NCBI RefSeq assembly: GCF_024227715.1
Contig: NZ_CP100448.1
Location: 868,001 to 932,000, forward strand
DNA: 64,000 nucleotides
Reading direction: 5' to 3'
DNA from: Halomarina litorea
GTDB lineage: Archaea > Halobacteriota > Halobacteria > Halobacteriales > Haloarculaceae
Positions 1-64,000 of the stretch are shown piece after piece. A model generated the notes under the pieces. It made no database searches. It worked only from the letters and a program-made list of their open reading frames with translations, and was not told the origin of the DNA. Within the stretch, counting starts at the first letter, position 1. Every line of letters starts with the position of its first letter. The translations under genes were made by a program, and so were the position numbers.

Positions 1-285
1 TGTGCGGGCTATCTGGAGACGGCACTCGGGCGGTCGGTCCCCGTCGAGCGGGCGTGGGCCGGCCTCTGTACCGCGACGCCCGACGGCCACCCCCTGTTGG
101 GGGAGTGCGCGCCCGGCCTGTACGTCGCGGCGGGGTGGCAGGGCCACGGGTTCATGCGCGCGCCGGCCCTCGCGGAGCGACTGGCCGAACTGATCCTCGG
201 GGGCGCAGGAATCGACCACTTCGCGCCCGACCGGTTCGCGGGCGACGAGGCGTTCGACATCGTCGAGGGGATGGCCATCGAGTGA
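1..285 (+). CDS. FAD-dependent amino-acid oxidoreductase (DadA / sarcosine-oxidase type), C-terminal fragment
   Basis: Only the last 94 codons lie in the window; the gene is cut by the left edge and ends in TGA. The fragment carries the typical closing part of the DAO fold: a WAGLCTATPDGHPLLG stretch, then GLYVAAGWQGHGFMRAPA, the glycine-rich segment that returns to the FAD site and substrate cavity in glycine, sarcosine and D-amino-acid oxidases and dehydrogenases. The family oxidises secondary or D-amines using FAD. Which substrate this enzyme uses cannot be told from the C-terminus. The gene converges on the lipoprotein gene that follows. Confidence 0.8.
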   Translation, partial: CAGYLETALGRSVPVERAWAGLCTATPDGHPLLGECAPGLYVAAGWQGHGFMRAPALAERLAELILGGAGIDHFAPDRFAGDEAFDIVEGMAIE

Positions 286-336
286 GTCCGGCCCACCGCC
301 GGGGGACGCTCGTGGGGACGGCCCGTCGAACGGGCT

Positions 337-768
337 TCACTCCGTAGGTGGCTGTTCGCTCCCGGTGCGCACCTCCTGTCCGATGGCGATGGTCCCCTCC
401 CGGGAGATGCTGACCTGCGCCTCGCCGCGCGACTCCTTGACCTGCCAGAGGGCGGTGGCCTCCTCGCCCGCGGCCGTCTCCACCCGAATCCGGTACTCGC
501 CGACGTGCGAGACGCCCTCGGTCCGGTCGGAGGCGGCGGGCGCGAGGTCGAAGGTGGTCTCGAACACCTGGTCGTCACCCTCGCGCCCGCGGAGGACGGT
601 GACGGTCACCTCGTGGGCCTCGTCGTCGTCGTTGTAGACGGTGATGTGTCGCGGCTCCGAGACGGTCGGCTCGGGCGCGCGCGACCCGAAGGGGAGCGAA
701 CACCCTGCCGTGGCGACGCCGAGAAACGTGGGGAGCGTCCGAAGGAGGGTGCGGCGGTCGAGGTCCAT
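337..768 (-). CDS. Tat-exported lipoprotein of unknown function
   Basis: A 143-residue protein beginning MDLDRRTLLRTLP, followed by a hydrophobic stretch and the lipobox TAGC at about residues 21-24. The twin arginines and lipobox predict Tat export and lipid anchoring on the outer face of the membrane, the usual haloarchaeal route. The remaining ~115 residues look like a single beta-sandwich (alternating hydrophobic strands, for example HITVYNDDDEAHEVTVTVL) and recall small haloarchaeal surface proteins that bind no obvious cofactor. An in-frame ATG 69 nt upstream exists, but the internal ATG places the Tat motif at the N-terminus and is preferred. No function is recognised. Confidence 0.75.
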   Translation of the reverse strand: MDLDRRTLLRTLPTFLGVATAGCSLPFGSRAPEPTVSEPRHITVYNDDDEAHEVTVTVLRGREGDDQVFETTFDLAPAASDRTEGVSHVGEYRIRVETAAGEEATALWQVKESRGEAQVSISREGTIAIGQEVRTGSEQPPTE

Positions 769-890
769 GTTCGTCCAGCGGGGAGTCCGTCGGATAGCGC
801 TTTCGCCGGACGGCAGGCGGATGATAGCGATCCGCACGCGGCGCTCACCGGGTAGTCACCGTTTTACGCGTCGGACCGATACGAACGGCC

Positions 891-2615
891 ATGATTGACC
901 CGGCGACGCTCGACGTGACGCTCGTGGACGGCTACGTCGACGAGCCGGCGCACTTCGGCGTCCCGCCCTACGTCTCGACGTACCCGCGCTACACGGCGGG
1001 CGCACTCGTCGACGCCGGCGTCCCCGAGGAGCGAATCACCTACCACACCATCGACGCCCTGCGAGAGACGCCGGCGAAGTGGCAGGATGTCGAGGAAGCC
1101 GACCTCATGGTGTACATCGGCGGGATGACCGTCCCCGGAAAGTACGTCGGGGGGACGCCCGCCGAACCCGACGAAGTACGGAGAATGGCGTGGACCGCGA
1201 CGGGGACGACGCTGATGGGCGGGCCCGTCCGCTTCGGCGTCGGCGACCAGAACGAGGGCGGCAGCGACATGGAGCGAAAGGACCTCGACTACGACTTCGT
1301 CGCGAAGGGCGACGTCGAGGCCGCCGCGTTCGACCTCGTCGCGAGCGGGCTGGAGGGATTCGGCAACCGGATGCGCGACGTCGAGGAGGTGACCCGCTGG
1401 GCGCGCAAGGGCGCGTTCGTCGTCGAGAACCACCCCAATCATCCGGACTACCTCATCGCCGAACTGGAGACGGGGCGGGGCTGTCCCTACCGGTGTTCGT
1501 TCTGTACGGAACCGCTCTACGGCAACCCAACGTTCCGGCCACCGGAGACGGTGGTCTCGGAGGTGGAGGCGCTGTACGAACGCGGTGTGCGACACTTCCG
1601 ACTGGGCCGGCAGGCCGACATCCTCGCGTACGGCGGCGACGGCGAGGCCCCGAACCCCGACGCCCTCCGCGACCTCTACGGCGGCATCCGCGAGGTGGCC
1701 CCGGACCTCGGGACGCTCCACCTCGACAACATGAACCCCATCACGGTGGTGGAGTACCCCGAGAAGTCCCGGGAGGGAATCGAGGTCATCGCGGCACACA
1801 ACACGCCCGGCGACACGGCGGCGTTCGGCCTCGAATCGGCCGACCCCGTCGTGCAGGAGGAGAACAACCTCAACGTCACCGCCGACGAGTGTTTCGAGGC
1901 GGTGCGGGTCGTCAACGAGGCGGCCGGATGGCGGCCCGGTGAAGACCCATCACGAGCGCCGACCCACGGCGAGGAGACCAAACGCCTCCCGAAACTCCTG
2001 CCCGGTATCAACCTGCTCCACGGCCTGAAGGGGGAGACACGCGAGACCTACCAGCTCAACAAGGAGTTCCTCCACCGCGTCTACGACGCCGGCCTGATGC
2101 TCCGCCGGGTGAACATCCGGCAGGTGATGGCCTTCGACGGGACGGAGATGTCGAAGACAGGGTCGCAGATAGCGAAGGACCACAAGAAACTGTTCAAGCA
2201 GTACAAGCGGGAGGTGCGCGAGGAGATAGACAACCCGATGCTCAAACGCGTCGCACCCGCCGGGACGCGCCTGCCGGACGTCCACCTCGAATATCATCAG
2301 GACGGCAAGACGTTCGGCCGCCAGTTGGGTACGTACCCGCTGCTGGTCGGGATGCCCGGCGAACTCGAACTCGGGCGGACGGTGGACGTGGCGGTGACGG
2401 ACCACGGCTACCGCTCCGTCTCGGGGGTCCCCTACCCGCTAGACGTGAACGCGGCGTCGATGAACGAACTCACCGCGATTCCGGGCCTCGGGAAACAGCG
2501 GGCGGGCAACCTCGTCGTGGACCGGCCGTTCGCCACCATCGAGGACGCCGAGTCACGGGCGGAGGTGGACCTGCGGGACTTCGCCACCGTCCGGTCGCCC
2601 GAGGGCGCGGACTGA
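891..2615 (+). CDS. Radical SAM protein with C-terminal helix-hairpin-helix
   Basis: The 574-residue protein has three parts. Residues 1-180 resemble a cobalamin-binding-like Rossmann domain as found in B12-type radical SAM enzymes. The radical SAM core follows, with CPYRCSFC at residues 198-205; Cys198, Cys202 and Cys205 should hold the 4Fe-4S cluster that cleaves S-adenosylmethionine. The C-terminus (about 524-560, NELTAIPGLGKQRAGNL) is a helix-hairpin-helix, normally a non-specific nucleic-acid-binding element. This combination suggests action on a nucleic acid or a nucleic-acid-bound substrate, but the reaction is unknown. A TTTTA box at 862-866 lies 27 nt before the ATG, consistent with a leaderless message. 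Confidence 0.85.
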   Translation: MIDPATLDVTLVDGYVDEPAHFGVPPYVSTYPRYTAGALVDAGVPEERITYHTIDALRETPAKWQDVEEADLMVYIGGMTVPGKYVGGTPAEPDEVRRMAWTATGTTLMGGPVRFGVGDQNEGGSDMERKDLDYDFVAKGDVEAAAFDLVASGLEGFGNRMRDVEEVTRWARKGAFVVENHPNHPDYLIAELETGRGCPYRCSFCTEPLYGNPTFRPPETVVSEVEALYERGVRHFRLGRQADILAYGGDGEAPNPDALRDLYGGIREVAPDLGTLHLDNMNPITVVEYPEKSREGIEVIAAHNTPGDTAAFGLESADPVVQEENNLNVTADECFEAVRVVNEAAGWRPGEDPSRAPTHGEETKRLPKLLPGINLLHGLKGETRETYQLNKEFLHRVYDAGLMLRRVNIRQVMAFDGTEMSKTGSQIAKDHKKLFKQYKREVREEIDNPMLKRVAPAGTRLPDVHLEYHQDGKTFGRQLGTYPLLVGMPGELELGRTVDVAVTDHGYRSVSGVPYPLDVNAASMNELTAIPGLGKQRAGNLVVDRPFATIEDAESRAEVDLRDFATVRSPEGAD

Positions 2616-2672
2616 GTCGCCGTCGCCCCCCGACCCAGAAGGTTCATACGCCACAGGGCGCAACGCCGGGCA

Positions 2673-4475
2673 ATGACTGTCGAGGTGAGCGTGGTCCTCC
2701 CCGCGTACAACGAGGAGGCGACCATCGGCGACACCATCGCCGTCACGCTCGACACCCTCGATTCGTTCCTCCCGGAGGGGTCCTTCGAGGTCCTCGTCGC
2801 GGAGGACGGTTGTGACGACCGGACCCCGGAGATAGCCGCAGGCATCGCCGGGCAGGACCGCCGGGTGCGCCACGTCCACTCCGACGAGCGACTCGGGCGG
2901 GGCGGCGCACTCGTCCGTGCGTTCCGCCTCGCGGCGGGCGAGACGCTCGTCTACTTCGATACGGACCTCGCGACCGACATGCGCCACCTCGAGGAACTCG
3001 TGGAGTCGGTGCGCGTGGAGGGCTACGACGTCGTGACGGGGTCGCGCTGGATGCCCGGCGAGGTGGCGGACCGGCCCGCGAGGCGCGGGGTCCCCAGTCA
3101 GGGGTTCAACACGCTCGTGCGGACGTTCCTCGGGTCGGAGTTGCGCGACCACCAGTGCGGGTTCAAGGCGTTCGACCGGACGGCCCTGTTCGACCTGCTG
3201 GAGGACGTGAAGGACGAACACTGGTTCTGGGACACGGAGGTGCTCGTGCGCGCCCAGCGGTCGGGCTACCGGGTCCGGGAGTTCCCCGTCCGCTGGGAGC
3301 CGAAAGGCGACACGAAGGTCGACCTCGTCCGGGACGTCCTCGGGATGGGGAGCCAGATTCTGCGGTGCTGGTGGGAGTTCTCCGTCCAGCCGAGGGCCAC
3401 CCGCCGGGTGACGCTCGGCGCGGGGTCGCTGCTGGTCGTCCTCGCCGTCCTCCTGATGACGCAGTACCTCGACTTCGGCGCGGTGCTCGACCGGATGGCG
3501 GCGGCCGACCCGGTCTACATCGCCGTCGCCGCCGCCGTCTACGTCGTCTCGTGGCCCCTCCGCGGCGCGCGCTACCGGGACATCCTCGCCGAACTGGGCT
3601 ACCACGAACGCGTCGGCTTCCTCACGGGGGCGGTGTTCATCTCGCAGACGGGGAATCTGGTGTTCCCGGCCCGGGCGGGTGATGCCGTCCGCGCCTACGT
3701 GGTCAAGGCCAGACGGGGCATCCCGTACCCCTCGGGGTTCGCCTCGCTGGCGGTCGAACGCGTCTTCGACCTGCTGACCATCACGACGCTCGCCGGGGTG
3801 GTCCTCCTCGGACTGGCGGGTGCCGGCCTCGCGGACCCCTCGGGGCTGGACGCTCTCCCGGCCAGCTATCGCGAGAGCGGGCGGGCGGCGCTGTACGTCG
3901 CGGGCGTCGTGGGCGTCCTCGCGGTGACGGCCGTCTCGCTCATCCTGACGACGGCCCGCTCGGAGGGCAGTGCGGTGCGCGGGATGGTCGGGCGGCTGAG
4001 TTCCGACTCCTACGCCGACTACGTCGCGGACGTGGTCGAACGGTTCGTGGGGGACGTCCAGCGGGTGGCAGGCGACCGGGGGGCGTTCGCCCGCATCGGC
4101 GCGTCCAGCGTCGCCATCTGGACGCTCGACGTGGTCACCGCACTGCTGGTGTTCGCCGCGTTCGACGTGGCGCTCTCGCCCGTCGTCCTCGTCGCGGTGG
4201 GCTTCTTCGCCGTGAGCGTCGGCAACCTCGCGAAGGTCCTGCCGCTCTCGCCGGGCGGCATCGGCCTCTACGAGGGGGCGTTCACGCTCATCGTCGTCGC
4301 GCTCACGCCCGTCGGCTTCCCGGTCGCCCTCGGCGCGGCCATCGTCGACCACGCGGTCAAGAACGTCGTCACCGTCGTCGGGGGCGTCGCCTCGACGCTC
4401 CTGTTCAACGTCTCGCTCACCACCGCCGTCGAGGAGTCCCGCGACGTCGAGGGCGAGGTCCCCGAGACGGACTAG
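2673..4475 (+). CDS. aglD: AglD-like GT2 glycosyltransferase fused to a UPF0104-type membrane domain
   Basis: 600 residues. Residues 1-235 form a GT-A family 2 glycosyltransferase: VSVVLPAYNEEATI at the start, the metal-binding DTD at residues 96-98 (YFDTDLATDM), and a DHQCGFKAF acceptor-side motif. From about 250 to 580 there are multiple transmembrane helices of the lysylphosphatidylglycerol-synthase/flippase type (LPLSPGGIGLYEGAF is typical). Exactly this fusion is found in Haloferax AglD, which charges dolichol phosphate with the terminal mannose used in S-layer N-glycosylation. The neighbouring DUF84 protein, TFB and CTAG-type methyltransferase match the Haloferax neighbourhood, supporting the assignment. 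The sugar specificity is inferred. Its TAG stop shares a CTAG tetramer with the convergent next gene. Confidence 0.8.
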   Translation: MTVEVSVVLPAYNEEATIGDTIAVTLDTLDSFLPEGSFEVLVAEDGCDDRTPEIAAGIAGQDRRVRHVHSDERLGRGGALVRAFRLAAGETLVYFDTDLATDMRHLEELVESVRVEGYDVVTGSRWMPGEVADRPARRGVPSQGFNTLVRTFLGSELRDHQCGFKAFDRTALFDLLEDVKDEHWFWDTEVLVRAQRSGYRVREFPVRWEPKGDTKVDLVRDVLGMGSQILRCWWEFSVQPRATRRVTLGAGSLLVVLAVLLMTQYLDFGAVLDRMAAADPVYIAVAAAVYVVSWPLRGARYRDILAELGYHERVGFLTGAVFISQTGNLVFPARAGDAVRAYVVKARRGIPYPSGFASLAVERVFDLLTITTLAGVVLLGLAGAGLADPSGLDALPASYRESGRAALYVAGVVGVLAVTAVSLILTTARSEGSAVRGMVGRLSSDSYADYVADVVERFVGDVQRVAGDRGAFARIGASSVAIWTLDVVTALLVFAAFDVALSPVVLVAVGFFAVSVGNLAKVLPLSPGGIGLYEGAFTLIVVALTPVGFPVALGAAIVDHAVKNVVTVVGGVASTLLFNVSLTTAVEESRDVEGEVPETD

Positions 4476-5011
4476 TACAGGGACGTCACGAACGGTCCCA
4501 GCGCGCCGGCGACGGCCCCCGCGAGGGCGGACTCGCGGTCGGTCGCCCCGCCCGTGAGTGCGCCCGCCGCACCCTGCTTCTTCGCGACGTCAGCTTCGCC
4601 CAGCACGTCGTCCATCACCGGCCCGAGTTCCTCGCCCGCCTCGACGCGGGCCGCGATACCGTCGGGGAGGCGGAGGCCGGGTCCGGTCCCGCGCCCCCAT
4701 CGCTCGCCGTCGGTGGCGGCGGCCCACATCACCAGCCAGAGTCCCTCGGCGTACTCGCGGCGCGCGACGCCGCCCTCGATGCCCACACCGAGGTCGAACC
4801 CGCTCTCACCGTCTCGGTCGTTCTCGGGGCCGCTCGCGGCGAGGACCGTCTCCGCGCGACCCTCCGCCCCTGCGAGCGTCTCGGCCTGTCCGAACGGCTG
4901 TTCCGCGACACCTGACTGAACGCCGATAGAAGTGACGGACCACCCCGCCGGTACGACCCGTTCGACCGCCCGTCGCTTCACCGGATTTCGGCTCCCGACG
5001 CCCACGTGCAT
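4472..5011 (-). CDS. Inosine/xanthosine triphosphatase family protein (DUF84)
   Basis: 179 residues starting MHVGVGSRNPVKRRAV, the hallmark N-terminus of the DUF84/YjjX family, which hydrolyses non-canonical ITP and XTP to keep them out of nucleic acids. FDLGVGIEGGV (metal-site region) and the WGRGTGPGLRLP segment are also family-typical. Frame extends 68 codons further upstream without stop, but that part is low-complexity and lies over the tfb promoter, so the internal ATG is chosen; length then equals the family norm. The stop codon overlaps that of the AglD-like gene (4473-4475). Confidence 0.85.
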   Translation of the reverse strand: MHVGVGSRNPVKRRAVERVVPAGWSVTSIGVQSGVAEQPFGQAETLAGAEGRAETVLAASGPENDRDGESGFDLGVGIEGGVARREYAEGLWLVMWAAATDGERWGRGTGPGLRLPDGIAARVEAGEELGPVMDDVLGEADVAKKQGAAGALTGGATDRESALAGAVAGALGPFVTSLY

Positions 5012-5214
5012 AGCGGGTCGATTCCCCCGCGAACGGGTTCCCGCTTGCGGTTCGATGCGTTCTCGCGAACGGATAGTTCCCCCTCCCGAGTCAATCGCTC
5101 CCAACAAAGAGGTATCGGTAACGTTAAGAAGCTTTCGGGCCAAGGTGTTCCACCGAACGGCTGTCCGGGATTTTCGGGGCGGTATCCTGCCCGGATAGCA
5201 CTCGCCCCCGACCA

Positions 5215-6177
5215 ATGAGCGACTCCAATACGCGAACGCGAGAACGACGAACGGAGACCGAGGAGACGGAGGAGAGCGAGGGGTTCGACTGCCCCGAGTG
5301 CGGCGGCGCTCTCATCTCCGACACCGAGCACGGTGAGACGGTGTGCCAGGACTGCGGACTCGTCGTCGAGGAGGACAGCATCGACCGCGGCCCCGAGTGG
5401 CGCGCGTTCGATTCCGCAGAGAAGGACAAGAAGTCCCGGGTCGGTGCCCCCACCACGAACATGATGCACGACAAGGGGCTCTCGACGAATATCGACTGGC
5501 GGGACAAGGACGCCTACGGCAACTCGCTGGGGAGTCGCCAGCGCGCGAAGATGCAGCGCCTGCGCAAGTGGAACGAGCGCTTCCGGACGCGCGACTCCAA
5601 GGAGCGCAACCTGAAGCAGGCGCTCGGTGAAATCGACCGCATGGCGAGTGCGCTCGGCCTGCCCGAGAACGTCCGCGAGACCGCCTCGGTCATCTACCGC
5701 CGCGCGCTCGACGAGAACCTTCTGCCGGGCCGGTCCATCGAAGGGGTCGCGACGAGCGCGGTGTACGCCGCCGCCCGGCAGGCGGGCGTCCCGCGCTCGC
5801 TGGACGAAATCGCCGACGTCTCGCGCGTCGAGAAGAGCGAGATCGCCCGCACCTACCGCTACGTGGTCCGCGAGCTCGGCCTCGAGGTGAAGCCGGCGGA
5901 CCCCGAGAGCTACGTCCCCCGGTTCGCCAGCGCCCTCGGTCTCTCGGACGAGGCGGAGAACCGCGCCCGAAGCCTCCTGCGCAACGCGAAGGAGAAGGGC
6001 GTCCACTCGGGCAAGTCGCCGGTCGGCCTCGCCGCCGCCGCCGTCTACGCCGCCGCCCTCCTCACCAACGAGAAGACGACGCAGGCCGCCGTCAGCGACG
6101 TCGCGGACATCAGTGAAGTGACCATCCGCAACCGCTACCACGAACTGCTGGAAGCGGAACAGGACCTCCCGCTGTAG
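5215..6177 (+). CDS. tfb: Transcription initiation factor TFB (TFIIB)
   Basis: 320 residues. An acidic N-terminal tail is followed by the zinc ribbon (Cys26, Cys29, Cys44, Cys47; CPEC and CQDC) that recruits RNA polymerase, the B-finger/reader region (RGPEWRAFDSAEKDKKSR), and two cyclin-like repeats (about 125-215 and 220-315) that bind TBP and the BRE element. Haloarchaea carry several TFB paralogues with different promoter preferences; this is one of them and looks complete. It stands alone between a convergent nucleotidase and the downstream methyltransferase, with a 200-bp upstream region that probably holds its own promoter. Confidence 0.95.
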   Translation: MSDSNTRTRERRTETEETEESEGFDCPECGGALISDTEHGETVCQDCGLVVEEDSIDRGPEWRAFDSAEKDKKSRVGAPTTNMMHDKGLSTNIDWRDKDAYGNSLGSRQRAKMQRLRKWNERFRTRDSKERNLKQALGEIDRMASALGLPENVRETASVIYRRALDENLLPGRSIEGVATSAVYAAARQAGVPRSLDEIADVSRVEKSEIARTYRYVVRELGLEVKPADPESYVPRFASALGLSDEAENRARSLLRNAKEKGVHSGKSPVGLAAAAVYAAALLTNEKTTQAAVSDVADISEVTIRNRYHELLEAEQDLPL

Positions 6178-6287
6178 ACCGGCCACCGTCGCACACCCCG
6201 GATTTTCTTCTCACCCGCCGCGTAGCCCCACCTATGGGTCCCCGATCCGACCGCAAGACACTAGATTCCGGGCGGTGAGTCGCGGGT

Positions 6288-7325
6288 ATGCAGACCGCGC
6301 ACGCCGTCCACATCGCCGACGCGCGCGAGATGGCCCTCCCCGAGGGGTCGGTCGACCTCGTGGTCACCTCCCCGCCCTACCCCATGATTTCGATGTGGGA
6401 CGACCTCTTCCGTGACCTCGACCCCGCGGTCGGCGACGCCCTCGACGCGGGGGACGGCGAACGCGCGTTCTCGCTGATGCACGACTGCCTCGCGCCCGTG
6501 TGGGACGGCGTGGTCGACGCCCTCGCGCCCGGCGGTCTCGTCTGTGTCAACGTGGGCGACGCGACACGCTCGCTGGGGGAGTTCGAACTGTTCCCGAACC
6601 ACGTCGAACTGACGCGACGACTGCGCGACCGGGGCCTCTCGCAGTTGCCGGGCCTCCAGTGGCGAAAGCCGGTCAACCGCGCGACGAAGTTCATGGGGTC
6701 GGGGATGCTCCCGCCGAACGCCTACCCGACGCTCGAACACGAACACCTGCTGGTGTTCCGGAAGGGCGGTCCCCGGCAGATGGAACCCGGCGCGGACGAG
6801 CGCTACGAGGCGGCGTACTTCTGGGAGGAACGCAACGAGTGGTTCTCGGACCTCTGGGAGTTCGGCGGCGTCGGCCAGCGTCTGGGCGACGGCGAGGGTG
6901 CGCTCTCCCCGGAGACCCGCGAGCGCTCCGGGGCGTTCCCCCTCCGACTGCCCCTCCGCCTGATTCGGATGTTCTCGACGTACGGCGACCGGGTCCTCGA
7001 CCCGTTCTGGGGGACGGGGACGACGACGCTGGCGGCGATGCTCGCCGCCCGCGACTCCGTCGGCTACGAACTCGACGCCGACCTCGTGGGGGCGTTCGAC
7101 GAGCGAATCGCGGACCTCCCCGAGCGCTCGGTCGACCGTGCCGTCGCCCGACTGGAGCGTCACGTCGCGTTCGCCGAGGGACGCGAGGACCTCTCCTACG
7201 AGGCCGAACACTACGACTTCCCGGTGATGACCAGACAGGAGCGGCGCATCCGCCCGCGGGTCGTCGAGGCAGTCGAGTCCACGGAGGCGGGCTACGCCTG
7301 CGAGCACGCCCCGGTCGAGTTTTGA
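6288..7325 (+). CDS. zim: Orphan beta-class DNA methyltransferase, probable CTAG (N4-cytosine) enzyme
   Basis: 345 residues. Motif IV, TSPPYPM, lies near the N-terminus (residues 27-33) and the SAM-binding region DPFWGTGTT lies near the C-terminus (about 238-246); that order defines beta-class amino-methyltransferases. TSPPY is the catalytic motif typical of N4-cytosine enzymes. No restriction endonuclease gene lies beside it, so it behaves as an orphan methylase. In Haloferax the methylase at this position near aglD is Zim, which modifies CTAG. The identification rests on motifs plus synteny; the target site is inferred. CTAG is conspicuously rare in this window. Confidence 0.75.
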   Translation: MQTAHAVHIADAREMALPEGSVDLVVTSPPYPMISMWDDLFRDLDPAVGDALDAGDGERAFSLMHDCLAPVWDGVVDALAPGGLVCVNVGDATRSLGEFELFPNHVELTRRLRDRGLSQLPGLQWRKPVNRATKFMGSGMLPPNAYPTLEHEHLLVFRKGGPRQMEPGADERYEAAYFWEERNEWFSDLWEFGGVGQRLGDGEGALSPETRERSGAFPLRLPLRLIRMFSTYGDRVLDPFWGTGTTTLAAMLAARDSVGYELDADLVGAFDERIADLPERSVDRAVARLERHVAFAEGREDLSYEAEHYDFPVMTRQERRIRPRVVEAVESTEAGYACEHAPVEF

Positions 7326-7347
7326 GTGGGGCCGCACAACGCCCGGT

Positions 7348-8025
7348 ATGGACTTCGAGGAGTTCGTGCTCGCGGCGAGCACGGGGGACCTCGCGGCGGA
7401 ACCCGCCGCCCGCGAACACGCCGATGCCGTCGAGTTCCGGATGGACCTCGCCGACGCGCCGCTGGAAGCGCTCGTGGAGTACGACGGGGAGCTACCGGTT
7501 CTGGCGACGAACCGCGTCGAGTGGGAGGGCGGGGAGGCCGACGACGCCCCCGAGCGACTGGAGGACCTCCGCGTCGCGGTCGAACACCCCCGCGTCGAGG
7601 CCGTCGACCTCGAACTGTCGGCCATCGCGGGCGACGACGACGACCCGCTCCGGACCATCGCCCACGCCCGCGAACACGGCGCGAAGGTCGTCGTCTCGAT
7701 ACACGACTTCGAGGAGACGCCCGCCAGACAGGAGATGGCTCGCCTGCTCGACCAGGCGCTGGAGTTCGGCGACGTGGGGAAACTCGCGGTCACGGCCGAC
7801 TCGCCGGACGACGTCCTCCGCCTGCTGGCGGTGACGCGCGGCAAGGAGAACGCGGGCGACCCCGTCGCCACGATGGCGATGGGAGAGGCGGGGCGACACT
7901 CGCGGGCCGTCGCGCCCCTCTACGGGTCGCGCATCGGCTACGCGCCCGTCGACCCCGCCGAGGCCACCGCGCCCGGCCAGTACGACCTCGCGACGCTCAG
8001 GGACCTCGTCGAGCGCCTGTCGTAG
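7348..8025 (+). CDS. aroD: 3-dehydroquinate dehydratase, type I
   Basis: 225 residues matching the class I (Schiff-base) TIM-barrel enzyme of the shikimate pathway, which converts 3-dehydroquinate to 3-dehydroshikimate. Visible active-site elements are VEFRMDL (Glu-x-Arg), the catalytic His in VSIHDFEETP, and the Schiff-base Lys in GDVGKLAVTA. The C-terminal GSRIGYAPVDPAEATAPGQ is the mobile loop closing on substrate. It starts 22 nt after the methyltransferase and may be cotranscribed. Shikimate dehydrogenase, the next enzyme, is encoded at 44.7 kb. Confidence 0.93.
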   Translation: MDFEEFVLAASTGDLAAEPAAREHADAVEFRMDLADAPLEALVEYDGELPVLATNRVEWEGGEADDAPERLEDLRVAVEHPRVEAVDLELSAIAGDDDDPLRTIAHAREHGAKVVVSIHDFEETPARQEMARLLDQALEFGDVGKLAVTADSPDDVLRLLAVTRGKENAGDPVATMAMGEAGRHSRAVAPLYGSRIGYAPVDPAEATAPGQYDLATLRDLVERLS

Positions 8026-8083
8026 CCCGTTCCCGGTGGGGGTCAGCACAACGCTCATGGTCGTCGGCCCGAGAGTGCCGACG

Positions 8084-8545
8084 ATGGCCGCCCGACGACC
8101 CTGGCTCGCCGCCGTCTTGGCCGTCCTCTACCCGGGACTGGGCCACGTCTACCTGCGGGAGTGGCTCCGAGCGCTCCTGTGGTTCCTCCTCGCGCTCTCG
8201 ACCGCCATGCTGGTCGTCCCCGACTCGGCGGTCCAGGGCGGCGGACTGGAGGCGATTCTCGAGGCGCAGGCGACCCTCCCGCCGGTGGCGATGGCCGCCC
8301 TCATCGGCGTGACGCTGTTCAGCGTCGTCGACGCCTACTGGCTCGCCAGTCGCGGCGGGACGCCGAGCGTCGGCGGGCGCGAGGGGGAGACGGACGACGA
8401 GGGGAACGTCCGCTGTCCGAACTGTCGGCGGACGGTCGACGGCGAGGAGTACGGCTTCTGTCCGTGGTGTGCCGCCGAACTCGAACCGACCGGCGGGGCC
8501 GCCCCCGAGGGAGACGGGGACGGCGGCGCGGGGACCAACCCCTGA
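8084..8545 (+). CDS. Membrane protein with C-terminal zinc ribbon
   Basis: 153 residues. Starting at MAARRPWLAAVLAV, two or three transmembrane helices span roughly residues 5-90 (WLAAVLAVLYPGLGHVYLREW is a recurrent opening in small membrane proteins). The cytoplasmic tail carries a rubredoxin-like zinc ribbon, CPNC ... CPWC, followed by a glycine-rich acidic end. Two other in-frame ATGs lie upstream (8036 is GTG, 8057 ATG), but the hydrophobic helix begins directly after the chosen start. This type is widespread in haloarchaea without known function. It may be cotranscribed with aroD, from which it is separated by a short gap. Confidence 0.7.
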   Translation: MAARRPWLAAVLAVLYPGLGHVYLREWLRALLWFLLALSTAMLVVPDSAVQGGGLEAILEAQATLPPVAMAALIGVTLFSVVDAYWLASRGGTPSVGGREGETDDEGNVRCPNCRRTVDGEEYGFCPWCAAELEPTGGAAPEGDGDGGAGTNP

Positions 8546-8555
8546 CCCGGCCCGA

Positions 8556-9296
8556 CTACTGGAACATCCGCAGGGGCTGTGCCTGCGAACTCTCGTCGCT
8601 CTCGGCCTGTTGCATCCGCTGAGCGAGTCGCTCGCGGGCGTCACGTATCTCCTCGGCCTGCTCGACGAGTTTGTTGGTTTCGACTTCCACGTCCGCGATG
8701 GGGGAGACGCCGTGTTCGAGGACGACGCGCGCCGCCTCGGGGTCGGGGAACTGCGGACTGGCCTCGGCGATGAGACCGACGCTCGTCAGGTCGCGCGCCC
8801 CCGCCTCGTAGAGGAGCGCCCCGGTCGGCCCGCTGACGAGGCCGCTCTCGCGGGGCGGGACGATGCCGGCGTCGTCCAGCATGGCCTCGCCCTCGCCCGT
8901 GGCGACGCCGTACAGTTCCGGCACGTCGTTCTCCTTCTCGCTCGGCAGGCCGCTGATGTACAGCGGGGTGACGTCGTTCTCGACGAGCCAGTTCGTGAGG
9001 CAACTGGCGAAGTCGTCGGCGCTCCCCGGCGAGACGGGGATGTCGCTCTGGAGGACGAGGAGGTCGCGCGACTCGTCCGCGTAGAGGCGGACCGGGGGCC
9101 GGAGGTCCGATGACTCCCCCTGATAGGTGGCGACCTGCGGGAGCCCCTCGCAGTGGAGCGACGCGTAGTAGGTCATGTCGAACGTGGTGACGAGGTGGTC
9201 GGCGGCGATCTTCCCGACGAGGCCGATGCCCGGCAGTCCCTCGACCAGCGTGGGCGTGTCGAGGTCGACGTCGGCCCTGATGGAGATGTGAGCCAT
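8556..9296 (-). CDS. PAC2-family protein (proteasome assembly chaperone-like)
   Basis: 246 residues with the PAC2 signature LVEGLPGIGLVGKIAADHL at about 17-35 and the conserved loops DESRDLLVLQSDIP and VYISGLP-like segments in the middle. The family is related to eukaryotic proteasome assembly chaperones and archaeal PbaA/PbaB-like proteins. The last 40 residues form a charged coiled coil (NKLVEQAEEIRDARERLAQRM) ending in a Gln-rich tail. It is convergent with the zinc-ribbon protein and divergent from the RNA methyltransferase. Confidence 0.85.
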   Translation of the reverse strand: MAHISIRADVDLDTPTLVEGLPGIGLVGKIAADHLVTTFDMTYYASLHCEGLPQVATYQGESSDLRPPVRLYADESRDLLVLQSDIPVSPGSADDFASCLTNWLVENDVTPLYISGLPSEKENDVPELYGVATGEGEAMLDDAGIVPPRESGLVSGPTGALLYEAGARDLTSVGLIAEASPQFPDPEAARVVLEHGVSPIADVEVETNKLVEQAEEIRDARERLAQRMQQAESDESSQAQPLRMFQ

Positions 9297-9405
9297 GTGT
9301 GACCTTCGCCCGGTAGTCGGTTAACGCTACCCCCGTCTCGCGGCCACACGGTCCACGCGCGCCCCGGATGGAAACGCACAAACGCGCCGGGAGGGAAGCG
9401 CGGTC

Positions 9406-10311
9406 ATGGTTCTGGAGCGGTACGACCCGCTCGTCGACGACGTGGCGGCCTTCCGCGCGGCCTGCGAGCGGCCGCTCCCGTCGGTGGTCCGGGTCAACAC
9501 CATCAAGGCCACCGTCGAACGGGCGATGCGGGCGCTGGACGACGAGGGCGAGGGGTACGAGCAGGCCGAGTGGAACCCCGAACTCCTCCGGCTGGACACC
9601 CGGTCGCCGGGCAACACGTGGCCGTACTACCACGGCTGGCTGTACGGACAGGAGGAGGTCAGCGCCCTCCCGGCGCGCGTCCTCGACCCGCAACCGGGCG
9701 AGCGCGTCCTCGACCCCTGTGCCGCGCCGGGGAGCAAGACCACCCAGCTGGCGGCGCTGATGGACGACACCGGGACGCTCGTCGCCAACGACTCCAACCT
9801 CGGGCGACTCTCGGCCCTGCGGTCGAACGCCGAGCGCTGTGGCGTGACGAACCTCGCGGTGACCCACGGCGACGCGCGCAACTTCTCACTCAAACCCTTC
9901 GACATGGAGGCGTTCGACCGCGTCCTCGTCGACGTTCCCTGCTCCTGCGAGGGGACGATTCGGAAGAACCCCGACACGCTCGACGAGTGGAGTCTCTCGC
10001 ACGTCGAGGGCATCGCGGGCGTCCAGCGGGGCATCCTCGAACGGGCCGTGCAGGTCACCCGCGAGGGCGGGACGGTGGTGTACTCGACGTGCACGTTCGC
10101 TCCCGAGGAGAACGAGGGCGTCCTCGACTGGGTGCTCGACCGCGAGGACTGCCGACTCGTCCCCTTCGAGACGAACCTCGAGACGCGCCCCGGCGTCACC
10201 GAGTGGAACGGCGAGACGTACGACGAGTCGGTCGAACACGCCCGGCGAATCTATCCGCACCTCAACGACACGGGCGGGTTCTTCTGTGCGAAACTGGAGG
10301 TGGGAACGTGA
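9406..10311 (+). CDS. RNA cytosine-C5 methyltransferase, NOL1/NOP2/Sun (RsmB/NSUN) family
   Basis: 301 residues. The Rossmann core shows the SAM motif DPCAAPGSKTTQLAAL, motif IV DVPCSCEGTIRKNP with its cysteine, and the catalytic-cysteine motif VYSTCTFAPEENE. These two cysteines define the m5C-RNA methyltransferase family acting on tRNA or rRNA. The protein ends shortly after the catalytic core and lacks the C-terminal PUA-like RNA-binding domain of RsmF-type enzymes. Such a domain appears to be supplied by the next gene, whose GTG start overlaps this stop (GTGA, 10308-10311). The RNA target is not predictable from the sequence. Confidence 0.9.
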   Translation: MVLERYDPLVDDVAAFRAACERPLPSVVRVNTIKATVERAMRALDDEGEGYEQAEWNPELLRLDTRSPGNTWPYYHGWLYGQEEVSALPARVLDPQPGERVLDPCAAPGSKTTQLAALMDDTGTLVANDSNLGRLSALRSNAERCGVTNLAVTHGDARNFSLKPFDMEAFDRVLVDVPCSCEGTIRKNPDTLDEWSLSHVEGIAGVQRGILERAVQVTREGGTVVYSTCTFAPEENEGVLDWVLDREDCRLVPFETNLETRPGVTEWNGETYDESVEHARRIYPHLNDTGGFFCAKLEVGT

Positions 10312-10844
10312 GCGACCCGTCCGACGGAGATGGGGACATCCGCGAGAACGTCGGCCACCAGTTCGACCGTCTGCCCGAGACGGCCGACGACCGCGAGGTC
10401 GAGGGGCGGCCCTCCCGCCGGGCGGTCCTCGACTGGTGGGAGGAGCGCTTCGGCGTCCCGCCCGCCGTCTTCGAGGACCACACGTTCTGGGAGAAGGGGT
10501 CCGGGAAGGTGTGGGCGTTCGCCGGGAGCGTGCCCCACCCGTCGACCATCGAGGCACTCGGGATGACGCTCCTGCGGGTCAGACAGGAACACTGGAAGCC
10601 GACGACCGACGGCGTCCAGCGATTCGGACGCCACGCGACGAGGAACGTCGTCCACCTCGACCGGGAGGCGGCACGCCGGTTCGTCGCCGGCGAGGACCAG
10701 GACGTCGAGTGGGACGGCGACTGGGGGTACCTCGTCGTGACCCACGACATCGCGGGCGGGGCGGAACCCCTCGGCGTCGGCCTCTACCTCCACGGCGAGT
10801 TGCGCTCGCAGATACCGAAGGGGCGACGGCGGGTCCTCGATTGA
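10308..10844 (+). CDS. Probable PUA-like RNA-binding partner of the RNA m5C methyltransferase
   Basis: 178 residues from a GTG that overlaps the previous stop by 4 nt, so the two genes are translationally coupled. The sequence opens with a short acidic tail, then a helical part (RAVLDWWEERFGVPPAVFEDHTFWEKGSGKVWAF, roughly 40-75), and ends with a beta-rich part (WGYLVVTHD, LGVGLYLHGELRSQIPKGRR). The final G-x-G-LYL-HG-...-PKGRR pattern resembles the PUA-like C-terminal domain of RsmF-type methyltransferases. I infer that enzyme and RNA-binding domain have been split into two polypeptides. An upstream extension of the frame only shadows the methyltransferase gene. Confidence 0.7.
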   Translation: MSDPSDGDGDIRENVGHQFDRLPETADDREVEGRPSRRAVLDWWEERFGVPPAVFEDHTFWEKGSGKVWAFAGSVPHPSTIEALGMTLLRVRQEHWKPTTDGVQRFGRHATRNVVHLDREAARRFVAGEDQDVEWDGDWGYLVVTHDIAGGAEPLGVGLYLHGELRSQIPKGRRRVLD

Positions 10845-10904
10845 CCGGCGCGCGACCAGCGGATCCCCCCACGACGCTGACACAGGGTATCAACACTATA
10901 TCTA

Positions 10905-10922
10905 TTGCCGGGGTTTCGGCAA
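10905..10922. repeat. Perfect inverted repeat upstream of MCO1
   Basis: TTGCCG (10905-10910) and its exact complement CGGCAA (10917-10922) are separated by six bases. It lies about 60 nt after the stop of the PUA-like gene and 170 nt before MCO1. No T-run follows on the + strand, so an intrinsic terminator is less likely than a protein-binding palindrome; both remain possible. Confidence 0.4.
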
Positions 10923-11060
10923 AACGGGTCGTTAAAATCGTCTGGACAGCTCCGGAGTCACGCGGTTTCCCGGCCCATCGGGACCCGTAGTCGCCCCCAT
11001 CTCACCACCTCTCGATAGCTAAAATTATCTCCGAACAATTACATTCATTTCGACAATAAC

Positions 11061-11066
11061 TATAAG
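11061..11066 (+). promoter_or_regulatory. TATA box of MCO1
   Basis: TATAAG is centred 25-26 nt before the GTG at 11089, the spacing expected for a leaderless haloarchaeal transcript. The surrounding 60 bp are unusually AT-rich for this genome. An octamer AATTACAT sits at 11037-11044, 17 nt upstream of the box, and recurs upstream of MCO2. Confidence 0.7.
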
Positions 11067-11088
11067 CTATCTTGATTGTTCCTTACGT

Positions 11089-14000
11089 GTGAGTAACGAC
11101 GAGTACGTCCCCGACGGTGGGGACCGGACTGCGAGTGGAACAACGTACGGCCGTCGACCCTTCCTGAAGGGTGCGGGGACGCTGGCCGCCGCGGGCGCGT
11201 TCTTGGGTGGTTTCGTCACCGAGGGCGGCGCGACGACTGCGGCCGACGCGCAGGTCCCGGACCGGACGCCCGACAGGACCTACGACGTCAGCGCCATCAG
11301 CCTGAACATCCCGTTCAGTCAGACCGGCCTGCACCAGCCCAACGGCGCGATGTTCGTCCTCGACGAGAACAAGGAGGACGTCCGCGCGGTCGAGGACCTC
11401 GAAGCGGGGAGCGACCCGCGGACCCGCCTCATCGAACCGCTGGTCGTCCGCGCGAACGAGGGCGAGGTCGTCGAGATTCGGCTGACGAACGAACTCGACC
11501 AGCACGTCTCGATGCACCAGACGGGCCTGCCCTACGACGTGCAGACGTCCGACGGGATGGCCGTCGGGTTCAACGAGGACACGACCGTCGCGCCCGGCGA
11601 GACCATCAGCTACCAGTGGCACGCCAACCGCCTCGGGACGTTCTTCTTCCACGACGGCGCGACGTCGCCGTACGACTCGATGCCGGACGGCAACCCCGGC
11701 AATATCAACGGCTTCGCCCGCGGCCTGTTCGGCGCGATGGTCGTCGAACCCGAGGAGGCCGAGTGGACCGACCCCCGAAACGGCGAGCCCCTGCCGAGCG
11801 GGACGCGCGCGAACATCCTCCTCGACGACGACGACGAGGCACAACCCGGCATCGACCACCGCGAGTTCGTCGTCTTCTACCACGACCCGCAGGGCGTGGT
11901 GACCGAAGACGGCGGGCACTTCAACTACCCGGGGACCGACGAGGAACAGCACGTCCACGGCATCAACTACCGGGCGGCGACGACCGGCGGGCGCTTCGAC
12001 GAGGACGACCCCGACCTGAAAGACGACGCCGACCCGGTGACGTTCTACAGTTCGTGGGTCCACGGCGACCCGGGCGGCGGCGACACCGTCTTCGAGGCGT
12101 ACACCGGCGACCCGACGAAGTTCGTCGCCGTCGGTGCCCAGCTAGAGGAGAACCACGTCCACCACATCCACGGTCACCGCTGGCAGGAGGGCCAGTTCCC
12201 GGAGGGTGGTGAGGAGACCGACACCATCGACGCCCAGACCATCGGTCCGGGCGCGACCTACGAGGCGTACCTGACGGCCGCCTACGGTGACGACAGCTCC
12301 TACCCCGACCGCGACTTCGAGGAGGCGTTCGACATCGGCGCCGGCGGCACCCACCAGGCCCCCGGCGATTACTTGTTCCACTGCCACCTCTTCCCGCACT
12401 ACGGCGAGGGGATGAACGCCATCTTCCGCGTCAACGACAAGGTGAAAGACGACCTCGTCGAACTCCCGAACAACCGGGCGGACGACGACGACGACGACAA
12501 CCTCTACCCGGCCGACTCGGACCGACCCAGCTGGCAGGAACTCGTCGGGACGACCATCGACGAGGAGGGCGAGGCACCCGCCAAACCCCCCGGACAGGGC
12601 CGCGAACCCACCGCCGAGGAGGAAGAGCACCTGACGCCGCTGGTCGACGGGGCGCCCTACGTCGACCCGTGCATCGAGGAGGAGGTCAAGCGGACCGTCG
12701 AGTACGAGACGGTCGCGCTGTTCTCGAACATCGTCTACAACGACTCGGGCGACCACGACCCCGACGGCCGCATCTTCATGGCCAAGTCCGCGAAGATAAC
12801 GGAGCACCGCGAGGACGGCGACGTGGTCGTCCTCGACCAGGACTACTCCGAGGACGTCCAGAAGGTGCGCGACGGGGAGATGAACCCCGAACCGCTCGTC
12901 CTGCGGGCGAACGTCGGTGACTGCATCGAGGTCACGCTGACGAACGAACTCCCCCAGGACGCCTCGCACCACATCCACTTCGTCTCCTACGACCCGCTCG
13001 GGTCGGACTCGACGATGGTCGGCTACAACTACGACAGCGGGACGGATCCCGGCGAGTCGCGCACCTACCGCTGGTTCGCCGACGAGGAGGGCACCATCTT
13101 CATGCACGACCACATGGTCGGCGTCGAGTTCGGCCAGCACGGGACGTTCTCGACGTTGCTCGTCGAACCGGAGGGGTCGGAGTGGCTCGACCCCTACTCC
13201 GGCGAACCGATGACCACGGGCGCGCAGGCGATGATCGACCCGCCCGAAGCCGAGGCGTTCCGCGAGCAAGCGCTCATCTACCACGACTTCGCGCCGCTGA
13301 AGGACCGCGACGGCAACTTCGTCAACAACAACCGCCAGCACGCCGAGAACGCGGGGGTCATGGCCATCAACTACCGGAACAGCCCGTACTTCCACCGCGA
13401 CGATGCGGACCCGGCGTACGTGTTCAGTTCCGCGCGCCACGGCGACCCGGAGACGCCCGTCCTCGAGGCCTACGACGGCGACCCCATCCGCATCCGCCTC
13501 GTACAGGGCGCCTGGGAGGAACAGCACAACTTCTCGATGCACGGCCTGCGCCTCGACCGCCAAGGGCTGACCGACGCGGGGTCGACGGCACAGATCATCG
13601 GCACCTCCGAGGCGTTCACCCTCGGGACCGTCGCCTCGCGCATCCCGCAGGACCTGAGCGAGAACGAGAACGACGAGGTGCTCACGGACCCGAACCTCGA
13701 CGTCCTCATGCAGGACACCGGCGGGCCGATGCCCAACCCGAACGGCCTGCCCGTCACCGACTTCCTGTACGGGTCGACCATCGACGAGGACCTCTGGACC
13801 GGCATGTGGGGCATCACCCGCGTGTGGGGCGACTCGGTCAGTCACCTCCAGCCGCTGCCCGGCAACGCCCCGCCGCCGGGGCGGATCACGGACCTCCAGC
13901 TCCGCCAGATGGGCCACCCGGCCCCATTCGCAGACTTCTCGAGGGCGCGCTACGGCCAGAAGGCGAAACTGTACTATGCCGAGGACGACGACAGGACGTT

Positions 14001-15789
14001 CCCGGCGGACAAGGACGCCCGGCAGAACAACAGCGTCGGACGGGTGCCCCCGAAGGCACCCAGCCCGGGGTGGCCGTGCGAGGACGACGTGCCCATCCGG
14101 ACGTACGACGTCTGTGCGCTCCGGACCGACATCCAGTACAACGAGTACGGCGACCACGACCCAGACGGCATCGTCTACGCCCTCGAGAGCGACGTCAACG
14201 CCATCAGGTACGGCGGGAAGAACCCCGAACCGCTCATCATCCGGGCCAACGAGGGCGACTGCATCGAGCTGACTCTCAAGAACCGCATCGAGCCCCCGGA
14301 GGACGACCACTTCCAGGCGGACCTCATCGTCGGGAAGCCCGAGACGGTCCTCGGCGAGGACCTGATGGACTTCTACGGTCCCGAGGGCCGCCTCGCGCGG
14401 TACGCCCACGGGACGACCGACGACGGCGTCGTCAGGCAGAACGTCAGCTGGATCGCGGACCGCGAGAAGCGCCGGTGCATCTCCTCCAGCGAGATCACGA
14501 CGGACCTCGAAGAACAGACCGCGTCGGTCGAGGTGACCATCGCCGAGGACTGCGAGGGGGAGATCGAACTCTCCTTCGCGATGTACCGCAAGCCCTCCGC
14601 GCCCGCGCAGTTCGACGCCGAGGCCCACCAGCACCTCGTCGACGCGGAGACGCGGACGCTCGGGCCGGGTACCCACACGTTCACCGTGGACCTGCCCGAA
14701 CCGACCCACCCCCTCCCGCGCGCCAACGCCCCGTGGGAGGAGTCGCTGCGGATGTCGATGCACCCCCACAAGCTGCGCTACGACGCACAGGGGAGCGACG
14801 GCGCGACGGTCGGGTTCAACTACGACCAGACGGTCGCGCCCGGCGAGGAGATCACCTACCGCTGGTACGCCGACGACGAGTTCGGCTCGCTCGTGCTCTG
14901 GGACATGGCCGACACCCGGAGCCACTGGCACCACGGCGCGTTCGGGAAGCTCATCGTCGAGCCCGAGGGCTCGGCGTACCTGAACCCGGAGACCGGCGGC
15001 AAACTCCGACAGGGGGCGGGCGACTCCGCGATGATCGTCTCCCCCGAGCGGACCTTCCGGGAGTTCGCGCTCCTGATGAGCGACGGGATGGACATCATCA
15101 ACCCCACCGGCGAGTGCGTCGTCCCCATCGGCGAGGAGGACCTCGTCGTCGAGGACGGCGGCGAAGACGGCGGGGAACTCGGTGAGGAAGTCGAGGACGG
15201 CGAGGGAATCAACGTCGTCAACGACCAGGAGGACCCCGACGGAGGGGACGGTGACGAACACGGGCAGGGTCACCCCAACCACCAGCCGTGCAACCAGATC
15301 GGCGACCCCGAGGACCACGGCTACGTGGCGACGAACTACCGCTCGGAGCCATTCCGCTACCGCCTCGAGGACGACGACCGCATCCACAAGGTGTACAGCT
15401 CGGACGTCCACGGCGACCCAAACACCCCGGTGTTCAAGGCGCTCCAGGGTGAGCCGGTCGTGTTCCGCGCGAGTCAGGCCGGGACGAAGGCCCGCGGCAT
15501 CTCGCTGCACCTCTCGGACCACCACTGGCCGCGCTACATGGATACGGAGAACCCGCCGGTCGTCGGCGTCGACGACCGGTTCATCCCCGGCCGCTCGATC
15601 GACCTCTACATCGAGGGCGGGGCCGGCGGGACCGCCAACAGCGCGGGCGACTTCCTCTACCGCGAGATGAAGGAGGACCGCCGGACGGAAGGCGGCCTCT
15701 GGGGCATCTTCCGCGTGCTCGTCGGCGGGTCGGATCCGACGGTCAAACCGCTCCCGGAGGACGTCGGCGCCTCCACCGCGGCCGACTGA
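11089..15789 (+). CDS. Giant six-cupredoxin multicopper oxidase, Tat-exported (MCO1)
   Basis: 1,566 residues from a leaderless GTG. A Tat signal (GRRPFLKGAGTLAAAGAFL, about 22-40) precedes three homologous two-domain modules starting near residues 64, 535 and 1002, each opening with a YDV/YETV-AL...IVYN-like strand. Copper ligands are visible: in domain 2, HVHHIHGH (356-363) and HCHLFPHYGEGM (431-442), giving T1 ligands His356, Cys432, His437 and Met442; in domain 3, HIH (628-630) and HDH (673-675). These make one complete T1 site plus a trinuclear cluster, but in permuted order. Domains 4-6 lack the HCH motif. An insertion of ~90 residues occurs in domain 5. Size and architecture recall bacterial MnxG/MofA Mn(II) oxidases; the substrate is inferred, not shown. 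Confidence 0.85.
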   Translation: MSNDEYVPDGGDRTASGTTYGRRPFLKGAGTLAAAGAFLGGFVTEGGATTAADAQVPDRTPDRTYDVSAISLNIPFSQTGLHQPNGAMFVLDENKEDVRAVEDLEAGSDPRTRLIEPLVVRANEGEVVEIRLTNELDQHVSMHQTGLPYDVQTSDGMAVGFNEDTTVAPGETISYQWHANRLGTFFFHDGATSPYDSMPDGNPGNINGFARGLFGAMVVEPEEAEWTDPRNGEPLPSGTRANILLDDDDEAQPGIDHREFVVFYHDPQGVVTEDGGHFNYPGTDEEQHVHGINYRAATTGGRFDEDDPDLKDDADPVTFYSSWVHGDPGGGDTVFEAYTGDPTKFVAVGAQLEENHVHHIHGHRWQEGQFPEGGEETDTIDAQTIGPGATYEAYLTAAYGDDSSYPDRDFEEAFDIGAGGTHQAPGDYLFHCHLFPHYGEGMNAIFRVNDKVKDDLVELPNNRADDDDDDNLYPADSDRPSWQELVGTTIDEEGEAPAKPPGQGREPTAEEEEHLTPLVDGAPYVDPCIEEEVKRTVEYETVALFSNIVYNDSGDHDPDGRIFMAKSAKITEHREDGDVVVLDQDYSEDVQKVRDGEMNPEPLVLRANVGDCIEVTLTNELPQDASHHIHFVSYDPLGSDSTMVGYNYDSGTDPGESRTYRWFADEEGTIFMHDHMVGVEFGQHGTFSTLLVEPEGSEWLDPYSGEPMTTGAQAMIDPPEAEAFREQALIYHDFAPLKDRDGNFVNNNRQHAENAGVMAINYRNSPYFHRDDADPAYVFSSARHGDPETPVLEAYDGDPIRIRLVQGAWEEQHNFSMHGLRLDRQGLTDAGSTAQIIGTSEAFTLGTVASRIPQDLSENENDEVLTDPNLDVLMQDTGGPMPNPNGLPVTDFLYGSTIDEDLWTGMWGITRVWGDSVSHLQPLPGNAPPPGRITDLQLRQMGHPAPFADFSRARYGQKAKLYYAEDDDRTFPADKDARQNNSVGRVPPKAPSPGWPCEDDVPIRTYDVCALRTDIQYNEYGDHDPDGIVYALESDVNAIRYGGKNPEPLIIRANEGDCIELTLKNRIEPPEDDHFQADLIVGKPETVLGEDLMDFYGPEGRLARYAHGTTDDGVVRQNVSWIADREKRRCISSSEITTDLEEQTASVEVTIAEDCEGEIELSFAMYRKPSAPAQFDAEAHQHLVDAETRTLGPGTHTFTVDLPEPTHPLPRANAPWEESLRMSMHPHKLRYDAQGSDGATVGFNYDQTVAPGEEITYRWYADDEFGSLVLWDMADTRSHWHHGAFGKLIVEPEGSAYLNPETGGKLRQGAGDSAMIVSPERTFREFALLMSDGMDIINPTGECVVPIGEEDLVVEDGGEDGGELGEEVEDGEGINVVNDQEDPDGGDGDEHGQGHPNHQPCNQIGDPEDHGYVATNYRSEPFRYRLEDDDRIHKVYSSDVHGDPNTPVFKALQGEPVVFRASQAGTKARGISLHLSDHHWPRYMDTENPPVVGVDDRFIPGRSIDLYIEGGAGGTANSAGDFLYREMKEDRRTEGGLWGIFRVLVGGSDPTVKPLPEDVGASTAAD

Positions 15790-16041
15790 CCGGACGACCG
15801 CGCACCGCTCTCTCGCTTCTCTCGTCTCTCCGTCCGTCACTCGTTCTCTCCGCTCACAGCGCGCCGAGCACCCCGCCCGACGCGAAGGTTCACGTAGGTG
15901 GAGGCGGCCACCCGCCCCATGCGCTGACGAGTCGCCGCGAAGCGTCCGCGGGAGCGGGGCACCACGTGTCCCGACACGGCCGGGTGGCCCACCGCCGTGT
16001 GTGACACGCCGCTTCGCGTCCGCCGAGGTGTCGCCCGTTCG

Positions 16042-17544
16042 CTACTCCTTTCGTCGCACGGTGCCGCTGCTCAGCCCCGCCCACTCCACGCGGAAACCGA
16101 GCCGCGAGAGCGTCGCGCTCACCTCGTCGATGCCGGCCTCGTCGAGGGCGCGCTCGGCCGCCGCGAGTGACATCCCCGCCTCGACCTCCTCGGCCAGCGC
16201 CGCCAGCACCGCGGGACGGACGAGCGTCCGGCCCACCCGCTCGTGGTCGGGGAAGCGCTTCCCCTCGATGGCGTCCTCGCTGACGCCGTAGTCGGCGGCG
16301 AGGGCCTCGATAGTGACCACGTCGTCGTCCGGGACGAGTTCGTCGGGGAGACCCTCGGCGCTCGCCGCGACCAGTTCGGCCTCGTAGCGCCGCAGCGCGT
16401 CGCGGACGTCCTTCACGCGGACCGTTCCCGTGTACGGGATGGCGCGGTGGTCGAGCGCCTCGATGTCCTCACCGACGCCGAGCGACCGGTCGACGGCGAC
16501 GAGCAGTTCCACGTCCTCGAGGTCGGCCAGCCGCGAGAGCTTCTTCTCGACGTACTCGGGCGTCCAGAAGCCCATCACCTCGAAGAAGACGCGGAAGTCG
16601 CCGTGCGCCCAGTCGAGCGCGAAATCCGGGATGACGACGTGTGCGCCCGCGGCCAGCGGCTCCGGTTCGCGCACGAGCGTCCAGTCGAGGTCGAGCGACT
16701 GGAAGCGCCCCGCGAAGTCCGCCTCCACCCCGCTGTCGAACGTCATCTCGGTCACGGGGTCGGCGTCGGGGACGGCCACGTCCTCGTGCGAGAGCGAGAG
16801 GGTCCGCTCGCGCCCCCGGTCGTCGATGGTCGCCTCCAGCGACCACTCGGCGGTCTTCGCGACGGTCCGCAGGAGGCGGGCGAAGCGGGTCCCGTAGCGC
16901 CGCGAGCGGGCGAACAGCGCGTCCGGCCCCGTCACGACGACCACCCGCCCCTCGTCGGTCGCCCGGACCTCGTACATCAGACGGAGGCGCTTGACCGCCG
17001 AGATGAGCCGTTTCGGGTCCGACGAGCGCACGCGGACCTCGACCGCGTCGAACAGCGCCGTCTGCGCCAGCGAGAGGTCGTACTGCGCACAGAGGTCCGC
17101 CGGTCCCCACCGCGGGTCGAACGCCGTCATCACCTCGCGTTCCTCCAGGTCGGCGTAGAGCGACGATTCGAGTTCTGGGGGCGTGACGCCGAGCGTCGAC
17201 GCCGCCTCCTCGAGGACGGTGGCGCGCTCCGTCCCGGTGACGGCGTTCCGGTCGGCTGCCGCGCGGAACACCACGTCGCGGGCGCGTTCGGGCGGGACCG
17301 CCGCCCGCGTCTCGAAGACGGCCTCGCGTTCGAGGAGCTTCGCGAACCCCCGGACGAGCTTGAAGTCCTCGGCCTCCCCTTCGAGCGTCGCGAGTGCGTC
17401 GTCGAGCGTGGCGCGCGGCTCACCCACGTGCCCCTGGAAGACGCCGAGGACGCGCGCGGCCAGCGGGCGGTCACGCTCGTCGGTGAACTGTGGCCGGTAG
17501 CCGCCACCCGCCCGCGAGACGCGGAGGAGGTCCTTGGTCAGCAC
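16042..17544 (-). CDS. bax1: Bax1-type nuclease (DUF790), partner of XPB helicase
   Basis: 500 residues from a GTG (VLTKDLLRVSRAGGGYRPQF), which matches the family N-terminus; the open frame upstream is low-complexity and is not counted. The N-terminal half has the helical DUF790 fold; about residues 330-420 contain a RecB-like nuclease core (VVIPDFALDWAHGDFRVFFEVMGFWTPEYVEKK: the D...E-x-x-G-F-W...K pattern supplies the catalytic residues). In archaea Bax1 binds XPB and cuts DNA at bubble structures, a nucleotide-excision-repair-like activity. The XPB gene lies 1 kb upstream on the same strand, with one regulator gene between them. Confidence 0.85.
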   Translation of the reverse strand: MLTKDLLRVSRAGGGYRPQFTDERDRPLAARVLGVFQGHVGEPRATLDDALATLEGEAEDFKLVRGFAKLLEREAVFETRAAVPPERARDVVFRAAADRNAVTGTERATVLEEAASTLGVTPPELESSLYADLEEREVMTAFDPRWGPADLCAQYDLSLAQTALFDAVEVRVRSSDPKRLISAVKRLRLMYEVRATDEGRVVVVTGPDALFARSRRYGTRFARLLRTVAKTAEWSLEATIDDRGRERTLSLSHEDVAVPDADPVTEMTFDSGVEADFAGRFQSLDLDWTLVREPEPLAAGAHVVIPDFALDWAHGDFRVFFEVMGFWTPEYVEKKLSRLADLEDVELLVAVDRSLGVGEDIEALDHRAIPYTGTVRVKDVRDALRRYEAELVAASAEGLPDELVPDDDVVTIEALAADYGVSEDAIEGKRFPDHERVGRTLVRPAVLAALAEEVEAGMSLAAAERALDEAGIDEVSATLSRLGFRVEWAGLSSGTVRRKE

Positions 17545-17791
17545 GTCCGCTCCTCGGCCGGCGACCGACGAAAAACTGCCGGGCTGCCGTGCGGACACCG
17601 ACTGCGACCCCCCAAGGACGCTTCGTCGCCGGTGACGACGGCCGTCGTGTGCCTCTGACTTCGACCCCTGCGTTGCCCGACCCGACCGCAGTTGCCCGGA
17701 TTTCCGACGCTTGTGCGCGCGATGCGCAAGTGCCGGTACACCGGAGGGGAACAAATGGCCGGCGGTGTCTCATCTGCTGTTTTATAACCTG

Positions 17792-18451
17792 TCAACCGGA
17801 TCCCGTGAGCACCGTCTCGACGAGCCGGTACGTCCCGCGGCGCAGTCGCCGGCCCGCGGCGGTCGAGGAGATGCCCAGTGCGTCGGCGACGTCCTCCAGC
17901 GTCGCGGTTCGCGGGTCGTCGAAGAACCCACACTCGAAGGCGACGAGCAGGGCCTCCCGCTGTGGCTCCGTCAGGCCCGCGTCGCCCCACTCGCCGTGGT
18001 CCTCGACGCTGAACAGCCGCCGGACGTCGAAGGTCACGCCGAGGTTTCGGCAGTACTCCCCGAACTCGACCAGCGCCTCCCGGTCGGGAAACTGGAACCG
18101 ACTGGTCCACGTCCCGTCCTGACAGGTCCCGCTGAGCAGCGCCCCGCCCTGCCGGACCAGTTCGGGGACCACCAGCAGTCCGGGCGTCGGTTCGACCCGA
18201 TAGAGGCGGTCCCCATCGCCCGCTGCGACGACGACGGGGTTCCGGACGGACCCGTCCTCGACGAGCGCGGCGTCGAAGGCGTCGTAGTCCGGACACTCCA
18301 CGGAGTAGAACAGGTAGGGGACGCCGGCGGTCGCCGCGGCGTGGTAGCGCGACTCGATGACCGCCTCCGGGACGGCCCTGCTCGCGTGATAGAACATCTG
18401 CTCGGGGTGGGTGACGCGCACCTCGGCGATGATGCTCGTGTCGGGGGGCAT
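17792..18451 (-). CDS. Bacterio-opsin activator-type HTH regulator
   Basis: 219 residues. The C-terminus (about 155-215) is the HTH-10 domain: LTEPQREALLVAFECGFFDDPR, then LEDVADALGISSTAAGRRLRRG, the helix-turn-helix found in the haloarchaeal bacterio-opsin activator (Bat) family. The N-terminal 150 residues form the ligand or partner domain common to this family (SIIAEVRVTHPEQMFYHASRAVPE). Many haloarchaea have dozens of such regulators and targets are mostly unknown. A TTATAAAA-like box on the minus strand near 17778-17785 lies just past this gene's stop and could serve bax1. Confidence 0.85.
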   Translation of the reverse strand: MPPDTSIIAEVRVTHPEQMFYHASRAVPEAVIESRYHAAATAGVPYLFYSVECPDYDAFDAALVEDGSVRNPVVVAAGDGDRLYRVEPTPGLLVVPELVRQGGALLSGTCQDGTWTSRFQFPDREALVEFGEYCRNLGVTFDVRRLFSVEDHGEWGDAGLTEPQREALLVAFECGFFDDPRTATLEDVADALGISSTAAGRRLRRGTYRLVETVLTGSG

Positions 18452-18569
18452 GGTGGAGTACAGGTGGGGGCCGCCGGAGGAACGGCGATGTTGGACGGGA
18501 AGCGATAGCGACGCTAATATCTACCGGGAACGGACCGCGGGCCCCGTTCACTCGTCGTACGGGGCCGGT

Positions 18570-19925
18570 CTACCGCCGCCTGCTGGCGACGCCCTCCTCA
18601 GCCGTCTCCGCGGTGACGAGTTCGTAGAGGAGCGCCCGCCCGCCGTCGGTTTTCGGGCGCAGGACCCTGCCGAGGCGCTGGGTGAACTCGCGTTCGGACC
18701 CGCTGCCCGAGAGCACGACGGCGACGTTCGCGTCGGGCACGTCCACCCCCTCGTCGAGGACGTTCGCGGTGACGACCCGCGCGTACTCCCCCTCGCGAAA
18801 GCGCCGGAGGATGGTACGTCGCTCGCTCGCGCCCGTCTGGTGGGTGATGGCCGGCAGGAGGAAGCGCTCCGAAAGGCGGTAGACGAGGTCCGTCGAGGCG
18901 GTGAAGACGATGATGCGGTCCTCGCGGTGTCGGTCGAGGATGCGCTCCAGTTTCTCCACCTTCGCGTCGGCGTGCATCATCACGTCGCGGGCGCGCTGTT
19001 TCGCCAGCAGGGCCTCGCGCGCCCGCGGGTCGTTCCCCGACCGCTTCACCAGCTCTTGATAGTCGCTTCCCGAACGCATCCGGATGTTCGAGGACGCGAG
19101 GTAGTCGGTGAACGTCCCCTGTGCGGCCTCGTAGCGCTCGCGCTCCGCCTCGGAGAGCGTGACGGTGACGCGCTTGATGTCGTACTCCGCGAGGTGGTCG
19201 CCCGCGAGATCGTCGGCGGTGCGGCGGTACACCCGCGGGCCGACGAGGTCCGCGACGACCTCGTGTGCGCCGTCGGGTCGCTCGAAGGTGGCGGTGAGTC
19301 CCATCCGCGCCGGCGCGGGGAGCAGGCGGGCGATGTCGCGGTAGCCCTCGCCGCCGAGGTGGTGGACCTCGTCGAAGATGACGAGGCCGAAGCGGTCGCC
19401 GACGTCGTCGGCCCGGAGGTACGCCGAGTCGTACGTCGAGACGGTGAGGGGGGCGAGGCGCTGTTCGCCGCCGCCCATCTGGCCCACCTCGCGGTCGAAC
19501 TCCGCCTCCAGTTCGCGTCGCCACTGTTCGAGGAGGTCGACGGTCGGGACGACGACGAGCGTCGGGACTCCGAGGGCGACCATCGCGCCGATGGCGACGA
19601 CGGTCTTGCCGCTCCCCGTCGGGAGTTCGACGACGCCACGGTCGCCCGCCTCGCGCCACGCGTCGAGGGCCGTCCGCTGGTACTCGCGGAGGTCGTAGGT
19701 CGTCGTCAGGTCGAGTGCGGGCGCGTCGAGGACGCGGTCCTCGTAGCCGACGCCCGCCTCGTCGAGGGCGGCCCGCAGGTCGGGGTAGCGGTGGGCGGGC
19801 GCGCGCCACGTCAGCGACCGGGCGTCACGCTCGACGAACGCGAGGCCGTCGAGCGCCCCGGCGGCCCCCTCGTCCCCGTCACCGCCGATGCGGATGGTGC
19901 CGTCCTCGAACCTGAGCGAGAGCAC
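18570..19925 (-). CDS. xpb: XPB/Rad25-family DNA helicase
   Basis: 451 residues. Walker A GSGKTVVAIGA, the Walker B box IFDEVHHLGGEGYRDIA (DEVH), motif III LTATFERPDG, the RED/thumb-like region, and motif VI QRLGRVLRPK are all present. The N-terminal ~80 residues form the damage-recognition-like domain of archaeal XPB. XPB melts DNA during repair and works with the Bax1 nuclease encoded at 16.0-17.5 kb. It is divergent from grpE, with an 81-bp gap. Confidence 0.92.
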   Translation of the reverse strand: MLSLRFEDGTIRIGGDGDEGAAGALDGLAFVERDARSLTWRAPAHRYPDLRAALDEAGVGYEDRVLDAPALDLTTTYDLREYQRTALDAWREAGDRGVVELPTGSGKTVVAIGAMVALGVPTLVVVPTVDLLEQWRRELEAEFDREVGQMGGGEQRLAPLTVSTYDSAYLRADDVGDRFGLVIFDEVHHLGGEGYRDIARLLPAPARMGLTATFERPDGAHEVVADLVGPRVYRRTADDLAGDHLAEYDIKRVTVTLSEAERERYEAAQGTFTDYLASSNIRMRSGSDYQELVKRSGNDPRAREALLAKQRARDVMMHADAKVEKLERILDRHREDRIIVFTASTDLVYRLSERFLLPAITHQTGASERRTILRRFREGEYARVVTANVLDEGVDVPDANVAVVLSGSGSEREFTQRLGRVLRPKTDGGRALLYELVTAETAEEGVASRRR

Positions 19926-20006
19926 GCCCGAGGTTGCCCGGCGGCCGGTATGTCGGTTGCGGTGGATTCCGTTCGGGTTAAACGGCCGCCGACCCTCCTA
20001 CAGACA

Positions 20007-20681
20007 ATGACCGACGAGCAGGAGTCCACCGACGTGAGTGTCGAGACGGACCACGCCGACGGCGAGGCGGCGTCGGAGGCGGCCGCCTCCACCACGAACG
20101 CGGCCGCGGACCCGGATGCGAGTCCCGACGGCGTCGACGCGGGCGCGAACGAGGACCAGGACCTCGTCGCGCGCGTCGAGGAGAGCGACGCCGAGCGACT
20201 CGCAGAGGAGATTCGCGCCCTGCGCGAACGGAACGCCGATCTGGAGGCGGAGGTCGCCGAACGCGAGGAGACGGTCGAGGACCTCGAATCGCGACTCAAG
20301 CGCAAGCAGGCAGAGTTCCAGAACTACAAGAAGCGCATGGACAAGCGCCGCGAACAGGAACAACAGCGTGCGACCGAGGACCTCGTCTCCCGTCTCGTCG
20401 ACGTCCGCGACAACCTGAAACGCGGCCTCGAACAGGACGGCGACATCCGCGAGGGCGTCGAGTCCACCCTCCGGCAGTTCGACGAGGTGCTCGAAGGCGA
20501 GAACGTCGAGGAGATCGCGCCCGACCCGGGCGCGGACGTGGACCCGCAGCGTCACGAGGTGCTGATGCGCGTCGAGAGCGACCACCCCGCCGGGACCGTC
20601 GACGAGGTCCACCGCTCGGGCTACGAGATGGCCGAGAAGGTCATCCGACCCGCGCAGGTCACCGTCAGCGACGACGAGTAG
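20007..20681 (+). CDS. grpE: GrpE nucleotide-exchange factor of DnaK
   Basis: 224 residues. A very acidic, low-complexity N-terminal ~70 residues precede a long coiled coil (IRALRERNADLEAEVAEREETVEDLESRLKRK) and the C-terminal beta-wing domain ending VHRSGYEMAEKVIRPAQVTVSD, the GrpE signature. The protein releases ADP from DnaK. It starts at the ATG of MTDEQESTD; the frame continues far upstream only as a shadow of xpb. dnaK follows 171 bp downstream with its own likely promoter; no dnaJ is seen next to them in the window. Confidence 0.93.
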   Translation: MTDEQESTDVSVETDHADGEAASEAAASTTNAAADPDASPDGVDAGANEDQDLVARVEESDAERLAEEIRALRERNADLEAEVAEREETVEDLESRLKRKQAEFQNYKKRMDKRREQEQQRATEDLVSRLVDVRDNLKRGLEQDGDIREGVESTLRQFDEVLEGENVEEIAPDPGADVDPQRHEVLMRVESDHPAGTVDEVHRSGYEMAEKVIRPAQVTVSDDE

Positions 20682-20852
20682 TCGCCCTCCACGAACCGGT
20701 TCGGGCGTCTGGGCTGGCACTTCTGTATAACCCTTCTGGACGGCGAGCCGACCGGTTCGCGAAAACCGCACGACTGCGGCGGTGTCGGGCGCGAGTGTGT
20801 GACAGCGTATTCAGCAAGGTTTAACGGTCCGACGCCGATAGGTGGAGGTAAT

Positions 20853-22736
20853 ATGGCGAGCAACAAGATTCTCGGTATCGACCTCGGTACCACCAACTCC
20901 GCGTTCGCGGTGATGGAGGGCGGGGACCCGGAAATCATCGTCAACGCCGAAGGCGAGCGGACGACCCCCTCGGTCGTCGCCTTCACGGACGACGAGCGAC
21001 TCGTCGGTCGCCCCGCGAAGAACCAGGCCATCCAGAACCCCGAGCGCACCATCGCGTCCATCAAGCGCCACATGGGCGAGGAGGGCTACACGGTCGAGGT
21101 CGACGGCGAGGACTACACGCCCGAGGAGATCTCGGCGATGATCCTCCAGAAGATCAAACGCGACGCCGAGGAGTACCTCGGCGACGACGTCGAGAAGGCC
21201 GTCATCACGGTCCCGGCGTACTTCTCGGACCGCCAGCGACAGGCGACGAAGGACGCCGGCGAGGTCGCCGGCTTCGAGGTCGAACGCATCGTCAACGAAC
21301 CGACCGCCGCGTCGATGGCCTACGGCCTCGACGACGACACCGACCAGACCGTGATGGTGTACGACCTCGGCGGGGGCACCTTCGACGTCTCGGTGCTGGA
21401 CCTCGGTGGCGGCGTCTACGAGGTCGTCGCGACGAACGGGGACAACGACCTCGGGGGCGACGACTGGGACCAGGCGGTCATCGACTACCTCGCCGACGAG
21501 TTCGAGGCCGAACACGGCGTCGACCTCCGCGAGGACCGACAGGCTCTCCAGCGCCTGAAGGACGCCGCCGAGGAGGCGAAGATCGAACTCTCCAGCCGGA
21601 AGGAGACGACCATCAACCTCCCGTTCATCGCGGCGGGCGACTCCGGGCCGCTGAACCTGGAGACGAAACTCACGCGTGCGAAGTTCGAGTCGCTGACGCG
21701 CGACCTCGTCAAGCGCACGGTCGAACCGACCGAGCAGGCCCTCTCGGACGCCGGCTACTCGAAGTCCGACATCGACGAGGTCATTCTCGTCGGCGGGTCG
21801 ACCCGGATGCCGATGGTCCAGGAACAGGTCGAGGAGCTCACCGGGCAGGCCCCGAAGAAGAACGTCAACCCCGACGAGGCCGTCGCGCTGGGCGCGGCCA
21901 TCCAGGGTGGCGTCCTCTCGGGCGACGTCGACGACATCGTCCTCTTGGACGTGACGCCCCTCTCGCTCGGTATCGAGGTCAAGGGCGGCCTCTTCGAGCG
22001 TCTCATCGACAAGAACACGACCATCCCGACCGAGGAGTCGAAGATCTTCACCACGGCCGCGGCCAACCAGACCAACGTGCAGGTCCGCGTCTTCCAGGGT
22101 GAACGCGAGATGGCAGACCAGAACGAACTGCTCGGCGAGTTCCAGCTCGCGGGCATCCCGCCCGCCCCCGCCGGCACGCCCCAGATCGAGGTGACGTTCA
22201 ACATCGACGAGAACGGCATCGTCAACGTCGAGGCCGAGGACAAGGGGTCGGGCAACGCCGAGTCCATCACCATCGAGGGCGGCGCGGGCCTCTCCGACGA
22301 GGAGATCGACCGGATGCAACAGGAGGCCGAGGAGCACGCCGAGGAGGACAAGGCCCGTCGCGAGCAGATCGAGGCGCGCAACGACGCCGAGGGCGCGGTC
22401 CAGCGCGCTCGCACCCTCATGGAGGAGAACGAGGAGAACGTCTCCGACGACCTCCGCGAAGACATCGAGGCGGCCATCGAGGACGTCGAGGCGACCCTCG
22501 AAGACGAGGACGCCTCCACCGAGGAACTGCAGGAGGCCACCGAGGCCCTCTCGAAGGAACTGCAGGAGATCGGCAAGCAGATGTACGAGCAACAGGCCGC
22601 TCAGCAGCAGGCGGGCGGTGCGGGCGCCGGTGCCGCGGGCGCCGGCCCCGGTGCGGGCGGTGCCGGTCCCGGTGCGGGCCAGGAGTCGGAGTACGTGGAC
22701 GCCGACTTCGAGGACGTAGACGAAGACGACGAGTAG
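20853..22736 (+). CDS. dnaK: Chaperone DnaK (Hsp70)
   Basis: 627 residues. ATPase phosphate-1 motif [16 protein letters not shown] at the N-terminus, phosphate-2 [14 protein letters not shown], adenosine motif [14 protein letters not shown], then the beta-sandwich substrate domain ([12 protein letters not shown]) and helical lid. The C-terminus is a Gly/Ala/Pro-rich linker and an acidic tail [15 protein letters not shown]. Unlike most genes here it has a Shine-Dalgarno GGAGGT at 20844-20849, four nt before the ATG, so it is probably translated from a leadered message. A GTATAA box lies near 20725-20730. Confidence 0.97.
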
Positions 22737-22751
22737 TCGTCTTCGTCTGCC

Positions 22752-22770
22752 CGCCGGACGCAGTCCGGCG
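22752..22770 (+). terminator. Hairpin downstream of dnaK
   Basis: CGCCGGAC (22752-22759) and GTCCGGCG (22763-22770) pair perfectly around a 3-nt loop. It begins 15 nt after the dnaK stop. The stem core GCCGGAC/GTCCGGC also occurs in the hairpin array at 53.1 kb. A terminator or mRNA 3'-end stabiliser is the simplest reading. Confidence 0.5.
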
Positions 22771-22875
22771 AACGTAGAGGACGACGAGGAGAACTGAAGC
22801 CCGTCTCGACTCACAGAACCGGCGACCTCGCCGTAGAAGCGCTTTTTCGGTTCCGCTCCACCCGGTCAGTCCCGC

Positions 22876-23820
22876 CTACGCCTCTTCTGCGACGGTCCCG
22901 ACTTCCTCGCCGCGGACGACGGCTGCGAACTCGCGGGGGTGCTCGTAGTGGGGGAGCAAGAGCGTCTCGTCGAAGACGACGAGGCGTGCGTCGGCCTCCT
23001 CGGCCAGTTCGCGGCCCCGTTCGAGGGGGAGGATGTCCGCATCGCGGCCCCAGACGACGGTGACGGGCACGTCGAGGTCGGCGAGCGTCGTCCCGAGGTC
23101 GACGTCCGGGTCGAGGAAGCCGCTGACGAACGAGGCGGGCGCGAAGCGCGCGCCCTTCTGGTGGGTGAGCTGCCAGCGGTACTGGAGCCACTCGTCGTCC
23201 GCGTGGGACATGTCGTAGAAGCCGTGGTCCTCCTGGAAGTGCCGCAGCGAGCGCTTGCTGGCGATGGCGTTGAACAGCGCCTCGCCCGCCAGCGGCGACC
23301 GGAGGAGCGACCGAACCCACGTCCGCCGGCCGGGCATCGTGCGGGCGGTGGGACAGACCAACACGAATTCGGAGAAGCCGGCCTCCTCGGCCGCCATCGC
23401 GGCGTACGCCCCCGAGAGCGAGGAGGCGACGACGGTGGCGTCCTCGGTCAGGTCGCGGGCGACGTCCGCGACGAAGGTGGCGTACAGCGACGCGGAGTAC
23501 ATCAGCGGCGGTCGGTCCGAGAGGCCGAACCCGGGCAGGTCGGGCGCGACGACGTGGTAGTCCTCGGCGAGTTCGTCGAAGACGGGGGCGAACTCGGCGC
23601 TCGACGCGGCGGCGTTGACGCCGTGTACGAGGAGGAGGTCGGGGTCCTCGGGGTCGCCCGCCTCGGTGTAGGAGATGTCGAAGCCCCGCCAGCGGTACGT
23701 CTGGGTCGCGCGGCCGAGCGGTGCGCGGAGGGTCCGCGCTCGCGAACCGACGACGCGGTTCGCGAGGGCGGTGAGACCGACGCCACCCGCCAGTCCCGTC
23801 AGGAGTGGTTTGAGTCGCAT
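22876..23820 (-). CDS. Alpha/beta-fold hydrolase
   Basis: 314 residues. LLVHGVNAAASSAEF is the oxyanion-hole HG motif; ASSLS in VVASSLSGAYAAM fits the nucleophile elbow (Sm-x-Nu-x-Sm); GRDADILPLERG and HYEHPREF supply plausible Asp and His. The N-terminus (MRLKPLLTGLAGGVGLTALAN) is a single hydrophobic segment, so the enzyme may be membrane-attached. It belongs to the epoxide-hydrolase/haloalkane-dehalogenase-like branch; the substrate is unknown. The gene stands alone, with the meaB pair upstream on the same strand. Confidence 0.82.
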   Translation of the reverse strand: MRLKPLLTGLAGGVGLTALANRVVGSRARTLRAPLGRATQTYRWRGFDISYTEAGDPEDPDLLLVHGVNAAASSAEFAPVFDELAEDYHVVAPDLPGFGLSDRPPLMYSASLYATFVADVARDLTEDATVVASSLSGAYAAMAAEEAGFSEFVLVCPTARTMPGRRTWVRSLLRSPLAGEALFNAIASKRSLRHFQEDHGFYDMSHADDEWLQYRWQLTHQKGARFAPASFVSGFLDPDVDLGTTLADLDVPVTVVWGRDADILPLERGRELAEEADARLVVFDETLLLPHYEHPREFAAVVRGEEVGTVAEEA

Positions 23821-23892
23821 ACTCCCGGCTACGACCGTCGAGCGCTTAATTACTGTCCTACGGCGGCGGGGTGGTCGAGGCGGGCGTCGGGT

Positions 23893-24957
23893 TCAGTTGT
23901 CGTCGTTCGCGTCGTCACCGTCGCCCGTCCGTTCCTCGACGCACTCGCGGAGCGGTTCGAGGAGGTCGTCGGCGACGCTGTAGGGGTCCGTCTCGCGGGC
24001 GACGACGCGTTCGACGAACGCATCGAGGCCGCCCTGTCGCCGAATCTCGTCGGCCAGCAGGCGGTTCGTGTCCTCGCGCAGGAGCGTGCGAATCTCCTCG
24101 GCGTAGCGCAGGTGCTCGCGCTCCGTCCGCGTCCCCGAGGCGTCGAGGTACTCGGCGTGGTCGGCGAGCACCTCGATCAGTTCGTCGACGCCCTCGCCGG
24201 AACTGGCGACGGTCTCGACGAGCTGTGGCTTCCAGCCGTCGTCGTCCTCGGTGGCGGCGGCGACGGTCTCCATCGCGGCCTGCGCGTCGTCCGCACCGTG
24301 GTGACCCCCGCCGGTGAAGTCGCGACGGGTGTGGATCATCTCGCGGAGTTCCTGGACGGTCCGGTCGGACCCGGGGAGGTCGGCCTTGTTGACGACGAAC
24401 ACGTCGCCGATTTCGAGGATGCCCGCCTTGAGCATCTGGACGTCGTCGCCGCTGCCGGGCGGGACGAGGACGGCGACCGTGTCGGCCGTCTTCACGATGT
24501 CTATCTCGCTCTGTCCCGCACCGACCGTCTCCACGAGTATCTTGTCCTTCCCGAAGGCGTCTAAGGCCTTCACGGCGTCCGAGGTGGCGGTCGAGAGGCC
24601 GCCGAGCGATCCGCGGGCGCTCATCGACCGGAAGAAGGTGTCCATGTCTCCCGCGGTCGAGGCCATGCGGATGCGGTCGCCGAGGACCGACCCGCCGGTG
24701 AACGGGGAGGAGGGGTCGATGGCGATGACGCCCACGGTGAGGCCCTCGTCGCGGTAGTGGCGGGCGAGTTTGTCCACGAGCGTGGACTTGCCCGCGCCGG
24801 GACTCCCCGTGATACCGACCACGTCGGCGTCCCCCGTGTGCGAGTGGAGGGCGCTGACGAGGTCACGGTAGCCCGGCGAGCGGTTCTCTATCTTCGTGAT
24901 GACCCGCGCGAGCGCGCGATGCTTCCCGTCGAGCAACTCCTCGATGAGGTCGGCCAT
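23893..24957 (-). CDS. meaB: MeaB/ArgK-type GTPase for methylmalonyl-CoA mutase
   Basis: 354 residues. Walker A GITGSPGAGKSTLVDKLA, switch region DPSSPFTGGSVLGDRIRM, the ETVGAGQSEIDI motif and the base-specificity NKAD (VVNKADLPGSD) mark the G3E-family metallochaperone MeaB, which loads and protects adenosylcobalamin in methylmalonyl-CoA mutase. The gene starts 6 nt after the stop of the B12-binding subunit gene, so the two form an operon. The C-terminal residues are an acidic tail (EERTGDGDDANDDN). Confidence 0.93.
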   Translation of the reverse strand: MADLIEELLDGKHRALARVITKIENRSPGYRDLVSALHSHTGDADVVGITGSPGAGKSTLVDKLARHYRDEGLTVGVIAIDPSSPFTGGSVLGDRIRMASTAGDMDTFFRSMSARGSLGGLSTATSDAVKALDAFGKDKILVETVGAGQSEIDIVKTADTVAVLVPPGSGDDVQMLKAGILEIGDVFVVNKADLPGSDRTVQELREMIHTRRDFTGGGHHGADDAQAAMETVAAATEDDDGWKPQLVETVASSGEGVDELIEVLADHAEYLDASGTRTEREHLRYAEEIRTLLREDTNRLLADEIRRQGGLDAFVERVVARETDPYSVADDLLEPLRECVEERTGDGDDANDDN

Positions 24958-24963
24958 CGGGGG

Positions 24964-25392
24964 TCAGTCGCGGTGCGGCGCGTTCTCCCGGACGAACTCG
25001 ACGGTCTGCTCCATCGACGCGCCGGGGCCGAATATCTCGGCGACGCCCGCCTCCTTCAACTTCTCGCGGTCGTCCTCGGGGATGATGCCCCCCAGTATCA
25101 CGAGGGTGTCGTCGGCCGCGTCGTACTCCTCCAGGCCCTCCATGATCTTGGGGACGAGCGTGTTGTGCGCCCCCGAGAGGATGGAGATCCCGAGGACGTC
25201 GACGTCCTCCTGGACCGTCGCCTGCACGATCTCGTCCGGCGACTTGTGGAGGCCGGAGTAGATGACCTCGAACCCGGCGTCGCGGAACGCGCGGGCGATG
25301 ACGTGTGCGCCCCGGTCGTGTCCGTCGAGACCGACCTTCGCCACGAGACACCGGATGGTCCGCCCTTCGGCCGCGTCTGCGTCTGCGCTCAT
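24964..25392 (-). CDS. mcmA2: Methylmalonyl-CoA mutase, B12-binding (small) subunit
   Basis: 142 residues. It is a stand-alone cobalamin-binding domain: AKVGLDGHDRGAHVIARA contains the DxHxxG signature whose His ligates cobalt, and ISILSGAHNTLVP and VILGGIIPEDD complete the B12 pocket. The large catalytic subunit is encoded separately and is not in this window. Together with MeaB it serves the interconversion of succinyl-CoA and methylmalonyl-CoA in propionate metabolism. Frame continues upstream, but the ATG of MSADADAAEGRT fits the family length. Confidence 0.92.
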   Translation of the reverse strand: MSADADAAEGRTIRCLVAKVGLDGHDRGAHVIARAFRDAGFEVIYSGLHKSPDEIVQATVQEDVDVLGISILSGAHNTLVPKIMEGLEEYDAADDTLVILGGIIPEDDREKLKEAGVAEIFGPGASMEQTVEFVRENAPHRD

Positions 25393-25506
25393 ACCCGGTG
25401 AATCGGTGGTACACCGTTTCACTCTAACGGTCCACACGGTGGCCGTCGCGACACCCCCGCGAGGCGGAAGCGAAGCGGCCATACTGCGGGGCTCCCAACA
25501 CCACCC

Positions 25507-26172
25507 ATGGCCACAGCGACCGGCGAAAACGTCGTCAAGGAACACCCGCGGGCCGTCACGGCCGTCCTCTCGGTCGTGGGCTACGCGCTCGTCCTCGGGG
25601 CGTTCGCTGGCGTCATCCCCCTGTTCCCCGAACTCTCCCGGGACACCGTCGTCCTGTTCTCCGACCTCATCGCCGTCGTGAACTCCCTCGCGCTCACCGC
25701 CCTCCTCGTCGGGTGGCGCTTCATCCGCCGCGGGGAAGTCGAGAAGCACCGCGCCGCAATGCTGACGGCGTTCTCGCTCATCGTCGTCTTCCTCGTCCTC
25801 TACCTCTGGAAGGTCGGCGGGGGCTTCGAGAAGAGCATCGCCATCCGCGAGGGACAGTTCCTCGCCGCCTACGCCGGCATCGTCGAACCGTTCTACCTCG
25901 CCATGCTGGCGACTCACATCGTCCTCTCGGTGGTGGCCGTCCCGGTGGTCCTCTACGCCATCGTCCTCGGCCTGACCCACACGCCCGAGGAACTGCGGAA
26001 CACGGCTCACGCGCGCGTCGGGCGAATCGCCGTCACCGCGTGGTCGCTCAGCCTCTTCCTCGGCGTAGTCACCTACGTCATGCTCAACCACGTCTACTCG
26101 TGGGAGGTCCGGGAGGCACTCCTCCTCGTCGTCGTCCCCGCTGTCGGCGAGTACCTCCCCGACCGGGACTGA
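25507..26172 (+). CDS. DUF420 membrane protein (CtaM-like)
   Basis: 221 residues with five or six transmembrane helices. The protein contains conserved histidines in HRAAMLTAFSLIVVFLVLYL-like and ATHIVLSVVAVPVVLYA helices, typical of DUF420. In Bacillus the DUF420 protein CtaM is needed for assembly of heme-copper cytochrome oxidase. The cox genes lie 5 kb away here. The ATG start is 27 nt downstream of a CATACT box (about 25478). It is divergent from the mutase subunit gene. Confidence 0.82.
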   Translation: MATATGENVVKEHPRAVTAVLSVVGYALVLGAFAGVIPLFPELSRDTVVLFSDLIAVVNSLALTALLVGWRFIRRGEVEKHRAAMLTAFSLIVVFLVLYLWKVGGGFEKSIAIREGQFLAAYAGIVEPFYLAMLATHIVLSVVAVPVVLYAIVLGLTHTPEELRNTAHARVGRIAVTAWSLSLFLGVVTYVMLNHVYSWEVREALLLVVVPAVGEYLPDRD

Positions 26173-26221
26173 TTCCCTCGACGTCCCCGGTCGTGCGAGA
26201 GTGTCACCCACCCGCACGCTC

Positions 26222-26254
26222 GGTAAGTAGCCCCCACACTTACCCGAGGTAAGT
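26222..26254 (+). promoter_or_regulatory. Three GGTAAGT heptamers upstream of the HtrA-like gene (putative operator)
   Basis: GGTAAGT occurs at 26222-26228, inverted (ACTTACC) at 26238-26244, and again direct at 26248-26254. The first two form a perfect 7-bp inverted repeat with a 9-nt spacer. The cluster ends 40 nt before the HtrA-like start codon, so it would cover the promoter. The binding protein is unknown. Confidence 0.5.
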
Positions 26255-26294
26255 CCGGCGACGGCGCCCGCGTGGGACCGCCGTGCGGACGCCT

Positions 26295-27326
26295 ATGACT
26301 GAAGACACACGCTATCAGGAGCTGTACCGTTCGACGATACCCTCGGTCGTCTCCATCTACCTCGCGGGCGACGGGCGCGGCCCCGGCGGCGCGGGGTCGG
26401 GGTTCGTCTTCCGCGTCGAACGCCCCGACGGGGGCGCCGACGACGTCGGCGACGACGGCTTCGTCGTGACCAACGAACACGTCGTCCGCGGGAGCGACAG
26501 TGTCGACGTTCGATTCAGCGAGGGCGACTGGCGCGTCGGCGACGTCGTCGGCGTGGACGCCTACACCGACCTCGCCGTCGTCCGCGTGCCCGACGTGCCC
26601 GCCTCCGCCCGCCCGCTCCCGTTCGCGGCGAGCAACCCCCTCCCCGGAACGCCCGTCGCCGCCCTCGGCAACCCGATGGGTCTCGATGGCTCCATCTCCG
26701 TGGGCGTCGTCAGCGGGTCGAACCGCTCGATGTACACGCGCGAGGGCTTCGCCATCCCCGACACCGTCCAGACGGACGCGCCCATCAACCCCGGTAACTC
26801 GGGAGGGCCGCTGGTCACCCTCGCCGGCGAGGTGGTGGGCGTCAACCGCGCCCGCGGCGGCGACAATATCGGCTTCGCCGTCAGCGGCGAGGTGGCCGCC
26901 CGCGTCGTCCCCGCCCTCGTCGAGACGGGCGCGTACCGTCACTCCTACCTCAAGGTCCGCACCCTCGACGTCTCGCCCACCGTCGCCGATGCCAACGGCC
27001 TACCCGACACCGGGGGCGTCCTCGTCGTGGACGTGAGCCTCGGCCCCGCCAGCGGCGCACTCCTCGGCGCGCGCGGCAGTCGGACGGTCCGCGGGCGCGA
27101 GATACCCGTCGGCGGCGACGTCATCGTCAGCGTCGACGGCCGGCCGGTGGACTCCCACGAGGGGCTGATGCGCTACCTCCTGCTGGAGACGACGCCGGGC
27201 GACACCGTCGAGGTGGAACTGCTCCGCCGGGGCGAACGCCTCACCGAACGAGTTACGCTCGGCGAGCGCCCGAACCCCGGTCGCCGGGGGGGCGACGGCG
27301 GGTCCGGGCGCATCCCGGTCCGCTGA
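26295..27326 (+). CDS. HtrA/DegP-like serine protease with PDZ domain
   Basis: 343 residues. A trypsin-like domain holds the triad His62 (VVTNEHVV), Asp92 (TDLAVV) and Ser169 (NPGNSGGPL). The PDZ domain runs from about 220 to 325 (GGDVIVSVDGRPVDSHEGL). HtrA proteins degrade or refold damaged proteins. There is no signal peptide or transmembrane helix at the N-terminus (MTEDTRYQELYRSTIPSVV), so it is either cytoplasmic or exported in an unrecognised way. The GGTAAGT cluster just upstream suggests regulated expression. Confidence 0.88.
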   Translation: MTEDTRYQELYRSTIPSVVSIYLAGDGRGPGGAGSGFVFRVERPDGGADDVGDDGFVVTNEHVVRGSDSVDVRFSEGDWRVGDVVGVDAYTDLAVVRVPDVPASARPLPFAASNPLPGTPVAALGNPMGLDGSISVGVVSGSNRSMYTREGFAIPDTVQTDAPINPGNSGGPLVTLAGEVVGVNRARGGDNIGFAVSGEVAARVVPALVETGAYRHSYLKVRTLDVSPTVADANGLPDTGGVLVVDVSLGPASGALLGARGSRTVRGREIPVGGDVIVSVDGRPVDSHEGLMRYLLLETTPGDTVEVELLRRGERLTERVTLGERPNPGRRGGDGGSGRIPVR

Positions 27327-27335
27327 CCGTCCCGC

Positions 27336-28109
27336 TCAATCCGTCTGCGGGAGCGCGATGGCCCCCGCGAGGAAGAAGCCCGTCGTGAGCACGAGCAGGA
27401 GGGCGAGACTGGCGATGGGGTCGACCGTTCCGGCACCCCCACCGTCCTGTAGCGGCCAGTACGTCGCCCCGCGGACGCCCCGCGAGAACCACGTCAGCGG
27501 CGAGAGGTTCACCAGCGGGTGGAACCACTCCGGCAGCAGCGAGAGGGGGACGAACGTCTCCGAGAGGAACAGGAGGGGGAGAGCCACGCCGTTCGAGGCG
27601 GCGATGACGCCGTCCTGCGAGTCCGCGACCCGGCCGAGCAGCGCGCCCAATCCGCAGAACAGCGCCACGCCGAGGGCGACGAACGGGACCAGCAGCGGCG
27701 AGAACAGAATCTCCGCGCCCGTCACGAGGACGACGAGCGCGAGGATGATGAGACTCGCCAGCCCGATGATGAGGACGTTGACGAGCGTGTGCGCCAGTAG
27801 CCACTCGGCGCGCGAGAGGGGCGTCGTCGCCAGTTTCTCGAAGCGGTTGCCCTCGCGGTGGCGCGCGACCGTACTCCCAACCCGCGAGAGGGGCGTGAAC
27901 AGCACCACCACGGCGAGGTACCCCGGCACGTAGTAGCCCGCAGGTTCGGTGAACAGGCCGCCGCCCGTGGGTTGCGTCTGGACCAGCGCCCCGAAGATGA
28001 GGATGATGATGACGGGGAAGAAGAACGTGAAGAACACGGCCGTCCGCCGGCGGATAAAGGAGTACCACGCCGCCCGCGCCTCGGCCAGCACCCGGTTCGC
28101 GCGGCTCAC
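27336..28109 (-). CDS. ABC-2 type exporter, permease
   Basis: 257 residues from a GTG that overlaps the ATPase stop by 4 nt. Six transmembrane helices: one near the N-terminus (AVFFTFFFPVIIILIFGALV), a hydrophilic loop, then five towards the C-terminus, the standard ABC-2/DrrB layout. The conserved segment LLPEWFHPLVNLSPLTWFSRGVRG is the ABC-2 signature. With the ATPase encoded immediately upstream it forms an exporter of unknown substrate (drug, lipid or similar). Confidence 0.9.
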   Translation of the reverse strand: MSRANRVLAEARAAWYSFIRRRTAVFFTFFFPVIIILIFGALVQTQPTGGGLFTEPAGYYVPGYLAVVVLFTPLSRVGSTVARHREGNRFEKLATTPLSRAEWLLAHTLVNVLIIGLASLIILALVVLVTGAEILFSPLLVPFVALGVALFCGLGALLGRVADSQDGVIAASNGVALPLLFLSETFVPLSLLPEWFHPLVNLSPLTWFSRGVRGATYWPLQDGGGAGTVDPIASLALLLVLTTGFFLAGAIALPQTD

Positions 28110-29032
28110 GCCGGGACCTCCGCCCGTTCGACGGGGTCGCCCGACGCGTCGACGCCGCGGCCCGTCAGCGCGAGGTAGACGGATTCGAGGTCCGGTTGCT
28201 CCCACCGGAGTTCGTCGTAGGCCACCTCCTCGTCCTCCAGTGCGCGGACGATGGCCCCGACGTCCGTCGGGGGCACGTCGGTGACGACGACGCCGCGTGC
28301 CGTCGCCTCGACCCGGTAGCCGCGCGCTTCGAGGGCCGGCACGGCGCGGTCGGGGTCGGCTCCCACGAGCAGTTCCGGCTGGCCGCCGTAGGCTTCGACG
28401 AGTTCGCGGGGCGTCCCCTCGGCGGCGACTGCCCCGTCGGCGAGCATGACGACCCGGTCCGCGAGGCGGTCGGCCTCCTCCATGTAGTGGGTGGTGAGGA
28501 GGACGGTGGTGCCGCCCGCGGCGAGCGATTCGAGCAGGCCCCACAGGTCCCGCCGCCCGGCGGGGTCGATGCCTGTCGTCGGTTCGTCGAGAATCAGCAG
28601 GTCCGGGTCGTTGACCAGCGTGATGGCGACGCAGACCCGTCGCTGTTGGCCCCCCGAGAGGTTCTCGTACCACGTGTCGGCGTCCTCCAGCATCCCCACG
28701 TCGGCCAGCACGTCGCCCACGGGCCGGGACTCGTCGTACAAGCCGGCGTAGTACGCGACGAGTTCGCGCGCGGTCAGGCGCTCGGGCGGGTCGAACGACT
28801 GCGGGAGCAAGCCGATTCGTTGCGGGTCGACCGACCGGGGTGACCCGCCGAACAGTTCGACCCGACCCTCGTACTCCGTCGTGCCCGTCAGCGCGCGGAT
28901 GAGCGTCGTCTTCCCCGCGCCGTTCGGACCGATGAGGGCGAACACCTCGCCCTCCGCGACGGAGAGCGAGACGCCGTCCAGCGCGACGGTGTCGCCGTAC
29001 TCGCGGCGGACGCCCTCGGCGACGATGACCAT
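28106..29032 (-). CDS. ABC-2 type exporter, ATP-binding subunit
   Basis: 308 residues. Walker A GPNGAGKTTL, Q-loop LPQSFDPPE, signature ENLSGGQQRRV, Walker B LLILDEPTTGIDP and H-loop TTHYME are intact. After the ATPase core a ~80-residue C-terminal extension follows, as in DrrA-like exporters. An ATG 21 nt further upstream is possible, but MVIVAEGVRREYG fits homologues better. The permease is translationally coupled downstream. The gene is divergent from the aldo/keto reductase. Confidence 0.92.
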   Translation of the reverse strand: MVIVAEGVRREYGDTVALDGVSLSVAEGEVFALIGPNGAGKTTLIRALTGTTEYEGRVELFGGSPRSVDPQRIGLLPQSFDPPERLTARELVAYYAGLYDESRPVGDVLADVGMLEDADTWYENLSGGQQRRVCVAITLVNDPDLLILDEPTTGIDPAGRRDLWGLLESLAAGGTTVLLTTHYMEEADRLADRVVMLADGAVAAEGTPRELVEAYGGQPELLVGADPDRAVPALEARGYRVEATARGVVVTDVPPTDVGAIVRALEDEEVAYDELRWEQPDLESVYLALTGRGVDASGDPVERAEVPA

Positions 29033-29131
29033 ACCCGTCCTCCGGCGTACCACCGCCTAAGGATTCGGGTTCGCGCCTCCGGCGCGGGACCGCCCGTACA
29101 CGCTTTTGTCACCGCCCGACGTGGGGCGGCC

Positions 29132-30136
29132 ATGGACCGCATCACGCTCGGGTCGACCGGTCTGCAGGTCGCCCCGCTCTGTCTCGGGACGTGGCGCTTC
29201 GGTCAGGAGTCGAAGGGCACGATGGAGACCAACCGCGGACAGGCACACGACCTGCTCGACGCCTACGCCGACCGCGGCGGCAACTTCGTCGATACGGCCA
29301 ACGGCTACGGGGACGGCCGCTCGGAGGAGTGGATCGGTGAGTGGTTGAACGAGCGCGACCGGGAGGAGTTCGTCGTCGCCTCGAAGGTGTACTGGACGCA
29401 GATGTCCGAACCCGACGAGAACCTCTCGCGCAAGACGATTCGCGCCGAAATCGAGGGCACGCTGGACCGTCTCGACACCGACTACCTCGACCTCTACTAC
29501 ATCCACCGCTGGGACGACGAGACGCCCATCGAGGTCACCCTGAACGCGCTCTCGGACCTCGTCCGCGAGGGGAAGGTCCACTACCTCGGTGCGAGCACGA
29601 TGGCCGCCTGGAAGCTCACGAAGGCGCTGTGGACCAGCGACGTCGAGGGACTGGACCGCTTCGAGGTGACCCAGCCACTGTTCCACGCCGCCTACCACGA
29701 CGACGTGCGCGACTACCTCGAGGTGTGTGCCGACCAGGACCTCGCGGTCTGTCCGTACTCCCCGCTCGCGGGCGGGTTCCTCACGGGCAAGTACGAACGT
29801 GCGGACCCCGAGGACCCGACGGTCGTCGAGGGCCCCGAGGGGTCGCGCGCCACGCTCGACGACCGCTTCTCGGACTTCTACCTCTCCGAGCGCGGGTGGC
29901 ACGTCCTCGACGCGGTCCGGGAGGTGGCAGCGGAGGTAGACGCGACGCCCGCACAGGTCGCCCTGCGCTGGCTGATGGACCGCGAGTCGTTCACGTGTAC
30001 GCCCATCGTCGGGGCGCGGACCGTCGAGCAACTGGACGAGAATCTCGGTGCCGTGGACGTCTCGCTGTCGGCCGACCAGCGCGAGCGCATCACGGACGCG
30101 CGCTACGCCGAGGACGGGCGGCGCTGGGGGCACTGA
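29132..30136 (+). CDS. Aldo/keto reductase
   Basis: 334 residues, a complete TIM barrel. The catalytic tetrad can be followed: Asp in NFVDTANGYGDG, Tyr in the same motif, Lys in VVASKVYW, His in YYIHRWDD. The C-terminal NADPH-binding loops (CPYSPLAGGFLTGKY, IVGARTVEQLDENLGA) are typical. The group is the YajO/Kvbeta-like branch. Substrate unknown. Confidence 0.9.
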   Translation: MDRITLGSTGLQVAPLCLGTWRFGQESKGTMETNRGQAHDLLDAYADRGGNFVDTANGYGDGRSEEWIGEWLNERDREEFVVASKVYWTQMSEPDENLSRKTIRAEIEGTLDRLDTDYLDLYYIHRWDDETPIEVTLNALSDLVREGKVHYLGASTMAAWKLTKALWTSDVEGLDRFEVTQPLFHAAYHDDVRDYLEVCADQDLAVCPYSPLAGGFLTGKYERADPEDPTVVEGPEGSRATLDDRFSDFYLSERGWHVLDAVREVAAEVDATPAQVALRWLMDRESFTCTPIVGARTVEQLDENLGAVDVSLSADQRERITDARYAEDGRRWGH

Positions 30137-30190
30137 GAGCGGTTCGCACGCCTCCCAAGCGGTTTTGTCGGTCGCGCGGTCCCTTCCCTC

Positions 30191-30799
30191 ATGACCGACC
30201 AGCGAACACGGGTCCGCGACGGCTACGACACCCTCGCCGCGGACTACGACGACCAGCGCTCGGCCGACCCGCCCGCGACCCTCGACGCCCTCACGGACCG
30301 ACTCGACCCGGACGACCGGGTGCTCGACGCCGGCTGTGGCGGCGGGAAACCCGTTCTCACCCGACTTGACGCCGACTACCCGACGGTGGGACTCGACTTC
30401 TCGGCCGCCCAGTTGGACATCGCCCGCGGCCGGACGGACGGTCCCCTCGTCCGGGGCGACGTGACTCACCTCCCGTTCGAGCGTTCGAGTTTCGACGCTG
30501 TCACCTGCCTCTACACCATCATCCACCTCCCGCTCGACGACCACCCGGCGGTCCTCGGGGAGTTCGCCCGCGTCCTCCGGTCGGGCGGGTGGCTCCTGCT
30601 CACCTCGGGCGACGAGGCGTGGACGGGCCACAACGACGACTGGCTGGACACCGGCGTCAGGATGGAGTGGAGCTATCCGACCGCCGACGAGACGCGCGGG
30701 ACGCTTCGAGAACACGGGTTCGAAATCGAGGAGGAGTGGCCGAACGGCCACCCCGACGGCGGGGACTTCCCGTTCCTGCTCGCGCGGTACGAGGGGTAG
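30191..30799 (+). CDS. Class I SAM-dependent methyltransferase
   Basis: 202 residues. SAM-binding motif I VLDAGCGGGKPVL, acidic motif II VGLDFSAAQLDIA, motif III VRGDVTHLPF and the post-motif FDAVTCLYTIIHLP give a standard Methyltransf_11 fold. A tryptophan-rich segment (WTGHNDDWLDTGVRMEWSYPTADE) may form the substrate lid. It lies 54 nt after the aldo/keto reductase and could share a transcript. Substrate unknown. Confidence 0.85.
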   Translation: MTDQRTRVRDGYDTLAADYDDQRSADPPATLDALTDRLDPDDRVLDAGCGGGKPVLTRLDADYPTVGLDFSAAQLDIARGRTDGPLVRGDVTHLPFERSSFDAVTCLYTIIHLPLDDHPAVLGEFARVLRSGGWLLLTSGDEAWTGHNDDWLDTGVRMEWSYPTADETRGTLREHGFEIEEEWPNGHPDGGDFPFLLARYEG

Positions 30800-30807
30800 C
30801 CGTCGAG

Positions 30808-31059
30808 TCAGAGTCGCTCGCGGACGAGGCGGGCGATGGCGTCCACGTCGAACTCGTCGTCGGCGACGTCGAAGACCGCCTCGCCGTCCACCGACACGCG
30901 GAACACGCCGTGGTCGCCCGTGACGAGGGCAACGCGGTCCAGTCGCTCGCCGAAGTTCGTGAGGAGCGCGCGCTGGACGTCCACCGCCCGGTTCAGGAAC
31001 CCGCAGGGGACGCAGTACTCGATTTCGACGACGGCCCCGTCGGACGCACTCGAACTCAC
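30808..31059 (-). CDS. Rdx-family (SelW/SelT-like) thioredoxin-fold protein
   Basis: 83 residues from a GTG overlapping the upstream membrane-protein stop by 4 nt. The N-terminus has VEIEYCVPCGF with the redox pair Cys16-x-x-Cys19 in the first beta-alpha loop, as in SelW/Rdx proteins, and the GVFRVSVDGEAVFDV strand pair is family-typical. Likely role: thiol-disulfide exchange. Coupling to a membrane protein with a CVSC pair next to heme-oxidase genes hints at a part in oxidase assembly, which is inference. Confidence 0.85.
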   Translation of the reverse strand: MSSSASDGAVVEIEYCVPCGFLNRAVDVQRALLTNFGERLDRVALVTGDHGVFRVSVDGEAVFDVADDEFDVDAIARLVRERL

Positions 31060-31751
31060 CGCCCGACCCCCCGGCGCAGTCGGCCCACGTCGGCCATCGT
31101 GGGTCGCCAGACGAGGAGGACGACGGTGACGACGAAGACGAGCGTCGAGAGGCCGTAGGACTGGCCGTAGGCGGCGGAGACGAGGGCCGCGGACCCGCCG
31201 ACGAACCCGCTCAGGACGCCCGCAATCAGGGGAAGTGTACAGGAGACACAGGAGAACAGGCCGAGCAGGCTCGCCGCCGCGCCGCTCGCCGCGTCGAGGA
31301 CGGTGGCGTAGGCGAGGTAGGCGAGCGTGAGGTAGCCGAACACCTTGAACGGGAGGAAGACCAGCGTGAACGTCGACCCGCCGTACAGCACGGCGGGACT
31401 CCACCCCGGCGGGAACGAGGAGAGGACGACGTTCAGGCCGCTCTCGTAGCCGCCGACGCCGACGGCGAACAGGCCGCCGAAGTACGCGAGTACGAGGAAG
31501 TAGCCCGCGCCGACGAGTCCCGCGAGCACCTTGCGGCGGGTCGTCCCCGACGGGCGGTCGACCGCCCAGAGCGCCCAGAGGGCGGCGTTGATCCAGACGA
31601 ACGGGTAGACGTAGTACACCGGCCGGGTCGGGACGACGCCGGTCCAGGCGAGGTAGGCGACCACGAGGAGCAGTTCGGTGTTGAGTAGGACGGCCCACGC
31701 GAGCAGTCCCTCGCGACTCGGTCGGATTCGGTGGGTGGTGATAGTGCTCAT
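31056..31751 (-). CDS. Membrane protein with SCVSCTLP helix, cox-linked
   Basis: 231 residues and about seven transmembrane helices. One helix carries LFSCVSCTLPLIAGVL, two cysteines in CxxC spacing inside the membrane followed by proline, reminiscent of CcdA-type thiol-electron carriers (CxLP). Several Trp/Tyr-rich loops (VYYVYPFVWINAALWALW) are present. It sits between the heme synthase gene and the Rdx gene, with which it overlaps by GTGA. A known haloarchaeal membrane family without assigned function. Confidence 0.7.
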   Translation of the reverse strand: MSTITTHRIRPSREGLLAWAVLLNTELLLVVAYLAWTGVVPTRPVYYVYPFVWINAALWALWAVDRPSGTTRRKVLAGLVGAGYFLVLAYFGGLFAVGVGGYESGLNVVLSSFPPGWSPAVLYGGSTFTLVFLPFKVFGYLTLAYLAYATVLDAASGAAASLLGLFSCVSCTLPLIAGVLSGFVGGSAALVSAAYGQSYGLSTLVFVVTVVLLVWRPTMADVGRLRRGVGR

Positions 31752-31791
31752 TCGTTGGGTCGGGTGTCGGTGGTGGTCGTGTCGCGGGACC

Positions 31792-33219
31792 TCACAGCGC
31801 GATGGCGTCGACGACGATGGCGAACAGGAGCGCGCCGAGGTAGGCGTTCGAGGCGTGGAACGCCCGGAACGCGGCGGCCTCGGTCCGTTCGCGGTGGAGG
31901 CGGACGACCATCCAGAGGAATACCGCCCCGAGGGAGACCGTCGTGACGGCGAACAGGGGGCCGAGACCGGTCAGGGCGGTCAGCGCCGTCGCCGCGAGCA
32001 GCGTCGCCGCGAGGTAGTAGAGGATGTGTTTCCGGGTGGCCGTCTCGCCGCGGACGACGGGCATCATGGGGAAGCCGCCGCGCTCGTAGTCGTCCTTGTA
32101 CGCCAGCGCGAGGTTGTAGAAGTGCGCGGGCGTCCAGAGGAAGATGACGCCGGCCAGTACGAGGCCGCCGAGACCGGTCCCGCCGGCGACGTCGCCCGTG
32201 ATCTCGCCTGTCACGGCCACCCAGCCGATGAGCGCCGGGAGCGCGCCCGCCGCCCCGCCGATGACGGTGTTCTGGACCGTGTTGGGCTTGAGCACGAGCG
32301 TGTAGATGACGCTGTAGAAGACGATGGCGACGAAGCCAAGCGCCGCCGCGAGCAGGTTCACCTGCAGGAAGATGGCGACGGCCGCGAGCGTCAGCATCCC
32401 GCCGAAGGTGAGCGCGTTCCGCACCGGCACCTGATGGGTCGCGAGGGGTCGGTCGCTCGTCCGCTGCATCTTCTGGTCGATGTCGCGTTCGAGGACGTGG
32501 TTGAACGTCCCGCTCGCGCCGATGGCGAGGATGCCGCCCGTGAGGGTGTAGACGATGGTGTCGAGGCGGAGGGCGGGGCCCGCCGCGAGCGCCATCCCCG
32601 CACTGGCGACGAGACAGAGCAGCCACATGAGTCGCGGCTTCATCAACTGGAAGTAGGCCCAGAGCGTCGTCTTCGCGCGCCCGGCGAACGTCGTCGGGCG
32701 CGTCGGGGCGGGTGATGGAGGGACCGGGTGGGAGTCGGTGTCGGAGTCCTCTGCAACCGGCGGCTCGTCGGTGTCGGCCACCGGATCGCGGTGGCCCGTC
32801 TCGGCTTCGAGTTGCCACGCCAGCGCGAGGGCGAGGGCGGTGAAGATGGCCGTCCCGACGAGCAGGTGTGCGCCGGAGAGCGGTGCGGGCGCGCCGGTGA
32901 CGGCGACGAACGCGCCGAGACCGACCTGTACGGGGTAGAGCAGGCCGGCGGTGAGGAGCGCGCCCTTCACGCGTCGGGAGGCGGCGGACCACCCCACGTA
33001 CGCGGTGACGACGCCGAGGAGGCCGACGAGGGCGGCGACGACCCGGTGGCCCGTCGCGATGGCCACCTTCGGGTCCGTGAGCGGGTCCGAACAGAGGGGC
33101 CACGAGGTACACGCCGTGACCGCCTCCGCGAGGGCCGTCGTCGCGCCCGCCACCACCAGCAGGTAGACGCCGAGCACGGTGGCCGCGAGCAGCGTAGTGA
33201 AGCGTGGTGTCCGGGACAC
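31792..33219 (-). CDS. ctaB: Fusion of a short heme A synthase (CtaA) domain with heme O synthase (CtaB)
   Basis: 475 residues from a GTG. Residues 1-160 hold four transmembrane helices with TGHRVVAALVG and SGAHLLVGTAIF, the two histidine helices of the short archaeal CtaA type, plus a cysteine pair TACTSWPLC. A charged Pro/Thr-rich linker (about 162-190) leads to the UbiA-type prenyltransferase: QLMKPRLMWL, then the Asp-rich NHVLERDIDQKMQRTSDRP, and the second motif YKDDYERGGFPMMP. The CtaB part farnesylates heme B to heme O; the CtaA part would oxidise heme O to heme A. Divergent from coxB. Confidence 0.9.
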   Translation of the reverse strand: MSRTPRFTTLLAATVLGVYLLVVAGATTALAEAVTACTSWPLCSDPLTDPKVAIATGHRVVAALVGLLGVVTAYVGWSAASRRVKGALLTAGLLYPVQVGLGAFVAVTGAPAPLSGAHLLVGTAIFTALALALAWQLEAETGHRDPVADTDEPPVAEDSDTDSHPVPPSPAPTRPTTFAGRAKTTLWAYFQLMKPRLMWLLCLVASAGMALAAGPALRLDTIVYTLTGGILAIGASGTFNHVLERDIDQKMQRTSDRPLATHQVPVRNALTFGGMLTLAAVAIFLQVNLLAAALGFVAIVFYSVIYTLVLKPNTVQNTVIGGAAGALPALIGWVAVTGEITGDVAGGTGLGGLVLAGVIFLWTPAHFYNLALAYKDDYERGGFPMMPVVRGETATRKHILYYLAATLLAATALTALTGLGPLFAVTTVSLGAVFLWMVVRLHRERTEAAAFRAFHASNAYLGALLFAIVVDAIAL

Positions 33220-33255
33220 GGGTAGTATCCGTACTCTGGTGTCTCCGCACGTAAA

Positions 33256-33274
33256 CCCCGCGCTTTTCGCGGGG
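33256..33274. repeat. Hairpin between divergent ctaB and coxB
   Basis: CCCCGCG (33256-33262) and CGCGGGG (33268-33274) pair around the loop CTTTT. It lies in the 107-bp divergent promoter region. Position suggests an operator or transcript structure; nothing else supports a specific role. Confidence 0.35.
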
Positions 33275-33296
33275 GTATCGGGCCGCAGTCAGCAGG

Positions 33297-33302
33297 TATT
33301 TA
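33297..33302 (+). promoter_or_regulatory. TATA box of coxB
   Basis: TATTTA is centred 27-28 nt before the ATG at 33327, as for a leaderless transcript. Confidence 0.6.
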
Positions 33303-33326
33303 CGTCGCACAATCGAACGCCGATTC

Positions 33327-34247
33327 ATGAGAAAGGCGCGGAAACTACTGGGGGCGTTCGCCGGTCTCGCGGTGCTGGCTCTCTTCGTCGAACCCGCGGC
33401 CGCCCAGTCGTCCGTCAACGAGGAACTCATCTTCGGGCTGAACCGGAAGCTGATGTACGTGGCGGTGCCCATCACGGTGCTCGTCGAGGGCATCCTCATC
33501 TACACCGTCTACCGGTTCCGTAACGCCGAGGAAGCACAGCCGACCCGCGAGAACCGTCGGCTGGAGATCACGTGGACCGTCGCGACGGCCATCATCCTGC
33601 TGTTCGTCGGCCTCGCGTCCTACCAGGTGCTCGGGAGCGCGTTCATCGGCGGCGCGACCGCCACCAGCGGCGAGGACGTCAGTTCGGGCGAGGAACTGAT
33701 GCCGCTCGTCCACAACTACCCCGGCGCACAGGCACCGACGGAACAGAACGCCGTGCAGGTCGACGTCGAGGCCCGCAAGTACGTCTGGACGTTCACCCAC
33801 GAGAACAACGCCACGGCGACCGGGACGCTCGTGATACCGGCCAACACGCCCGTCTACCTCCACATCACGTCGGTCGACTGGCTCCACGCGTTCCACGCGC
33901 CCGACCTGGCGCTGAAGCAGGACGCTTTCCCCGGCCAGTACAACACCATCAAGACCGAGGTGTACGAGACCGGCACGTACCAGCTCTACTGTGCGGAGTA
34001 CTGTGGCGTCGGCCACTCCGGCATGCTCGGCACCATCAAGGTCGTCTCGCAGGAGGAGTACCAGCAGTACTTAGAGGAGAACGCCCCCGACGCGGGCGGC
34101 AACAGCTCCGGTAACGCCTCCGCGAACGGTTCGGGTAACGCCTCGGGCAACGCTTCCGGTAACGCCTCCGGCAACGCCTCGGGCAACGCTTCCGGTAACG
34201 CCTCCGGCAACGCGACGAACGCCTCCAGCGTCGCCGTCGCGGCCTGA
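33327..34247 (+). CDS. coxB: Cytochrome c oxidase subunit II with sequon-repeat tail
   Basis: 306 residues. A signal peptide ends near AAAQ (about 24-27), then two transmembrane helices (around 38-60 and 78-100). The C-terminal cupredoxin carries the CuA site: His in WLHAFHAPDL, and CAEYCGVGHSGM with two Cys, His and Met. After residue ~255 the protein ends in a linker made of NAS/NSS/NGS/NAT triplets, 11 N-glycosylation sequons in about 45 residues. This tail would face the outside, where AglB-type glycosylation occurs. Subunit III is encoded 1 kb downstream on the other strand; subunit I is not in the window. Confidence 0.93.
   Translation: MRKARKLLGAFAGLAVLALFVEPAAAQSSVNEELIFGLNRKLMYVAVPITVLVEGILIYTVYRFRNAEEAQPTRENRRLEITWTVATAIILLFVGLASYQVLGSAFIGGATATSGEDVSSGEELMPLVHNYPGAQAPTEQNAVQVDVEARKYVWTFTHENNATATGTLVIPANTPVYLHITSVDWLHAFHAPDLALKQDAFPGQYNTIKTEVYETGTYQLYCAEYCGVGHSGMLGTIKVVSQEEYQQYLEENAPDAGGNSSGNASANGSGNASGNASGNASGNASGNASGNASGNATNASSVAVAA
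34140..34211 (+). repeat. Exact 36-bp tandem duplication in the coxB tail
   Basis: Positions 34140-34175 and 34176-34211 are identical, 36 bp each (12 codons, three N-A-S-G units per copy). Synonymous Asn/Gly codons alternate within the unit, so identity of the copies points to a recent duplication, and in-frame length change by slippage is likely. Confidence 0.85.
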
Positions 34248-34290
34248 ACGTACCACTCACTTACTGTTTTCACGAATCCCCAGCGACGGC

Positions 34291-35217
34291 TCAGCCCCGC
34301 CGCAGTCGCTCGCACTCCCCCTCGGTGACGACGACCCCTCCGTCGTCCGTCTCGACCACCAGACCGCCCGTCTCGTCCAGTTCGCGGGCCACGCCCACCA
34401 CCGGGTCCGCGCCGTCGCGGTGGACGACCACCCGCTCCCCGAGGGTGGCCGCGGCCTCGGTCCACTCCTCGCGCAGTGCCGCGTAGCCCGCTTCCGTCTC
34501 GGCCTCGCCCGCGCGCGCGAGCAGGTTGGCGTGCAGTTCGCGGGCCACCGCCGTCCGGTCGACCGGTCCGACCGCCGCGCGCATCGTCGTGACCGGGCGG
34601 TCCGTGGCGAGGGCCGACGGGTCGAGGTCCGCGTTGATGCCAACGCCGACCACGACGAACTGGAGGGTCGCCGGCCCGTCCAGTACGTCGCTCACCGCCT
34701 TGCCCGCGACGGGCACGTCGTCGGCGACCCGTTCGACGAGAACGCCCGCCAGTTTCGCGGGACGAGGGTCGTCCCCGACGGCCGACTCCCCACCACCGAT
34801 CGCCGCTCCTGATGGAACGACGACAGCATCAGACTGCGTCTGATTGGCCGTCGCTCCTGATGGAACGACGACGTCGTTCGGCCACTTCAGCGCCGCGTCC
34901 ACGCCGAAGGCGCGCACGGTGTCGAGGACGGCGAGGCCACTGGCGAGGGTGAGTCGGCCCGCCGTCTCCGCGTCCAGTTCGGGCCGGAGGAGCACGCTCG
35001 ACCAGACGCCGCCGGGGGGCGCGCTCCAGTCGTTGCCGGTGCGGCCCACCGCGGCGGTCAGCGCCTCCGCGACGGCGAACGTCCCGTGTGGCGCGCCCGA
35101 GAAGCCCCGGCGGCGCACCCAGTCGGTCGTGTTGGGCACCTCGCCGAAGACACGGACGGGGGCGTCGATGGCGGCGAGGCGGTCCTCGTCGAAGGTCACG
35201 GTCGGAGTCCGAGTCAA
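34291..35217 (-). CDS. birA: Biotin-[acetyl-CoA-carboxylase] ligase (BirA) without HTH
   Basis: 308 residues. FGEVPNTTDWV opens the catalytic domain; GGVWSSVLLRP replaces the bacterial GRGR loop region; KWPNDVVV and KLAGVLVE are the biotinoyl-AMP site. The C-terminal SH3-like domain (about 255-305) is present. The DNA-binding domain of bacterial BirA is absent, so it is a ligase only. Between KWPNDVV and KLAGVLVE there is an unusual insertion with two copies of VVVPSGA, caused by a 21-bp direct repeat. It sits between two cox genes, convergent with coxB. Confidence 0.92.
   Translation of the reverse strand: MTRTPTVTFDEDRLAAIDAPVRVFGEVPNTTDWVRRRGFSGAPHGTFAVAEALTAAVGRTGNDWSAPPGGVWSSVLLRPELDAETAGRLTLASGLAVLDTVRAFGVDAALKWPNDVVVPSGATANQTQSDAVVVPSGAAIGGGESAVGDDPRPAKLAGVLVERVADDVPVAGKAVSDVLDGPATLQFVVVGVGINADLDPSALATDRPVTTMRAAVGPVDRTAVARELHANLLARAGEAETEAGYAALREEWTEAAATLGERVVVHRDGADPVVGVARELDETGGLVVETDDGGVVVTEGECERLRRG
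34804..34872 (-). repeat. 21-bp direct repeat inside birA
   Basis: The same 21 bases occur at 34804-34824 and 34852-34872, 48 bp apart, so the reading frame is kept. They encode a repeated VVVPSGA in the BirA insertion. The 27 bp between them contain CAGACTGCGTCTG, an imperfect palindrome. Confidence 0.8.
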
Positions 35218-35300
35218 TGGTCAATCAGCGTTCCGCCGCGCGCGAGCGCGGCCGCTGGTCGGGCGAGGAGAAAGAACGAACGGAGGAGTGAGTCGCGCCG

Positions 35301-36161
35301 TCAGATGGTGACTTCCGCGCCGACGTACAGCACGACGACGAGGAACAGCCAGACGGCGTCGACGAAGTGCCAGTACATCGAGACGGTCGACACCGAGGTG
35401 TGACGGTCGGCGGAGTACTGGCCGAACAGCGCCCGGATGAGGACGATGCTGATGAGCACCGCGCCGAGGGTGACGTGCAGGCCGTGCAGGCCCGTCAGGC
35501 CGTAGAACGCCGACCCGAAGACGCCCTCGGTGAGGGTGAAGTGCTCGTGGACGATGAACTCGTAGTACTCGTAGACCTGCCCGCCGATGAAGACGACGCC
35601 GAGGAGGAGCGTCACGACGAGCAAGCCGATGAACCGCGAACGGTTACCGGACAGCAGCGCGGTGTGCGCGTAGTGAAGCGTGAACGAACTCGCCACCAGC
35701 AGGGCGGTGTTGATGAGCACCAGCGAGCCCAGCAGGTGGGGCATCTCCGCACCCGTCGGGGGCCACGTGCCCGCGCGGATGAAGAAGAAGTAGACGAACC
35801 CGGCCCCGAAGGTGGAGAGTTCGGTCCCGAGGAACAGTATCATCGCCATCCTGAGCCGGCTGGAGCCGTGTTCGCTCGCCTCGCCCTCCCAGAAGTTGAC
35901 GATGAACGCGTGGTAGAGCCAGCCGTACAGTCCGGCGAGGAACACCACTGTCGAACCGATGAAGACGGCGGGACCGACGAGCGGCCCGACGAGTGCGCCA
36001 TCGCCCTGTCCGAGGAGGAACAGTGCGGCACCGATGTAGAAGCCTGCGCCGCCGATGGCCGTCACGAAGGGCCACCAGCTCGCCTCGCCGAAGCCGCGAG
36101 GCCAGTCCTCGACGGCGGGGAGGTGGTGCCCGCCGTGGTCTTCCGCTTCTTCTGTAGCCAT
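35301..36161 (-). CDS. coxC: Cytochrome c oxidase subunit III
   Basis: 286 residues, seven transmembrane helices. Characteristic segments: WPFVTAIGGAGFYIGAAL, the ELSTFGAGFVYFFFIRAGTWPP region of helix III with its Glu, and GLTGLHGLHVTLGAVLI followed by YWHFVDAVWLFLVVVLY, the closing helices of CoxC. A His/Glu-rich N-terminus (MATEEAEDHGGHH) precedes helix I. Start at 36161 fits this; the open frame upstream is not coding. Divergent from the next membrane protein. Confidence 0.94.
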   Translation of the reverse strand: MATEEAEDHGGHHLPAVEDWPRGFGEASWWPFVTAIGGAGFYIGAALFLLGQGDGALVGPLVGPAVFIGSTVVFLAGLYGWLYHAFIVNFWEGEASEHGSSRLRMAMILFLGTELSTFGAGFVYFFFIRAGTWPPTGAEMPHLLGSLVLINTALLVASSFTLHYAHTALLSGNRSRFIGLLVVTLLLGVVFIGGQVYEYYEFIVHEHFTLTEGVFGSAFYGLTGLHGLHVTLGAVLISIVLIRALFGQYSADRHTSVSTVSMYWHFVDAVWLFLVVVLYVGAEVTI

Positions 36162-36246
36162 AGGCTCGCTTGTGTGCCAGTCGTCAAAAACCCTCCCAAA
36201 GCCCGCGAGTCGGAAGGTACTCCTTCGGGGTGACCCTATCCCGACC

Positions 36247-37638
36247 ATGTACCGGAGGGTCGTCCGACGGCTCGGTTCGCGAGGGGTTCGCGCGTTCGCC
36301 CTCGCGTGCTGTCTGCTCGCCGTCGCGGCCGGCCCGGCGCTCGCTCACGGGGGCACCCTGCGGGGCAACCAGCAGGAACTCGCCATCCCGACGTGGCTCT
36401 TCCTCTCGACCGGCGGCGGGGCCGTCGGCGCGTCGTTCCTGCTGGCGAGTTTCGCCACCGACCGGGCGTTCGTCCGGTCGGTCCACCGCGCCCGCGACGC
36501 TCTCTCGCTGCCCGCGCGGGACCTGCTGGTCGCCGCCACCCGACTCGTGGGCGTCGTCGGCCTCCTCGCCGTCCTCGTCGTCGGCTGGGTCGGTCCCGTC
36601 GACCCGCTCCAGAACCTCGCCGTCCTCGTCGTCTGGGGCGGGTGGTGGGCCGGCTTCGCCATGACCACCTACCTCGTCGGGGACGCGTGGCCCGTCCTCA
36701 ACCCATGGCGTACCGTCGGCCGGTACCTCCCGAGCCTCGGCTACGACTACCCCGAGCGACTCGGCGCGTGGCCGAGCGTCGTCGGCCTCCTCCTGCTCAT
36801 CTGGGTGGAGGTGGTCAGCCCGCTGGCCGACGACCCGCGCCTGCTGACCGTCGTCGTCGCCGCCTACACCGTCGTCACCCTCGGGGGCGTTCTCGTCGTC
36901 GGCGAGGGCGTCTGGTTCCGCCGCGTCGACCCCGTCTCGCGCGTGTTCGCCTACTACGGCCGGGTCGCCCCCGTCTCCCGGACCGAGTCGGGCCTCGAAC
37001 TCCGCCTGCCCGGGTCGGCGCTCACCGAATCCCGCCTCGCCGTCGATTCGAGCGAGGTGGGATTCGTCGTCGCCCTCGTCTGGGTGACGACCTACGACGG
37101 CTTCGTCGCCACGCCCGTCTGGCGCACGCTCGTGACGCCGCTGGTCGAGGCGGGGCTTCCACCGGCGCTCCTCTACCCGCTGGCGCTCGTCGTCGGCTAC
37201 GTGCTGTTCCTCGGGGCGTTCCGCCTCGCCGCACGGAAGGGTCGGGAGTACGCCGAGTCCTACCTCGCGGCGGGCGAGATAGCCCGGCGGTTCGCCCCCT
37301 CGTTGCTCGCCATTGCGGCGGGCTACCACCTCGCGCACTACCTGGGGTACTTCCTCTCGCTGCTCCCGATGCTGGTCGGGGCGCTCCTCTCGCCGTTCTC
37401 GCCGCCGCCGCCGGAGTACCTCGTCCTGCCGGCGTGGGTGGGCGGCCTCGAACTGCTGTTCGTCCTCGTGGGCCACCTGCTGGCGATCTGGGTGGCCCAC
37501 GCGACGGCCTACGCCCTCTTTCCGGGCCGGATGCAGGCCATCCGGAGCCAGTACCCGCTCACCGCGGTGATGATCCTCTACACCATGACCAGTCTGCTCA
37601 TCGTCTCACAGCCCGCAATCGACCCGCCGTACCTCTGA
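36247..37638 (+). CDS. Polytopic membrane protein of the cox locus, function unknown
   Basis: 463 residues. N-terminal signal-like helix (LACCLLAVAAGPALAHGG) then about ten transmembrane helices with short loops. LNPWRTVGRYLPSLGYDYPE and HLAHYLGYFLSLLPML are the most distinctive stretches; the latter has two His flanking a helix start and could bind heme or metal. Part of a haloarchaeal family found beside oxidase genes. The zinc-finger protein starts 2 nt after its stop, so both form an operon. Function unknown; assembly of the oxidase is a guess from position. Confidence 0.72.
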   Translation: MYRRVVRRLGSRGVRAFALACCLLAVAAGPALAHGGTLRGNQQELAIPTWLFLSTGGGAVGASFLLASFATDRAFVRSVHRARDALSLPARDLLVAATRLVGVVGLLAVLVVGWVGPVDPLQNLAVLVVWGGWWAGFAMTTYLVGDAWPVLNPWRTVGRYLPSLGYDYPERLGAWPSVVGLLLLIWVEVVSPLADDPRLLTVVVAAYTVVTLGGVLVVGEGVWFRRVDPVSRVFAYYGRVAPVSRTESGLELRLPGSALTESRLAVDSSEVGFVVALVWVTTYDGFVATPVWRTLVTPLVEAGLPPALLYPLALVVGYVLFLGAFRLAARKGREYAESYLAAGEIARRFAPSLLAIAAGYHLAHYLGYFLSLLPMLVGALLSPFSPPPPEYLVLPAWVGGLELLFVLVGHLLAIWVAHATAYALFPGRMQAIRSQYPLTAVMILYTMTSLLIVSQPAIDPPYL

Positions 37639-37640
37639 CC

Positions 37641-37970
37641 ATGTCCACGGACACCACCGCAGACGCCTCCGACACCACCCCCCGAGAGACCACCCCCGAG
37701 ACGGCCCCCGTGAGCGCGGACCACACGCCGGACCCGGAGGGCGGCCCGCACACCTGCGGGTACTGCGGTCGGCCGTTCGCCCGCGAGGCGTGGCTGGCGC
37801 TCCACCGGGGACTGGACCACGAGGGAGAGATAACGGAGGCGGAACGGGAGGCGTTCGAGGCGGCGTACGAGGGCGAGGAGGCCGACCTGCGGATGTTCCG
37901 CCTGCAGGCGCTCGGAGTGTTGGTGCTCGTCTACTTCACCTTCCTCATCGTCTACGGCCTCGTCACCTAG
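37641..37970 (+). CDS. C2H2-type zinc-finger protein with C-terminal membrane helix
   Basis: 109 residues. A Thr/Pro-rich disordered N-terminus is followed by HTCGYCGRPFAREAWLALHRGLDH, a classical C-x2-C-x12-H-x4-H finger (about residues 38-60), an acidic helix, and a single transmembrane helix LGVLVLVYFTFLIVYGLV at the end. Single-finger proteins anchored by a tail helix are common in haloarchaea near oxidase genes. It starts 2 nt after the previous gene. Its TAG stop shares a CTAG with the convergent 43-residue gene. Confidence 0.75.
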   Translation: MSTDTTADASDTTPRETTPETAPVSADHTPDPEGGPHTCGYCGRPFAREAWLALHRGLDHEGEITEAEREAFEAAYEGEEADLRMFRLQALGVLVLVYFTFLIVYGLVT

Positions 37971-38098
37971 AGGGCGAGGAAGACGAGGTACGGGATGCCG
38001 AACAGCGCGACGGTCATCGCGGTGAGGATGAGGAGGTAGCTCCCGGCGGTTGCGGCGGCGGTGACGAACGAGGGGTGGTCGAACTCGGCGAGGTCCAT
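37967..38098 (-). CDS. 43-residue single-helix membrane protein, cox-linked
   Basis: A short reading frame, ATG at 38096-38098 and TAG at 37967-37969. The product opens MDLAEFDHPSFVTAAATAG and continues as one hydrophobic helix (SYLLILTAMTVALFGIPYLV). The regular small-subunit-like layout, its place directly against the zinc-finger gene with overlapping stop codons, and the lack of any other gene in the gap support it as real. It resembles the tiny accessory subunits of terminal oxidases in size and topology; that role is inference. Confidence 0.62.
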   Translation of the reverse strand: MDLAEFDHPSFVTAAATAGSYLLILTAMTVALFGIPYLVFLAL

Positions 38099-38150
38099 GC
38101 GCGGGAGTGTGTGGCGCGGAGCAAAGGTCTGTCGTTGCGCTCGCGCCCAC

Positions 38151-38348
38151 TCAGGCGATGATGTCGCCGATGCGTCGCGGTTCGCCGCTCAGCGAGGGCG
38201 CTTCCTCGACCATCTGGAGCACCTCGTGGTCGGTCACGTCCGGGTAGGACTTCCCGATGGCCTCCTCGATGAGTGCCTTCTCCAGTCTGAACTCGGTCCC
38301 TTCGTAGACGACGTCGACGCCCGTCTCGTCGAACGAGAGAACAGTCAT
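38151..38348 (-). CDS. Small conserved haloarchaeal protein (DUF5800-like)
   Basis: 65 residues, MTVLSFDETGVDVVYEGTEF..., with a beta-hairpin start followed by helices (RLEKALIEEAIGKSY, TDHEVLQMVEE). No cofactor motif and no membrane helix. The pattern matches a small haloarchaeal family of unknown function as far as I recall it. It is transcribed in the same direction as the 43-residue membrane protein, 52 nt upstream of it. Confidence 0.7.
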   Translation of the reverse strand: MTVLSFDETGVDVVYEGTEFRLEKALIEEAIGKSYPDVTDHEVLQMVEEAPSLSGEPRRIGDIIA

Positions 38349-38472
38349 ACCGGCGGGTAGTCGGTGCGCCGGTAAAAACAGCTAGCGTTGCGGACTGGTC
38401 ACGTGGCCCGTCGTCGCCTCGCGGTCGGTCACTTCCGCCCGCGTCAGACGCGCGGCAGACGTTCGCGTGGAG

Positions 38473-38479
38473 TTTATTA
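38473..38479 (+). promoter_or_regulatory. TATA box of the bactofilin-like gene
   Basis: TTTATTA is centred 26 nt before the GTG at 38502, supporting that start and a leaderless transcript. Confidence 0.55.
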
Positions 38480-38501
38480 CGGCCCGCGGCAACGACTACC
38501 C

Positions 38502-39374
38502 GTGCCGCTCGGCTCTGACCCGCTCGACCGACTGGAGATTCCCGACGGGACGACCGTCGAGGAACGCGACCTGGTGACCGAGGGTGACATCATCGTCGGC
38601 GGCCAGAGCACCGTCGAGTTCGGGGTCAGGGGCCGGACCGTCGTCGCGGGCGAACGCGTCTCCTTCGGCGGCGACATCGAGGCCGAGGGCGACTGCCGCC
38701 TCGACATGTGGAACACCGTCGATGGGAACGTCCTCGTCGGGCAGGACGCCTACATCGGCGAGCGAACCGCCATCGGCGGGCAGTTGATGGTCAGCGGTGA
38801 CCTCGACATCGGCGACGACGTGGACATCGAACGCGGGTTCGAGGCCAACGGCTGGATCGTCATCCGCAACCCCATGCCGACCGTCGTGTTCTTCTTCGTC
38901 TACCTCTCGCAACTCCTGCGCATCGGCGAGGAGGAGAAGGCCCGCGAGGCCGCGGAGGAACTTCTCGGCGACCCCGAGGACGACGAAGAGGAGAGCGACG
39001 AACCGGACCCCCTCGTCGTCCCGCGCGGGTCGAACGTCTCGGACGACGCGTGGCGCGTCTCCACGCCCGCCGTCGTCGGCGACGACTGCCGCATCCACGG
39101 CAACCTCCGGGCCGCCTCGCTCGTCGTCGGCGAGGACAACAACGTCTTCGGCAGTCTCCGCGCCAAGGGCGACATCACCGTCGGCGAGGGTACCAGAATC
39201 CACGGCGACGTGACCACCCGTCGCGGGACGGTCCGCATCGCCCCCGGCGCGGAGATTCTCGGCGACATCGCCTGCGACGACCTCTCGCTGCACGACGACG
39301 CCGCCGTCGACGGGGCCATCCGCGCCCGCGGCGAGATGTCCATCGTCAAGGAGTTCATCCGGGAAGCTGAGTGA
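38502..39374 (+). CDS. Bactofilin-like polymer-forming protein with central hydrophobic segment
   Basis: 290 residues from GTG. Two beta-solenoid regions of bactofilin type (about 10-120 and 185-285) with repeated V-G-x-D/G turns, for example VGGQSTVEFGVRGRTV and GDITVGEGTRIHGDV. Between them, at about 123-143, lies NPMPTVVFFFVYLSQLLRI, hydrophobic and long enough to dip into or cross the membrane, followed by an acidic linker. Bactofilins polymerise into scaffolds. The insertion would tether this one to the membrane. Confidence 0.82.
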   Translation: MPLGSDPLDRLEIPDGTTVEERDLVTEGDIIVGGQSTVEFGVRGRTVVAGERVSFGGDIEAEGDCRLDMWNTVDGNVLVGQDAYIGERTAIGGQLMVSGDLDIGDDVDIERGFEANGWIVIRNPMPTVVFFFVYLSQLLRIGEEEKAREAAEELLGDPEDDEEESDEPDPLVVPRGSNVSDDAWRVSTPAVVGDDCRIHGNLRAASLVVGEDNNVFGSLRAKGDITVGEGTRIHGDVTTRRGTVRIAPGAEILGDIACDDLSLHDDAAVDGAIRARGEMSIVKEFIREAE

Positions 39375-39393
39375 GCGCCCCGGCGAAACCGTC

Positions 39394-39702
39394 TTGTCAG
39401 TTCTCGGGTTAGTCGAGCCATGCGCCTGCCCTCCTCCCCGACCGATTCCTCCGCGAGAGCGCCCTCGCTCGCCCTCCAAGAGGTACACCACGACGGCCGC
39501 CGGGCTACTCCAGTCGTTGTCGATGCGGAGCGTCGTCCTGTCGGCGGGGTCAGTCGCCGTGGGCGCCGGTTCGTCCGTCGGGACCGGCGCGGGCGTGGGC
39601 TGGACCGTGGGGGACGCGTCGGAGGCGTCAAGCGCGCTACACGCGGCACAGACTGCGAGGAGCGTAAGTGAGACGGCGGGCGCTCGCAAAGCAGTTCCGT
39701 GC
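39394..39702 (-). pseudogene. Possible remnant of a lipoprotein gene in a 391-bp gap
   Basis: The stretch between the bactofilin-like gene and spt5 (39375-39765) has no convincing gene. On the minus strand one frame reads like the start of a haloarchaeal lipoprotein: a hydrophobic run SLTLLAVCAACSAL, then a Thr/Pro linker PTPAPVPTDEPAPTATDP, then a strand TLRIDNDWSSPAAVVVYLLE. There is no ATG or GTG in place (only TTG), the lipobox is poor, and the frame runs without a stop into the antisense of the next gene. A decayed or truncated gene is the best reading, with low confidence. Confidence 0.3.
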
Positions 39703-39765
39703 GTCGAGGCCGATTTCTCGGTGCGGTCGCTCGTCGGTCGAGTACGACGGAGGGAAACGCGAGTG

Positions 39766-40203
39766 CTACCGTTCTTCCGAGTCGAGAACCCGAATCTGGT
39801 CACCACGCACGGTGACGGGGATGGGGACCGTCGCTTCGTACAGTTCGACGGTCACCTGGTCCTTGCTCTCGTCGATACGCTGGACCTGCGCCTTCTCGCC
39901 CTTGAACGGGCCGGCGATGAGTTCCACGATGTCCCCCTCCGCGATGCCCTCCACGTCGGGTTTCGGCGAGAGGAAGTGTTCGACTTCCATGATGGACGAC
40001 TCGCCGGGGACGACGCCGCGGGCGTGGGGAATCTCGTCCAGGATTCGCTCGAAGACGCTGTGGTCGTCGGCCTCCACCATGACGTAACTCGTCAGGGAGT
40101 CAGGCGCGAGGGCGGCGTGGATGGACTCCTCCTCGCGGTTCATGATCATGTCCGCCACTGTGCGCTCTTGACTCGCGGTGGTCTTGACGGCGTAGATGGG
40201 CAT
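39766..40203 (-). CDS. spt5: Transcription elongation factor Spt5 (NusG)
   Basis: 145 residues. NGN domain ([17 protein letters not shown] ... [29 protein letters not shown]) then a KOW domain ([24 protein letters not shown]). It binds the RNA polymerase clamp and couples transcription to downstream processes. The ATG at 40203 lies 1 nt after the secE stop, so they form an operon, the usual archaeal arrangement. An ATG four codons upstream is possible but would overlap secE. Confidence 0.95.
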
Positions 40204-40204
40204 C

Positions 40205-40378
40205 TCAGACGCCACCTGGCAGGAACGCCATGACGACGAAGATCATGAAGCCGAGGAAGCCGACGAACGCGATTCCGGCCCCCGCGATGAGCGACACCTG
40301 CGAGAACTCCTCGGTGGAGGGTGTGCTCGCCAACTTGAGCACGCGGACGTACGAGGAGAGGTCTTTGGGCACTTCCAT
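40205..40378 (-). CDS. secE: Protein translocase subunit SecE (Sec61 gamma)
   Basis: 57 residues: [20 protein letters not shown], the amphipathic helix lying on the membrane, then a single transmembrane helix [21 protein letters not shown] near the C-terminus. This clamps SecY in the archaeal translocon. It is one residue-length smaller than the minimum often used in gene finding, but the match to SecE/Sss1 topology and the position upstream of spt5 are decisive. A minus-strand AGATAGAAAAA box about 25-35 nt upstream could be its promoter, separate from ftsZ1. Confidence 0.92.
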
Positions 40379-40535
40379 GGCCGTCGCTTACCGTCGCGCC
40401 TTTTTCTATCTTTCTACAACGTGATTAGCCGCAGGCCCGTCGGACGCGTCCGCAGACCGCCGAGATTCGGTTCGGCGGCCCGGTGGCTCGGCGGTCCGGG
40501 ACTGTCCGGGAAAACGCCGCACCGCGCCGGGTCGA

Positions 40536-41744
40536 TTACTCGATGAAGTCGATGTCGCCGTCGTCGTCCGCACCGCCGTCGCTGTGTGCGCTCTTGGCGC
40601 GTTCGGCGCTGACCTCCTGTGCGCTGTCGCCCTTGCCGTAGATCTGCGGTGACTCGACGCCCGTGACCACGACCATCGTCTCCATCTTGTCCTCGAAGTC
40701 GGGGTTGACGGAGGCACCCCAGATGATGCGCGCGTCGGTGTCGATGCGCTCGTAGATCTCCTCGACGACGCCCTCCGCCTCCTCGATGCTCATGTTCGGC
40801 CCACCGACGACGTTGATGAGCGCGGAGTTGGCACCGGAGAACTCCACGTCCAGCAGCGGCGACCGGAGCGCCGAGCGGATGGAGTCCTGCGCGCGATTCT
40901 CGGAGTCGGACTCGCCGAGGCCGATCATGGCGACGCCGCCGTTCTCCATGATGGTCTTCACGTCGGCGAAGTCCACGTTCACGAGACCGGGTTTCGTGAT
41001 GAGTTCGGTCATCCCCTTGACCGAGCGCATCAGGATGCGGTCGCAGATCTTGAAGGCGTCCTGCAGGGGGAGGTTCGGCGCGTAGTCGAGCAGTCGGTCG
41101 TTCGGGATGACGATGACCGTGTCCGCCACGCTCCGCAGGCGTTCGAGGCCCGCGTCTGCGTTCGCGCGCCGTCGCTCGCCCTCCGCGGTGAAGGGGATGG
41201 TGACGACGGCGATTGTGAGCGCGTCGGCCTCCTGTGCGGCCTGCGCGACGACGGGCGCGGACCCCGTACCCGTCCCGCCGCCGAGACCCGCCGTGATGAA
41301 CACCATGTCCGAGTCGCCGATGGCGTGCTGGATGTCCTCGATGTTCTCCTGTGCGGCCTCCTCGCCGATCTGGGGGACCGACCCCGCACCGCGCCCGCCG
41401 GTGCGCTGTCGGCCGATGAGGATCTTCGAGTCCGCCTGCACCTGGTCCGCGAGGTGCTGTGCGTCGGTGTTGGCGGCGACCGTCTGCGCCCCGTGGATGC
41501 CCTCCTGGGCCATCCGGGTGACGGTGTTGCCGCCCGCCCCGCCACAGCCGAACACCGTAATCTTCGTCTCCAGGTCCCGGACGACTTCCGCGAGTTCCTC
41601 GTCGGTCATCGTCCCGGACGTGTTGACGGGTCCGGCGTCCGCGTCCGTGTTCCTGGAGCCCTCTGGCCCCGCCCCGTTCCCACGCGGGGAGTCCTCCTCC
41701 GCTTGTTCGGCCTCGTCGATGGCGTCCTCGATAAGCGAGTCCAT
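40536..41744 (-). CDS. ftsZ1: Cell division protein FtsZ1
   Basis: 402 residues. An acidic N-terminal extension ([18 protein letters not shown]) of the FtsZ1 class precedes the tubulin fold: [12 protein letters not shown], the GTP loop [14 protein letters not shown], and the catalytic T7 loop [12 protein letters not shown]. The C-terminus is short and acidic, ending DIDFIE. FtsZ1 and FtsZ2 cooperate in haloarchaeal division. The gene order ftsZ1-secE-spt5 agrees with the FtsZ1 assignment. The ATG at 41744 is preferred; the upstream open frame reads poorly. Confidence 0.95.
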
Positions 41745-41811
41745 ACCTGCGCGGGATATTACGGAGGTGGGATAATTACCTTTCCCCAATTGTCTGACGC
41801 GCGTCGGACGC

Positions 41812-43137
41812 TCAGGACAGCGAAAACCGGACTTCTCGCTCCCGGCGCACCGACGAGGGGTCGACCGTCTCGCCGTCCACCTCGACGGCCTGCCCGCCCG
41901 CCAACTTCCCGAACGCCGGCCCCTCGGGCACCCCCCGTTCGTGGGCGAGTTCGGGGTCGAACGCCGTCTCGCGGGCGACGAGGACACCCTCCCGACGTTC
42001 GACCGCGTCGTACTTCCCCGCGAGGACGGCGACGAGTTCGTCCACCACCGCCTCGCGGGGTCCCGCGCCGAGGACGACTGGCCCCGCGAGTCGGGTGCCG
42101 GCCTCGTCGGTGACGGCGGCCACCACGTGCTCGCGGACCCGTTCGAGTGCCCGGTCGCCGTCGATGCCGTTGGCCTCGTCCAGTAGCTCCCCGGGAAGGG
42201 TCTCGACGCGGAGGTCGGCCGGTGTCGCCACGTCGTGGACGTTTGCCCCGAAGCGCAGTCCCTCCTCGACGCTCGCCACCTCGCGTTCGAGGTGGTCGAC
42301 GAGTTCGAGGGGGACGCCCGTCGTCTCCTTTGCCCACGTCTCGCTCACGACGCGGTAGCCGAGGTCCTCGATGCGCGATTCGAGGCCGGGACGGTCCCCC
42401 TCCACGACGGCGCGACTCGCGCCGCTGGCCTCGAAGACCCGCCGGAAGACGGCGGGATCGGGACCGTCCATCGACTCCAGCGACCAGTCCGCCCCCACGT
42501 GACCCACACACCAGTCCGTCTCCCGGACGATTCGCTCGAATCGGGGGACGTAGTGGCCACCGCCGAACCCGACGAGGGTGCGGTCGCTCGTCGGATCGAC
42601 GCCCCGCAGGTCGAGGATGGCCCGCGCGACGGCCTCCGCCCCGGCGGGGTCGTCCCACGCCGACTCGTCGCTCCCGAGTTCGACGAACAGCGACGGGGTG
42701 GTGAGGTCCGTCGGGCCGTGGTGGGTACACTCCATGCCCACCTCGTAGCCCTCGGGGACGTGGCGGTCGAACGCCTCGACGACCCGCTTGTGCGCGTTCG
42801 GGGCGGCGCGGGCGAAGTGGCCCGCCTCGCCGCCGTACTCCCCGGCCCCGAAGTTGCCCGTGTGGTGGGCCGTCAGGAGGTTCCCGGTGTCCCCGGCGTG
42901 TCGAGAGGCGAACGCGATGCAGTCCACGCCCGCGAAGGTGTCCCCGACGCCGTCGAGGTAGATGTGGAGGTCCTCGAACTCGCGGAGTTCGGCGTCCGGG
43001 AGTCGGTAGACGGTCCCGCCGCCCGCCGCGTCGGGCCGCGAGTCGTCCTCGTGTTCGGTCCAGTCGGCGAGCGAGCGCAGATGCTCGCCGACGTGGACGG
43101 AGGCGCTGTCCGCACGGCTGACGACGATTCCGAGCAC
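41812..43137 (-). CDS. dtdA: D-aminoacyl-tRNA deacylase, archaeal type (DtdA)
   Basis: 441 residues. The archaeal/plant GEK1-type deacylase removes D-amino acids mischarged on tRNA. The N-terminal part shows [22 protein letters not shown] and [22 protein letters not shown], His-rich segments typical of the family and probably metal-binding, followed by [13 protein letters not shown]. The C-terminal ~120 residues form an extra domain found in haloarchaeal versions. Upstream on the same strand is the CaCA exchanger. Confidence 0.88.
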
Positions 43138-43185
43138 AGCGGGGGTACGCGCGAGGGCCGTAAAAGCGGTGTCGGGACGTCCCGA

Positions 43186-44565
43186 TCAGTCGGCGGTTCC
43201 GGGGGCGCTCTCGGACCCGCCGAAGGCGTTCCGAGCAGTCGAAGCCGCCTTCGAGACCATCTTTCGCAGTTCGCTGCGCCGGGTGGCGAACAGGCCAATC
43301 CCGAGTGCGAGGTAGACGACGGTGTACGCATAGAGGATCCAGAGGCTGTACGTCGAGGCGACTGTCTCCGAGAACAGCCGGATGACGGCGAACTCCGCTG
43401 CGACCTGCGTGACGAACAGGAACAGCAACGCCAGCGCCTCCCGGACGGTGATTTCGAAGTTCGTCAGGATAGCGATGGCGAAGAGGCTCTGTGCGGCGGT
43501 GATCCAGATCTCGGCGACCTGTTTCATGTCGAACGGGAGCGTCCCGAGGGCACCGAGCGCGATGCTGTAGACGACCGCGAGCGTGCCGATGAGGAGCGTC
43601 CACTGGTTGAGCTTCGAGGAGATGAGCGCGTTGAACCCCGCCGTCGAGCGTGCCTTGTTGACGAGGTAGGCGACGACGATGAGTTCCGGGGACTCGGAGG
43701 CCAGCGGGGCGATCCACTGGATCATGAAGAACGACGGGATGCCGATGGCCTGCCCGAGCTGTTCGAGACCGTGGGCAAACGGCTCGACCGCGGTGAATAT
43801 CATCACTCCGGAGTACCCAAAGAGGATGAGGACGCTCGCGATCCGCGGTCCCTTCGAGAACGACTGGAGGTACGCCGGGACGCCGACCTGTTCTTCGTGC
43901 TCCTCGACGTCGCCACGGATGATGATGGCGATGTACAGCAGGTAGAGACCGACGAGGATGACCGTGTCGATGATGCCGATGCCGCCGATAGCGTTGCCGG
44001 CGGCCCCGTTGAACGTCCCCATGCTGAGCGGGACGAAGAAGGCGAAGGCGGTCGCGGCCAGCAGGAACGTAATCTCGGTAGCGATGTCCCGGTCGAGTTT
44101 CACCGCGTCTCGGAGGGCCCCGGCGCGCTGCTCGACCGCGGGGTCCTCGCTGCTCCCCGAGCGGTAGACGGTGAACAGGGCGATGCCCGACCAGCCCAGT
44201 CCGATGAGGATGCGGTTCGCCCCGGTCATGTTGGCGACGGCGAGGTTGGCTGCCTCGGCACCGCGTGCGGTCCCCGCGTTCGCGCCCGCCGTCCAGGCGT
44301 ACAGCGCGTCGACAGCGTACTCCGGCGCGACGGCGAGGACGGCGAGGATGGCCAGCGCGAACGCCCTGGGGACGTCCTTCTCGGCCGTCTCCGCGCCCCA
44401 CGCGAGGAGGAACGACGCGCCGAGGACCGCGAGGCCGCTCACCGCGACGACGACGCCCTCGGAGAACGACTCTACCATCCCCGTCAACGACGAGACGACC
44501 CACGGAAGTGTCAGAGCCAGCGCGAACGCGACGGCCACGAGTGGGTGGCGTAATCGACTACTCAT
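43186..44565 (-). CDS. Cation/Ca2+ exchanger of the CaCA family
   Basis: 459 residues with about 11 transmembrane helices. The second alpha-repeat, IQWIAPLASESPELIVVAYLVNKAR, is intact, with the SESPEL acidic motif. The first repeat is APEYAVDALYAWTAGANAGT, keeping the glutamate but not the canonical GNxxDL pattern. A cytoplasmic stretch (about 215-240, VEEHEEQVGVPAYLQ) lies between the two halves. Probably exports Ca2+ or a related cation in exchange for Na+ or H+. The ion specificity is unknown. Divergent from aroE. Confidence 0.85.
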   Translation of the reverse strand: MSSRLRHPLVAVAFALALTLPWVVSSLTGMVESFSEGVVVAVSGLAVLGASFLLAWGAETAEKDVPRAFALAILAVLAVAPEYAVDALYAWTAGANAGTARGAEAANLAVANMTGANRILIGLGWSGIALFTVYRSGSSEDPAVEQRAGALRDAVKLDRDIATEITFLLAATAFAFFVPLSMGTFNGAAGNAIGGIGIIDTVILVGLYLLYIAIIIRGDVEEHEEQVGVPAYLQSFSKGPRIASVLILFGYSGVMIFTAVEPFAHGLEQLGQAIGIPSFFMIQWIAPLASESPELIVVAYLVNKARSTAGFNALISSKLNQWTLLIGTLAVVYSIALGALGTLPFDMKQVAEIWITAAQSLFAIAILTNFEITVREALALLFLFVTQVAAEFAVIRLFSETVASTYSLWILYAYTVVYLALGIGLFATRRSELRKMVSKAASTARNAFGGSESAPGTAD

Positions 44566-44694
44566 TATCTTCGACGCTCGCACTGAGGGTACGTTTTCTT
44601 GTCGGTTGCCTTCGAGTGCTGCGCGCGACACCGCCGTCGACCCGTCCGGTGTCTCGAACGCACCAGTTAACCGTCGGGGAGCGAACCCCCGACC

Positions 44695-45486
44695 ATGCAG
44701 GTGTTCGGACTCCTCGGCAACCCGGTGGGCCACTCGCTGTCCCCGCCGATGCACGAGGCGGCCTACGACGAACTGGGGATGGACGCGCGCTACGTCACCT
44801 TCGAACCCGCGCCCGACGACTTCGCCGACGCCGTCGAGGGCGCGCGAGCACTCGGCATCGCCGGGCTGAACGTCACCATCCCGTTCAAGCGGGACGTCCT
44901 CGCACTCGTCGACCCCGACCCGCTCGCGGACCGCATCGGCGCGGTCAACACCGTCGACGTGCCGACGATGACGGGCTACAACACCGACGCGGTGGGCGTG
45001 GTGCGCGCGTTCCGCCACCACGACGTCGCGCTGACGGGGACGGCGGTGGTCGTCGGCGCGGGCGGTGCGGGCCGGGCGGCCGCCTTCGCCCTCGCGGACG
45101 AGGGGATGCGGGTGGCCATCGCCAACCGGACCGTGGACCGGGCAGAGGCCCTCGCGGCGGACGTGCCGAACGCCAGCGCGCACCCGCTGTCCGCCCTCGG
45201 GGACCTCCTCGCGGACGCGGACGTGCTGGTGAACGCGACGAGCGTCGGCATGGAAGACGACGAGTCGCCGGTCCCGGCGGCCGCGTTGCACGCCGACCTC
45301 GCGGTGCTCGACGCCGTCTACACGCCGCTGGAGACGCGCTTGCTGCGCGAGGCGGCCGCCGCCGGGGCGACGACGATCGACGGCGCGTGGATGCTCCTCT
45401 ATCAGGGGGTGGCGGCCTTCGAGCGGTGGACGGGCCGGGATGCGCCGGTTGATTCGATGAACGCCGCCCTCCGGGCGCGGCTTTAA
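44695..45486 (+). CDS. aroE: Shikimate dehydrogenase
   Basis: 263 residues. Shikimate-site residues lie in [15 protein letters not shown], the catalytic Lys in [11 protein letters not shown] and Asp in [10 protein letters not shown]. The NADP-binding part has [13 protein letters not shown] and the following [12 protein letters not shown]. Reduces 3-dehydroshikimate to shikimate. aroD is at 7.3 kb on the same strand, not in an operon with it. Confidence 0.95.
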
Positions 45487-45519
45487 GGGTTAAGTGGGTG
45501 CCCCTATCTACTACGGAAC

Positions 45520-46362
45520 ATGAGCATCCTCGACAAAATCAAGTCGGTACTGGGACTGGAGTCGAAGTCGGAGTCGGAACGCGAACGGTCGAGGTCCGAG
45601 TCGCGAACGGAATCGAGCGCGAAGACGAAAGGGGGCGTCACGGTCGAACGCGAGCGGTCCTCGGAGAGCGAGAGCGGGACGGAGGAGGAGGGGTTCACCG
45701 GCGAAGGGGACCCCGACGAGTCGGCCGCCGCCGAGACGGACGCCGCCGCGTCCACCGGGTCCATGACGGAGGAACCGCCCGCGGACGATCCGACCGCGGC
45801 GACCGAACCCGCGGAGGCGGCCGGTCCCGGGTCGCAGACCGACCAGCCCTCCGACGTCGACGTGGACGCCGACGAGTCGGAGATAGCGCAGGTCGAAGAC
45901 GAGAGCGAGGCGGCCGAACCCGACGAGAGCGAGGCGGCCGTCGAGACGGACACCGGGGAGGGTGCCGACGACACCGGTGCCGACGACGATAGCGAGGCCG
46001 ACGACGAGGCCGCCGCCGAGGAGACGAGCGCCGTCGCCTCCACGGGGACGATGACCGAGGAACCCCCGGAGGACGAGGGCGCCGCCGAACCCGGCGAGGC
46101 CGCGGGTCCGGGAGACGCCGAGACGGGCGACGAGGCGGCAGAACCCGCCGAAGCCGCCGGACCGAGCGCCGGCGGCGCGGACGGGACCGACCCGGTCACC
46201 CGCATCAAGGGTATCGGTCCCGCGTACGCCGAGACGCTCGCGGACGCCGGCGTCGAGGACATCTCGGACCTCGCCGAGGCCGACCCCGCCGACCTCTCGG
46301 AGGCGACGGGCATCTCCGAGAAGCGCCTCGAACGCTGGGTCGGCCGCGCGAAGAACTACTGA
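45520..46362 (+). CDS. Acidic low-complexity protein with C-terminal helix-hairpin-helix
   Basis: 280 residues. A short amphipathic N-terminus ([14 protein letters not shown]) is followed by ~200 residues dominated by Glu, Asp, Ala and Ser. Only residues from about 227 onward fold: [19 protein letters not shown] and [15 protein letters not shown], a tandem helix-hairpin-helix/Hef-like unit that binds nucleic acid or protein. STG(S/T)MTEEPP occurs twice, at about residues 78 and 174, each followed by EAAGPG, indicating an internal duplication with ~96-residue period. Function unknown. Starts 33 nt after aroE. Confidence 0.75.
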
Positions 46363-46432
46363 GCGACCCGGACGACAGCGACCGGACAGAACGACCGGAA
46401 CACGGATACCCGCTCTCCGTCTCTTCTCGGTG

Positions 46433-47893
46433 ATGCCGACGGTCCGCACCGACCGGGCCGACTTCCTCGCGACGGCCCGCGCGTCCCCGCCCGGTGCGCG
46501 CGTCCCCGTCGAGGTGTCGGTCACCGTCGACCCGTTCGACGCCTACCGCCGCGCCCGCGACGACACGCCGGGCGTGTACCTCGAAACAACCGGCGGGCAG
46601 TCCGGGTGGGGCTTTCTCGCCACCGACCCCGTCGACTACCTCCGCGTGGACCTCGGGGACGGCCCCGCCCTCGCCGCCCTCGCCGACCGCCTCGCGGACG
46701 AGACGCTCGCTCGCGGCGACTGTGACCTCCCCTACCCGTGTGGCGCGTTCGGGTGGCTCTCCTACGACGTGGCCCGCGACCTGGAGTCCATCCCCGAGTC
46801 GGCCCTCGCGGACCGCGACCTGCCCCGGCTGGAACTGGCCGTCTACGACCGCGTCGCCGCGTGGGAGGAACCGCACGACGGCGAGACGACGGTTCGCGTG
46901 ACCGCCTGCCCACGACTCGACGAGTTCGGCTCCCCCGGCGAGGCCTACGACGTCGGGCGGGACCGTGCGCTCGATCTCGCCGACTCCATGCTGTCGGGCG
47001 ACCCGAGCGTCGGAGCGCCCCGCGTGCGCGCCGACGAGGTCCGCTTCGAGGCCGACTGCACCCGCGAGGCGTTCGCCGACCGGGTGCGGCGGGTCAAGGA
47101 GTACGTCCGCGAGGGCGACACCTTCCAGGCGAACGTCTCACAGCGACTCGTCGCGCCCGCCGCCGTCCACCCCGTCGAGGCGTACGCCGCGCTCAGGACG
47201 GTGAACCCGGCTCCCTACTCCGCGCTCGTGGAGTTCCCCTCGTGTGACCTCGTGAGCGCCAGCCCCGAACTCCTCCTGCGGCGGACGGGCGACCGCCTGA
47301 CGACCGAACCCATCGCCGGCACCCGACCCCGGGGGGACACGCCGGAGGCGGACGCCGACCTCGAACGCGACCTGTTGGACGACGAGAAGGAGCGAGCGGA
47401 ACACGCGATGCTCGTGGACCTCGAACGCAACGACCTCGGGAAGGTGAGCGAGTTCGGGAGCGTCGAGGTGAGCGAGTACCGCCGGGTGGACCGCTACTCC
47501 GAGGTGATGCACCTCGTCTCGCTGGTGGAGGGTCGCCTGCGCCCCGAATTCGACCTCGCCGACGCTGTCGCGGCCGTCTTCCCGGGTGGGACCATCACCG
47601 GCGCGCCGAAACCCCGGACCCTGGCTATCATCGACGAGGTGGAGGCGACCCGTCGCGGCCCCTACACGGGCAGCATCGGCGCGTTCGGGTTCGACGGGAA
47701 CTGTACCCTCAACATCGTCATCCGGACGCTCGTCAGGTACCGGAAGGAGTACCACCTCCGGGTGGGCGCGGGCATCGTCCACGACTCCGACCCGGACAGC
47801 GAGTACGAGGAGACGCTGGCGAAGGGGCGGGCGCTGGTGAACGCCCTCGACACCGCGCTCGCGGACCGCGACCTGCGCGTGGAGGGGCGATGA
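46433..47893 (+). CDS. pabB: Aminodeoxychorismate synthase component I (or anthranilate synthase component I)
   Basis: 486 residues of the chorismate-binding family. Segments [60 protein letters not shown] and GSIGAFGF form the chorismate/Mg site. The second residue of PIAGT is Ala, as in anthranilate synthase; bacterial PabB has Lys there (PIKGT). The company of a glutaminase subunit and a class IV PLP lyase, and the place near ftsZ1, favour p-aminobenzoate synthesis for the folate/pterin route. GTG at 46430 directly precedes the ATG used here. Confidence 0.72.
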
Positions 47894-48543
47894 GCCACCC
47901 GAACTCGTCGGACGCGACCCCCACGATTCTCGTCGTGGACAACTACGACTCCTTCGCCTACAACCTCGTCCAGTTCGTGGGGGAGGCGCTGGTCGCCCTC
48001 GACGTGGCGGCCCCCCACGCCGCGGTGGTCGTGGAACGAAACGACGCGGTGGACCGCGCGGCGATTCGCGCGATGGACCCGGACGGCATCGTCGTCTCGC
48101 CCGGCCCCGGCACGCCCGAGAGCGCCGGCGTCTCGATGGACGTCTTCTCGCTCGACGTGCCGACGCTGGGGGTCTGTCTCGGTCACCAGGCGCTCTGTGC
48201 CGCGTCGGGCGCGCGTGTCGGCCACGCCCCCGAGGTGGTCCACGGCAAGCCGTCGACGGTGCGCCACGACGGGCGAGGCATCTTCGCCGGCCTCCCCGAC
48301 CAACTGGAGGTGGGCCGGTACCACTCACTGTGTGCCACCGTCGAGGACCTCCCCGACGAACTCGCGGTGACGGCGACGACGGTCGGCGCCGACGACGGGA
48401 CGCTGATGGCGGTCAGGCACCGCCACCGCCCGCACGTCGGCGTGCAGTTCCACCCCGAGAGCATCCTCACGACGGGCGGGCGACGGATGGTGCGGAACTT
48501 CTGTGCGGCGGCGCTCGGTCGGGACGCCGACCTCCGGCGCTGA
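47890..48543 (+). CDS. pabA: Aminodeoxychorismate/anthranilate synthase glutaminase subunit
   Basis: 217 residues, overlapping component I by ATGA. Class I glutamine amidotransferase: [14 protein letters not shown] at the start, nucleophile Cys in GVCLGHQAL, and His/Glu in [10 protein letters not shown]. It supplies ammonia to component I. The coupling and gene order pabB-pabA-pabC suggest 4-amino-4-deoxychorismate formation; a TrpG role cannot be excluded by sequence. Confidence 0.82.
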
Positions 48544-48604
48544 GTTTCCCCTCACCGGCGTCGATGGACAAGCTATACTCGCGACGGCCGCGAACCCCGA
48601 CCGA

Positions 48605-49477
48605 ATGCAGTACCACGTCGACGGTTCGCTGGTACCCGCCGAGGAGGCCACCGTGAGCGTCCGCGACCGGGGCTTTCGCTACGGCGACGCCGCCTTCGAG
48701 ACCCTGCGGGCGTACGGCGGCGAGGTGTTCGCGTGGGACGCCCACTTCGCGCGCCTCGAACACACTTGTGAGGTACTGGGGATGCCCGACGCGGTGCCCG
48801 ACGACCTCGCCCTGCGGGTGGCGGAGACGCTGGACGCGAACGACCTCCGGGACGCCTACGTCCGCGTCTCGGTCACGCGTGGCGTCCAGCCGGGGAAACT
48901 CACCCCCCGAGAAGACGTGGACCCGACGATGGTGGTGGTCGTGAAGGACCTCCCGCGGGGCGGGCGGTCGGGGACTCCAGTGTGGGACGGTCCCGCGACG
49001 GTCCAGTCCGTGAAGACCCGCCGGATACCGTCGAACGCGGTCCCCGCCGACGTCAAGACGCACAACTACCTCAATGGGATTCTCGCCCGCCTCGAACTCC
49101 GGCGGGCGTCGAGCGAGGCCTACCGCCCGGACGAGGCGCTCATGCGCGACGCGGAGGGGTACGTCGCCGAGGGCGCGACGAGCAACCTCTTCTTCGTCGA
49201 CGACGGGACGCTGAAGACGCCCGCCGCGGACGACCTGCTCCCGGGTATCACCCGCCGGACGGTCCTCGACCTCGCCGAGGGGGAGTCGTTCCCCGTCGAG
49301 ACGGGCCGGTACACGCTGGACGACGTGCGCGGGGCCGACGAGGCGTTCCTCACCAACTCGACGTGGGAACTCCGCCCCGTGGGGACAATCGACGGCATCG
49401 ACGTGGGCGACGGGCCCGTCACCCGACTGCTGACGCGCCTCTACGACGACCGCGTCGAGGCGACCTGCTACGCCTGA
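48605..49477 (+). CDS. pabC: Aminodeoxychorismate lyase / class IV PLP aminotransferase
   Basis: 290 residues. Fold type IV features: VRDRGFRYGDAAFETLR near the N-terminus, the PLP lysine in DVKTHNYLNGILARLE, the GATSNLFF motif and the GITRRTVLDLA loop. Branched-chain aminotransferase and D-amino-acid transaminase belong to the same family, but position after pabBA favours the lyase that makes p-aminobenzoate. A TATACTC box about 29 nt upstream suggests it can also be transcribed on its own. Confidence 0.8.
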   Translation: MQYHVDGSLVPAEEATVSVRDRGFRYGDAAFETLRAYGGEVFAWDAHFARLEHTCEVLGMPDAVPDDLALRVAETLDANDLRDAYVRVSVTRGVQPGKLTPREDVDPTMVVVVKDLPRGGRSGTPVWDGPATVQSVKTRRIPSNAVPADVKTHNYLNGILARLELRRASSEAYRPDEALMRDAEGYVAEGATSNLFFVDDGTLKTPAADDLLPGITRRTVLDLAEGESFPVETGRYTLDDVRGADEAFLTNSTWELRPVGTIDGIDVGDGPVTRLLTRLYDDRVEATCYA

Positions 49478-49483
49478 TCCTCC

Positions 49484-50551
49484 TCAGACCGGGTGGGCGT
49501 CCTCTCGCTCCACCCCGTCGAACTGGAGGACGTAGTCCGCGCCGAACGCCCCCGCGGGGGTGTGGTAGCCCGGTTCCACCTCGCCAGCGAGGACGCGCCG
49601 GGCCGACTCGACGGCCGTCTCGACGGTGAGCGCGTAGCCGTTGGGCGTCCGCAGGCGGGCCTCGTCGGTCGCCTCGCCGTCGGTCACCTCGCCCCAGAGG
49701 AGGCCGCGGCCGCCCTCGCGTTCGTCCGCGTCGGGGCCGTCGACGGCGGTGTCGACCATCGACTCGAGGAACCGCTTGACCGCGGGCGTGAACACCCACG
49801 CCGACCCCTGAGTCATCTGGAGCCACTTCGGAACGGTTGGCGGCACCGCGGCGTAGAACTCGACGTTCCCGATTCCCGTCGTCCGGTAGGCCGTCGACAC
49901 GTCGCCCCACGGGATGGCCGTCGCCGTGCGCTCGCCCTCGCCGAAGTCGACGGTCCTCGTCCGGGAGCCGAGCGGAATTCGCGTGATTCTCCCGTTCTCG
50001 CGCACCGCGCTCTGCTCCCCGAGACCCTGCACCATCGTCTTGAGCGTCCCCGCCGAGGGTCGTCCGAGCGAGTCGAACCCGAGCGCGAGGTGCGTCGCGC
50101 CCGGCAGCGCCTCGGCGAGGTGGGCCGCGAGACAGTCCGAGGGGACCACGTCGAAGCCGACGCCGGGGAGGAGGACCGCGCCCGCCTCCGTCGCCTCGGC
50201 GTCGCGCGCGGCGATGGCCTGAAACACCTCGATTTCGCCCGTGATGTCGAGGTAGTGGGTGCCCGTATCGATGCAGGCGTCCACCAGCGGTTCGTGAGTG
50301 CGGTGGAACGGCCCGGCGCAGTTCAACACGGCGTCCGCGTCCGCGACGTGGTCCCGGACCACCTCCGGGTGGTCGAGCGTGAACGCCCGCGAGGGCAGGT
50401 CGTGGGCCGCCGCCTGCGGTTCCAGTTCCTCGGGCGAGCGCCCCGCGAGGACGCACTCGACGCCAGCCTCGACGGCGCGTTCGACGACGAGCCGTCCCGT
50501 GTAGCCGTACGACCCGTAGACGAGCAGGGTCGAACCGTCGGTCGTTCCCAT
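49484..50551 (-). CDS. Saccharopine dehydrogenase-like (trans-acting enoyl reductase type) protein
   Basis: 355 residues. LLVYGSYGYTGRLVVERAV is an N-terminal Rossmann fingerprint with unusual GSYGYTG; CAGPFHRTHEPLVDACIDTGTHYLDITGE and LLPGVGFDVVPSDCLAAHLA are the SCCPDH family signatures. Members include mycobacterial trans-acting enoyl reductases and metazoan SCCPDH; none has a proven role in haloarchaea. The ATG at 50551 begins directly before the Rossmann strand; upstream frame is ignored. Convergent with pabC, 6-nt gap. Confidence 0.85.
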   Translation of the reverse strand: MGTTDGSTLLVYGSYGYTGRLVVERAVEAGVECVLAGRSPEELEPQAAAHDLPSRAFTLDHPEVVRDHVADADAVLNCAGPFHRTHEPLVDACIDTGTHYLDITGEIEVFQAIAARDAEATEAGAVLLPGVGFDVVPSDCLAAHLAEALPGATHLALGFDSLGRPSAGTLKTMVQGLGEQSAVRENGRITRIPLGSRTRTVDFGEGERTATAIPWGDVSTAYRTTGIGNVEFYAAVPPTVPKWLQMTQGSAWVFTPAVKRFLESMVDTAVDGPDADEREGGRGLLWGEVTDGEATDEARLRTPNGYALTVETAVESARRVLAGEVEPGYHTPAGAFGADYVLQFDGVEREDAHPV

Positions 50552-50660
50552 ACCCACCCGTTGGGGCGCCGGGGCCGTAACATGGCCGGCCGACGATGCC
50601 ACGCGCTCCGCCCCACCCCCGCGTTACGTTCATCTCCCGAGCGCCCCTCTGTCATCCGTT

Positions 50661-51170
50661 GTGCGACACATCGCCACGAGCCTCGACATCGACGCGCCCA
50701 TCGACGCCGTCTGGGCGGTCCTCACCGACCTCGACGCGTACTCCGAGTGGAACCCCCACGTCACACGGGCCACCGGGAGGCTCCGCGAGGGCGAGGCGGT
50801 GACCGTCACCGTCGTCCCGGCCGGGCGTCGTCCCCGGACGATGACCGCGACGGTGACGGCGCTCGAACCGCTGCGACGCCTCCAGTGGGTCGCGACGGCG
50901 GGGTCGCGTCTGCTGTTCGAGGGACGTCACACGTTCACCCTCGAGTCCCTCGCCGGCGACCGGACCCGGTTCCGGAACCGCGAGGACCTCTCGGGACTGC
51001 TGGTCCCGCTGGCCGTCAGGCCGGACGCCCACCGCGACTACGAGACGATGAACGAGGCGCTGGCGGCCCGCGTGGCGGCGCTCGCGGGTGCGACGGTCGC
51101 CGGGGCGACGGCCCGGGAGACGGCGGAGCGGACCGCGGACGGGGCCGGGGACCGCGAGACGGCGGTGTGA
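50661..51170 (+). CDS. SRPBCC/START-like protein
   Basis: 169 residues from a GTG. The sequence opens IATSLDIDAPIDAVWAVLTDLDAYSEWNP, the standard SRPBCC start, and continues with the long cavity-forming strands to about residue 145; the C-terminal 25 residues are an Ala-rich polar tail. These folds bind hydrophobic ligands. No specific ligand or partner can be named. It may be in one transcript with the Rieske protein 59 nt downstream. Confidence 0.82.
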   Translation: MRHIATSLDIDAPIDAVWAVLTDLDAYSEWNPHVTRATGRLREGEAVTVTVVPAGRRPRTMTATVTALEPLRRLQWVATAGSRLLFEGRHTFTLESLAGDRTRFRNREDLSGLLVPLAVRPDAHRDYETMNEALAARVAALAGATVAGATARETAERTADGAGDRETAV

Positions 51171-51229
51171 CGCGCGGCGACGCCTCCGGCAACCAGAACG
51201 CTTGAACCGGCCCCCGACGAACCTCGGGT

Positions 51230-51646
51230 ATGGACGAGGACCGACGCATCGCCGCGGTAGAGGAGGTTCCCGAGGACGGGACACTGTTGTTCACCATCCG
51301 CGACGGCTTCGACCGCGAGGAGGCCATCCTCGTCAGACTCGCCGACGGGGTCGCCGCGTGGAAGAACTACTGCCAGCACTGGACGGACGTGCGCCTCGAC
51401 AAGGGGAGCGGGGCCGCGGTGCGCGAGGGGGACATCCTCTGTCAGAAACACGGCGCGACCTTCCAGAAGGACTCGGGCTACTGCGACTTCGGCCCCTGCG
51501 AGGGGTCGTATCTCGACGAGGTTGCCATCGTCGTCGAAGACGGCGTCGTCTACCTCGCGGAGGAGGACTACGAGTTCGACGGCCTCGGCCCGTCGGGCGA
51601 CCACGACCTCTCCTCGCGGGGACGCATCGACTTCACCGGGACGTAG
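51230..51646 (+). CDS. Rieske [2Fe-2S] protein
   Basis: 138 residues. The cluster ligands are Cys and His in NYCQHWTDVRLD and Cys and His in ILCQKHGATF, giving C-x-H...C-x2-H. The loop length and the short size match soluble Rieske-type ferredoxins (NirD or dioxygenase-ferredoxin like) rather than bc1 Rieske proteins; there is no signal or membrane helix. It probably passes electrons to an unknown oxygenase or reductase. Confidence 0.88.
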   Translation: MDEDRRIAAVEEVPEDGTLLFTIRDGFDREEAILVRLADGVAAWKNYCQHWTDVRLDKGSGAAVREGDILCQKHGATFQKDSGYCDFGPCEGSYLDEVAIVVEDGVVYLAEEDYEFDGLGPSGDHDLSSRGRIDFTGT

Positions 51647-51711
51647 TCGGACCCCGGGCGTCGTCGTGGGCCCGTCGCCCCCGGGCCACCCGGACAGGGC
51701 AAGGGGGTGGG

Positions 51712-51999
51712 CTACTCGATGACGAATCGCGGTTCCTCGATGCCCTCGCTCTTGCACTCGGGGCAGCGCGAGGGGCGGTTGATGAGGTCACGGAAGTCCG
51801 TGAACCCGCAGTCCCGACACTCCGGCGGCGCGACCAGCAGTTCCTCGTCGGTCGGGTCGAGCGACTGGGCGATGTGTTCGACGTGCGAGAGCGCCGTCGT
51901 CGACCGGATGCCGAACTCGTTGGCGAGACTCCCGGCCGCCGCCGGACGGCGACGGAGGTAGTCGGCGATACGCTGGCGCGTCGTCTCCTCGGCGCGCAT
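51712..51999 (-). CDS. HTH protein with C-terminal zinc ribbon (COG3357 type)
   Basis: 95 residues: RQRIADYLRRRPAAAGSLANEFGIRSTTALSHVEHIAQSL is a winged HTH, then CRDCGF and CPECKSEGIEEPRF form a four-cysteine zinc ribbon. The combination is a well-conserved archaeal regulator family of unknown target, listed as predicted transcriptional regulator COG3357. It is divergent from the nucleotidyltransferase gene, with 86 bp between the start codons. Confidence 0.85.
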   Translation of the reverse strand: MRAEETTRQRIADYLRRRPAAAGSLANEFGIRSTTALSHVEHIAQSLDPTDEELLVAPPECRDCGFTDFRDLINRPSRCPECKSEGIEEPRFVIE

Positions 52000-52085
52000 G
52001 GTTCGGATTGGTCGGCCCCCGACAAACAGTTGTCGGGCAACTGAAGGGGAAATGCCTATACTGGCGGACCGGGACTTGCGACCAT

Positions 52086-53042
52086 ATGCACGCAGTCGTT
52101 CTGGCCGGTGGGTACGCGACGCGACTGTGGCCCATCACGCGCCATCGCCCGAAGATGCTCCTTCCCGTGGGCGAGACGACGGTCATCGACTCGATTCTCT
52201 CGGAACTCGAAGCGGACGACCGGATCGAGCACGTCTACCTGAGCACCAACGAGCGCTTCGCGGCCAGTTTCGAGGACCACCTCGCGGAGCAGGGCTACGA
52301 GAAGGCCAGCCTCTCCATCGAGGACACCACCGCCGAGAGCGAGAAGTTCGGCGTCGTCGGCGCGCTCGCCCAGCTCGTCGAGCGCGAGGAGGTCGACGAC
52401 GACCTCCTCGTCGTCGCCGGCGACAACCTCATCGGCTTCGACATGAGCGACTTCCTCGACTTCTACGAGGAGCGGGGCACCTCGACCATCGCCGCCTACG
52501 ACGTCGGCTCGCGCGAGAAGGCGACGTCCTACGGCCTCGTCACCCTCGACGGCGACCGAGTCGTCGACTTCCAGGAGAAGCCCGACGACCCCGACAGCAC
52601 GCTCGTCTCCATCTGCTGTTACGCCTTCCCCGCCGACTCGGTGCGGTTCCGGGAGTACCTCTCGGGCGACAACAACCCCGACGAACCCGGCTGGTTCATC
52701 GAGTGGCTCCAGCGCGAGGAGGCCGTCGACGCCTTCTGCTTCGAGGAGCCGTGGTTCGACATCGGCACGCCCGAGGCCTACCTCGAGGCCGTCGCGTGGG
52801 CGCTCGACGGCGAGAACCGCGTCGCGGACAGCGCGGTGCTCGAAGACTGCACGCTCGGCGACAACGTCCACGTGATGGCCGGCGCCGACCTCCGGAAGGT
52901 CTCGCTCACCGACTCGGTGGTCTTTCCCGACGCACACCTCGAGGACGCCGACATCGCCGACTCCATCGTCGACGAACACGCCGACATTCGCGGCAAGGAC
53001 CTGCAGTGCTCGCTGGTGGGGTCGTACTCGCGGATCTGCTGA
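52086..53042 (+). CDS. Sugar-phosphate nucleotidyltransferase with left-handed helix tail
   Basis: 318 residues. Starts MHAVVLAGGYATRLWPIT with the activating motif GG-x4-RLWP; KMLLPVGE; the metal Asp in VVAGDNLIG; the substrate motif VDFQEKP; and WFDIGTPEAYLE. The C-terminal ~70 residues are hexapeptide-like repeats (DSAVLEDCTLGDNVHVMAGADL). It forms an NDP-sugar from sugar-1-phosphate and NTP; the sugar is not predictable, and a role in the same glycosylation as the AglD-like protein is possible but unproven. The hairpin array begins 19 nt after its stop. Confidence 0.88.
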   Translation: MHAVVLAGGYATRLWPITRHRPKMLLPVGETTVIDSILSELEADDRIEHVYLSTNERFAASFEDHLAEQGYEKASLSIEDTTAESEKFGVVGALAQLVEREEVDDDLLVVAGDNLIGFDMSDFLDFYEERGTSTIAAYDVGSREKATSYGLVTLDGDRVVDFQEKPDDPDSTLVSICCYAFPADSVRFREYLSGDNNPDEPGWFIEWLQREEAVDAFCFEEPWFDIGTPEAYLEAVAWALDGENRVADSAVLEDCTLGDNVHVMAGADLRKVSLTDSVVFPDAHLEDADIADSIVDEHADIRGKDLQCSLVGSYSRIC

Positions 53043-53060
53043 GCCACCTTTTATCCACGC

Positions 53061-53369
53061 GCCGGGGTCGCGAAGCGACCCCGGCAGTGTAAAAGCTGGA
53101 GCATCGCCGGACTGCACCGCAGTCCGGCTAGCAGTCAGAGCGCGCGGCGCTCTGACGGCATCACCAGAACGGCTCCGCCGTTCTGGTTAGCAGCCAGAAA
53201 TCCCCGATTTCTGGCGACAAAAGGATTCCCTCACCCGTTCGAGCCTTCGGCTCTCACGGGTTCGGTCACCCCGCTCGCTCCGGGAGACTCGCGTCGCTCG
53301 TCTCCCGTGCTCCCGTTCGCTTCGTCGCCGGCGCTCGCGCCGGCTTCCGGCGGGACCTTCGGTCCCGCC
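53061..53369. repeat. Array of at least eight consecutive perfect hairpins, mostly with 3-nt loops
   Basis: No gene is visible from 53043 to 53646. Within 53061-53369 stand: 53061-53085 (11-bp stem, loop GAA), 53106-53128 (10 bp, ACC), 53134-53156 (10 bp, GCG), 53163-53187 (11 bp, TCC), 53193-53215 (10 bp, CCC), 53233-53261 (outer ACCCGT, inner GAGCC with loop TTC), 53281-53307 (8-bp outer stem), 53327-53344 (GC-rich, loop 2-4 nt), 53349-53369 (9 bp, TTC). The stems differ in sequence, so each is an independent palindrome. ACTAGTTTTT at 53431-53440 further down could be a + strand termination run; 53370-53646 otherwise shows nothing. Confidence 0.85.
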
Positions 53370-53646
53370 CAGCTCACGGGAACTTCACTCGCTCGCGGTA
53401 CAGTGCCCCGACAGCCCCGCGCCAGACCGGACTAGTTTTTCGTCGGGCGGAATTTCGTCTACCGCGCGTCGGTCGGTCCGGTCGTCTGCTCTGGTACACC
53501 ACTCCGGCCCCGTCCGAGTCCGCCGAACACGCCAGCGACCGTCAGGAGCGTCTCCCCGAGTATCGCCGGTCGGTTCGGTCGAACCCAGTTCGGGTAGTGC
53601 TCTCCGGTGCGTGTCTCCCCGAACCAGAGCGTGTGGTCGGGTCCCG

Positions 53647-56600
53647 CTAGTTCTGCCCCCTCCCGTTTCCGGGATTGCCGTTCCCCGGGTTGTCCTCCTG
53701 TCCCGGCGGACCGTCGCCGCCGGATCCACGCCCCGGGTTCTGCCACGCATCCACCGCCTGGACGGGGACGGTCGCCCGGACCGCCGAGTTCGTCGCTCCC
53801 CTGACGAACTCGGCGAGCGGTGTCTCCGGGGGGTTCTCCGCTATCTCGACCAGTCGGCCGTCGATGCCGATGCCGTACGTCCCGCTGTTGCCCTCGACGA
53901 ACACGAACGACTGGTTGGCGCGGGTCTGCACCGATATCCGCTGTCCGATGCGGTCGCCGGCGAGTTCGCTCGGTATCTGGAGGTCGGGGTCGAGCAAGTC
54001 GCGAACCTGCCCGGGCGGGGTGTCGAAGAAGACGTACACCGCACCCCCGTCTGGCGCGCCGAGGTCGCTGTCGGGGACGCCGACGATGGTGTCCGGTTGC
54101 GGCCCGCCCGTGACATTCGCCACGCGGACGACGTAACCGGGCCGGAAGACGAGCGGCGAGTCCTCGGGACTGCCACCGCCGCCGCCACCGCCGCCAGGTC
54201 GGCCTCGCGCCCTGTCGGGGAGTGGCTGGACCGGTTCGTCGAAGTCGTCGGGTTCCTCGCGGACGCGGAAGATACCCCAGAGACCGCCCTCCAGTCGCCG
54301 GACCTGCTTGGTCTCCTGGTAGACGTAGTCGCCGACGGAGTTCGTCGTGTTGCCCGCGCCCCCGACGAGGTCGTACGCGGCCGCCTTCCCGACGCTCAAC
54401 TGACTGTTGACCCCGGTGTCGGCGGAGACGGCGACACCCTGATACCGGGCCCACTGGTGGCCCGAGAGGTGGAACGCGATGGCTCGGCCTTTGTCCGCGG
54501 CCTGCCCGACCCGGAACGTCACCGGGTCGTCCAGGAGAGCGCGGAGGACGGGCGTCGCCGGGTCGCCGTGGACCTCGGAACTGTAGACGAGGTGGGGGTC
54601 GTCCGGTCCGTTCTCGAACCGACGGACGAACGGTTCGGCCCGGTAGTTGATGCCGAAGTACCCGTGGTCCTCGGAGTCACCGATCTGCGTACAGGGGCCG
54701 TCGTCGTCCTCCTCGCCGGGCGGGACGACGCAGTTCCGGTTCGGGCCGCCGTTGACGACGTACTGGCCGTCGGCGAACAGGAGGGCGTTCTCCCGGAAGT
54801 CCGGCAGCCGTCCCCCCCGGGGGTTCGTCACCATGCACTCGGGGTCGGTGGGTATCGGTTCGGCGGTGTCGTTCGTCAGTACGACCGACTCCTCCGGTTC
54901 GATGACGAGTTGTCCGAACGACCCGTGGTGTCGGTTGCTGCGCACGTCGGCGAAGTCCCAGAGGACGGTCGTTCCGAGGGGTTCGTCCGTGTACCAGCGG
55001 TAGGTGACGGTCTCTCCCCGGTCGGCCGTCTGGTCGTAGTTGAACCCGACCGTCGCGCCGTCAGAGCCGTTCACGTCGTAGGCGATGCGCTGGGGGTGCA
55101 GAGAGATGCGCTCGGACCGCTCCCACGGGCGCTCGATGCGCATCTCGGGGTCGGGGTGATTGTCGTTCAGGTTCTGCAGTTCGTTCGTCACCCGCACCTC
55201 GACGAGTTCGCCCTCGTTGGCGCGGATGGTCAGCGGGACGAGTTCTCGAACGCCGTTTCGGACCTGGTTCGCGTAGACGCTCGCGACGAACGCCACTCCG
55301 TGCGGGTCGCGGTCACCGTAGTCGTCGTAGCGAAGCTGCGTCGAGACCGCCGCCACATCGTAGACGCGGTCCGGTTCCCGGTCGTCGGGCGCCGGGTTCC
55401 CCGGACCGGGGTGAGCGGGCGGGACGTTACCGACGGCGCTGTTCTGCCGGGCGTCCCTGTCGGCCGGACGACTCGTGTCGTCCCCCGACCCGTACCGTAG
55501 CTTCGCCTCCTGGCCGAGGTCGGTCCAGTCGAGGTCCGAGTAGACGGCGGGGTGTCCCATCTCCCGGAGGTCGGTCTCGGAGATGGACCCGCCGGGGGAC
55601 GACCCCGGGAGCGACCGGAGGTGGTCCACCCGTTCGCCCCAGACGCGGACGAGACCCCACATGCCACACCAGAGGTCGTCGACGATGCTCGACCCGTAGC
55701 GGTAGTCGCGCACCGGCAGGCCGTCGGGGTTGTCGAGCTTGTCGAACGGGAACTGTTCCGACTCCGGCGGAACGGTGTACGTGAACGCCTCCGAGGTACC
55801 GATGACCTCACTGACGGAGTCCTGCGGGTCGAACCCCTCGGGGTCGATTCGAAGCCCGTGGAGCCCGAAGTTGTGCTGCTCCTCGTAGGCTCCCTGGAAC
55901 ACGCGGAACCGAATCGTGTCGTCCTCGTAGGCCTCGAGGACGGGGGTCTCGGGGTCGCCGTGGACCGCCGAACTGTGGACGTACGCCGGGTCGGGGTCGT
56001 TTCGGGTGTAGTACGGCGCGTTCCGGTAGTTGATGGCCATCGTCCCGGCGTTCTGGTTGTGCTCTCGGTCCTGATTGATGAACCGTCCCTGTCGGTCCCT
56101 GAGCTGGGCGAAATCGTGGAGGTGGAGGCACTGCTCGCGGAAGCTCTCCCCGCTCGGTGGGTCGATGATGGCCTGCGCGCCGCTGTACACCGGGTCGCCG
56201 GAGTAGGGGTCGCGCCACTCCGACCCCTCCGGTTCGACGATGAGGCCGGCGAACTGGCCGTGCATCACCTCCCCCAGCCCGACGATGTGGTCGTGGAAGA
56301 AGATGGTTCCCTCCTCGTCGGCGAACCAGCGATACTGGTTCCGCCCGCCGTTCGCGGCGGTCTCCTGGGTGTAGTTGTAGCCGGTCGCCAGCGAGTCGGA
56401 GCCGAGCAGGTCGTAGCCGACGAAGTGCTGGTGCATCGAGACGTCGTGGTCGAGTTCGTTCACGAGCGTGAACTCGATGCAGTCGCCGACGTTCGCCCTG
56501 ATGAACAGCGGTTCGGGATTCAGTTCGCCGTTCCTGACCGCCTCGGGGTCGGTCACCTGGTGGGTCTCGCCGTCGATCGTCGCCTCCTCCAGGATGTAGA

Positions 56601-58290
56601 ACTGCCCGTCCGGGTCGTGTTCGCCGGCGTCGTTGTAGACGATGTCGGTCGACATCGCCCGGAGCGTGTATTTGATGGTCCGATTGGCGTCGACACAGGG
56701 GTCGCTGTAGGGTGCCCCCGGGACGATGTCGCCGAGTGCCGCCCGCTCGGTCGGCGTCGGCCCCCGGGCGTCCTCCTCGGACGCCTCCCGTGCGCTCTCG
56801 GCTCCGGCGGCGATGGTGGGTTCGTCGAGCGCCGGTTCGTCCGGGGGGAGTCGCCCCCGCTCGCCGGGGACGAACTCCGGGAAGCCGAGCGGCGAGTCCG
56901 CCGCCAGGAGGTCCCCCGTGTTCGGTAGTTCGGCCAACCAGGGTCGCCGCTTGTCGTGGACCCGCATGAACCCCCACATCCCCTCGCCGTAGTGCGGGAA
57001 GAGGTGGCAGTGAAAGAGCACGTCGCCGGCGTTGCCGTGAACGTAGCCCGCGCCCACCTCGAAGGCCTGCGCGAACGTCATGTTCGGGCGGGTGCTGCCG
57101 GGCCCGTGGCCCGCGACGAGGTAGGACTCGAACGTCTCGCCCAGGCCGATGGTCTGGGCGTCGATGGTGTCTGCGCCCGTCCGGGGGACCTGTTTCCAGC
57201 GGTGGTTGTGGAGGTGGTGGACGTGGTTCTCCTCGCCGGAGGCGCTCGTGAACACGAACTTCACCGGGTCGCCCACGTAGGTCTCGTAGACGTTGTCGCC
57301 GCCGCCGGGGTCGCCGTTCGTCCACGAGTTGTAGAACCCCTTCTCGAGGTCGCAGTCCGCGCAGTCGTCGTTGACGCGCTGGCCGGTCGGGTCCGCACGG
57401 TAGTTGATGGCGTGGACCGTCTGCGGAGTGTCCGTTCCGGGCCAGGTGAGGTCGGGGGTGAGACCTTCCGGCGTGTGGTAGTGGATAACGAACTCCCGGT
57501 AGTGTGAGTCTCCAACCTGCGGCCCGATGGGGCCGTGGATGTCGGCGCGGACGCCGCTCCGAAGCGGGTCGCCGGTCTCGGGGTCGGTCCAGCTCGTGCC
57601 CGGCGGCTCGACGACGAGCATGCCGAACAGGCCCCGAGAGAGGAGGTTCGCCTCCTGGGGTGGCGCGTCGGCGGTGGCGACCGCCTGATTCGCGCCGTCG
57701 TAGAAGAACTTGCCGCCCTCGCTGACGGCCTGCCACCGATAGGTGACGGTCTCGCCCGGCTGAGCGACCGTACTCGGGTTGAACCCGACGGCCATCCCGT
57801 CGCTCCGCTCGACGTCGTAGGGCAGCGACGTCTGATGGATCGACGCCGGACGGTCGAGGTGGTTCGTGAAGGTGATTTCGACGGTCTGCCCGCGGTTCGC
57901 ACGGATCGTGAGCGGCTGGATGACCGAGGTGTCGACGCCCTCTCTCGGGTCCGTCCCGTCGATGAGCGAGAAGCCGTCGTCGGGCGTCACTCCCGATGCC
58001 TCCCGGACCGCGTCGAGGTTCTCCTCGAGGACGTACATCGCACCGTTGGGCTGGTGGAGGTCGAACGCGTTGTAGACGATGTCCACCTCGACGGCGTGGA
58101 CGTCGAACGACCTGACGTCGGATTGGTTGCTCGCCGCCGCCGTCTCCATCCCCGCTCCCGGCGCGGCCTCCCCGAGACCCATCAACAGCGACCCCGTCGA
58201 CAGCGCACCCGTCCCCTTGACGAACGTCCGGCGCCGGACGCCCCCTGCGTCGTTTCTCGTCTCCTCACCGTCGTCTCCTCCTCTTGACAT
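53647..58290 (-). CDS. Giant six-cupredoxin multicopper oxidase, Tat-exported (MCO2)
   Basis: 1,547 residues from the ATG at 58290 (a GTG 12 nt upstream is possible, but TATA spacing favours the ATG). Tat signal VRRRTFVKGTGALSTGSLLMG near residues 18-38. Three homologous modules start near 61, 536 and 973. Copper ligands: HVHHLHNH (356-363) and HCHLFPHYGEGM (427-438) in domain 2; HQH (620-622) and HDH (666-668) in domain 3; domains 4-6 lack HCH. After a Gly-rich linker (about 1363-1370) it carries a ~150-residue C-terminal extension not present in MCO1, ending in a Gly/Asn-rich tail. Paralogue of the gene at 11.1 kb; substrate unknown, Mn(II) or another metal ion conceivable. Confidence 0.85.
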   Translation of the reverse strand: MSRGGDDGEETRNDAGGVRRRTFVKGTGALSTGSLLMGLGEAAPGAGMETAAASNQSDVRSFDVHAVEVDIVYNAFDLHQPNGAMYVLEENLDAVREASGVTPDDGFSLIDGTDPREGVDTSVIQPLTIRANRGQTVEITFTNHLDRPASIHQTSLPYDVERSDGMAVGFNPSTVAQPGETVTYRWQAVSEGGKFFYDGANQAVATADAPPQEANLLSRGLFGMLVVEPPGTSWTDPETGDPLRSGVRADIHGPIGPQVGDSHYREFVIHYHTPEGLTPDLTWPGTDTPQTVHAINYRADPTGQRVNDDCADCDLEKGFYNSWTNGDPGGGDNVYETYVGDPVKFVFTSASGEENHVHHLHNHRWKQVPRTGADTIDAQTIGLGETFESYLVAGHGPGSTRPNMTFAQAFEVGAGYVHGNAGDVLFHCHLFPHYGEGMWGFMRVHDKRRPWLAELPNTGDLLAADSPLGFPEFVPGERGRLPPDEPALDEPTIAAGAESAREASEEDARGPTPTERAALGDIVPGAPYSDPCVDANRTIKYTLRAMSTDIVYNDAGEHDPDGQFYILEEATIDGETHQVTDPEAVRNGELNPEPLFIRANVGDCIEFTLVNELDHDVSMHQHFVGYDLLGSDSLATGYNYTQETAANGGRNQYRWFADEEGTIFFHDHIVGLGEVMHGQFAGLIVEPEGSEWRDPYSGDPVYSGAQAIIDPPSGESFREQCLHLHDFAQLRDRQGRFINQDREHNQNAGTMAINYRNAPYYTRNDPDPAYVHSSAVHGDPETPVLEAYEDDTIRFRVFQGAYEEQHNFGLHGLRIDPEGFDPQDSVSEVIGTSEAFTYTVPPESEQFPFDKLDNPDGLPVRDYRYGSSIVDDLWCGMWGLVRVWGERVDHLRSLPGSSPGGSISETDLREMGHPAVYSDLDWTDLGQEAKLRYGSGDDTSRPADRDARQNSAVGNVPPAHPGPGNPAPDDREPDRVYDVAAVSTQLRYDDYGDRDPHGVAFVASVYANQVRNGVRELVPLTIRANEGELVEVRVTNELQNLNDNHPDPEMRIERPWERSERISLHPQRIAYDVNGSDGATVGFNYDQTADRGETVTYRWYTDEPLGTTVLWDFADVRSNRHHGSFGQLVIEPEESVVLTNDTAEPIPTDPECMVTNPRGGRLPDFRENALLFADGQYVVNGGPNRNCVVPPGEEDDDGPCTQIGDSEDHGYFGINYRAEPFVRRFENGPDDPHLVYSSEVHGDPATPVLRALLDDPVTFRVGQAADKGRAIAFHLSGHQWARYQGVAVSADTGVNSQLSVGKAAAYDLVGGAGNTTNSVGDYVYQETKQVRRLEGGLWGIFRVREEPDDFDEPVQPLPDRARGRPGGGGGGGGSPEDSPLVFRPGYVVRVANVTGGPQPDTIVGVPDSDLGAPDGGAVYVFFDTPPGQVRDLLDPDLQIPSELAGDRIGQRISVQTRANQSFVFVEGNSGTYGIGIDGRLVEIAENPPETPLAEFVRGATNSAVRATVPVQAVDAWQNPGRGSGGDGPPGQEDNPGNGNPGNGRGQN

Positions 58291-58313
58291 ACCTCGACTC
58301 ACAGACTCCCCTG

Positions 58314-58321
58314 ATTATATA
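58314..58321 (-). promoter_or_regulatory. TATA box of MCO2
   Basis: On the minus strand TATATAAT is centred 27-28 nt before the ATG at 58290, as expected of a leaderless transcript. AATTACAT (plus-strand reading, 58342-58349) lies about 20 nt further upstream within a GAATT-n5-AATTC inverted repeat (58341-58355). Confidence 0.7.
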
Positions 58322-58521
58322 TCCCCATTAAATAACAAGTGAATTACATGAATTCGCGCGAGAAGTTGGTAAATCGTGGAGGATACCTACACGGATGTAA
58401 TTCGGATGTGCTGCTGCGGGGACGATGCCCCGACTGCGCTTCGAGGCGCGTGGGTTGCGAGACTCGGGGTGACGACCCGAGGTACCGTCCGTCGGTCCCC
58501 TGCTTGACCCTCCCTCGTCGG

Positions 58522-59274
58522 CTATCGGGACTCGGGGCGCTCACCGAGCCACGCGTCCAGAACCCGCATCCGCCCCCGAGTGCTCTCCCACTCTACCTCG
58601 TAGTCCAGTTCGATGGGCCGGGCCATGTGCGGGCCGTCGGTGACCAGCGTCTCGAACTCGCCGCCTTCCCCGAGGATGTGGACGCCGTACTCCTCGTTCA
58701 GGGCCTCCAGTTCGTCCAGCGCCTCGGAGTCGAGGGTCCGGCCGACCCACGACTCGTCCAGTCCGTGGGCGGCCACCTGGATGATGGTTATCTCGAAACC
58801 GGCGTCGAGCATCGCCTCGCCGAGTTCTCGGGGGTCCTCCTGCCAGAGCGGGGCGAACAGGTCCGCGCCGAGGCGTTCGCACATCCCCTCGATGCGGGCG
58901 GTCTGGTACTCGCTCTCGACTGCGCCAGCGGTGACGCCGCCGATACCCCCCCACGTGACGGCGAGGCGTTCTAAGGCCTCCTCCAGCGGTTCGAGTTCCC
59001 GGTCTCCCTGCTCGCCCGAGTCGGGGACGTCGTCCGCGCCGAAGTCCTCGGGGTGGACCGAGAGCAGTTCGATGCCGATGGACTCGGCGGCCAGTTCCGC
59101 GAGGTCGGTCGCGGGCACGTGGTACATGTAGGAGTCGCCCGCCGGATGGACGGTGACGAGGCGTTCGACGGGGTGGCCGGCCTCCATCGCGCGGTAGAGC
59201 GCCCACGAGGAGTCCTTGCCCCCGGAGAAGAGGCTCACCCACGGGTAGCCGGCGTGGTCGTCGCTGTCGGTCAT
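58522..59274 (-). CDS. dph6: Diphthine-ammonia ligase
   Basis: 250 residues. PP-loop SLFSGGKDSSWALYRAM at about 15-31 binds ATP; GGIGGVTAGAVESEYQ and the GEGGEFETLVTDGP motif are the specific signatures of the Dph6 family. It carries out the last step of diphthamide formation on translation elongation factor 2. Divergent orientation relative to MCO2's promoter region; the 231 bp between them hold the MCO2 promoter and nothing else recognisable. Confidence 0.93.
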   Translation of the reverse strand: MTDSDDHAGYPWVSLFSGGKDSSWALYRAMEAGHPVERLVTVHPAGDSYMYHVPATDLAELAAESIGIELLSVHPEDFGADDVPDSGEQGDRELEPLEEALERLAVTWGGIGGVTAGAVESEYQTARIEGMCERLGADLFAPLWQEDPRELGEAMLDAGFEITIIQVAAHGLDESWVGRTLDSEALDELEALNEEYGVHILGEGGEFETLVTDGPHMARPIELDYEVEWESTRGRMRVLDAWLGERPESR

Positions 59275-59333
59275 GGACGGGGTAGGCGGCAGGACGGCTT
59301 ACGGGCTACGGAACGCCCCGTGGGACCACCACG

Positions 59334-60488
59334 TCAGGGTCCGGTCCGCGAGTCGAACTCCTCGTCCACGCTCAGGCCGTTCATGTAGGTGGCGAAGCGC
59401 ACCCCGAGCAGGCTCACGAGGATGCCGAGGACGACGAACGCGGCGAGGCGCGGCCCCGAGGAGAGTTCGAACCCGTCGAACGAGAGGGGGCCGAGCGTCC
59501 CTGCCGGGAGGACGAGCGGGCCGATGACGCCCGCGTTCTCGAGGAAGAAGGCCGTGAACCCCCGGACGACGAGGCCGATGGCGAGGACGCCGAACGGGAG
59601 GTTCATCAGCGAGGCGGCGACGCTCTCGCCGTCGTCGCGCAACACCTCGTCGAGCAGGCGACCGGTTGCGGCCGCGAGCGCACCGAGCGCCAGCCACGGC
59701 ACGCTCTCGTAGACGAAGCGCGTCGCCAGCAGGCCGACGCCGAGCGACTCGTCCATCCCGGAGATGGCGAGTGCGCCGACGAACGCGCCGACGAGCGCGA
59801 GACCGACCGCGACGACGTAGGTGACCAGCGACACCTGTCCGGAGTAGAAGGCGTCTCTGAGGCTCCGGGGGAGGCCCGTCAGCAGGTCGTCGATGCCGAG
59901 TCCCTTGTAGAGGAAGAACGTCCCGATGACGCCCGCGACGATGGCGACGGCGGTGGTGACGCTGTCGGCGACCGAGAGGAGGACGGGGAAGGCGAGCAGC
60001 GCGGCCCCGATAGGGACGAGGACCGTCCCGCGCAGTTCCTCGTCGCCGAGGAACTGCTTCAGCAGGTAGTACGTCGACTCGATGTCGCGGGCCTGCCGGA
60101 CGATGACGCGGTCGACGGCGTCCACGCGGACCCGGCTCTCGACGATGGGGACGACCTGCTCGTCGTCGGCGCTGTCCACGACGACGACGGCCGCTTCCGG
60201 GCTGTACCGGGTGACGAGTTCGTCCACCTGCGCGGCCAGCGAGAGGTCCCCGCGGGCGCTGTCGGCGGTGCTGGAGACGACCGCGACGATGGCGTCGTCG
60301 CCGTCGGCCTCGATGTCGCGGGCGACCCGGAGGGTCTCCAGCAGGCAGTTGACGCCGCTGTCCTCGGGGTCCTCGATGCCGACTTCCGTGACGAGCGCAC
60401 GCACGTGGCGCTCCCCGACCAGCGGCGTGTCCCGGTCGGTGGCGGCGACCCGCCCCTCGCGGTCGATGCACAGCACCAGCGTGCTCAC
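59334..60488 (-). CDS. DUF373 membrane protein
   Basis: 384 residues from a GTG (VSTLVLCIDREG); an ATG nine codons upstream is an alternative. The N-terminal ~150 residues form a soluble domain (LVLCIDREGRVAATDRDTP ... AVVSSTADSARGDLSLAAQ) with Asp-rich strands that look like a nucleotide or divalent-metal site; the C-terminal ~230 residues contain about six transmembrane helices. DUF373 is an archaeal family without known function. It lies downstream of sppA on the same strand. Confidence 0.82.
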   Translation of the reverse strand: MSTLVLCIDREGRVAATDRDTPLVGERHVRALVTEVGIEDPEDSGVNCLLETLRVARDIEADGDDAIVAVVSSTADSARGDLSLAAQVDELVTRYSPEAAVVVVDSADDEQVVPIVESRVRVDAVDRVIVRQARDIESTYYLLKQFLGDEELRGTVLVPIGAALLAFPVLLSVADSVTTAVAIVAGVIGTFFLYKGLGIDDLLTGLPRSLRDAFYSGQVSLVTYVVAVGLALVGAFVGALAISGMDESLGVGLLATRFVYESVPWLALGALAAATGRLLDEVLRDDGESVAASLMNLPFGVLAIGLVVRGFTAFFLENAGVIGPLVLPAGTLGPLSFDGFELSSGPRLAAFVVLGILVSLLGVRFATYMNGLSVDEEFDSRTGP

Positions 60489-60545
60489 GTCTGTCGAGAT
60501 GCCCCGTCCCGCCAAAAAACCACACGTCGGTCCCGCCCCCCGGCC

Positions 60546-61568
60546 TCAGAGGCGAACGTCGACGTCGGCGTCCGAGTCCGCGAACCGGCTGGCGATGCCC
60601 GCACCGAAGGCGTAGGCGGTGGCCTGTGCGCCCCCGCGCAGGCGCTGACGGAGCCCCCGCGAGGGTTCGAACTCGGCGACGCTCACCTCGCGGTCGAGCA
60701 GTCCCTCGACGTGGTCGACGACGTCCTCGCGGGTCCCGAGGGCGTCCACGAGGCCGAGGTCGAGGGCGCGTTCGCCGATGTAGACCCGGGCCTCCGTCTC
60801 CCGAATCGCGCCGGGTGCGATGTCCCGACCCTGTGCCACCCGCTCGACGAAGTGCTGGTAGTAGTCGTCGATGAGTCCCTGCAGGTAGGCGCGTTCCTCC
60901 TCGTCGATGTCGCGCAGGGGCGTCCCGGCGTCCTTGAACCGCCCGGCGGCGAAGCGCTCGTAGGACAGGCCGAGTTCCTCGGCGAACTGCGTGGCGTTGA
61001 CCCGTGACCCGATGACGCCGATAGAGCCGACGATGCTGGTGTCGCGCGCCCACAGTTCGTCACACCCGCTCGCGATCCAGTAGCCCCCGCTGGCGCAGGT
61101 GTCGGTGGCGTAGGCGACGGTCGGCCCCTCGAAAGCCATCGCGGCGTTCCTGATGTCGTCGCTCGGGACCACCTCCCCGCCCGGCGTGTTGAGTTTGACG
61201 AGGAGGGCGTCCACGTTGTCGTCGTCGTCCGCGTTCCGAATCTGCTCGACCACGTCGTCTGCGGGCGTCCCGCTGCCTCGACCCGGAATCGAGCCGAAGT
61301 CGCCCGTGCGCGTGATGGGCCCCTCGACTGCCACCTCCGCGACGTTGTACGTCGCGACGAGTCGTCCCGCGAGTCTGGCGCCGACCCGGAACCCGACGAA
61401 CGCGGCGAGGAGCGTCAGCACCACGCCGAGGATGGTCGGCCCGTCGGTGTCGGGCACGTCGGGCAGTGTCACGAAGAGGAACCAGCCGACGAACGCGGCG
61501 AGCGCCGCCACCCCCAGCGCGACGAGCAGTTGCCCGAGGCGCCGTTCCCTGCTGTCTGGTGCGGTCAT
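60546..61568 (-). CDS. sppA: Signal peptide peptidase SppA (S49 serine protease)
   Basis: 340 residues. Two N-terminal transmembrane helices (about 12-34 and 45-70) anchor it. The S49 core has LLVKLNTPGGEVVPSDD, the nucleophile Ser160 in TCASGGYWIAS and the general base Lys212 in RFKDAGTP, the Ser-Lys dyad of SppA. It cleaves remnant signal peptides in the membrane. ATG start preferred; 116 nt separate it from the peroxiredoxin gene on the same strand. Confidence 0.92.
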   Translation of the reverse strand: MTAPDSRERRLGQLLVALGVAALAAFVGWFLFVTLPDVPDTDGPTILGVVLTLLAAFVGFRVGARLAGRLVATYNVAEVAVEGPITRTGDFGSIPGRGSGTPADDVVEQIRNADDDDNVDALLVKLNTPGGEVVPSDDIRNAAMAFEGPTVAYATDTCASGGYWIASGCDELWARDTSIVGSIGVIGSRVNATQFAEELGLSYERFAAGRFKDAGTPLRDIDEEERAYLQGLIDDYYQHFVERVAQGRDIAPGAIRETEARVYIGERALDLGLVDALGTREDVVDHVEGLLDREVSVAEFEPSRGLRQRLRGGAQATAYAFGAGIASRFADSDADVDVRL

Positions 61569-61684
61569 GGCCCGTCTGCGGGTGGCGTGGAGTTAAAACT
61601 ACGCGGGAGGGGGTGCGTCGTCGGGCGAAAAACGGGCGGTCGCGGCCGCGATGCGGGCCTGTCGAGGTGCCTGTCGCGCCGTGG

Positions 61685-62158
61685 TCAGACTGCCGCCGCG
61701 GCCTCTTTGAGTTCCTCGTAGTCGGGTTCCGTCTCGGGGTCGTCTGCGGTCCACGCGTACGTGACCTGACCGTCCGAGTCAACTACGAAGACGGCGCGGT
61801 TGGCGACGCCGTAGAGGCCGAGTTCGGGCACGTCCAGCGAGAGGCCGTAGTCCTCGATGGCCTCGCGGCTCATGTCGCTGACGAGGTCGAACTCGAAGTC
61901 GTACTCGTCGCGGAAGGCGTTGAGCGAGAACGCGGAGTCGGCGCTGACACCGTAGATGGTCGCGCCGGCCTCCTCGAACCCGTCGATGTCCTCCTGCAGG
62001 GCGTTCATCTCGTTGGTGCACGGCGGCGTGAACGCCCCGGGGAAGAACGCGAGGACGACGGGTGCCTCGTCGAGATGCTCCGAGAGCGTGAAGTCCTCGA
62101 CGTCACCGTTCGCGACCTTCGCCTCGATGTCGGGCGCGCTGTCGCCTTCGGATACCAT
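61685..62158 (-). CDS. Peroxiredoxin (AhpE/Bcp type)
   Basis: 157 residues. The peroxidatic cysteine is Cys47 in FFPGAFTPPCTNEM (P-x3-T-x2-C). It is the only cysteine seen, so the protein works as a 1-Cys enzyme and needs an external thiol. YGVSADSAFSLNAF and FVVDSDGQVTYAW are family-typical. Reduces hydrogen peroxide or organic hydroperoxides. The ATG chosen directly precedes VSEGDSAPD, the usual start. Confidence 0.92.
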   Translation of the reverse strand: MVSEGDSAPDIEAKVANGDVEDFTLSEHLDEAPVVLAFFPGAFTPPCTNEMNALQEDIDGFEEAGATIYGVSADSAFSLNAFRDEYDFEFDLVSDMSREAIEDYGLSLDVPELGLYGVANRAVFVVDSDGQVTYAWTADDPETEPDYEELKEAAAAV

Positions 62159-62263
62159 ACCCGAGAGGAGGGGCGTCACACGGAAAAGTCCGGGTCCCCC
62201 ACTTGAGTGTGGGCCTACCGGCGAAGGAATTGACGGGGCAGTTCGGCCCGTCCGCCCGTCCAG

Positions 62264-63610
62264 TCAGTCGTCCTGCGCGGCGGCCCGCCCCGGCGCGTCA
62301 CCGGCGGTGATGGTGTCCTCGACCTGCGAGTAGACCAGCAGGAGGGCGAGGAAGGCGAGACCGGCACCGAACGTGAACGGCGCGGCGAAGCCGAACCGGA
62401 CGAGGTATCCGGACGCCAGCGGCCCGATGGCGACGCCGAGGCCAAACGCCGTCGTCAGCACCGAGAGGGTGGTCCCCGACTGGCCCTTCCCCGCGAGGTC
62501 CCCCGCGAGCGCCAGCGACGGGGCGAAGACGAGCGCGACGGCGATGCCCTGCAGGAGACGGAAGAGGAGCATCAGGCCGGGCGCGACGCTCCCTGCGAGG
62601 ACGGCCGGAGCGCTCCCCTCCACGGCCGCCGCGATGCCGGGGACGTACCCCTGCAGGAGGACGGAGGGGACGAGGAGGACGAACCCCGCGACGATGAACG
62701 GGCGGCGGCCGTACTCGTCGCTGGCCCGCCCGATGGGCACCTGGAAGAGGACGTTCGCGATGACGACGGCGGCGAACTGCACCGAGAAGAGGAACTCCTC
62801 CTCGCCGAGTTGCGTCTTGATGGTCTCCTGTAGGGTGGCGAACAGGGCGATGGTGATGGCCATGAAGAGGGTGCAGACGCCGAGGACGAACACGGGGTCG
62901 AGCAGTTTCGAGCCGTCACGGTCGAACACGCGAAAGGAGAGGTCGTCGCCCGCCTCCGCCCCGTCGCGCTCCGGGTCCTCGATGAGCAGACTGACGAGCG
63001 CGAAACTGACGACGGCTCCGAGGACGGCCACCGAGAAGGCGGCGTTGAACCCCGTGAGTTCGCCGAACGGCGTCGTGTACGGCCCGGCCTGCACGACGAG
63101 GCCGGCCACGATGGGACCGAACCCGAACCCGATGAGCCGGAACGTGTTGAACACGCCGAAGTTCCCCCCGCGTTCGGTGTCGCTGGCGGCGAACTCGTTG
63201 ACCAGCGCGATGGTCGCGGGGATGGTGAACGCCGCGCCGAGTCCCTGCAGGGCGCGGATGAGCAAGACGAGTTCGTAGCGATGGACGAACGGGTAGGCCG
63301 CGCTGGCGACGCCGAACAGCGCGAGGCCGAAGAGGACGAACACCCGACGCTTGCCCAGTCGGTCGGAGAACCGTCCGGTAAACGGCTGACCGAAGCTGTT
63401 CAGGAAGCCGAACAGCGAGAGGACGAGACCGACGAGGAAGGGGACGGTGAGTTCCAGCCCGAGGACGCTCGACCCCACGATGCCGTCGAGGACGATCTGA
63501 CCGCTCTCGATGTACAGCGGGAGGACGATGATGAGAAACGAGTTGCCGAGGGCATCGGCCATGCGGGCCAGCCCAAGCGTGAGTACACGGTTGTCCGTGC
63601 CCAGGACCAT
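62264..63610 (-). CDS. MFS transporter
   Basis: 448 residues from the ATG at 63610 (ATG at 63637 also possible). Twelve transmembrane helices in two halves, each with the intracellular loop pattern (FSDRLGKRRVF after helix 2; RASDEYGRRPFIV in the second half). An acidic loop (EDPERDGAEAGDD) lies in the middle. Similar to drug or metabolite efflux proteins; the substrate is unknown. Divergent from the small acidic protein gene. Confidence 0.88.
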   Translation of the reverse strand: MVLGTDNRVLTLGLARMADALGNSFLIIVLPLYIESGQIVLDGIVGSSVLGLELTVPFLVGLVLSLFGFLNSFGQPFTGRFSDRLGKRRVFVLFGLALFGVASAAYPFVHRYELVLLIRALQGLGAAFTIPATIALVNEFAASDTERGGNFGVFNTFRLIGFGFGPIVAGLVVQAGPYTTPFGELTGFNAAFSVAVLGAVVSFALVSLLIEDPERDGAEAGDDLSFRVFDRDGSKLLDPVFVLGVCTLFMAITIALFATLQETIKTQLGEEEFLFSVQFAAVVIANVLFQVPIGRASDEYGRRPFIVAGFVLLVPSVLLQGYVPGIAAAVEGSAPAVLAGSVAPGLMLLFRLLQGIAVALVFAPSLALAGDLAGKGQSGTTLSVLTTAFGLGVAIGPLASGYLVRFGFAAPFTFGAGLAFLALLLVYSQVEDTITAGDAPGRAAAQDD

Positions 63611-63736
63611 TGGTCTCCGTACGGCCGAACGCGCCATACCACTTCGCATCACCCTCGAAATCGCGACTTTCGGGCCTCGCCTCCGGACCGCCAGTCGGCA
63701 GACAAGACCAAGCCCTCGGCGCGCGTCTGGTACGGC

Positions 63737-63994
63737 ATGACCCGAACAATCAAACTCAGCCGTGTCGAGTCGGTGCTCTCTGCCCTCGAGTACCCCATCT
63801 CCCGTACGGAGGCCGCGAACGGCTGCGACGACGTGACCGTCCTCCTCGCCGACGGGGAGATGAATCTCGGGGCGACCATCGAGGAACTGGGCAGCGACCG
63901 CTTCGAGACCGAGGAGGACCTCGAGATGGAGGTGTTCTCGCAGTTGCCCGTCGGCGCGGTGGGCGAACCCGGACAGTCCGAAGGCGACGCGTGA
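63737..63994 (+). CDS. Small acidic protein (DUF5789-like)
   Basis: 85 residues, MTRTIKLSRVESVLSALEYPISRTEAANGCDDVTVLLADGE..., then an acidic C-terminal half. It matches a small haloarchaeal family; I see no cofactor or membrane motif. The N-terminal helix followed by an AANGCDDVTVLLADG strand pair suggests a compact alpha-beta fold. The stop lies 6 nt before the window's end. Confidence 0.75.
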   Translation: MTRTIKLSRVESVLSALEYPISRTEAANGCDDVTVLLADGEMNLGATIEELGSDRFETEEDLEMEVFSQLPVGAVGEPGQSEGDA

Positions 63995-64000
63995 ACGGCC

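Follow-up and report, generated by a model that had tools for sequence, protein, structure and literature searches.

The window analysed here, a 64,000-nt stretch of the Halomarina litorea genome (GCF_024227715.1, NZ_CP100448.1, positions 868,001-932,000 of the forward strand), carries two genes for large multicopper oxidases, MCO1 and its paralogue MCO2. The features of both genes are listed below by position in the window and strand, with residues numbered along the MCO1 protein and the basis of each assignment in brackets.

11061..11066, + strand: TATA-like box TATAAG, 23-28 bases upstream of the MCO1 GTG (read from the sequence)
11089..15789, + strand: MCO1, a 1,566-aa six-domain MnxG-type multicopper oxidase (open reading frame, profile, structure and homology searches)
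11089..11253, + strand: N-terminal Tat-type signal region, with RRPFLKG at residues 22-28 (sequence)
11266..11763, + strand: domain 1, about residues 60-225, with a partial ligand set and an invariant H143 (profile, structure match, conservation)
11806..12444, + strand: domain 2, about residues 240-452, with the type 1 site and half of the trinuclear site (profile, alignment, structure match)
12154..12177, + strand: HVHHIHGH, residues 356-363, with H356 assigned to type 1 and H359 and H361 to the trinuclear site (alignment, 30/30)
12379..12414, + strand: HCHLFPHYGEGM, residues 431-442, with H431 and H433 assigned to the trinuclear site and C432, H437 and M442 to type 1 (alignment, 30/30)
12691..13188, + strand: domain 3, about residues 535-700, with the remaining half of the trinuclear site (profile, alignment, structure match)
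12970..12978, + strand: HIH, residues 628-630, trinuclear ligands (alignment to 9bxa H529 and H531, 30/30)
13105..13113, + strand: HDH, residues 673-675, trinuclear ligands (alignment to 9bxa H575 and H577, 30/30)
13231..13848, + strand: domain 4, about residues 715-920, without a complete copper set and with an invariant H813 (structure match, conservation)
14086..14973, + strand: domain 5, about residues 1000-1295, split by an insert (alignment, predicted model)
14317..14703, + strand: MCO1-specific insert of 129 residues (about 1077-1205) in domain 5 (alignment with relatives)
15046..15723, + strand: domain 6, about residues 1320-1545, without an HCH motif (motif comparison, predicted model)
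53647..58302, - strand: MCO2, a 1,551-aa paralogue of MCO1 with the four motifs in identical order and a C-terminal tail (sequence comparison, tree)

The MCO1 reading frame opens with GTG and is free of stops. We take it to be the coding frame because its GC3 is 0.94, 19% of its residues are acidic, and its product shares ~53% identity with MCO2 across most of its length and ~45-51% with haloarchaeal relatives from other genomes. The position of the TATA-like box suggests a leaderless transcript, on the pattern of typical haloarchaeal promoters. MCO1 is predicted to be exported by the Tat pathway, and twin-arginine N-termini are also seen in its relatives. Its signal region contains no lipobox cysteine. 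The Pfam TAT model gives E=0.45, outside its cutoff. The immediate neighbours of the gene are housekeeping-like, with an RsmB/F methyltransferase and a DUF7122/PUA protein upstream and a DUF790 protein downstream. Elsewhere in the window, positions 31792-36248 hold genes for cytochrome oxidase: COX2, COX3 and one whose product has CtaA-like as well as UbiA-like parts.

Multicopper oxidase domains are detected in MCO1 by Pfam. The four copper motifs that an earlier sequence-only reading had placed at residues 356-363, 431-442, 628-630 and 673-675 of 1,566 are all present, and from N to C terminus they run HxxHxH and HCH-x3-H in domain 2, followed by HxH and HxH in domain 3. Its further claim that domains 4-6 lack the ligands also holds, with no complete set found there or in domain 1. 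The predicted type 1 ligands are H356, C432, H437 and M442, and the predicted trinuclear ligands are H359, H361, H431, H433, H628, H630, H673 and H675. Every one of the 12 is the same residue in all 30 relatives that reach 1,200 residues, and the relatives that keep the full set include Bacillota and Nitrososphaeraceae. Since the ligand histidines, C432 and M442 are invariant in every one of these sequences, compared with 10% of columns overall across domains 1-4 of the set, the motifs are not a product of chance. Twelve of the 37 histidines within residues 60-950 are invariant in the 30 relatives; ten are predicted ligands and the other two are H143 (11515-11517, domain 1) and H813 (13525-13527, domain 4), which are conserved in 30 of 30 sequences outside the predicted active site. 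By motif comparison, H143 and H813 occupy positions at which a complete site would hold copper ligands, and they may have a structural role or bind another metal.

The only strong match to MCO1 among solved structures in the sequence search is MnxG (PDB 9bxa, E=6.8e-176), deposited as 'Structure of Mnx H340A complex from Bacillus sp. PL-12', against which the family profile scores 1,151 bits. This bears out the proposal that MCO1 is a giant multicopper oxidase related to MnxG, as all ligand positions are aligned. In domain 2, the residues of the first motif pair as H356-H281, H359-H284 and H361-H286, and those of the HCH motif as H431-H334, C432-C335, H433-H336, H437-A340 and M442-M345; in domain 3, the pairs are H628-H529, H630-H531, H673-H575 and H675-H577. 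A340 of 9bxa is an engineered residue, and therefore wild-type MnxG has the type 1 histidine. We accordingly rejected the reading that this histidine is missing from MnxG (HCHLYPA in 9bxa), as the deposited chain is the H340A variant and the MnxG proteins of two mnx operon loci (L091, L093) carry the histidine. A copper-free model of domains 1-4, built from 31 sequences and of moderate confidence (pLDDT 73, pTM 0.78), also finds 9bxa as its best match (TM 0.76 by query, rmsd 3.9, 921 alignment columns). Ceruloplasmin is the runner-up, well behind at TM 0.43-0.48. The model of domains 5-6, likewise copper-free and of moderate confidence (pLDDT 74), has 9bxa as its best match too, so that the six cupredoxin-like domains match this structure from end to end in both sequence and predicted fold. 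With the NCBIfam MnxG equivalog NF041487, MCO1 scores 178 bits, far below the cutoff of 3,100; this model probably describes the longer Pseudomonas-type MnxG, since it spans 1,894 positions.

In the homotrimer of two-domain laccases, each trinuclear cluster is shared by two neighbouring chains, domain 2 of one and domain 1 of the next. By analogy with this pattern and with the 9bxa match, the eight trinuclear histidines of MCO1 would converge at the junction of domains 2 and 3. In a six-domain chain, a laccase-like trinuclear site can sit at 1/6, 2/3 or 4/5. The sequence-only reading had seen in MCO1 an unusual permuted trinuclear site; the order of the motifs and their location in domains 2 and 3 are real, but their novelty is not, because this order is normal for MnxG-type six-domain oxidases, as reported in 2013 (PMC3600357). 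A type 1 site in domain 2 and a trinuclear site at 2/3 were described in all bacterial six-domain oxidases studied (Vasin et al. 2013, PMC3600357); green algae and archaea, two haloarchaea among them, were likewise reported to have the trinuclear site at 2/3 (PMC3600357). With the 9bxa alignment giving the same order, we rejected the idea that the copper motifs are newly permuted; MCO1 is a new, divergent member of the known MnxG-type six-domain family.

We consider it very probable that MCO1 combines the MnxG-type six-domain architecture with a multicopper oxidase mechanism. Its copper content, electron path and substrate are drawn here from the chemistry of the family. The type 1 copper in domain 2 would accept electrons singly; their extracellular donor would be a small reductant, for which a metal ion is the likeliest candidate. 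The His-Cys-His bridge H431-C432-H433 would relay the electrons to the domain 2/3 interface, where the trinuclear cluster would reduce O2 to water. Domains 1, 4, 5 and 6, which retain the fold but no full set of copper ligands, would serve as scaffold.

The family is patchily distributed. The gene was found in 24 of 392 sampled genomes of the host order (Halobacteriales), covering 15 of 95 genera, in 7 of 146 genomes of the host family (Haloarculaceae) and in 3 of 8 genomes of the host genus (Halomarina), and several genomes carry it twice or three times. Named genomes were also scanned by sequence pattern, a method that overlooks some members; relatives turned up in haloarchaea, Bacillota and Nitrososphaeraceae. 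Two MnxG-type loci belong to a single Nitrososphaeraceae MAG (L087, L089) and keep the same 12 ligands. Relatives at four loci (L081, L060, L087, L094) are broken into two open frames, possibly through frameshifts or assembly errors. Rooted on the MnxG proteins of two mnx operons, a tree built by a quick method groups the haloarchaeal members in a single clade; Nitrososphaeraceae branch next to it, followed by proteins of the Neobacillus type. MCO2 falls inside a well-supported haloarchaeal group and carries a tail (VGVPDSDLG..) common to many relatives and absent from MCO1. The end branch of MCO1, whose placement is unsure, is the longest in the tree set (0.73, where the median is 0.13), and its function may therefore have shifted.

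The insert in domain 5 was found in none of the relatives of MCO1. Sequences related to the insert itself (family f5) occur in 13 of 195 haloarchaeal genomes, the host genome included, often several per genome, and a second, secreted-looking protein of the host genome (L097) carries a homologue of the insert at its C-terminus. Because related copies recur in these genomes and in this second protein, the insert looks like a movable domain. The long branch, the private insert and the missing tail, together with the presence of the family in only 3 of 8 genomes of the genus, are what might be expected if MCO1 were a copper-free or decaying remnant that retains the fold only; we regard this as very improbable, given the stop-free frame and the retention of all ligands despite ~50% overall divergence.

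The MnxG family is known for Mn(II) oxidation, and Mn(II) oxidation by MCO1 is plausible by analogy. As a leading guess, Mn(II) heads the order of substrates, with Fe(II) and Cu(I) close behind and phenols less likely; as the main physiological substrate, Mn(II) falls just short of being probable. Gene partners bear on this choice. In Bacillus, one MnxG associates with an E3F3 hexamer of MnxE and MnxF (PMC5622069). At L091 and L093, the genes just upstream of mnxG are taken to be mnxE and mnxF from their size and position. Searches of the window and the haloarchaeal loci yielded no MnxE or MnxF homologue, with sensitivity limited by the shortness of these proteins, and searches of the host genome, of similarly limited sensitivity and run without a positive control genome, yielded none either. 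If MnxEFG is defined strictly by its partner genes, MCO1 falls outside it, as the partners were found beside mnxG only at L091 and L093. A conserved operon shared with the haloarchaeal members was considered and rejected, as the widely shared gene clusters consist of the oxidase itself and shadow frames inside it. No neighbour recurs beside most haloarchaeal members among the loci compared; CHRD-domain and histidine-kinase-like neighbours are each shared by no more than a minority of the loci. Downstream of the Neobacillus-type oxidases (L078-L080, L088, L090, L092) lies a conserved large secreted-looking protein of ~620-750 aa, which at L079 contains a PKD-like domain.

The same architecture might instead have Fe(II) or Cu(I) as its natural substrate, making MCO1 an extracellular metal-detoxifying or iron-handling oxidase, which we consider possible if doubtful. 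Consistent with such a role, algal Fox1-type ferroxidases also have their trinuclear site at 2/3 (PMC3600357), MnxE and MnxF homologues were not found in the searched loci or the host genome, and genes read as CopC/CopD-like copper genes lie upstream of the Neobacillus-type oxidases in several loci. However, among solved structures the closest relative is MnxG, which oxidises Mn(II), and not a ferroxidase, and no metal-transport gene recurs next to the haloarchaeal members. That MCO1 is a laccase-like enzyme of broad specificity, with phenols or other organic compounds as substrates, is improbable: domains 1-3 are locally similar to two-domain laccases, but this match (E ~1e-11) is far weaker than that to MnxG (1e-176). 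Returning to Mn(II), a wider proposal would be that haloarchaea possess self-sufficient extracellular MnxG-type Mn(II) oxidases that work without MnxE and MnxF, and that archaea thereby deposit Mn oxides by enzyme action in hypersaline settings, which we regard as rather unlikely.

Our literature search for experiments on haloarchaeal MnxG or haloarchaeal Mn oxidation found no direct report. Which substrate the haloarchaeal branch acts on, apparently in the absence of MnxE and MnxF, is a testable question. A haloarchaeon that carries both MCO1 and MCO2 offers a direct test case both for enzymatic Mn oxide formation in archaea and for MnxG-type function in the absence of these partners. If the substrate proves to be Fe(II) or Cu(I), annotations of Mn oxidation based on family membership would mislead.

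Among known systems, ceruloplasmin and hephaestin resemble MCO1 in having six cupredoxin domains in one chain. Their trinuclear site lies between domains 1 and 6 and not 2 and 3 (PMC3600357), whereas domains 1 and 6 of MCO1 lack complete motifs. Two-domain laccases share a trinuclear site between C-type and N-type cupredoxin domains, but there the interface joins separate chains of the homotrimer, while in MCO1, with six domains in one chain rather than two domains in a trimer, it lies inside the chain. The Neobacillus-type MnxG-like oxidases have the same motifs, no MnxE/F homologue nearby and ~38-39% identity to MCO1. Two haloarchaeal six-domain multicopper proteins, Hlac_1576 of Halorubrum lacusprofundi and Htur_3146 of Haloterrigena turkmenica, were reported as MnxG homologues in the set with the trinuclear site at 2/3 (Vasin et al. 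2013, PMC3600357). They have the same lengths as the proteins at L040 (1,525 aa) and L056 (1,476 aa), to which they may correspond; MCO1 is distinguished by its private insert and by lacking the tail. MnxG of Bacillus sp. PL-12 shares with MCO1 the six cupredoxin domains, the motif order, the 12 ligand positions and the domain 2/3 location, although identity by structure alignment is only ~30% and MCO1 is ~340 residues longer, with a Tat-type signal and the domain 5 insert. With six cupredoxin domains, predicted trinuclear ligands split between domains 2 and 3, and a predicted type 1 site in domain 2, MCO1 belongs to the MnxG-type family in its broad sense.

Follow-up and report, generated by a model that had tools for sequence, protein, structure and literature searches.

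A hairpin string in Halomarina litorea reads as a probable stack of miniature double-hairpin DNA elements

Why do nine hairpins of similar shape follow one another between two convergent genes of Halomarina litorea? An earlier note on the 64,000-nt stretch analysed here (the window) had described at least eight perfect palindromes with unrelated stem sequences, most of them with 9-11 bp stems and 3-nt loops. It had offered three readings: a mechanism generating foldback sequences, selection for an RNA of beaded stem-loops, or a DNA structure between the convergent genes.

The hairpin string lies far above chance

The string occupies positions 53061-53369 of the window and consists of seven perfect and two imperfect hairpins, with 3-nt loops in six of the perfect ones. 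Those six lie at 53061-53085 (11-bp stem), 53106-53128 (10 bp), 53134-53156 (10 bp), 53163-53187 (11 bp), 53193-53215 (10 bp) and 53349-53369 (9 bp). The seventh, at 53327-53344, can be drawn with an 8-bp stem and 2-nt loop or with 7 bp and 4 nt, and the imperfect hairpins, at 53233-53261 and 53281-53307, are 85% paired. The string first noted is thus real, although the count of perfect palindromes drops to seven and the 9-11 bp, 3-nt geometry applies to six of them.

No other perfect stem of at least 9 bp with a 3-nt loop occurs in the window. Dinucleotide shuffles of the window (n = 100) gave a mean of 1.21 such hairpins, with a range of 0-4 and a maximum of one per 309 bp, and shuffles of the region itself (n = 1000) gave a mean of 0.013 stems of at least 8 bp against the 6 observed. 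The fold z-score was -10.8 both for RNA over 53030-53420 and for DNA over 53100-53220. Outside the window, the 280 kb of the same genome that were sampled held just 11 perfect stems of at least 9 bp with a 3-nt loop, four of which form two hairpin pairs. Within the window, at 22718-22770, a 13-bp hairpin adjoins an 8-bp triloop hairpin in a coding-like region.

The earlier note had also considered that such strings might be absent elsewhere or that this one might be an assembly artefact. An artefact is unlikely, because a second copy, 93% identical, stands at G000:C1:46367-46549 of the same genome (positions 148-330 of the query 52900-53460) and related arrays occur in sister species.

The proposed position between convergent genes was borne out by domain matches. 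Upstream lies a nucleotidyltransferase gene (PF00483; 52086-53042, plus strand) and downstream a large multicopper oxidase gene (PF07732, PF07731; 53647-58302, minus strand), whose frame is unusually long at 1551 aa.

The core of the string is two copies of a dispersed module

We searched 40 relatives with the DNA of 52900-53460 (E <= 0.001) and obtained matches in 27, the short ones mostly within the hairpin part. Inspection of 20 matching stretches revealed three separate pieces in various combinations, namely a long hairpin with CTTTT/AAAAG arms (T1), a double-hairpin module and a tail. Dispersed repeats make up the string as a mosaic, with two tandem modules of about 57 nt at its core.

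T1 (53044-53099, plus strand) is the 5' half of a composite repeat of gene 3' ends. Its outer arms, CCACCTTTTA and TAAAAGCTGG, enclose the perfect 11-bp hairpin at 53061-53085, with loop GAA, and it starts 5 nt past the nucleotidyltransferase stop codon (1 nt with a wider motif). Module beta (53103-53159, plus strand, 57 nt) follows, reading ATC, the hairpin at 53106-53128, TAGCA, the hairpin at 53134-53156, and GGC; the same module stands at L021:1123-1179, and versions with other stems in loci L002, L003, L004 and L033. Module alpha (53160-53218, plus strand, 59 nt) reads ATC, the hairpin at 53163-53187, TAGCA, the hairpin at 53193-53215, and GAC; it recurs in L002, L003, L021, L036, L040 and L042, and with covarying stems in L026 and L047. 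The composite resumes with its tail (53219-53307, plus strand), which comprises AAAAGG and the two imperfect hairpins, and a 93% identical stretch lies at G000:C1:292690-292880 (query positions 314-503). Last comes the gamma pair (53324-53371, minus strand), in which a 4-nt linker connects the hairpins at 53327-53344 and 53349-53369 and the outer foot bears GTC. Gamma is akin to the module by architecture only and may belong to its family; gamma-like pairs occur in other genera (L010, L011, L012, L014).

The module consensus is (C)ATC-HP1-TAGCA-HP2-GAC(A), about 57 nt, where HP1 and HP2 are the hairpins and the bracketed outer C and A may or may not belong to the unit. The claim of unrelated stem sequences does not hold: four of the stems are two copies of one module, their linkers are common, and modules recur elsewhere in the genome or genus. 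We aligned 17 instances, picked from perfect hairpins, and built a covariance model (cut-off E <= 0.1 in the genus and E <= 0.01 in the order, its E-values being rough), which scored beta at 4e-22 and alpha at 8.5e-18. It found the module in 7 of the 8 Halomarina genomes and in 151 of 195 genomes of the order, spanning 59 of 67 genera; the order-wide match counts exceed the true copy numbers because both strands are counted and the module is nearly palindromic. Exact matches to a 19-mer that spans the linker were present in 72 stretches among the genome contigs, 70 of them haloarchaeal by title, while the other two (L139, L146) lack the hairpins. Neither the plasmid collection nor the viral contigs, searched with one exact 19-mer, gave a match, and Rfam returned no family for 52900-53600 at E <= 1.

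A second set of 99 anchors was defined by TAG[CT]A followed by RYCAGA, with no demand that the far arm pair. Among these, in loci mostly fetched for holding the module (as were those behind the counts of neighbours, flanks and tags below), 48 show the geometry of two 10-bp stems with 3-nt loops; stems start A/G-C-C and the linker is TAGCA. Dropping the two non-haloarchaeal stretches left 97 modules for the pairing and flank counts, and across their different contexts, which include places other than convergent-gene intervals, the left end is CATC in 89 and the right end GACA in 85.

Similar flanks occur with and without the module

Otherwise very similar flanks occur both with and without the module, at the right ends of TnpB transposons and in T1 repeats, and for this reason we regard the module as an insertion at C|A; the copies and flanks compared are paralogous in part. 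At TnpB right ends the insertion point is CCCC|ACCCT, inside the 5' arm of the right-end palindrome CCCCACCCT...AGGGTGGGG. An empty end (L175) and a filled one (L194) are 92% identical over 303 shared columns and differ by a 57-column gap, and the same empty end matches another filled one (L183) at 95% over 239 shared columns, again with a 57-column gap.

T1 composites behave in the same way. Empty composites (13 rows; L021 and L077 mark the same site, which leaves 12 distinct) read AAAAGCTGGACC|AAAAG or near variants such as GGACC|AAAAG. Filled ones, in 18 rows, carry inserts of 56-59 nt in 12 and 111-117 nt in 6, that is, one and two modules; the composite of the window is one of the double insertions, with 116 nt. 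At the orthologous locus, T1 and tail stand alone, with no module, in G003 and G005 (GGATC|AAAA and GGACC|AAAA), G006 has T1 with two modules, and G001, G002, G004 and G007 have neither T1 nor modules. In the G006 ortholog (L028, G006:C2, reverse complement of 1481-2000), the T1 loop holds two extra hairpins, a case of insertion nested within a loop. Other hairpin pairs have occupied linkers as well: TCGTC|ATCACGA is filled in L109-L112, and such a pair is empty at L031:1295-1344. Single empty sites may reflect precise deletion and not the prior state, and our search yielded no strain-level presence/absence pair for the module.

Three further observations concern T1. A scan for its motif found 2 loci in 344 kb (4 rows, counting both strands). 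The second of these T1-like repeats, with CTTTT/AAAAG arms, follows an ORF stop at L060:18378, with no module match noted. In two congeners, G120 and G173 (L114, L116), two T1 types are swapped between neighbouring sites while the module stays at the first site; therefore, gene conversion also appears to reshape T1 loci.

The module is an optional part of TnpB right ends

The frequent neighbourhood of tnpB raised another explanation, in which the double hairpin is part of the omega-RNA, or right end, of TnpB transposons (IS200/IS605, IS1341-type), and intergenic copies are decayed right ends, relics like PATEs. In the loci mostly fetched for holding the module, a frame resembling TnpB (26 cases) or TnpA (1 case) lies no more than 1.5 kb from 27 of the 97 modules, many of which follow tnpB immediately on its 3' side and share its strand, and 47 of the 97 have the right-end type of right flank, including one in the genome of the window (L208). 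Right ends sampled regardless of the module, however, tell against this. We located them by a sequence pattern on the 3' side of the insertion point, outside the module; the pattern occurs in 93 genomes, and the 30 ends are the loci returned for 30 of these, not a random draw. The module is missing from 29 of the 30, and AGCCCCACCCTC is unbroken in 19 of those 29 by our count. L153, L175 and L201 are right ends that look intact and lack the module, and where the module is present it splits the 5' arm of the right-end palindrome. In addition, the TnpB left end carries a different hairpin, and copies of the window type lack flanking right-end sequence. We therefore dropped the idea of an omega-RNA core, which the empty right ends largely refute, and consider a right-end origin highly improbable. 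On account of the differing left-end hairpin we likewise rejected T1 plus module as a fused left and right transposon end.

In the genome of the window, neighbouring tnpB genes cluster at G000:C1:2.705-2.714 Mb (L208, L212, L217), with a hairpin pair (CCAGAACGC..., GACGAGAGC...) upstream of two of them.

Pairing and loops point to single-stranded DNA hairpins

In the alignment of 17 instances, under a two-helix structure, 99.7% of cells pair, a figure that is partly due to selection because the instances had been chosen as perfect hairpins. With the same choice of instances, both partners have changed in 14 of the 21 pairs; counted by cell, there are 66 double changes and 1 single-sided change. 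Comparison with relatives, which the earlier note had proposed as a check, thus showed pairing kept across species by double changes. The 97 modules, for which far-arm pairing had not been demanded, gave 1902 pairs, with 1866 of them Watson-Crick, 24 mismatched and 12 G-T. Among the departures from Watson-Crick pairing a share of 0.33 is G-T, and random single changes without any tolerance of wobble predict 0.17-0.38 (kappa 1-6), so that wobble seems to be tolerated no more than other mismatches.

C(GNA)G triloops are very stable DNA mini-hairpins. All 177 triloops close with a C-G pair; the geometry was fitted by maximum Watson-Crick pairs, which favours paired closings but not the C-G orientation. 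GNA (59) and TNC (48) loops together number 107 of the 177, against 59 expected from single-position frequencies (36 and 23, respectively). The orientations are nearly equally frequent, with GAA 28 and TTC 23, and GGA 27 and TCC 25. The Watson-Crick double changes, G-T at chance level, uniform C-G closing and preferred GNA/TNC loops point to module hairpins that act as single-stranded DNA, on either strand.

These data bear on the view that selection acts on RNA, with the hairpins serving at mRNA 3' ends as a terminator or stabiliser between convergent genes and owing their pairing to that selection. The gene arrangement and the very strong RNA fold fit such an element, as do the T1-type repeats, 14 of 25 of which start no more than 30 nt from the stop codon that ends an ORF of at least 100 codons. 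An RNA under selection for beaded stem-loops is not supported by G-U pairs that are no commoner than chance, and the near equality of the triloop orientations fits DNA better than one RNA strand. Furthermore, the orthologous position in G001, G002, G004 and G007 lacks such a string, and no Rfam family was matched. We regard an RNA element as unlikely.

Stacking of modules and a proposed mode of insertion

Modules accumulate both in tandem and nested within other hairpins. In 18 of the 97, loci for which were mostly fetched for holding the module, the next bases are ATC, ATT or ATG, that is, another module or hairpin begins. L225 has three modules in tandem, and L156 has two in one TnpB right end. 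In G201 an identical, nested four-hairpin block of about 140 nt occurs in three places with different outer flanks (L221, L222, L223). The outer arms of this block are ACGGGAG/CTCCCGT, and it may itself be a composite, SMR-like mobile element.

We propose, at a probability of roughly 0.7, that the string is a stack of miniature mobile double-hairpin DNA elements that insert at C|A; the dispersed family, the precise empty and filled sites, both kinds of stacking and the compensatory stem changes are the observations behind this. The repeating unit would be (C)ATC-HP1-TAGCA-HP2-GAC(A), with 9-11 bp stems and 3-nt loops, entering precisely between a target C and A, often in or beside an existing palindrome. 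With A as its first base and C as its last, a module placed at C|A has a C|A at either end of itself. This would explain strings of fixed geometry but differing stems, and we infer that the regeneration of C|A drives stacking. New modules would land beside or inside old ones, as C|A is present at both module ends and also in the linkers of hairpin pairs. In the window, the 3'-end repeat (T1 and tail) would have taken up alpha and beta in tandem, with the related gamma pair further on. By analogy with bacterial REP transposases, an HuH-type enzyme supplied in trans would move the module by cutting its single-stranded DNA hairpins at CA. Among the three original readings, a mechanism that generates foldbacks comes closest; it would operate by serial insertion of ready-made double hairpins and not by synthesis of foldbacks de novo.

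Synthesis in place is what a local mutational process would entail, with replication template switching at quasi-palindromes making and perfecting foldbacks without transposition. Perfect arms, together with loops that vary freely and are often reverse complements of one another, are the expected outcome of arm correction and loop inversion. Such a process leaves unexplained why modules at unrelated places, and across 59 of 67 genera, agree in linkers, ends and length, and why otherwise similar sites differ by a clean 57 nt. As the origin of the string it is very unlikely, although template switching may still act on modules after their insertion.

The module resembles bacterial REP repeats

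REP-type repeats are known from bacteria. The earlier note had set them aside on the ground that REP elements share a consensus; the module has one as well, lying in linkers and tags more than in stems. It also has the general REP/REPIN trait of dispersed, multi-copy extragenic palindromes. We collected the outer tags of 181 hairpin pairs (n = 362), from loci largely collected for the module: TGTC occurs 71 times, CATC 69 and CGTC 27. In the same loci 48% of tags fit YNTC against 0.045 per position, and YNTC stands at both outer feet in 67 of the 181 pairs and CGTC at both ends in 7.

These outward YNTC tags resemble those of bacterial CGTC-type REP dimers. The available parts of Di Nocera et al. 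(2013, PMC3733652) give CGTC REPs tags of CGTC, TGTC or CCTC, describe them as mostly outward-facing (HH) dimers and state that they have no known transposase. Alike in both are short palindromes in pairs, outward tags, common heterodimers with different stems and an intergenic position near 3' ends; the outward-facing arrangement that predominates there is found in the 67 pairs with YNTC at both feet. As far as that text goes, CGTC REPs differ in having 8-9 bp stems and 4-5 nt loops (9-11 bp and 3 nt in the archaeal module), AT pairs at stem positions 1-2 and a CCA tail, both missing from the module. The commonest left tag of the module, CATC, is not among the variants given there and its linker is 5 nt; tandem and nested stacking is frequent in the module, whereas grouped CGTC elements are described as rare. 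The word Archaea appears in the available text of PMC3733652 in the reference list only.

With GTAG REPs and REPINs, as portrayed in the available portions of PMC3116915 and PMC8266576, the module shares compensatory changes and, as proposed, doublets that move as a unit; the Stenotrophomonas REP described there is an 8-bp perfect palindrome with a 3-nt loop. REPIN spacers are longer in those accounts, at 71 or 110 bp. The GTAG tag is not part of the module and appears only where the linker reads TAGTA before G. According to the same part of PMC8266576, TnpA-REP enzymes cleave the single-stranded DNA next to a REP hairpin at CT, and the Marinomonas enzyme cleaves on either side of the hairpin, at CT and CA. 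The module boundaries would fit this cutting scheme, in that its sites behave as C|A in sequence comparison.

Haloarchaea have small elements of their own, compared here by description. SMR-A elements of Haloquadratum, in the available text of Dyall-Smith et al. (2011, PMC3119063), enter near-terminal palindromes of IS605-type transposons without target duplication, and their mobilisation is called enigmatic. The module likewise sits at CCCC|ACCCT inside the right-end palindrome, where a duplication of C, A or CA would look like none; SMR-A, by that description, is about 110 bp long with terminal inverted repeats, and the module is 56-59 nt long with ends ATC and GAC. PATEs, described in the same text, are also non-coding, haloarchaeal and without target duplication, and those of 52 bp that consist of termini only come near the module in size. 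They derive from the ends of IS605-type transposons, and the module is missing from 29 of 30 matching ends. Filled modules lie in the region that yields the haloarchaeal TnpB omega-RNA/sotRNA in the available part of PMC12558985, and the module is optional there. The open-access literature text gave no archaeal REP or haloarchaeal non-autonomous palindromic family, and the modules seem to be archaeal relatives of bacterial REP repeats that have apparently not been described before.

At about 57 nt, and with a presence in most haloarchaeal genera, the module would rank as a very small mobile unit, and the family would explain odd hairpin strings at gene 3' ends. It also bears on the annotation of haloarchaeal TnpB and omega-RNA, because modules in right ends can pass for the omega-RNA scaffold. 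The ready supply of empty and filled sites helps the search for a mobilising enzyme.

Candidate enzymes for mobilisation

GTAG REPs and REPtrons have a linked RAYT, a Y1 transposase; nothing RAYT-like was found beside the module, apart from the one tnpA of G124 described below. The Y1 transposase domain PF01797 had no match in the genome of the window. It is present in 114 of the 195 genomes of the order and absent from 57 of the 151 that bear the module and from 16 of the 34 with at least 10 matches (Fisher p = 0.056). With this weak association, we rejected the Y1 transposase as sole mover. A bracketed transposase was also considered in G007, where two arrays lie between genes, and no transposase was seen in the sequence inspected by eye.

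Extending the proposal to the whole order, we tentatively suggest an archaeal REP system in which recognition of the mobile unit would depend chiefly on the shape of its DNA hairpins, together with a few bases of the linker and tags. Stems would diverge while pairing is kept, insertions would recreate C|A and so give rise to strings, and the mover would be an enzyme other than canonical Y1 TnpA.

In G124:C56 (L241:1316-1386 and 1494-1853), a module lies 108 bp upstream of a tnpA frame, the sole such case among the matches listed.
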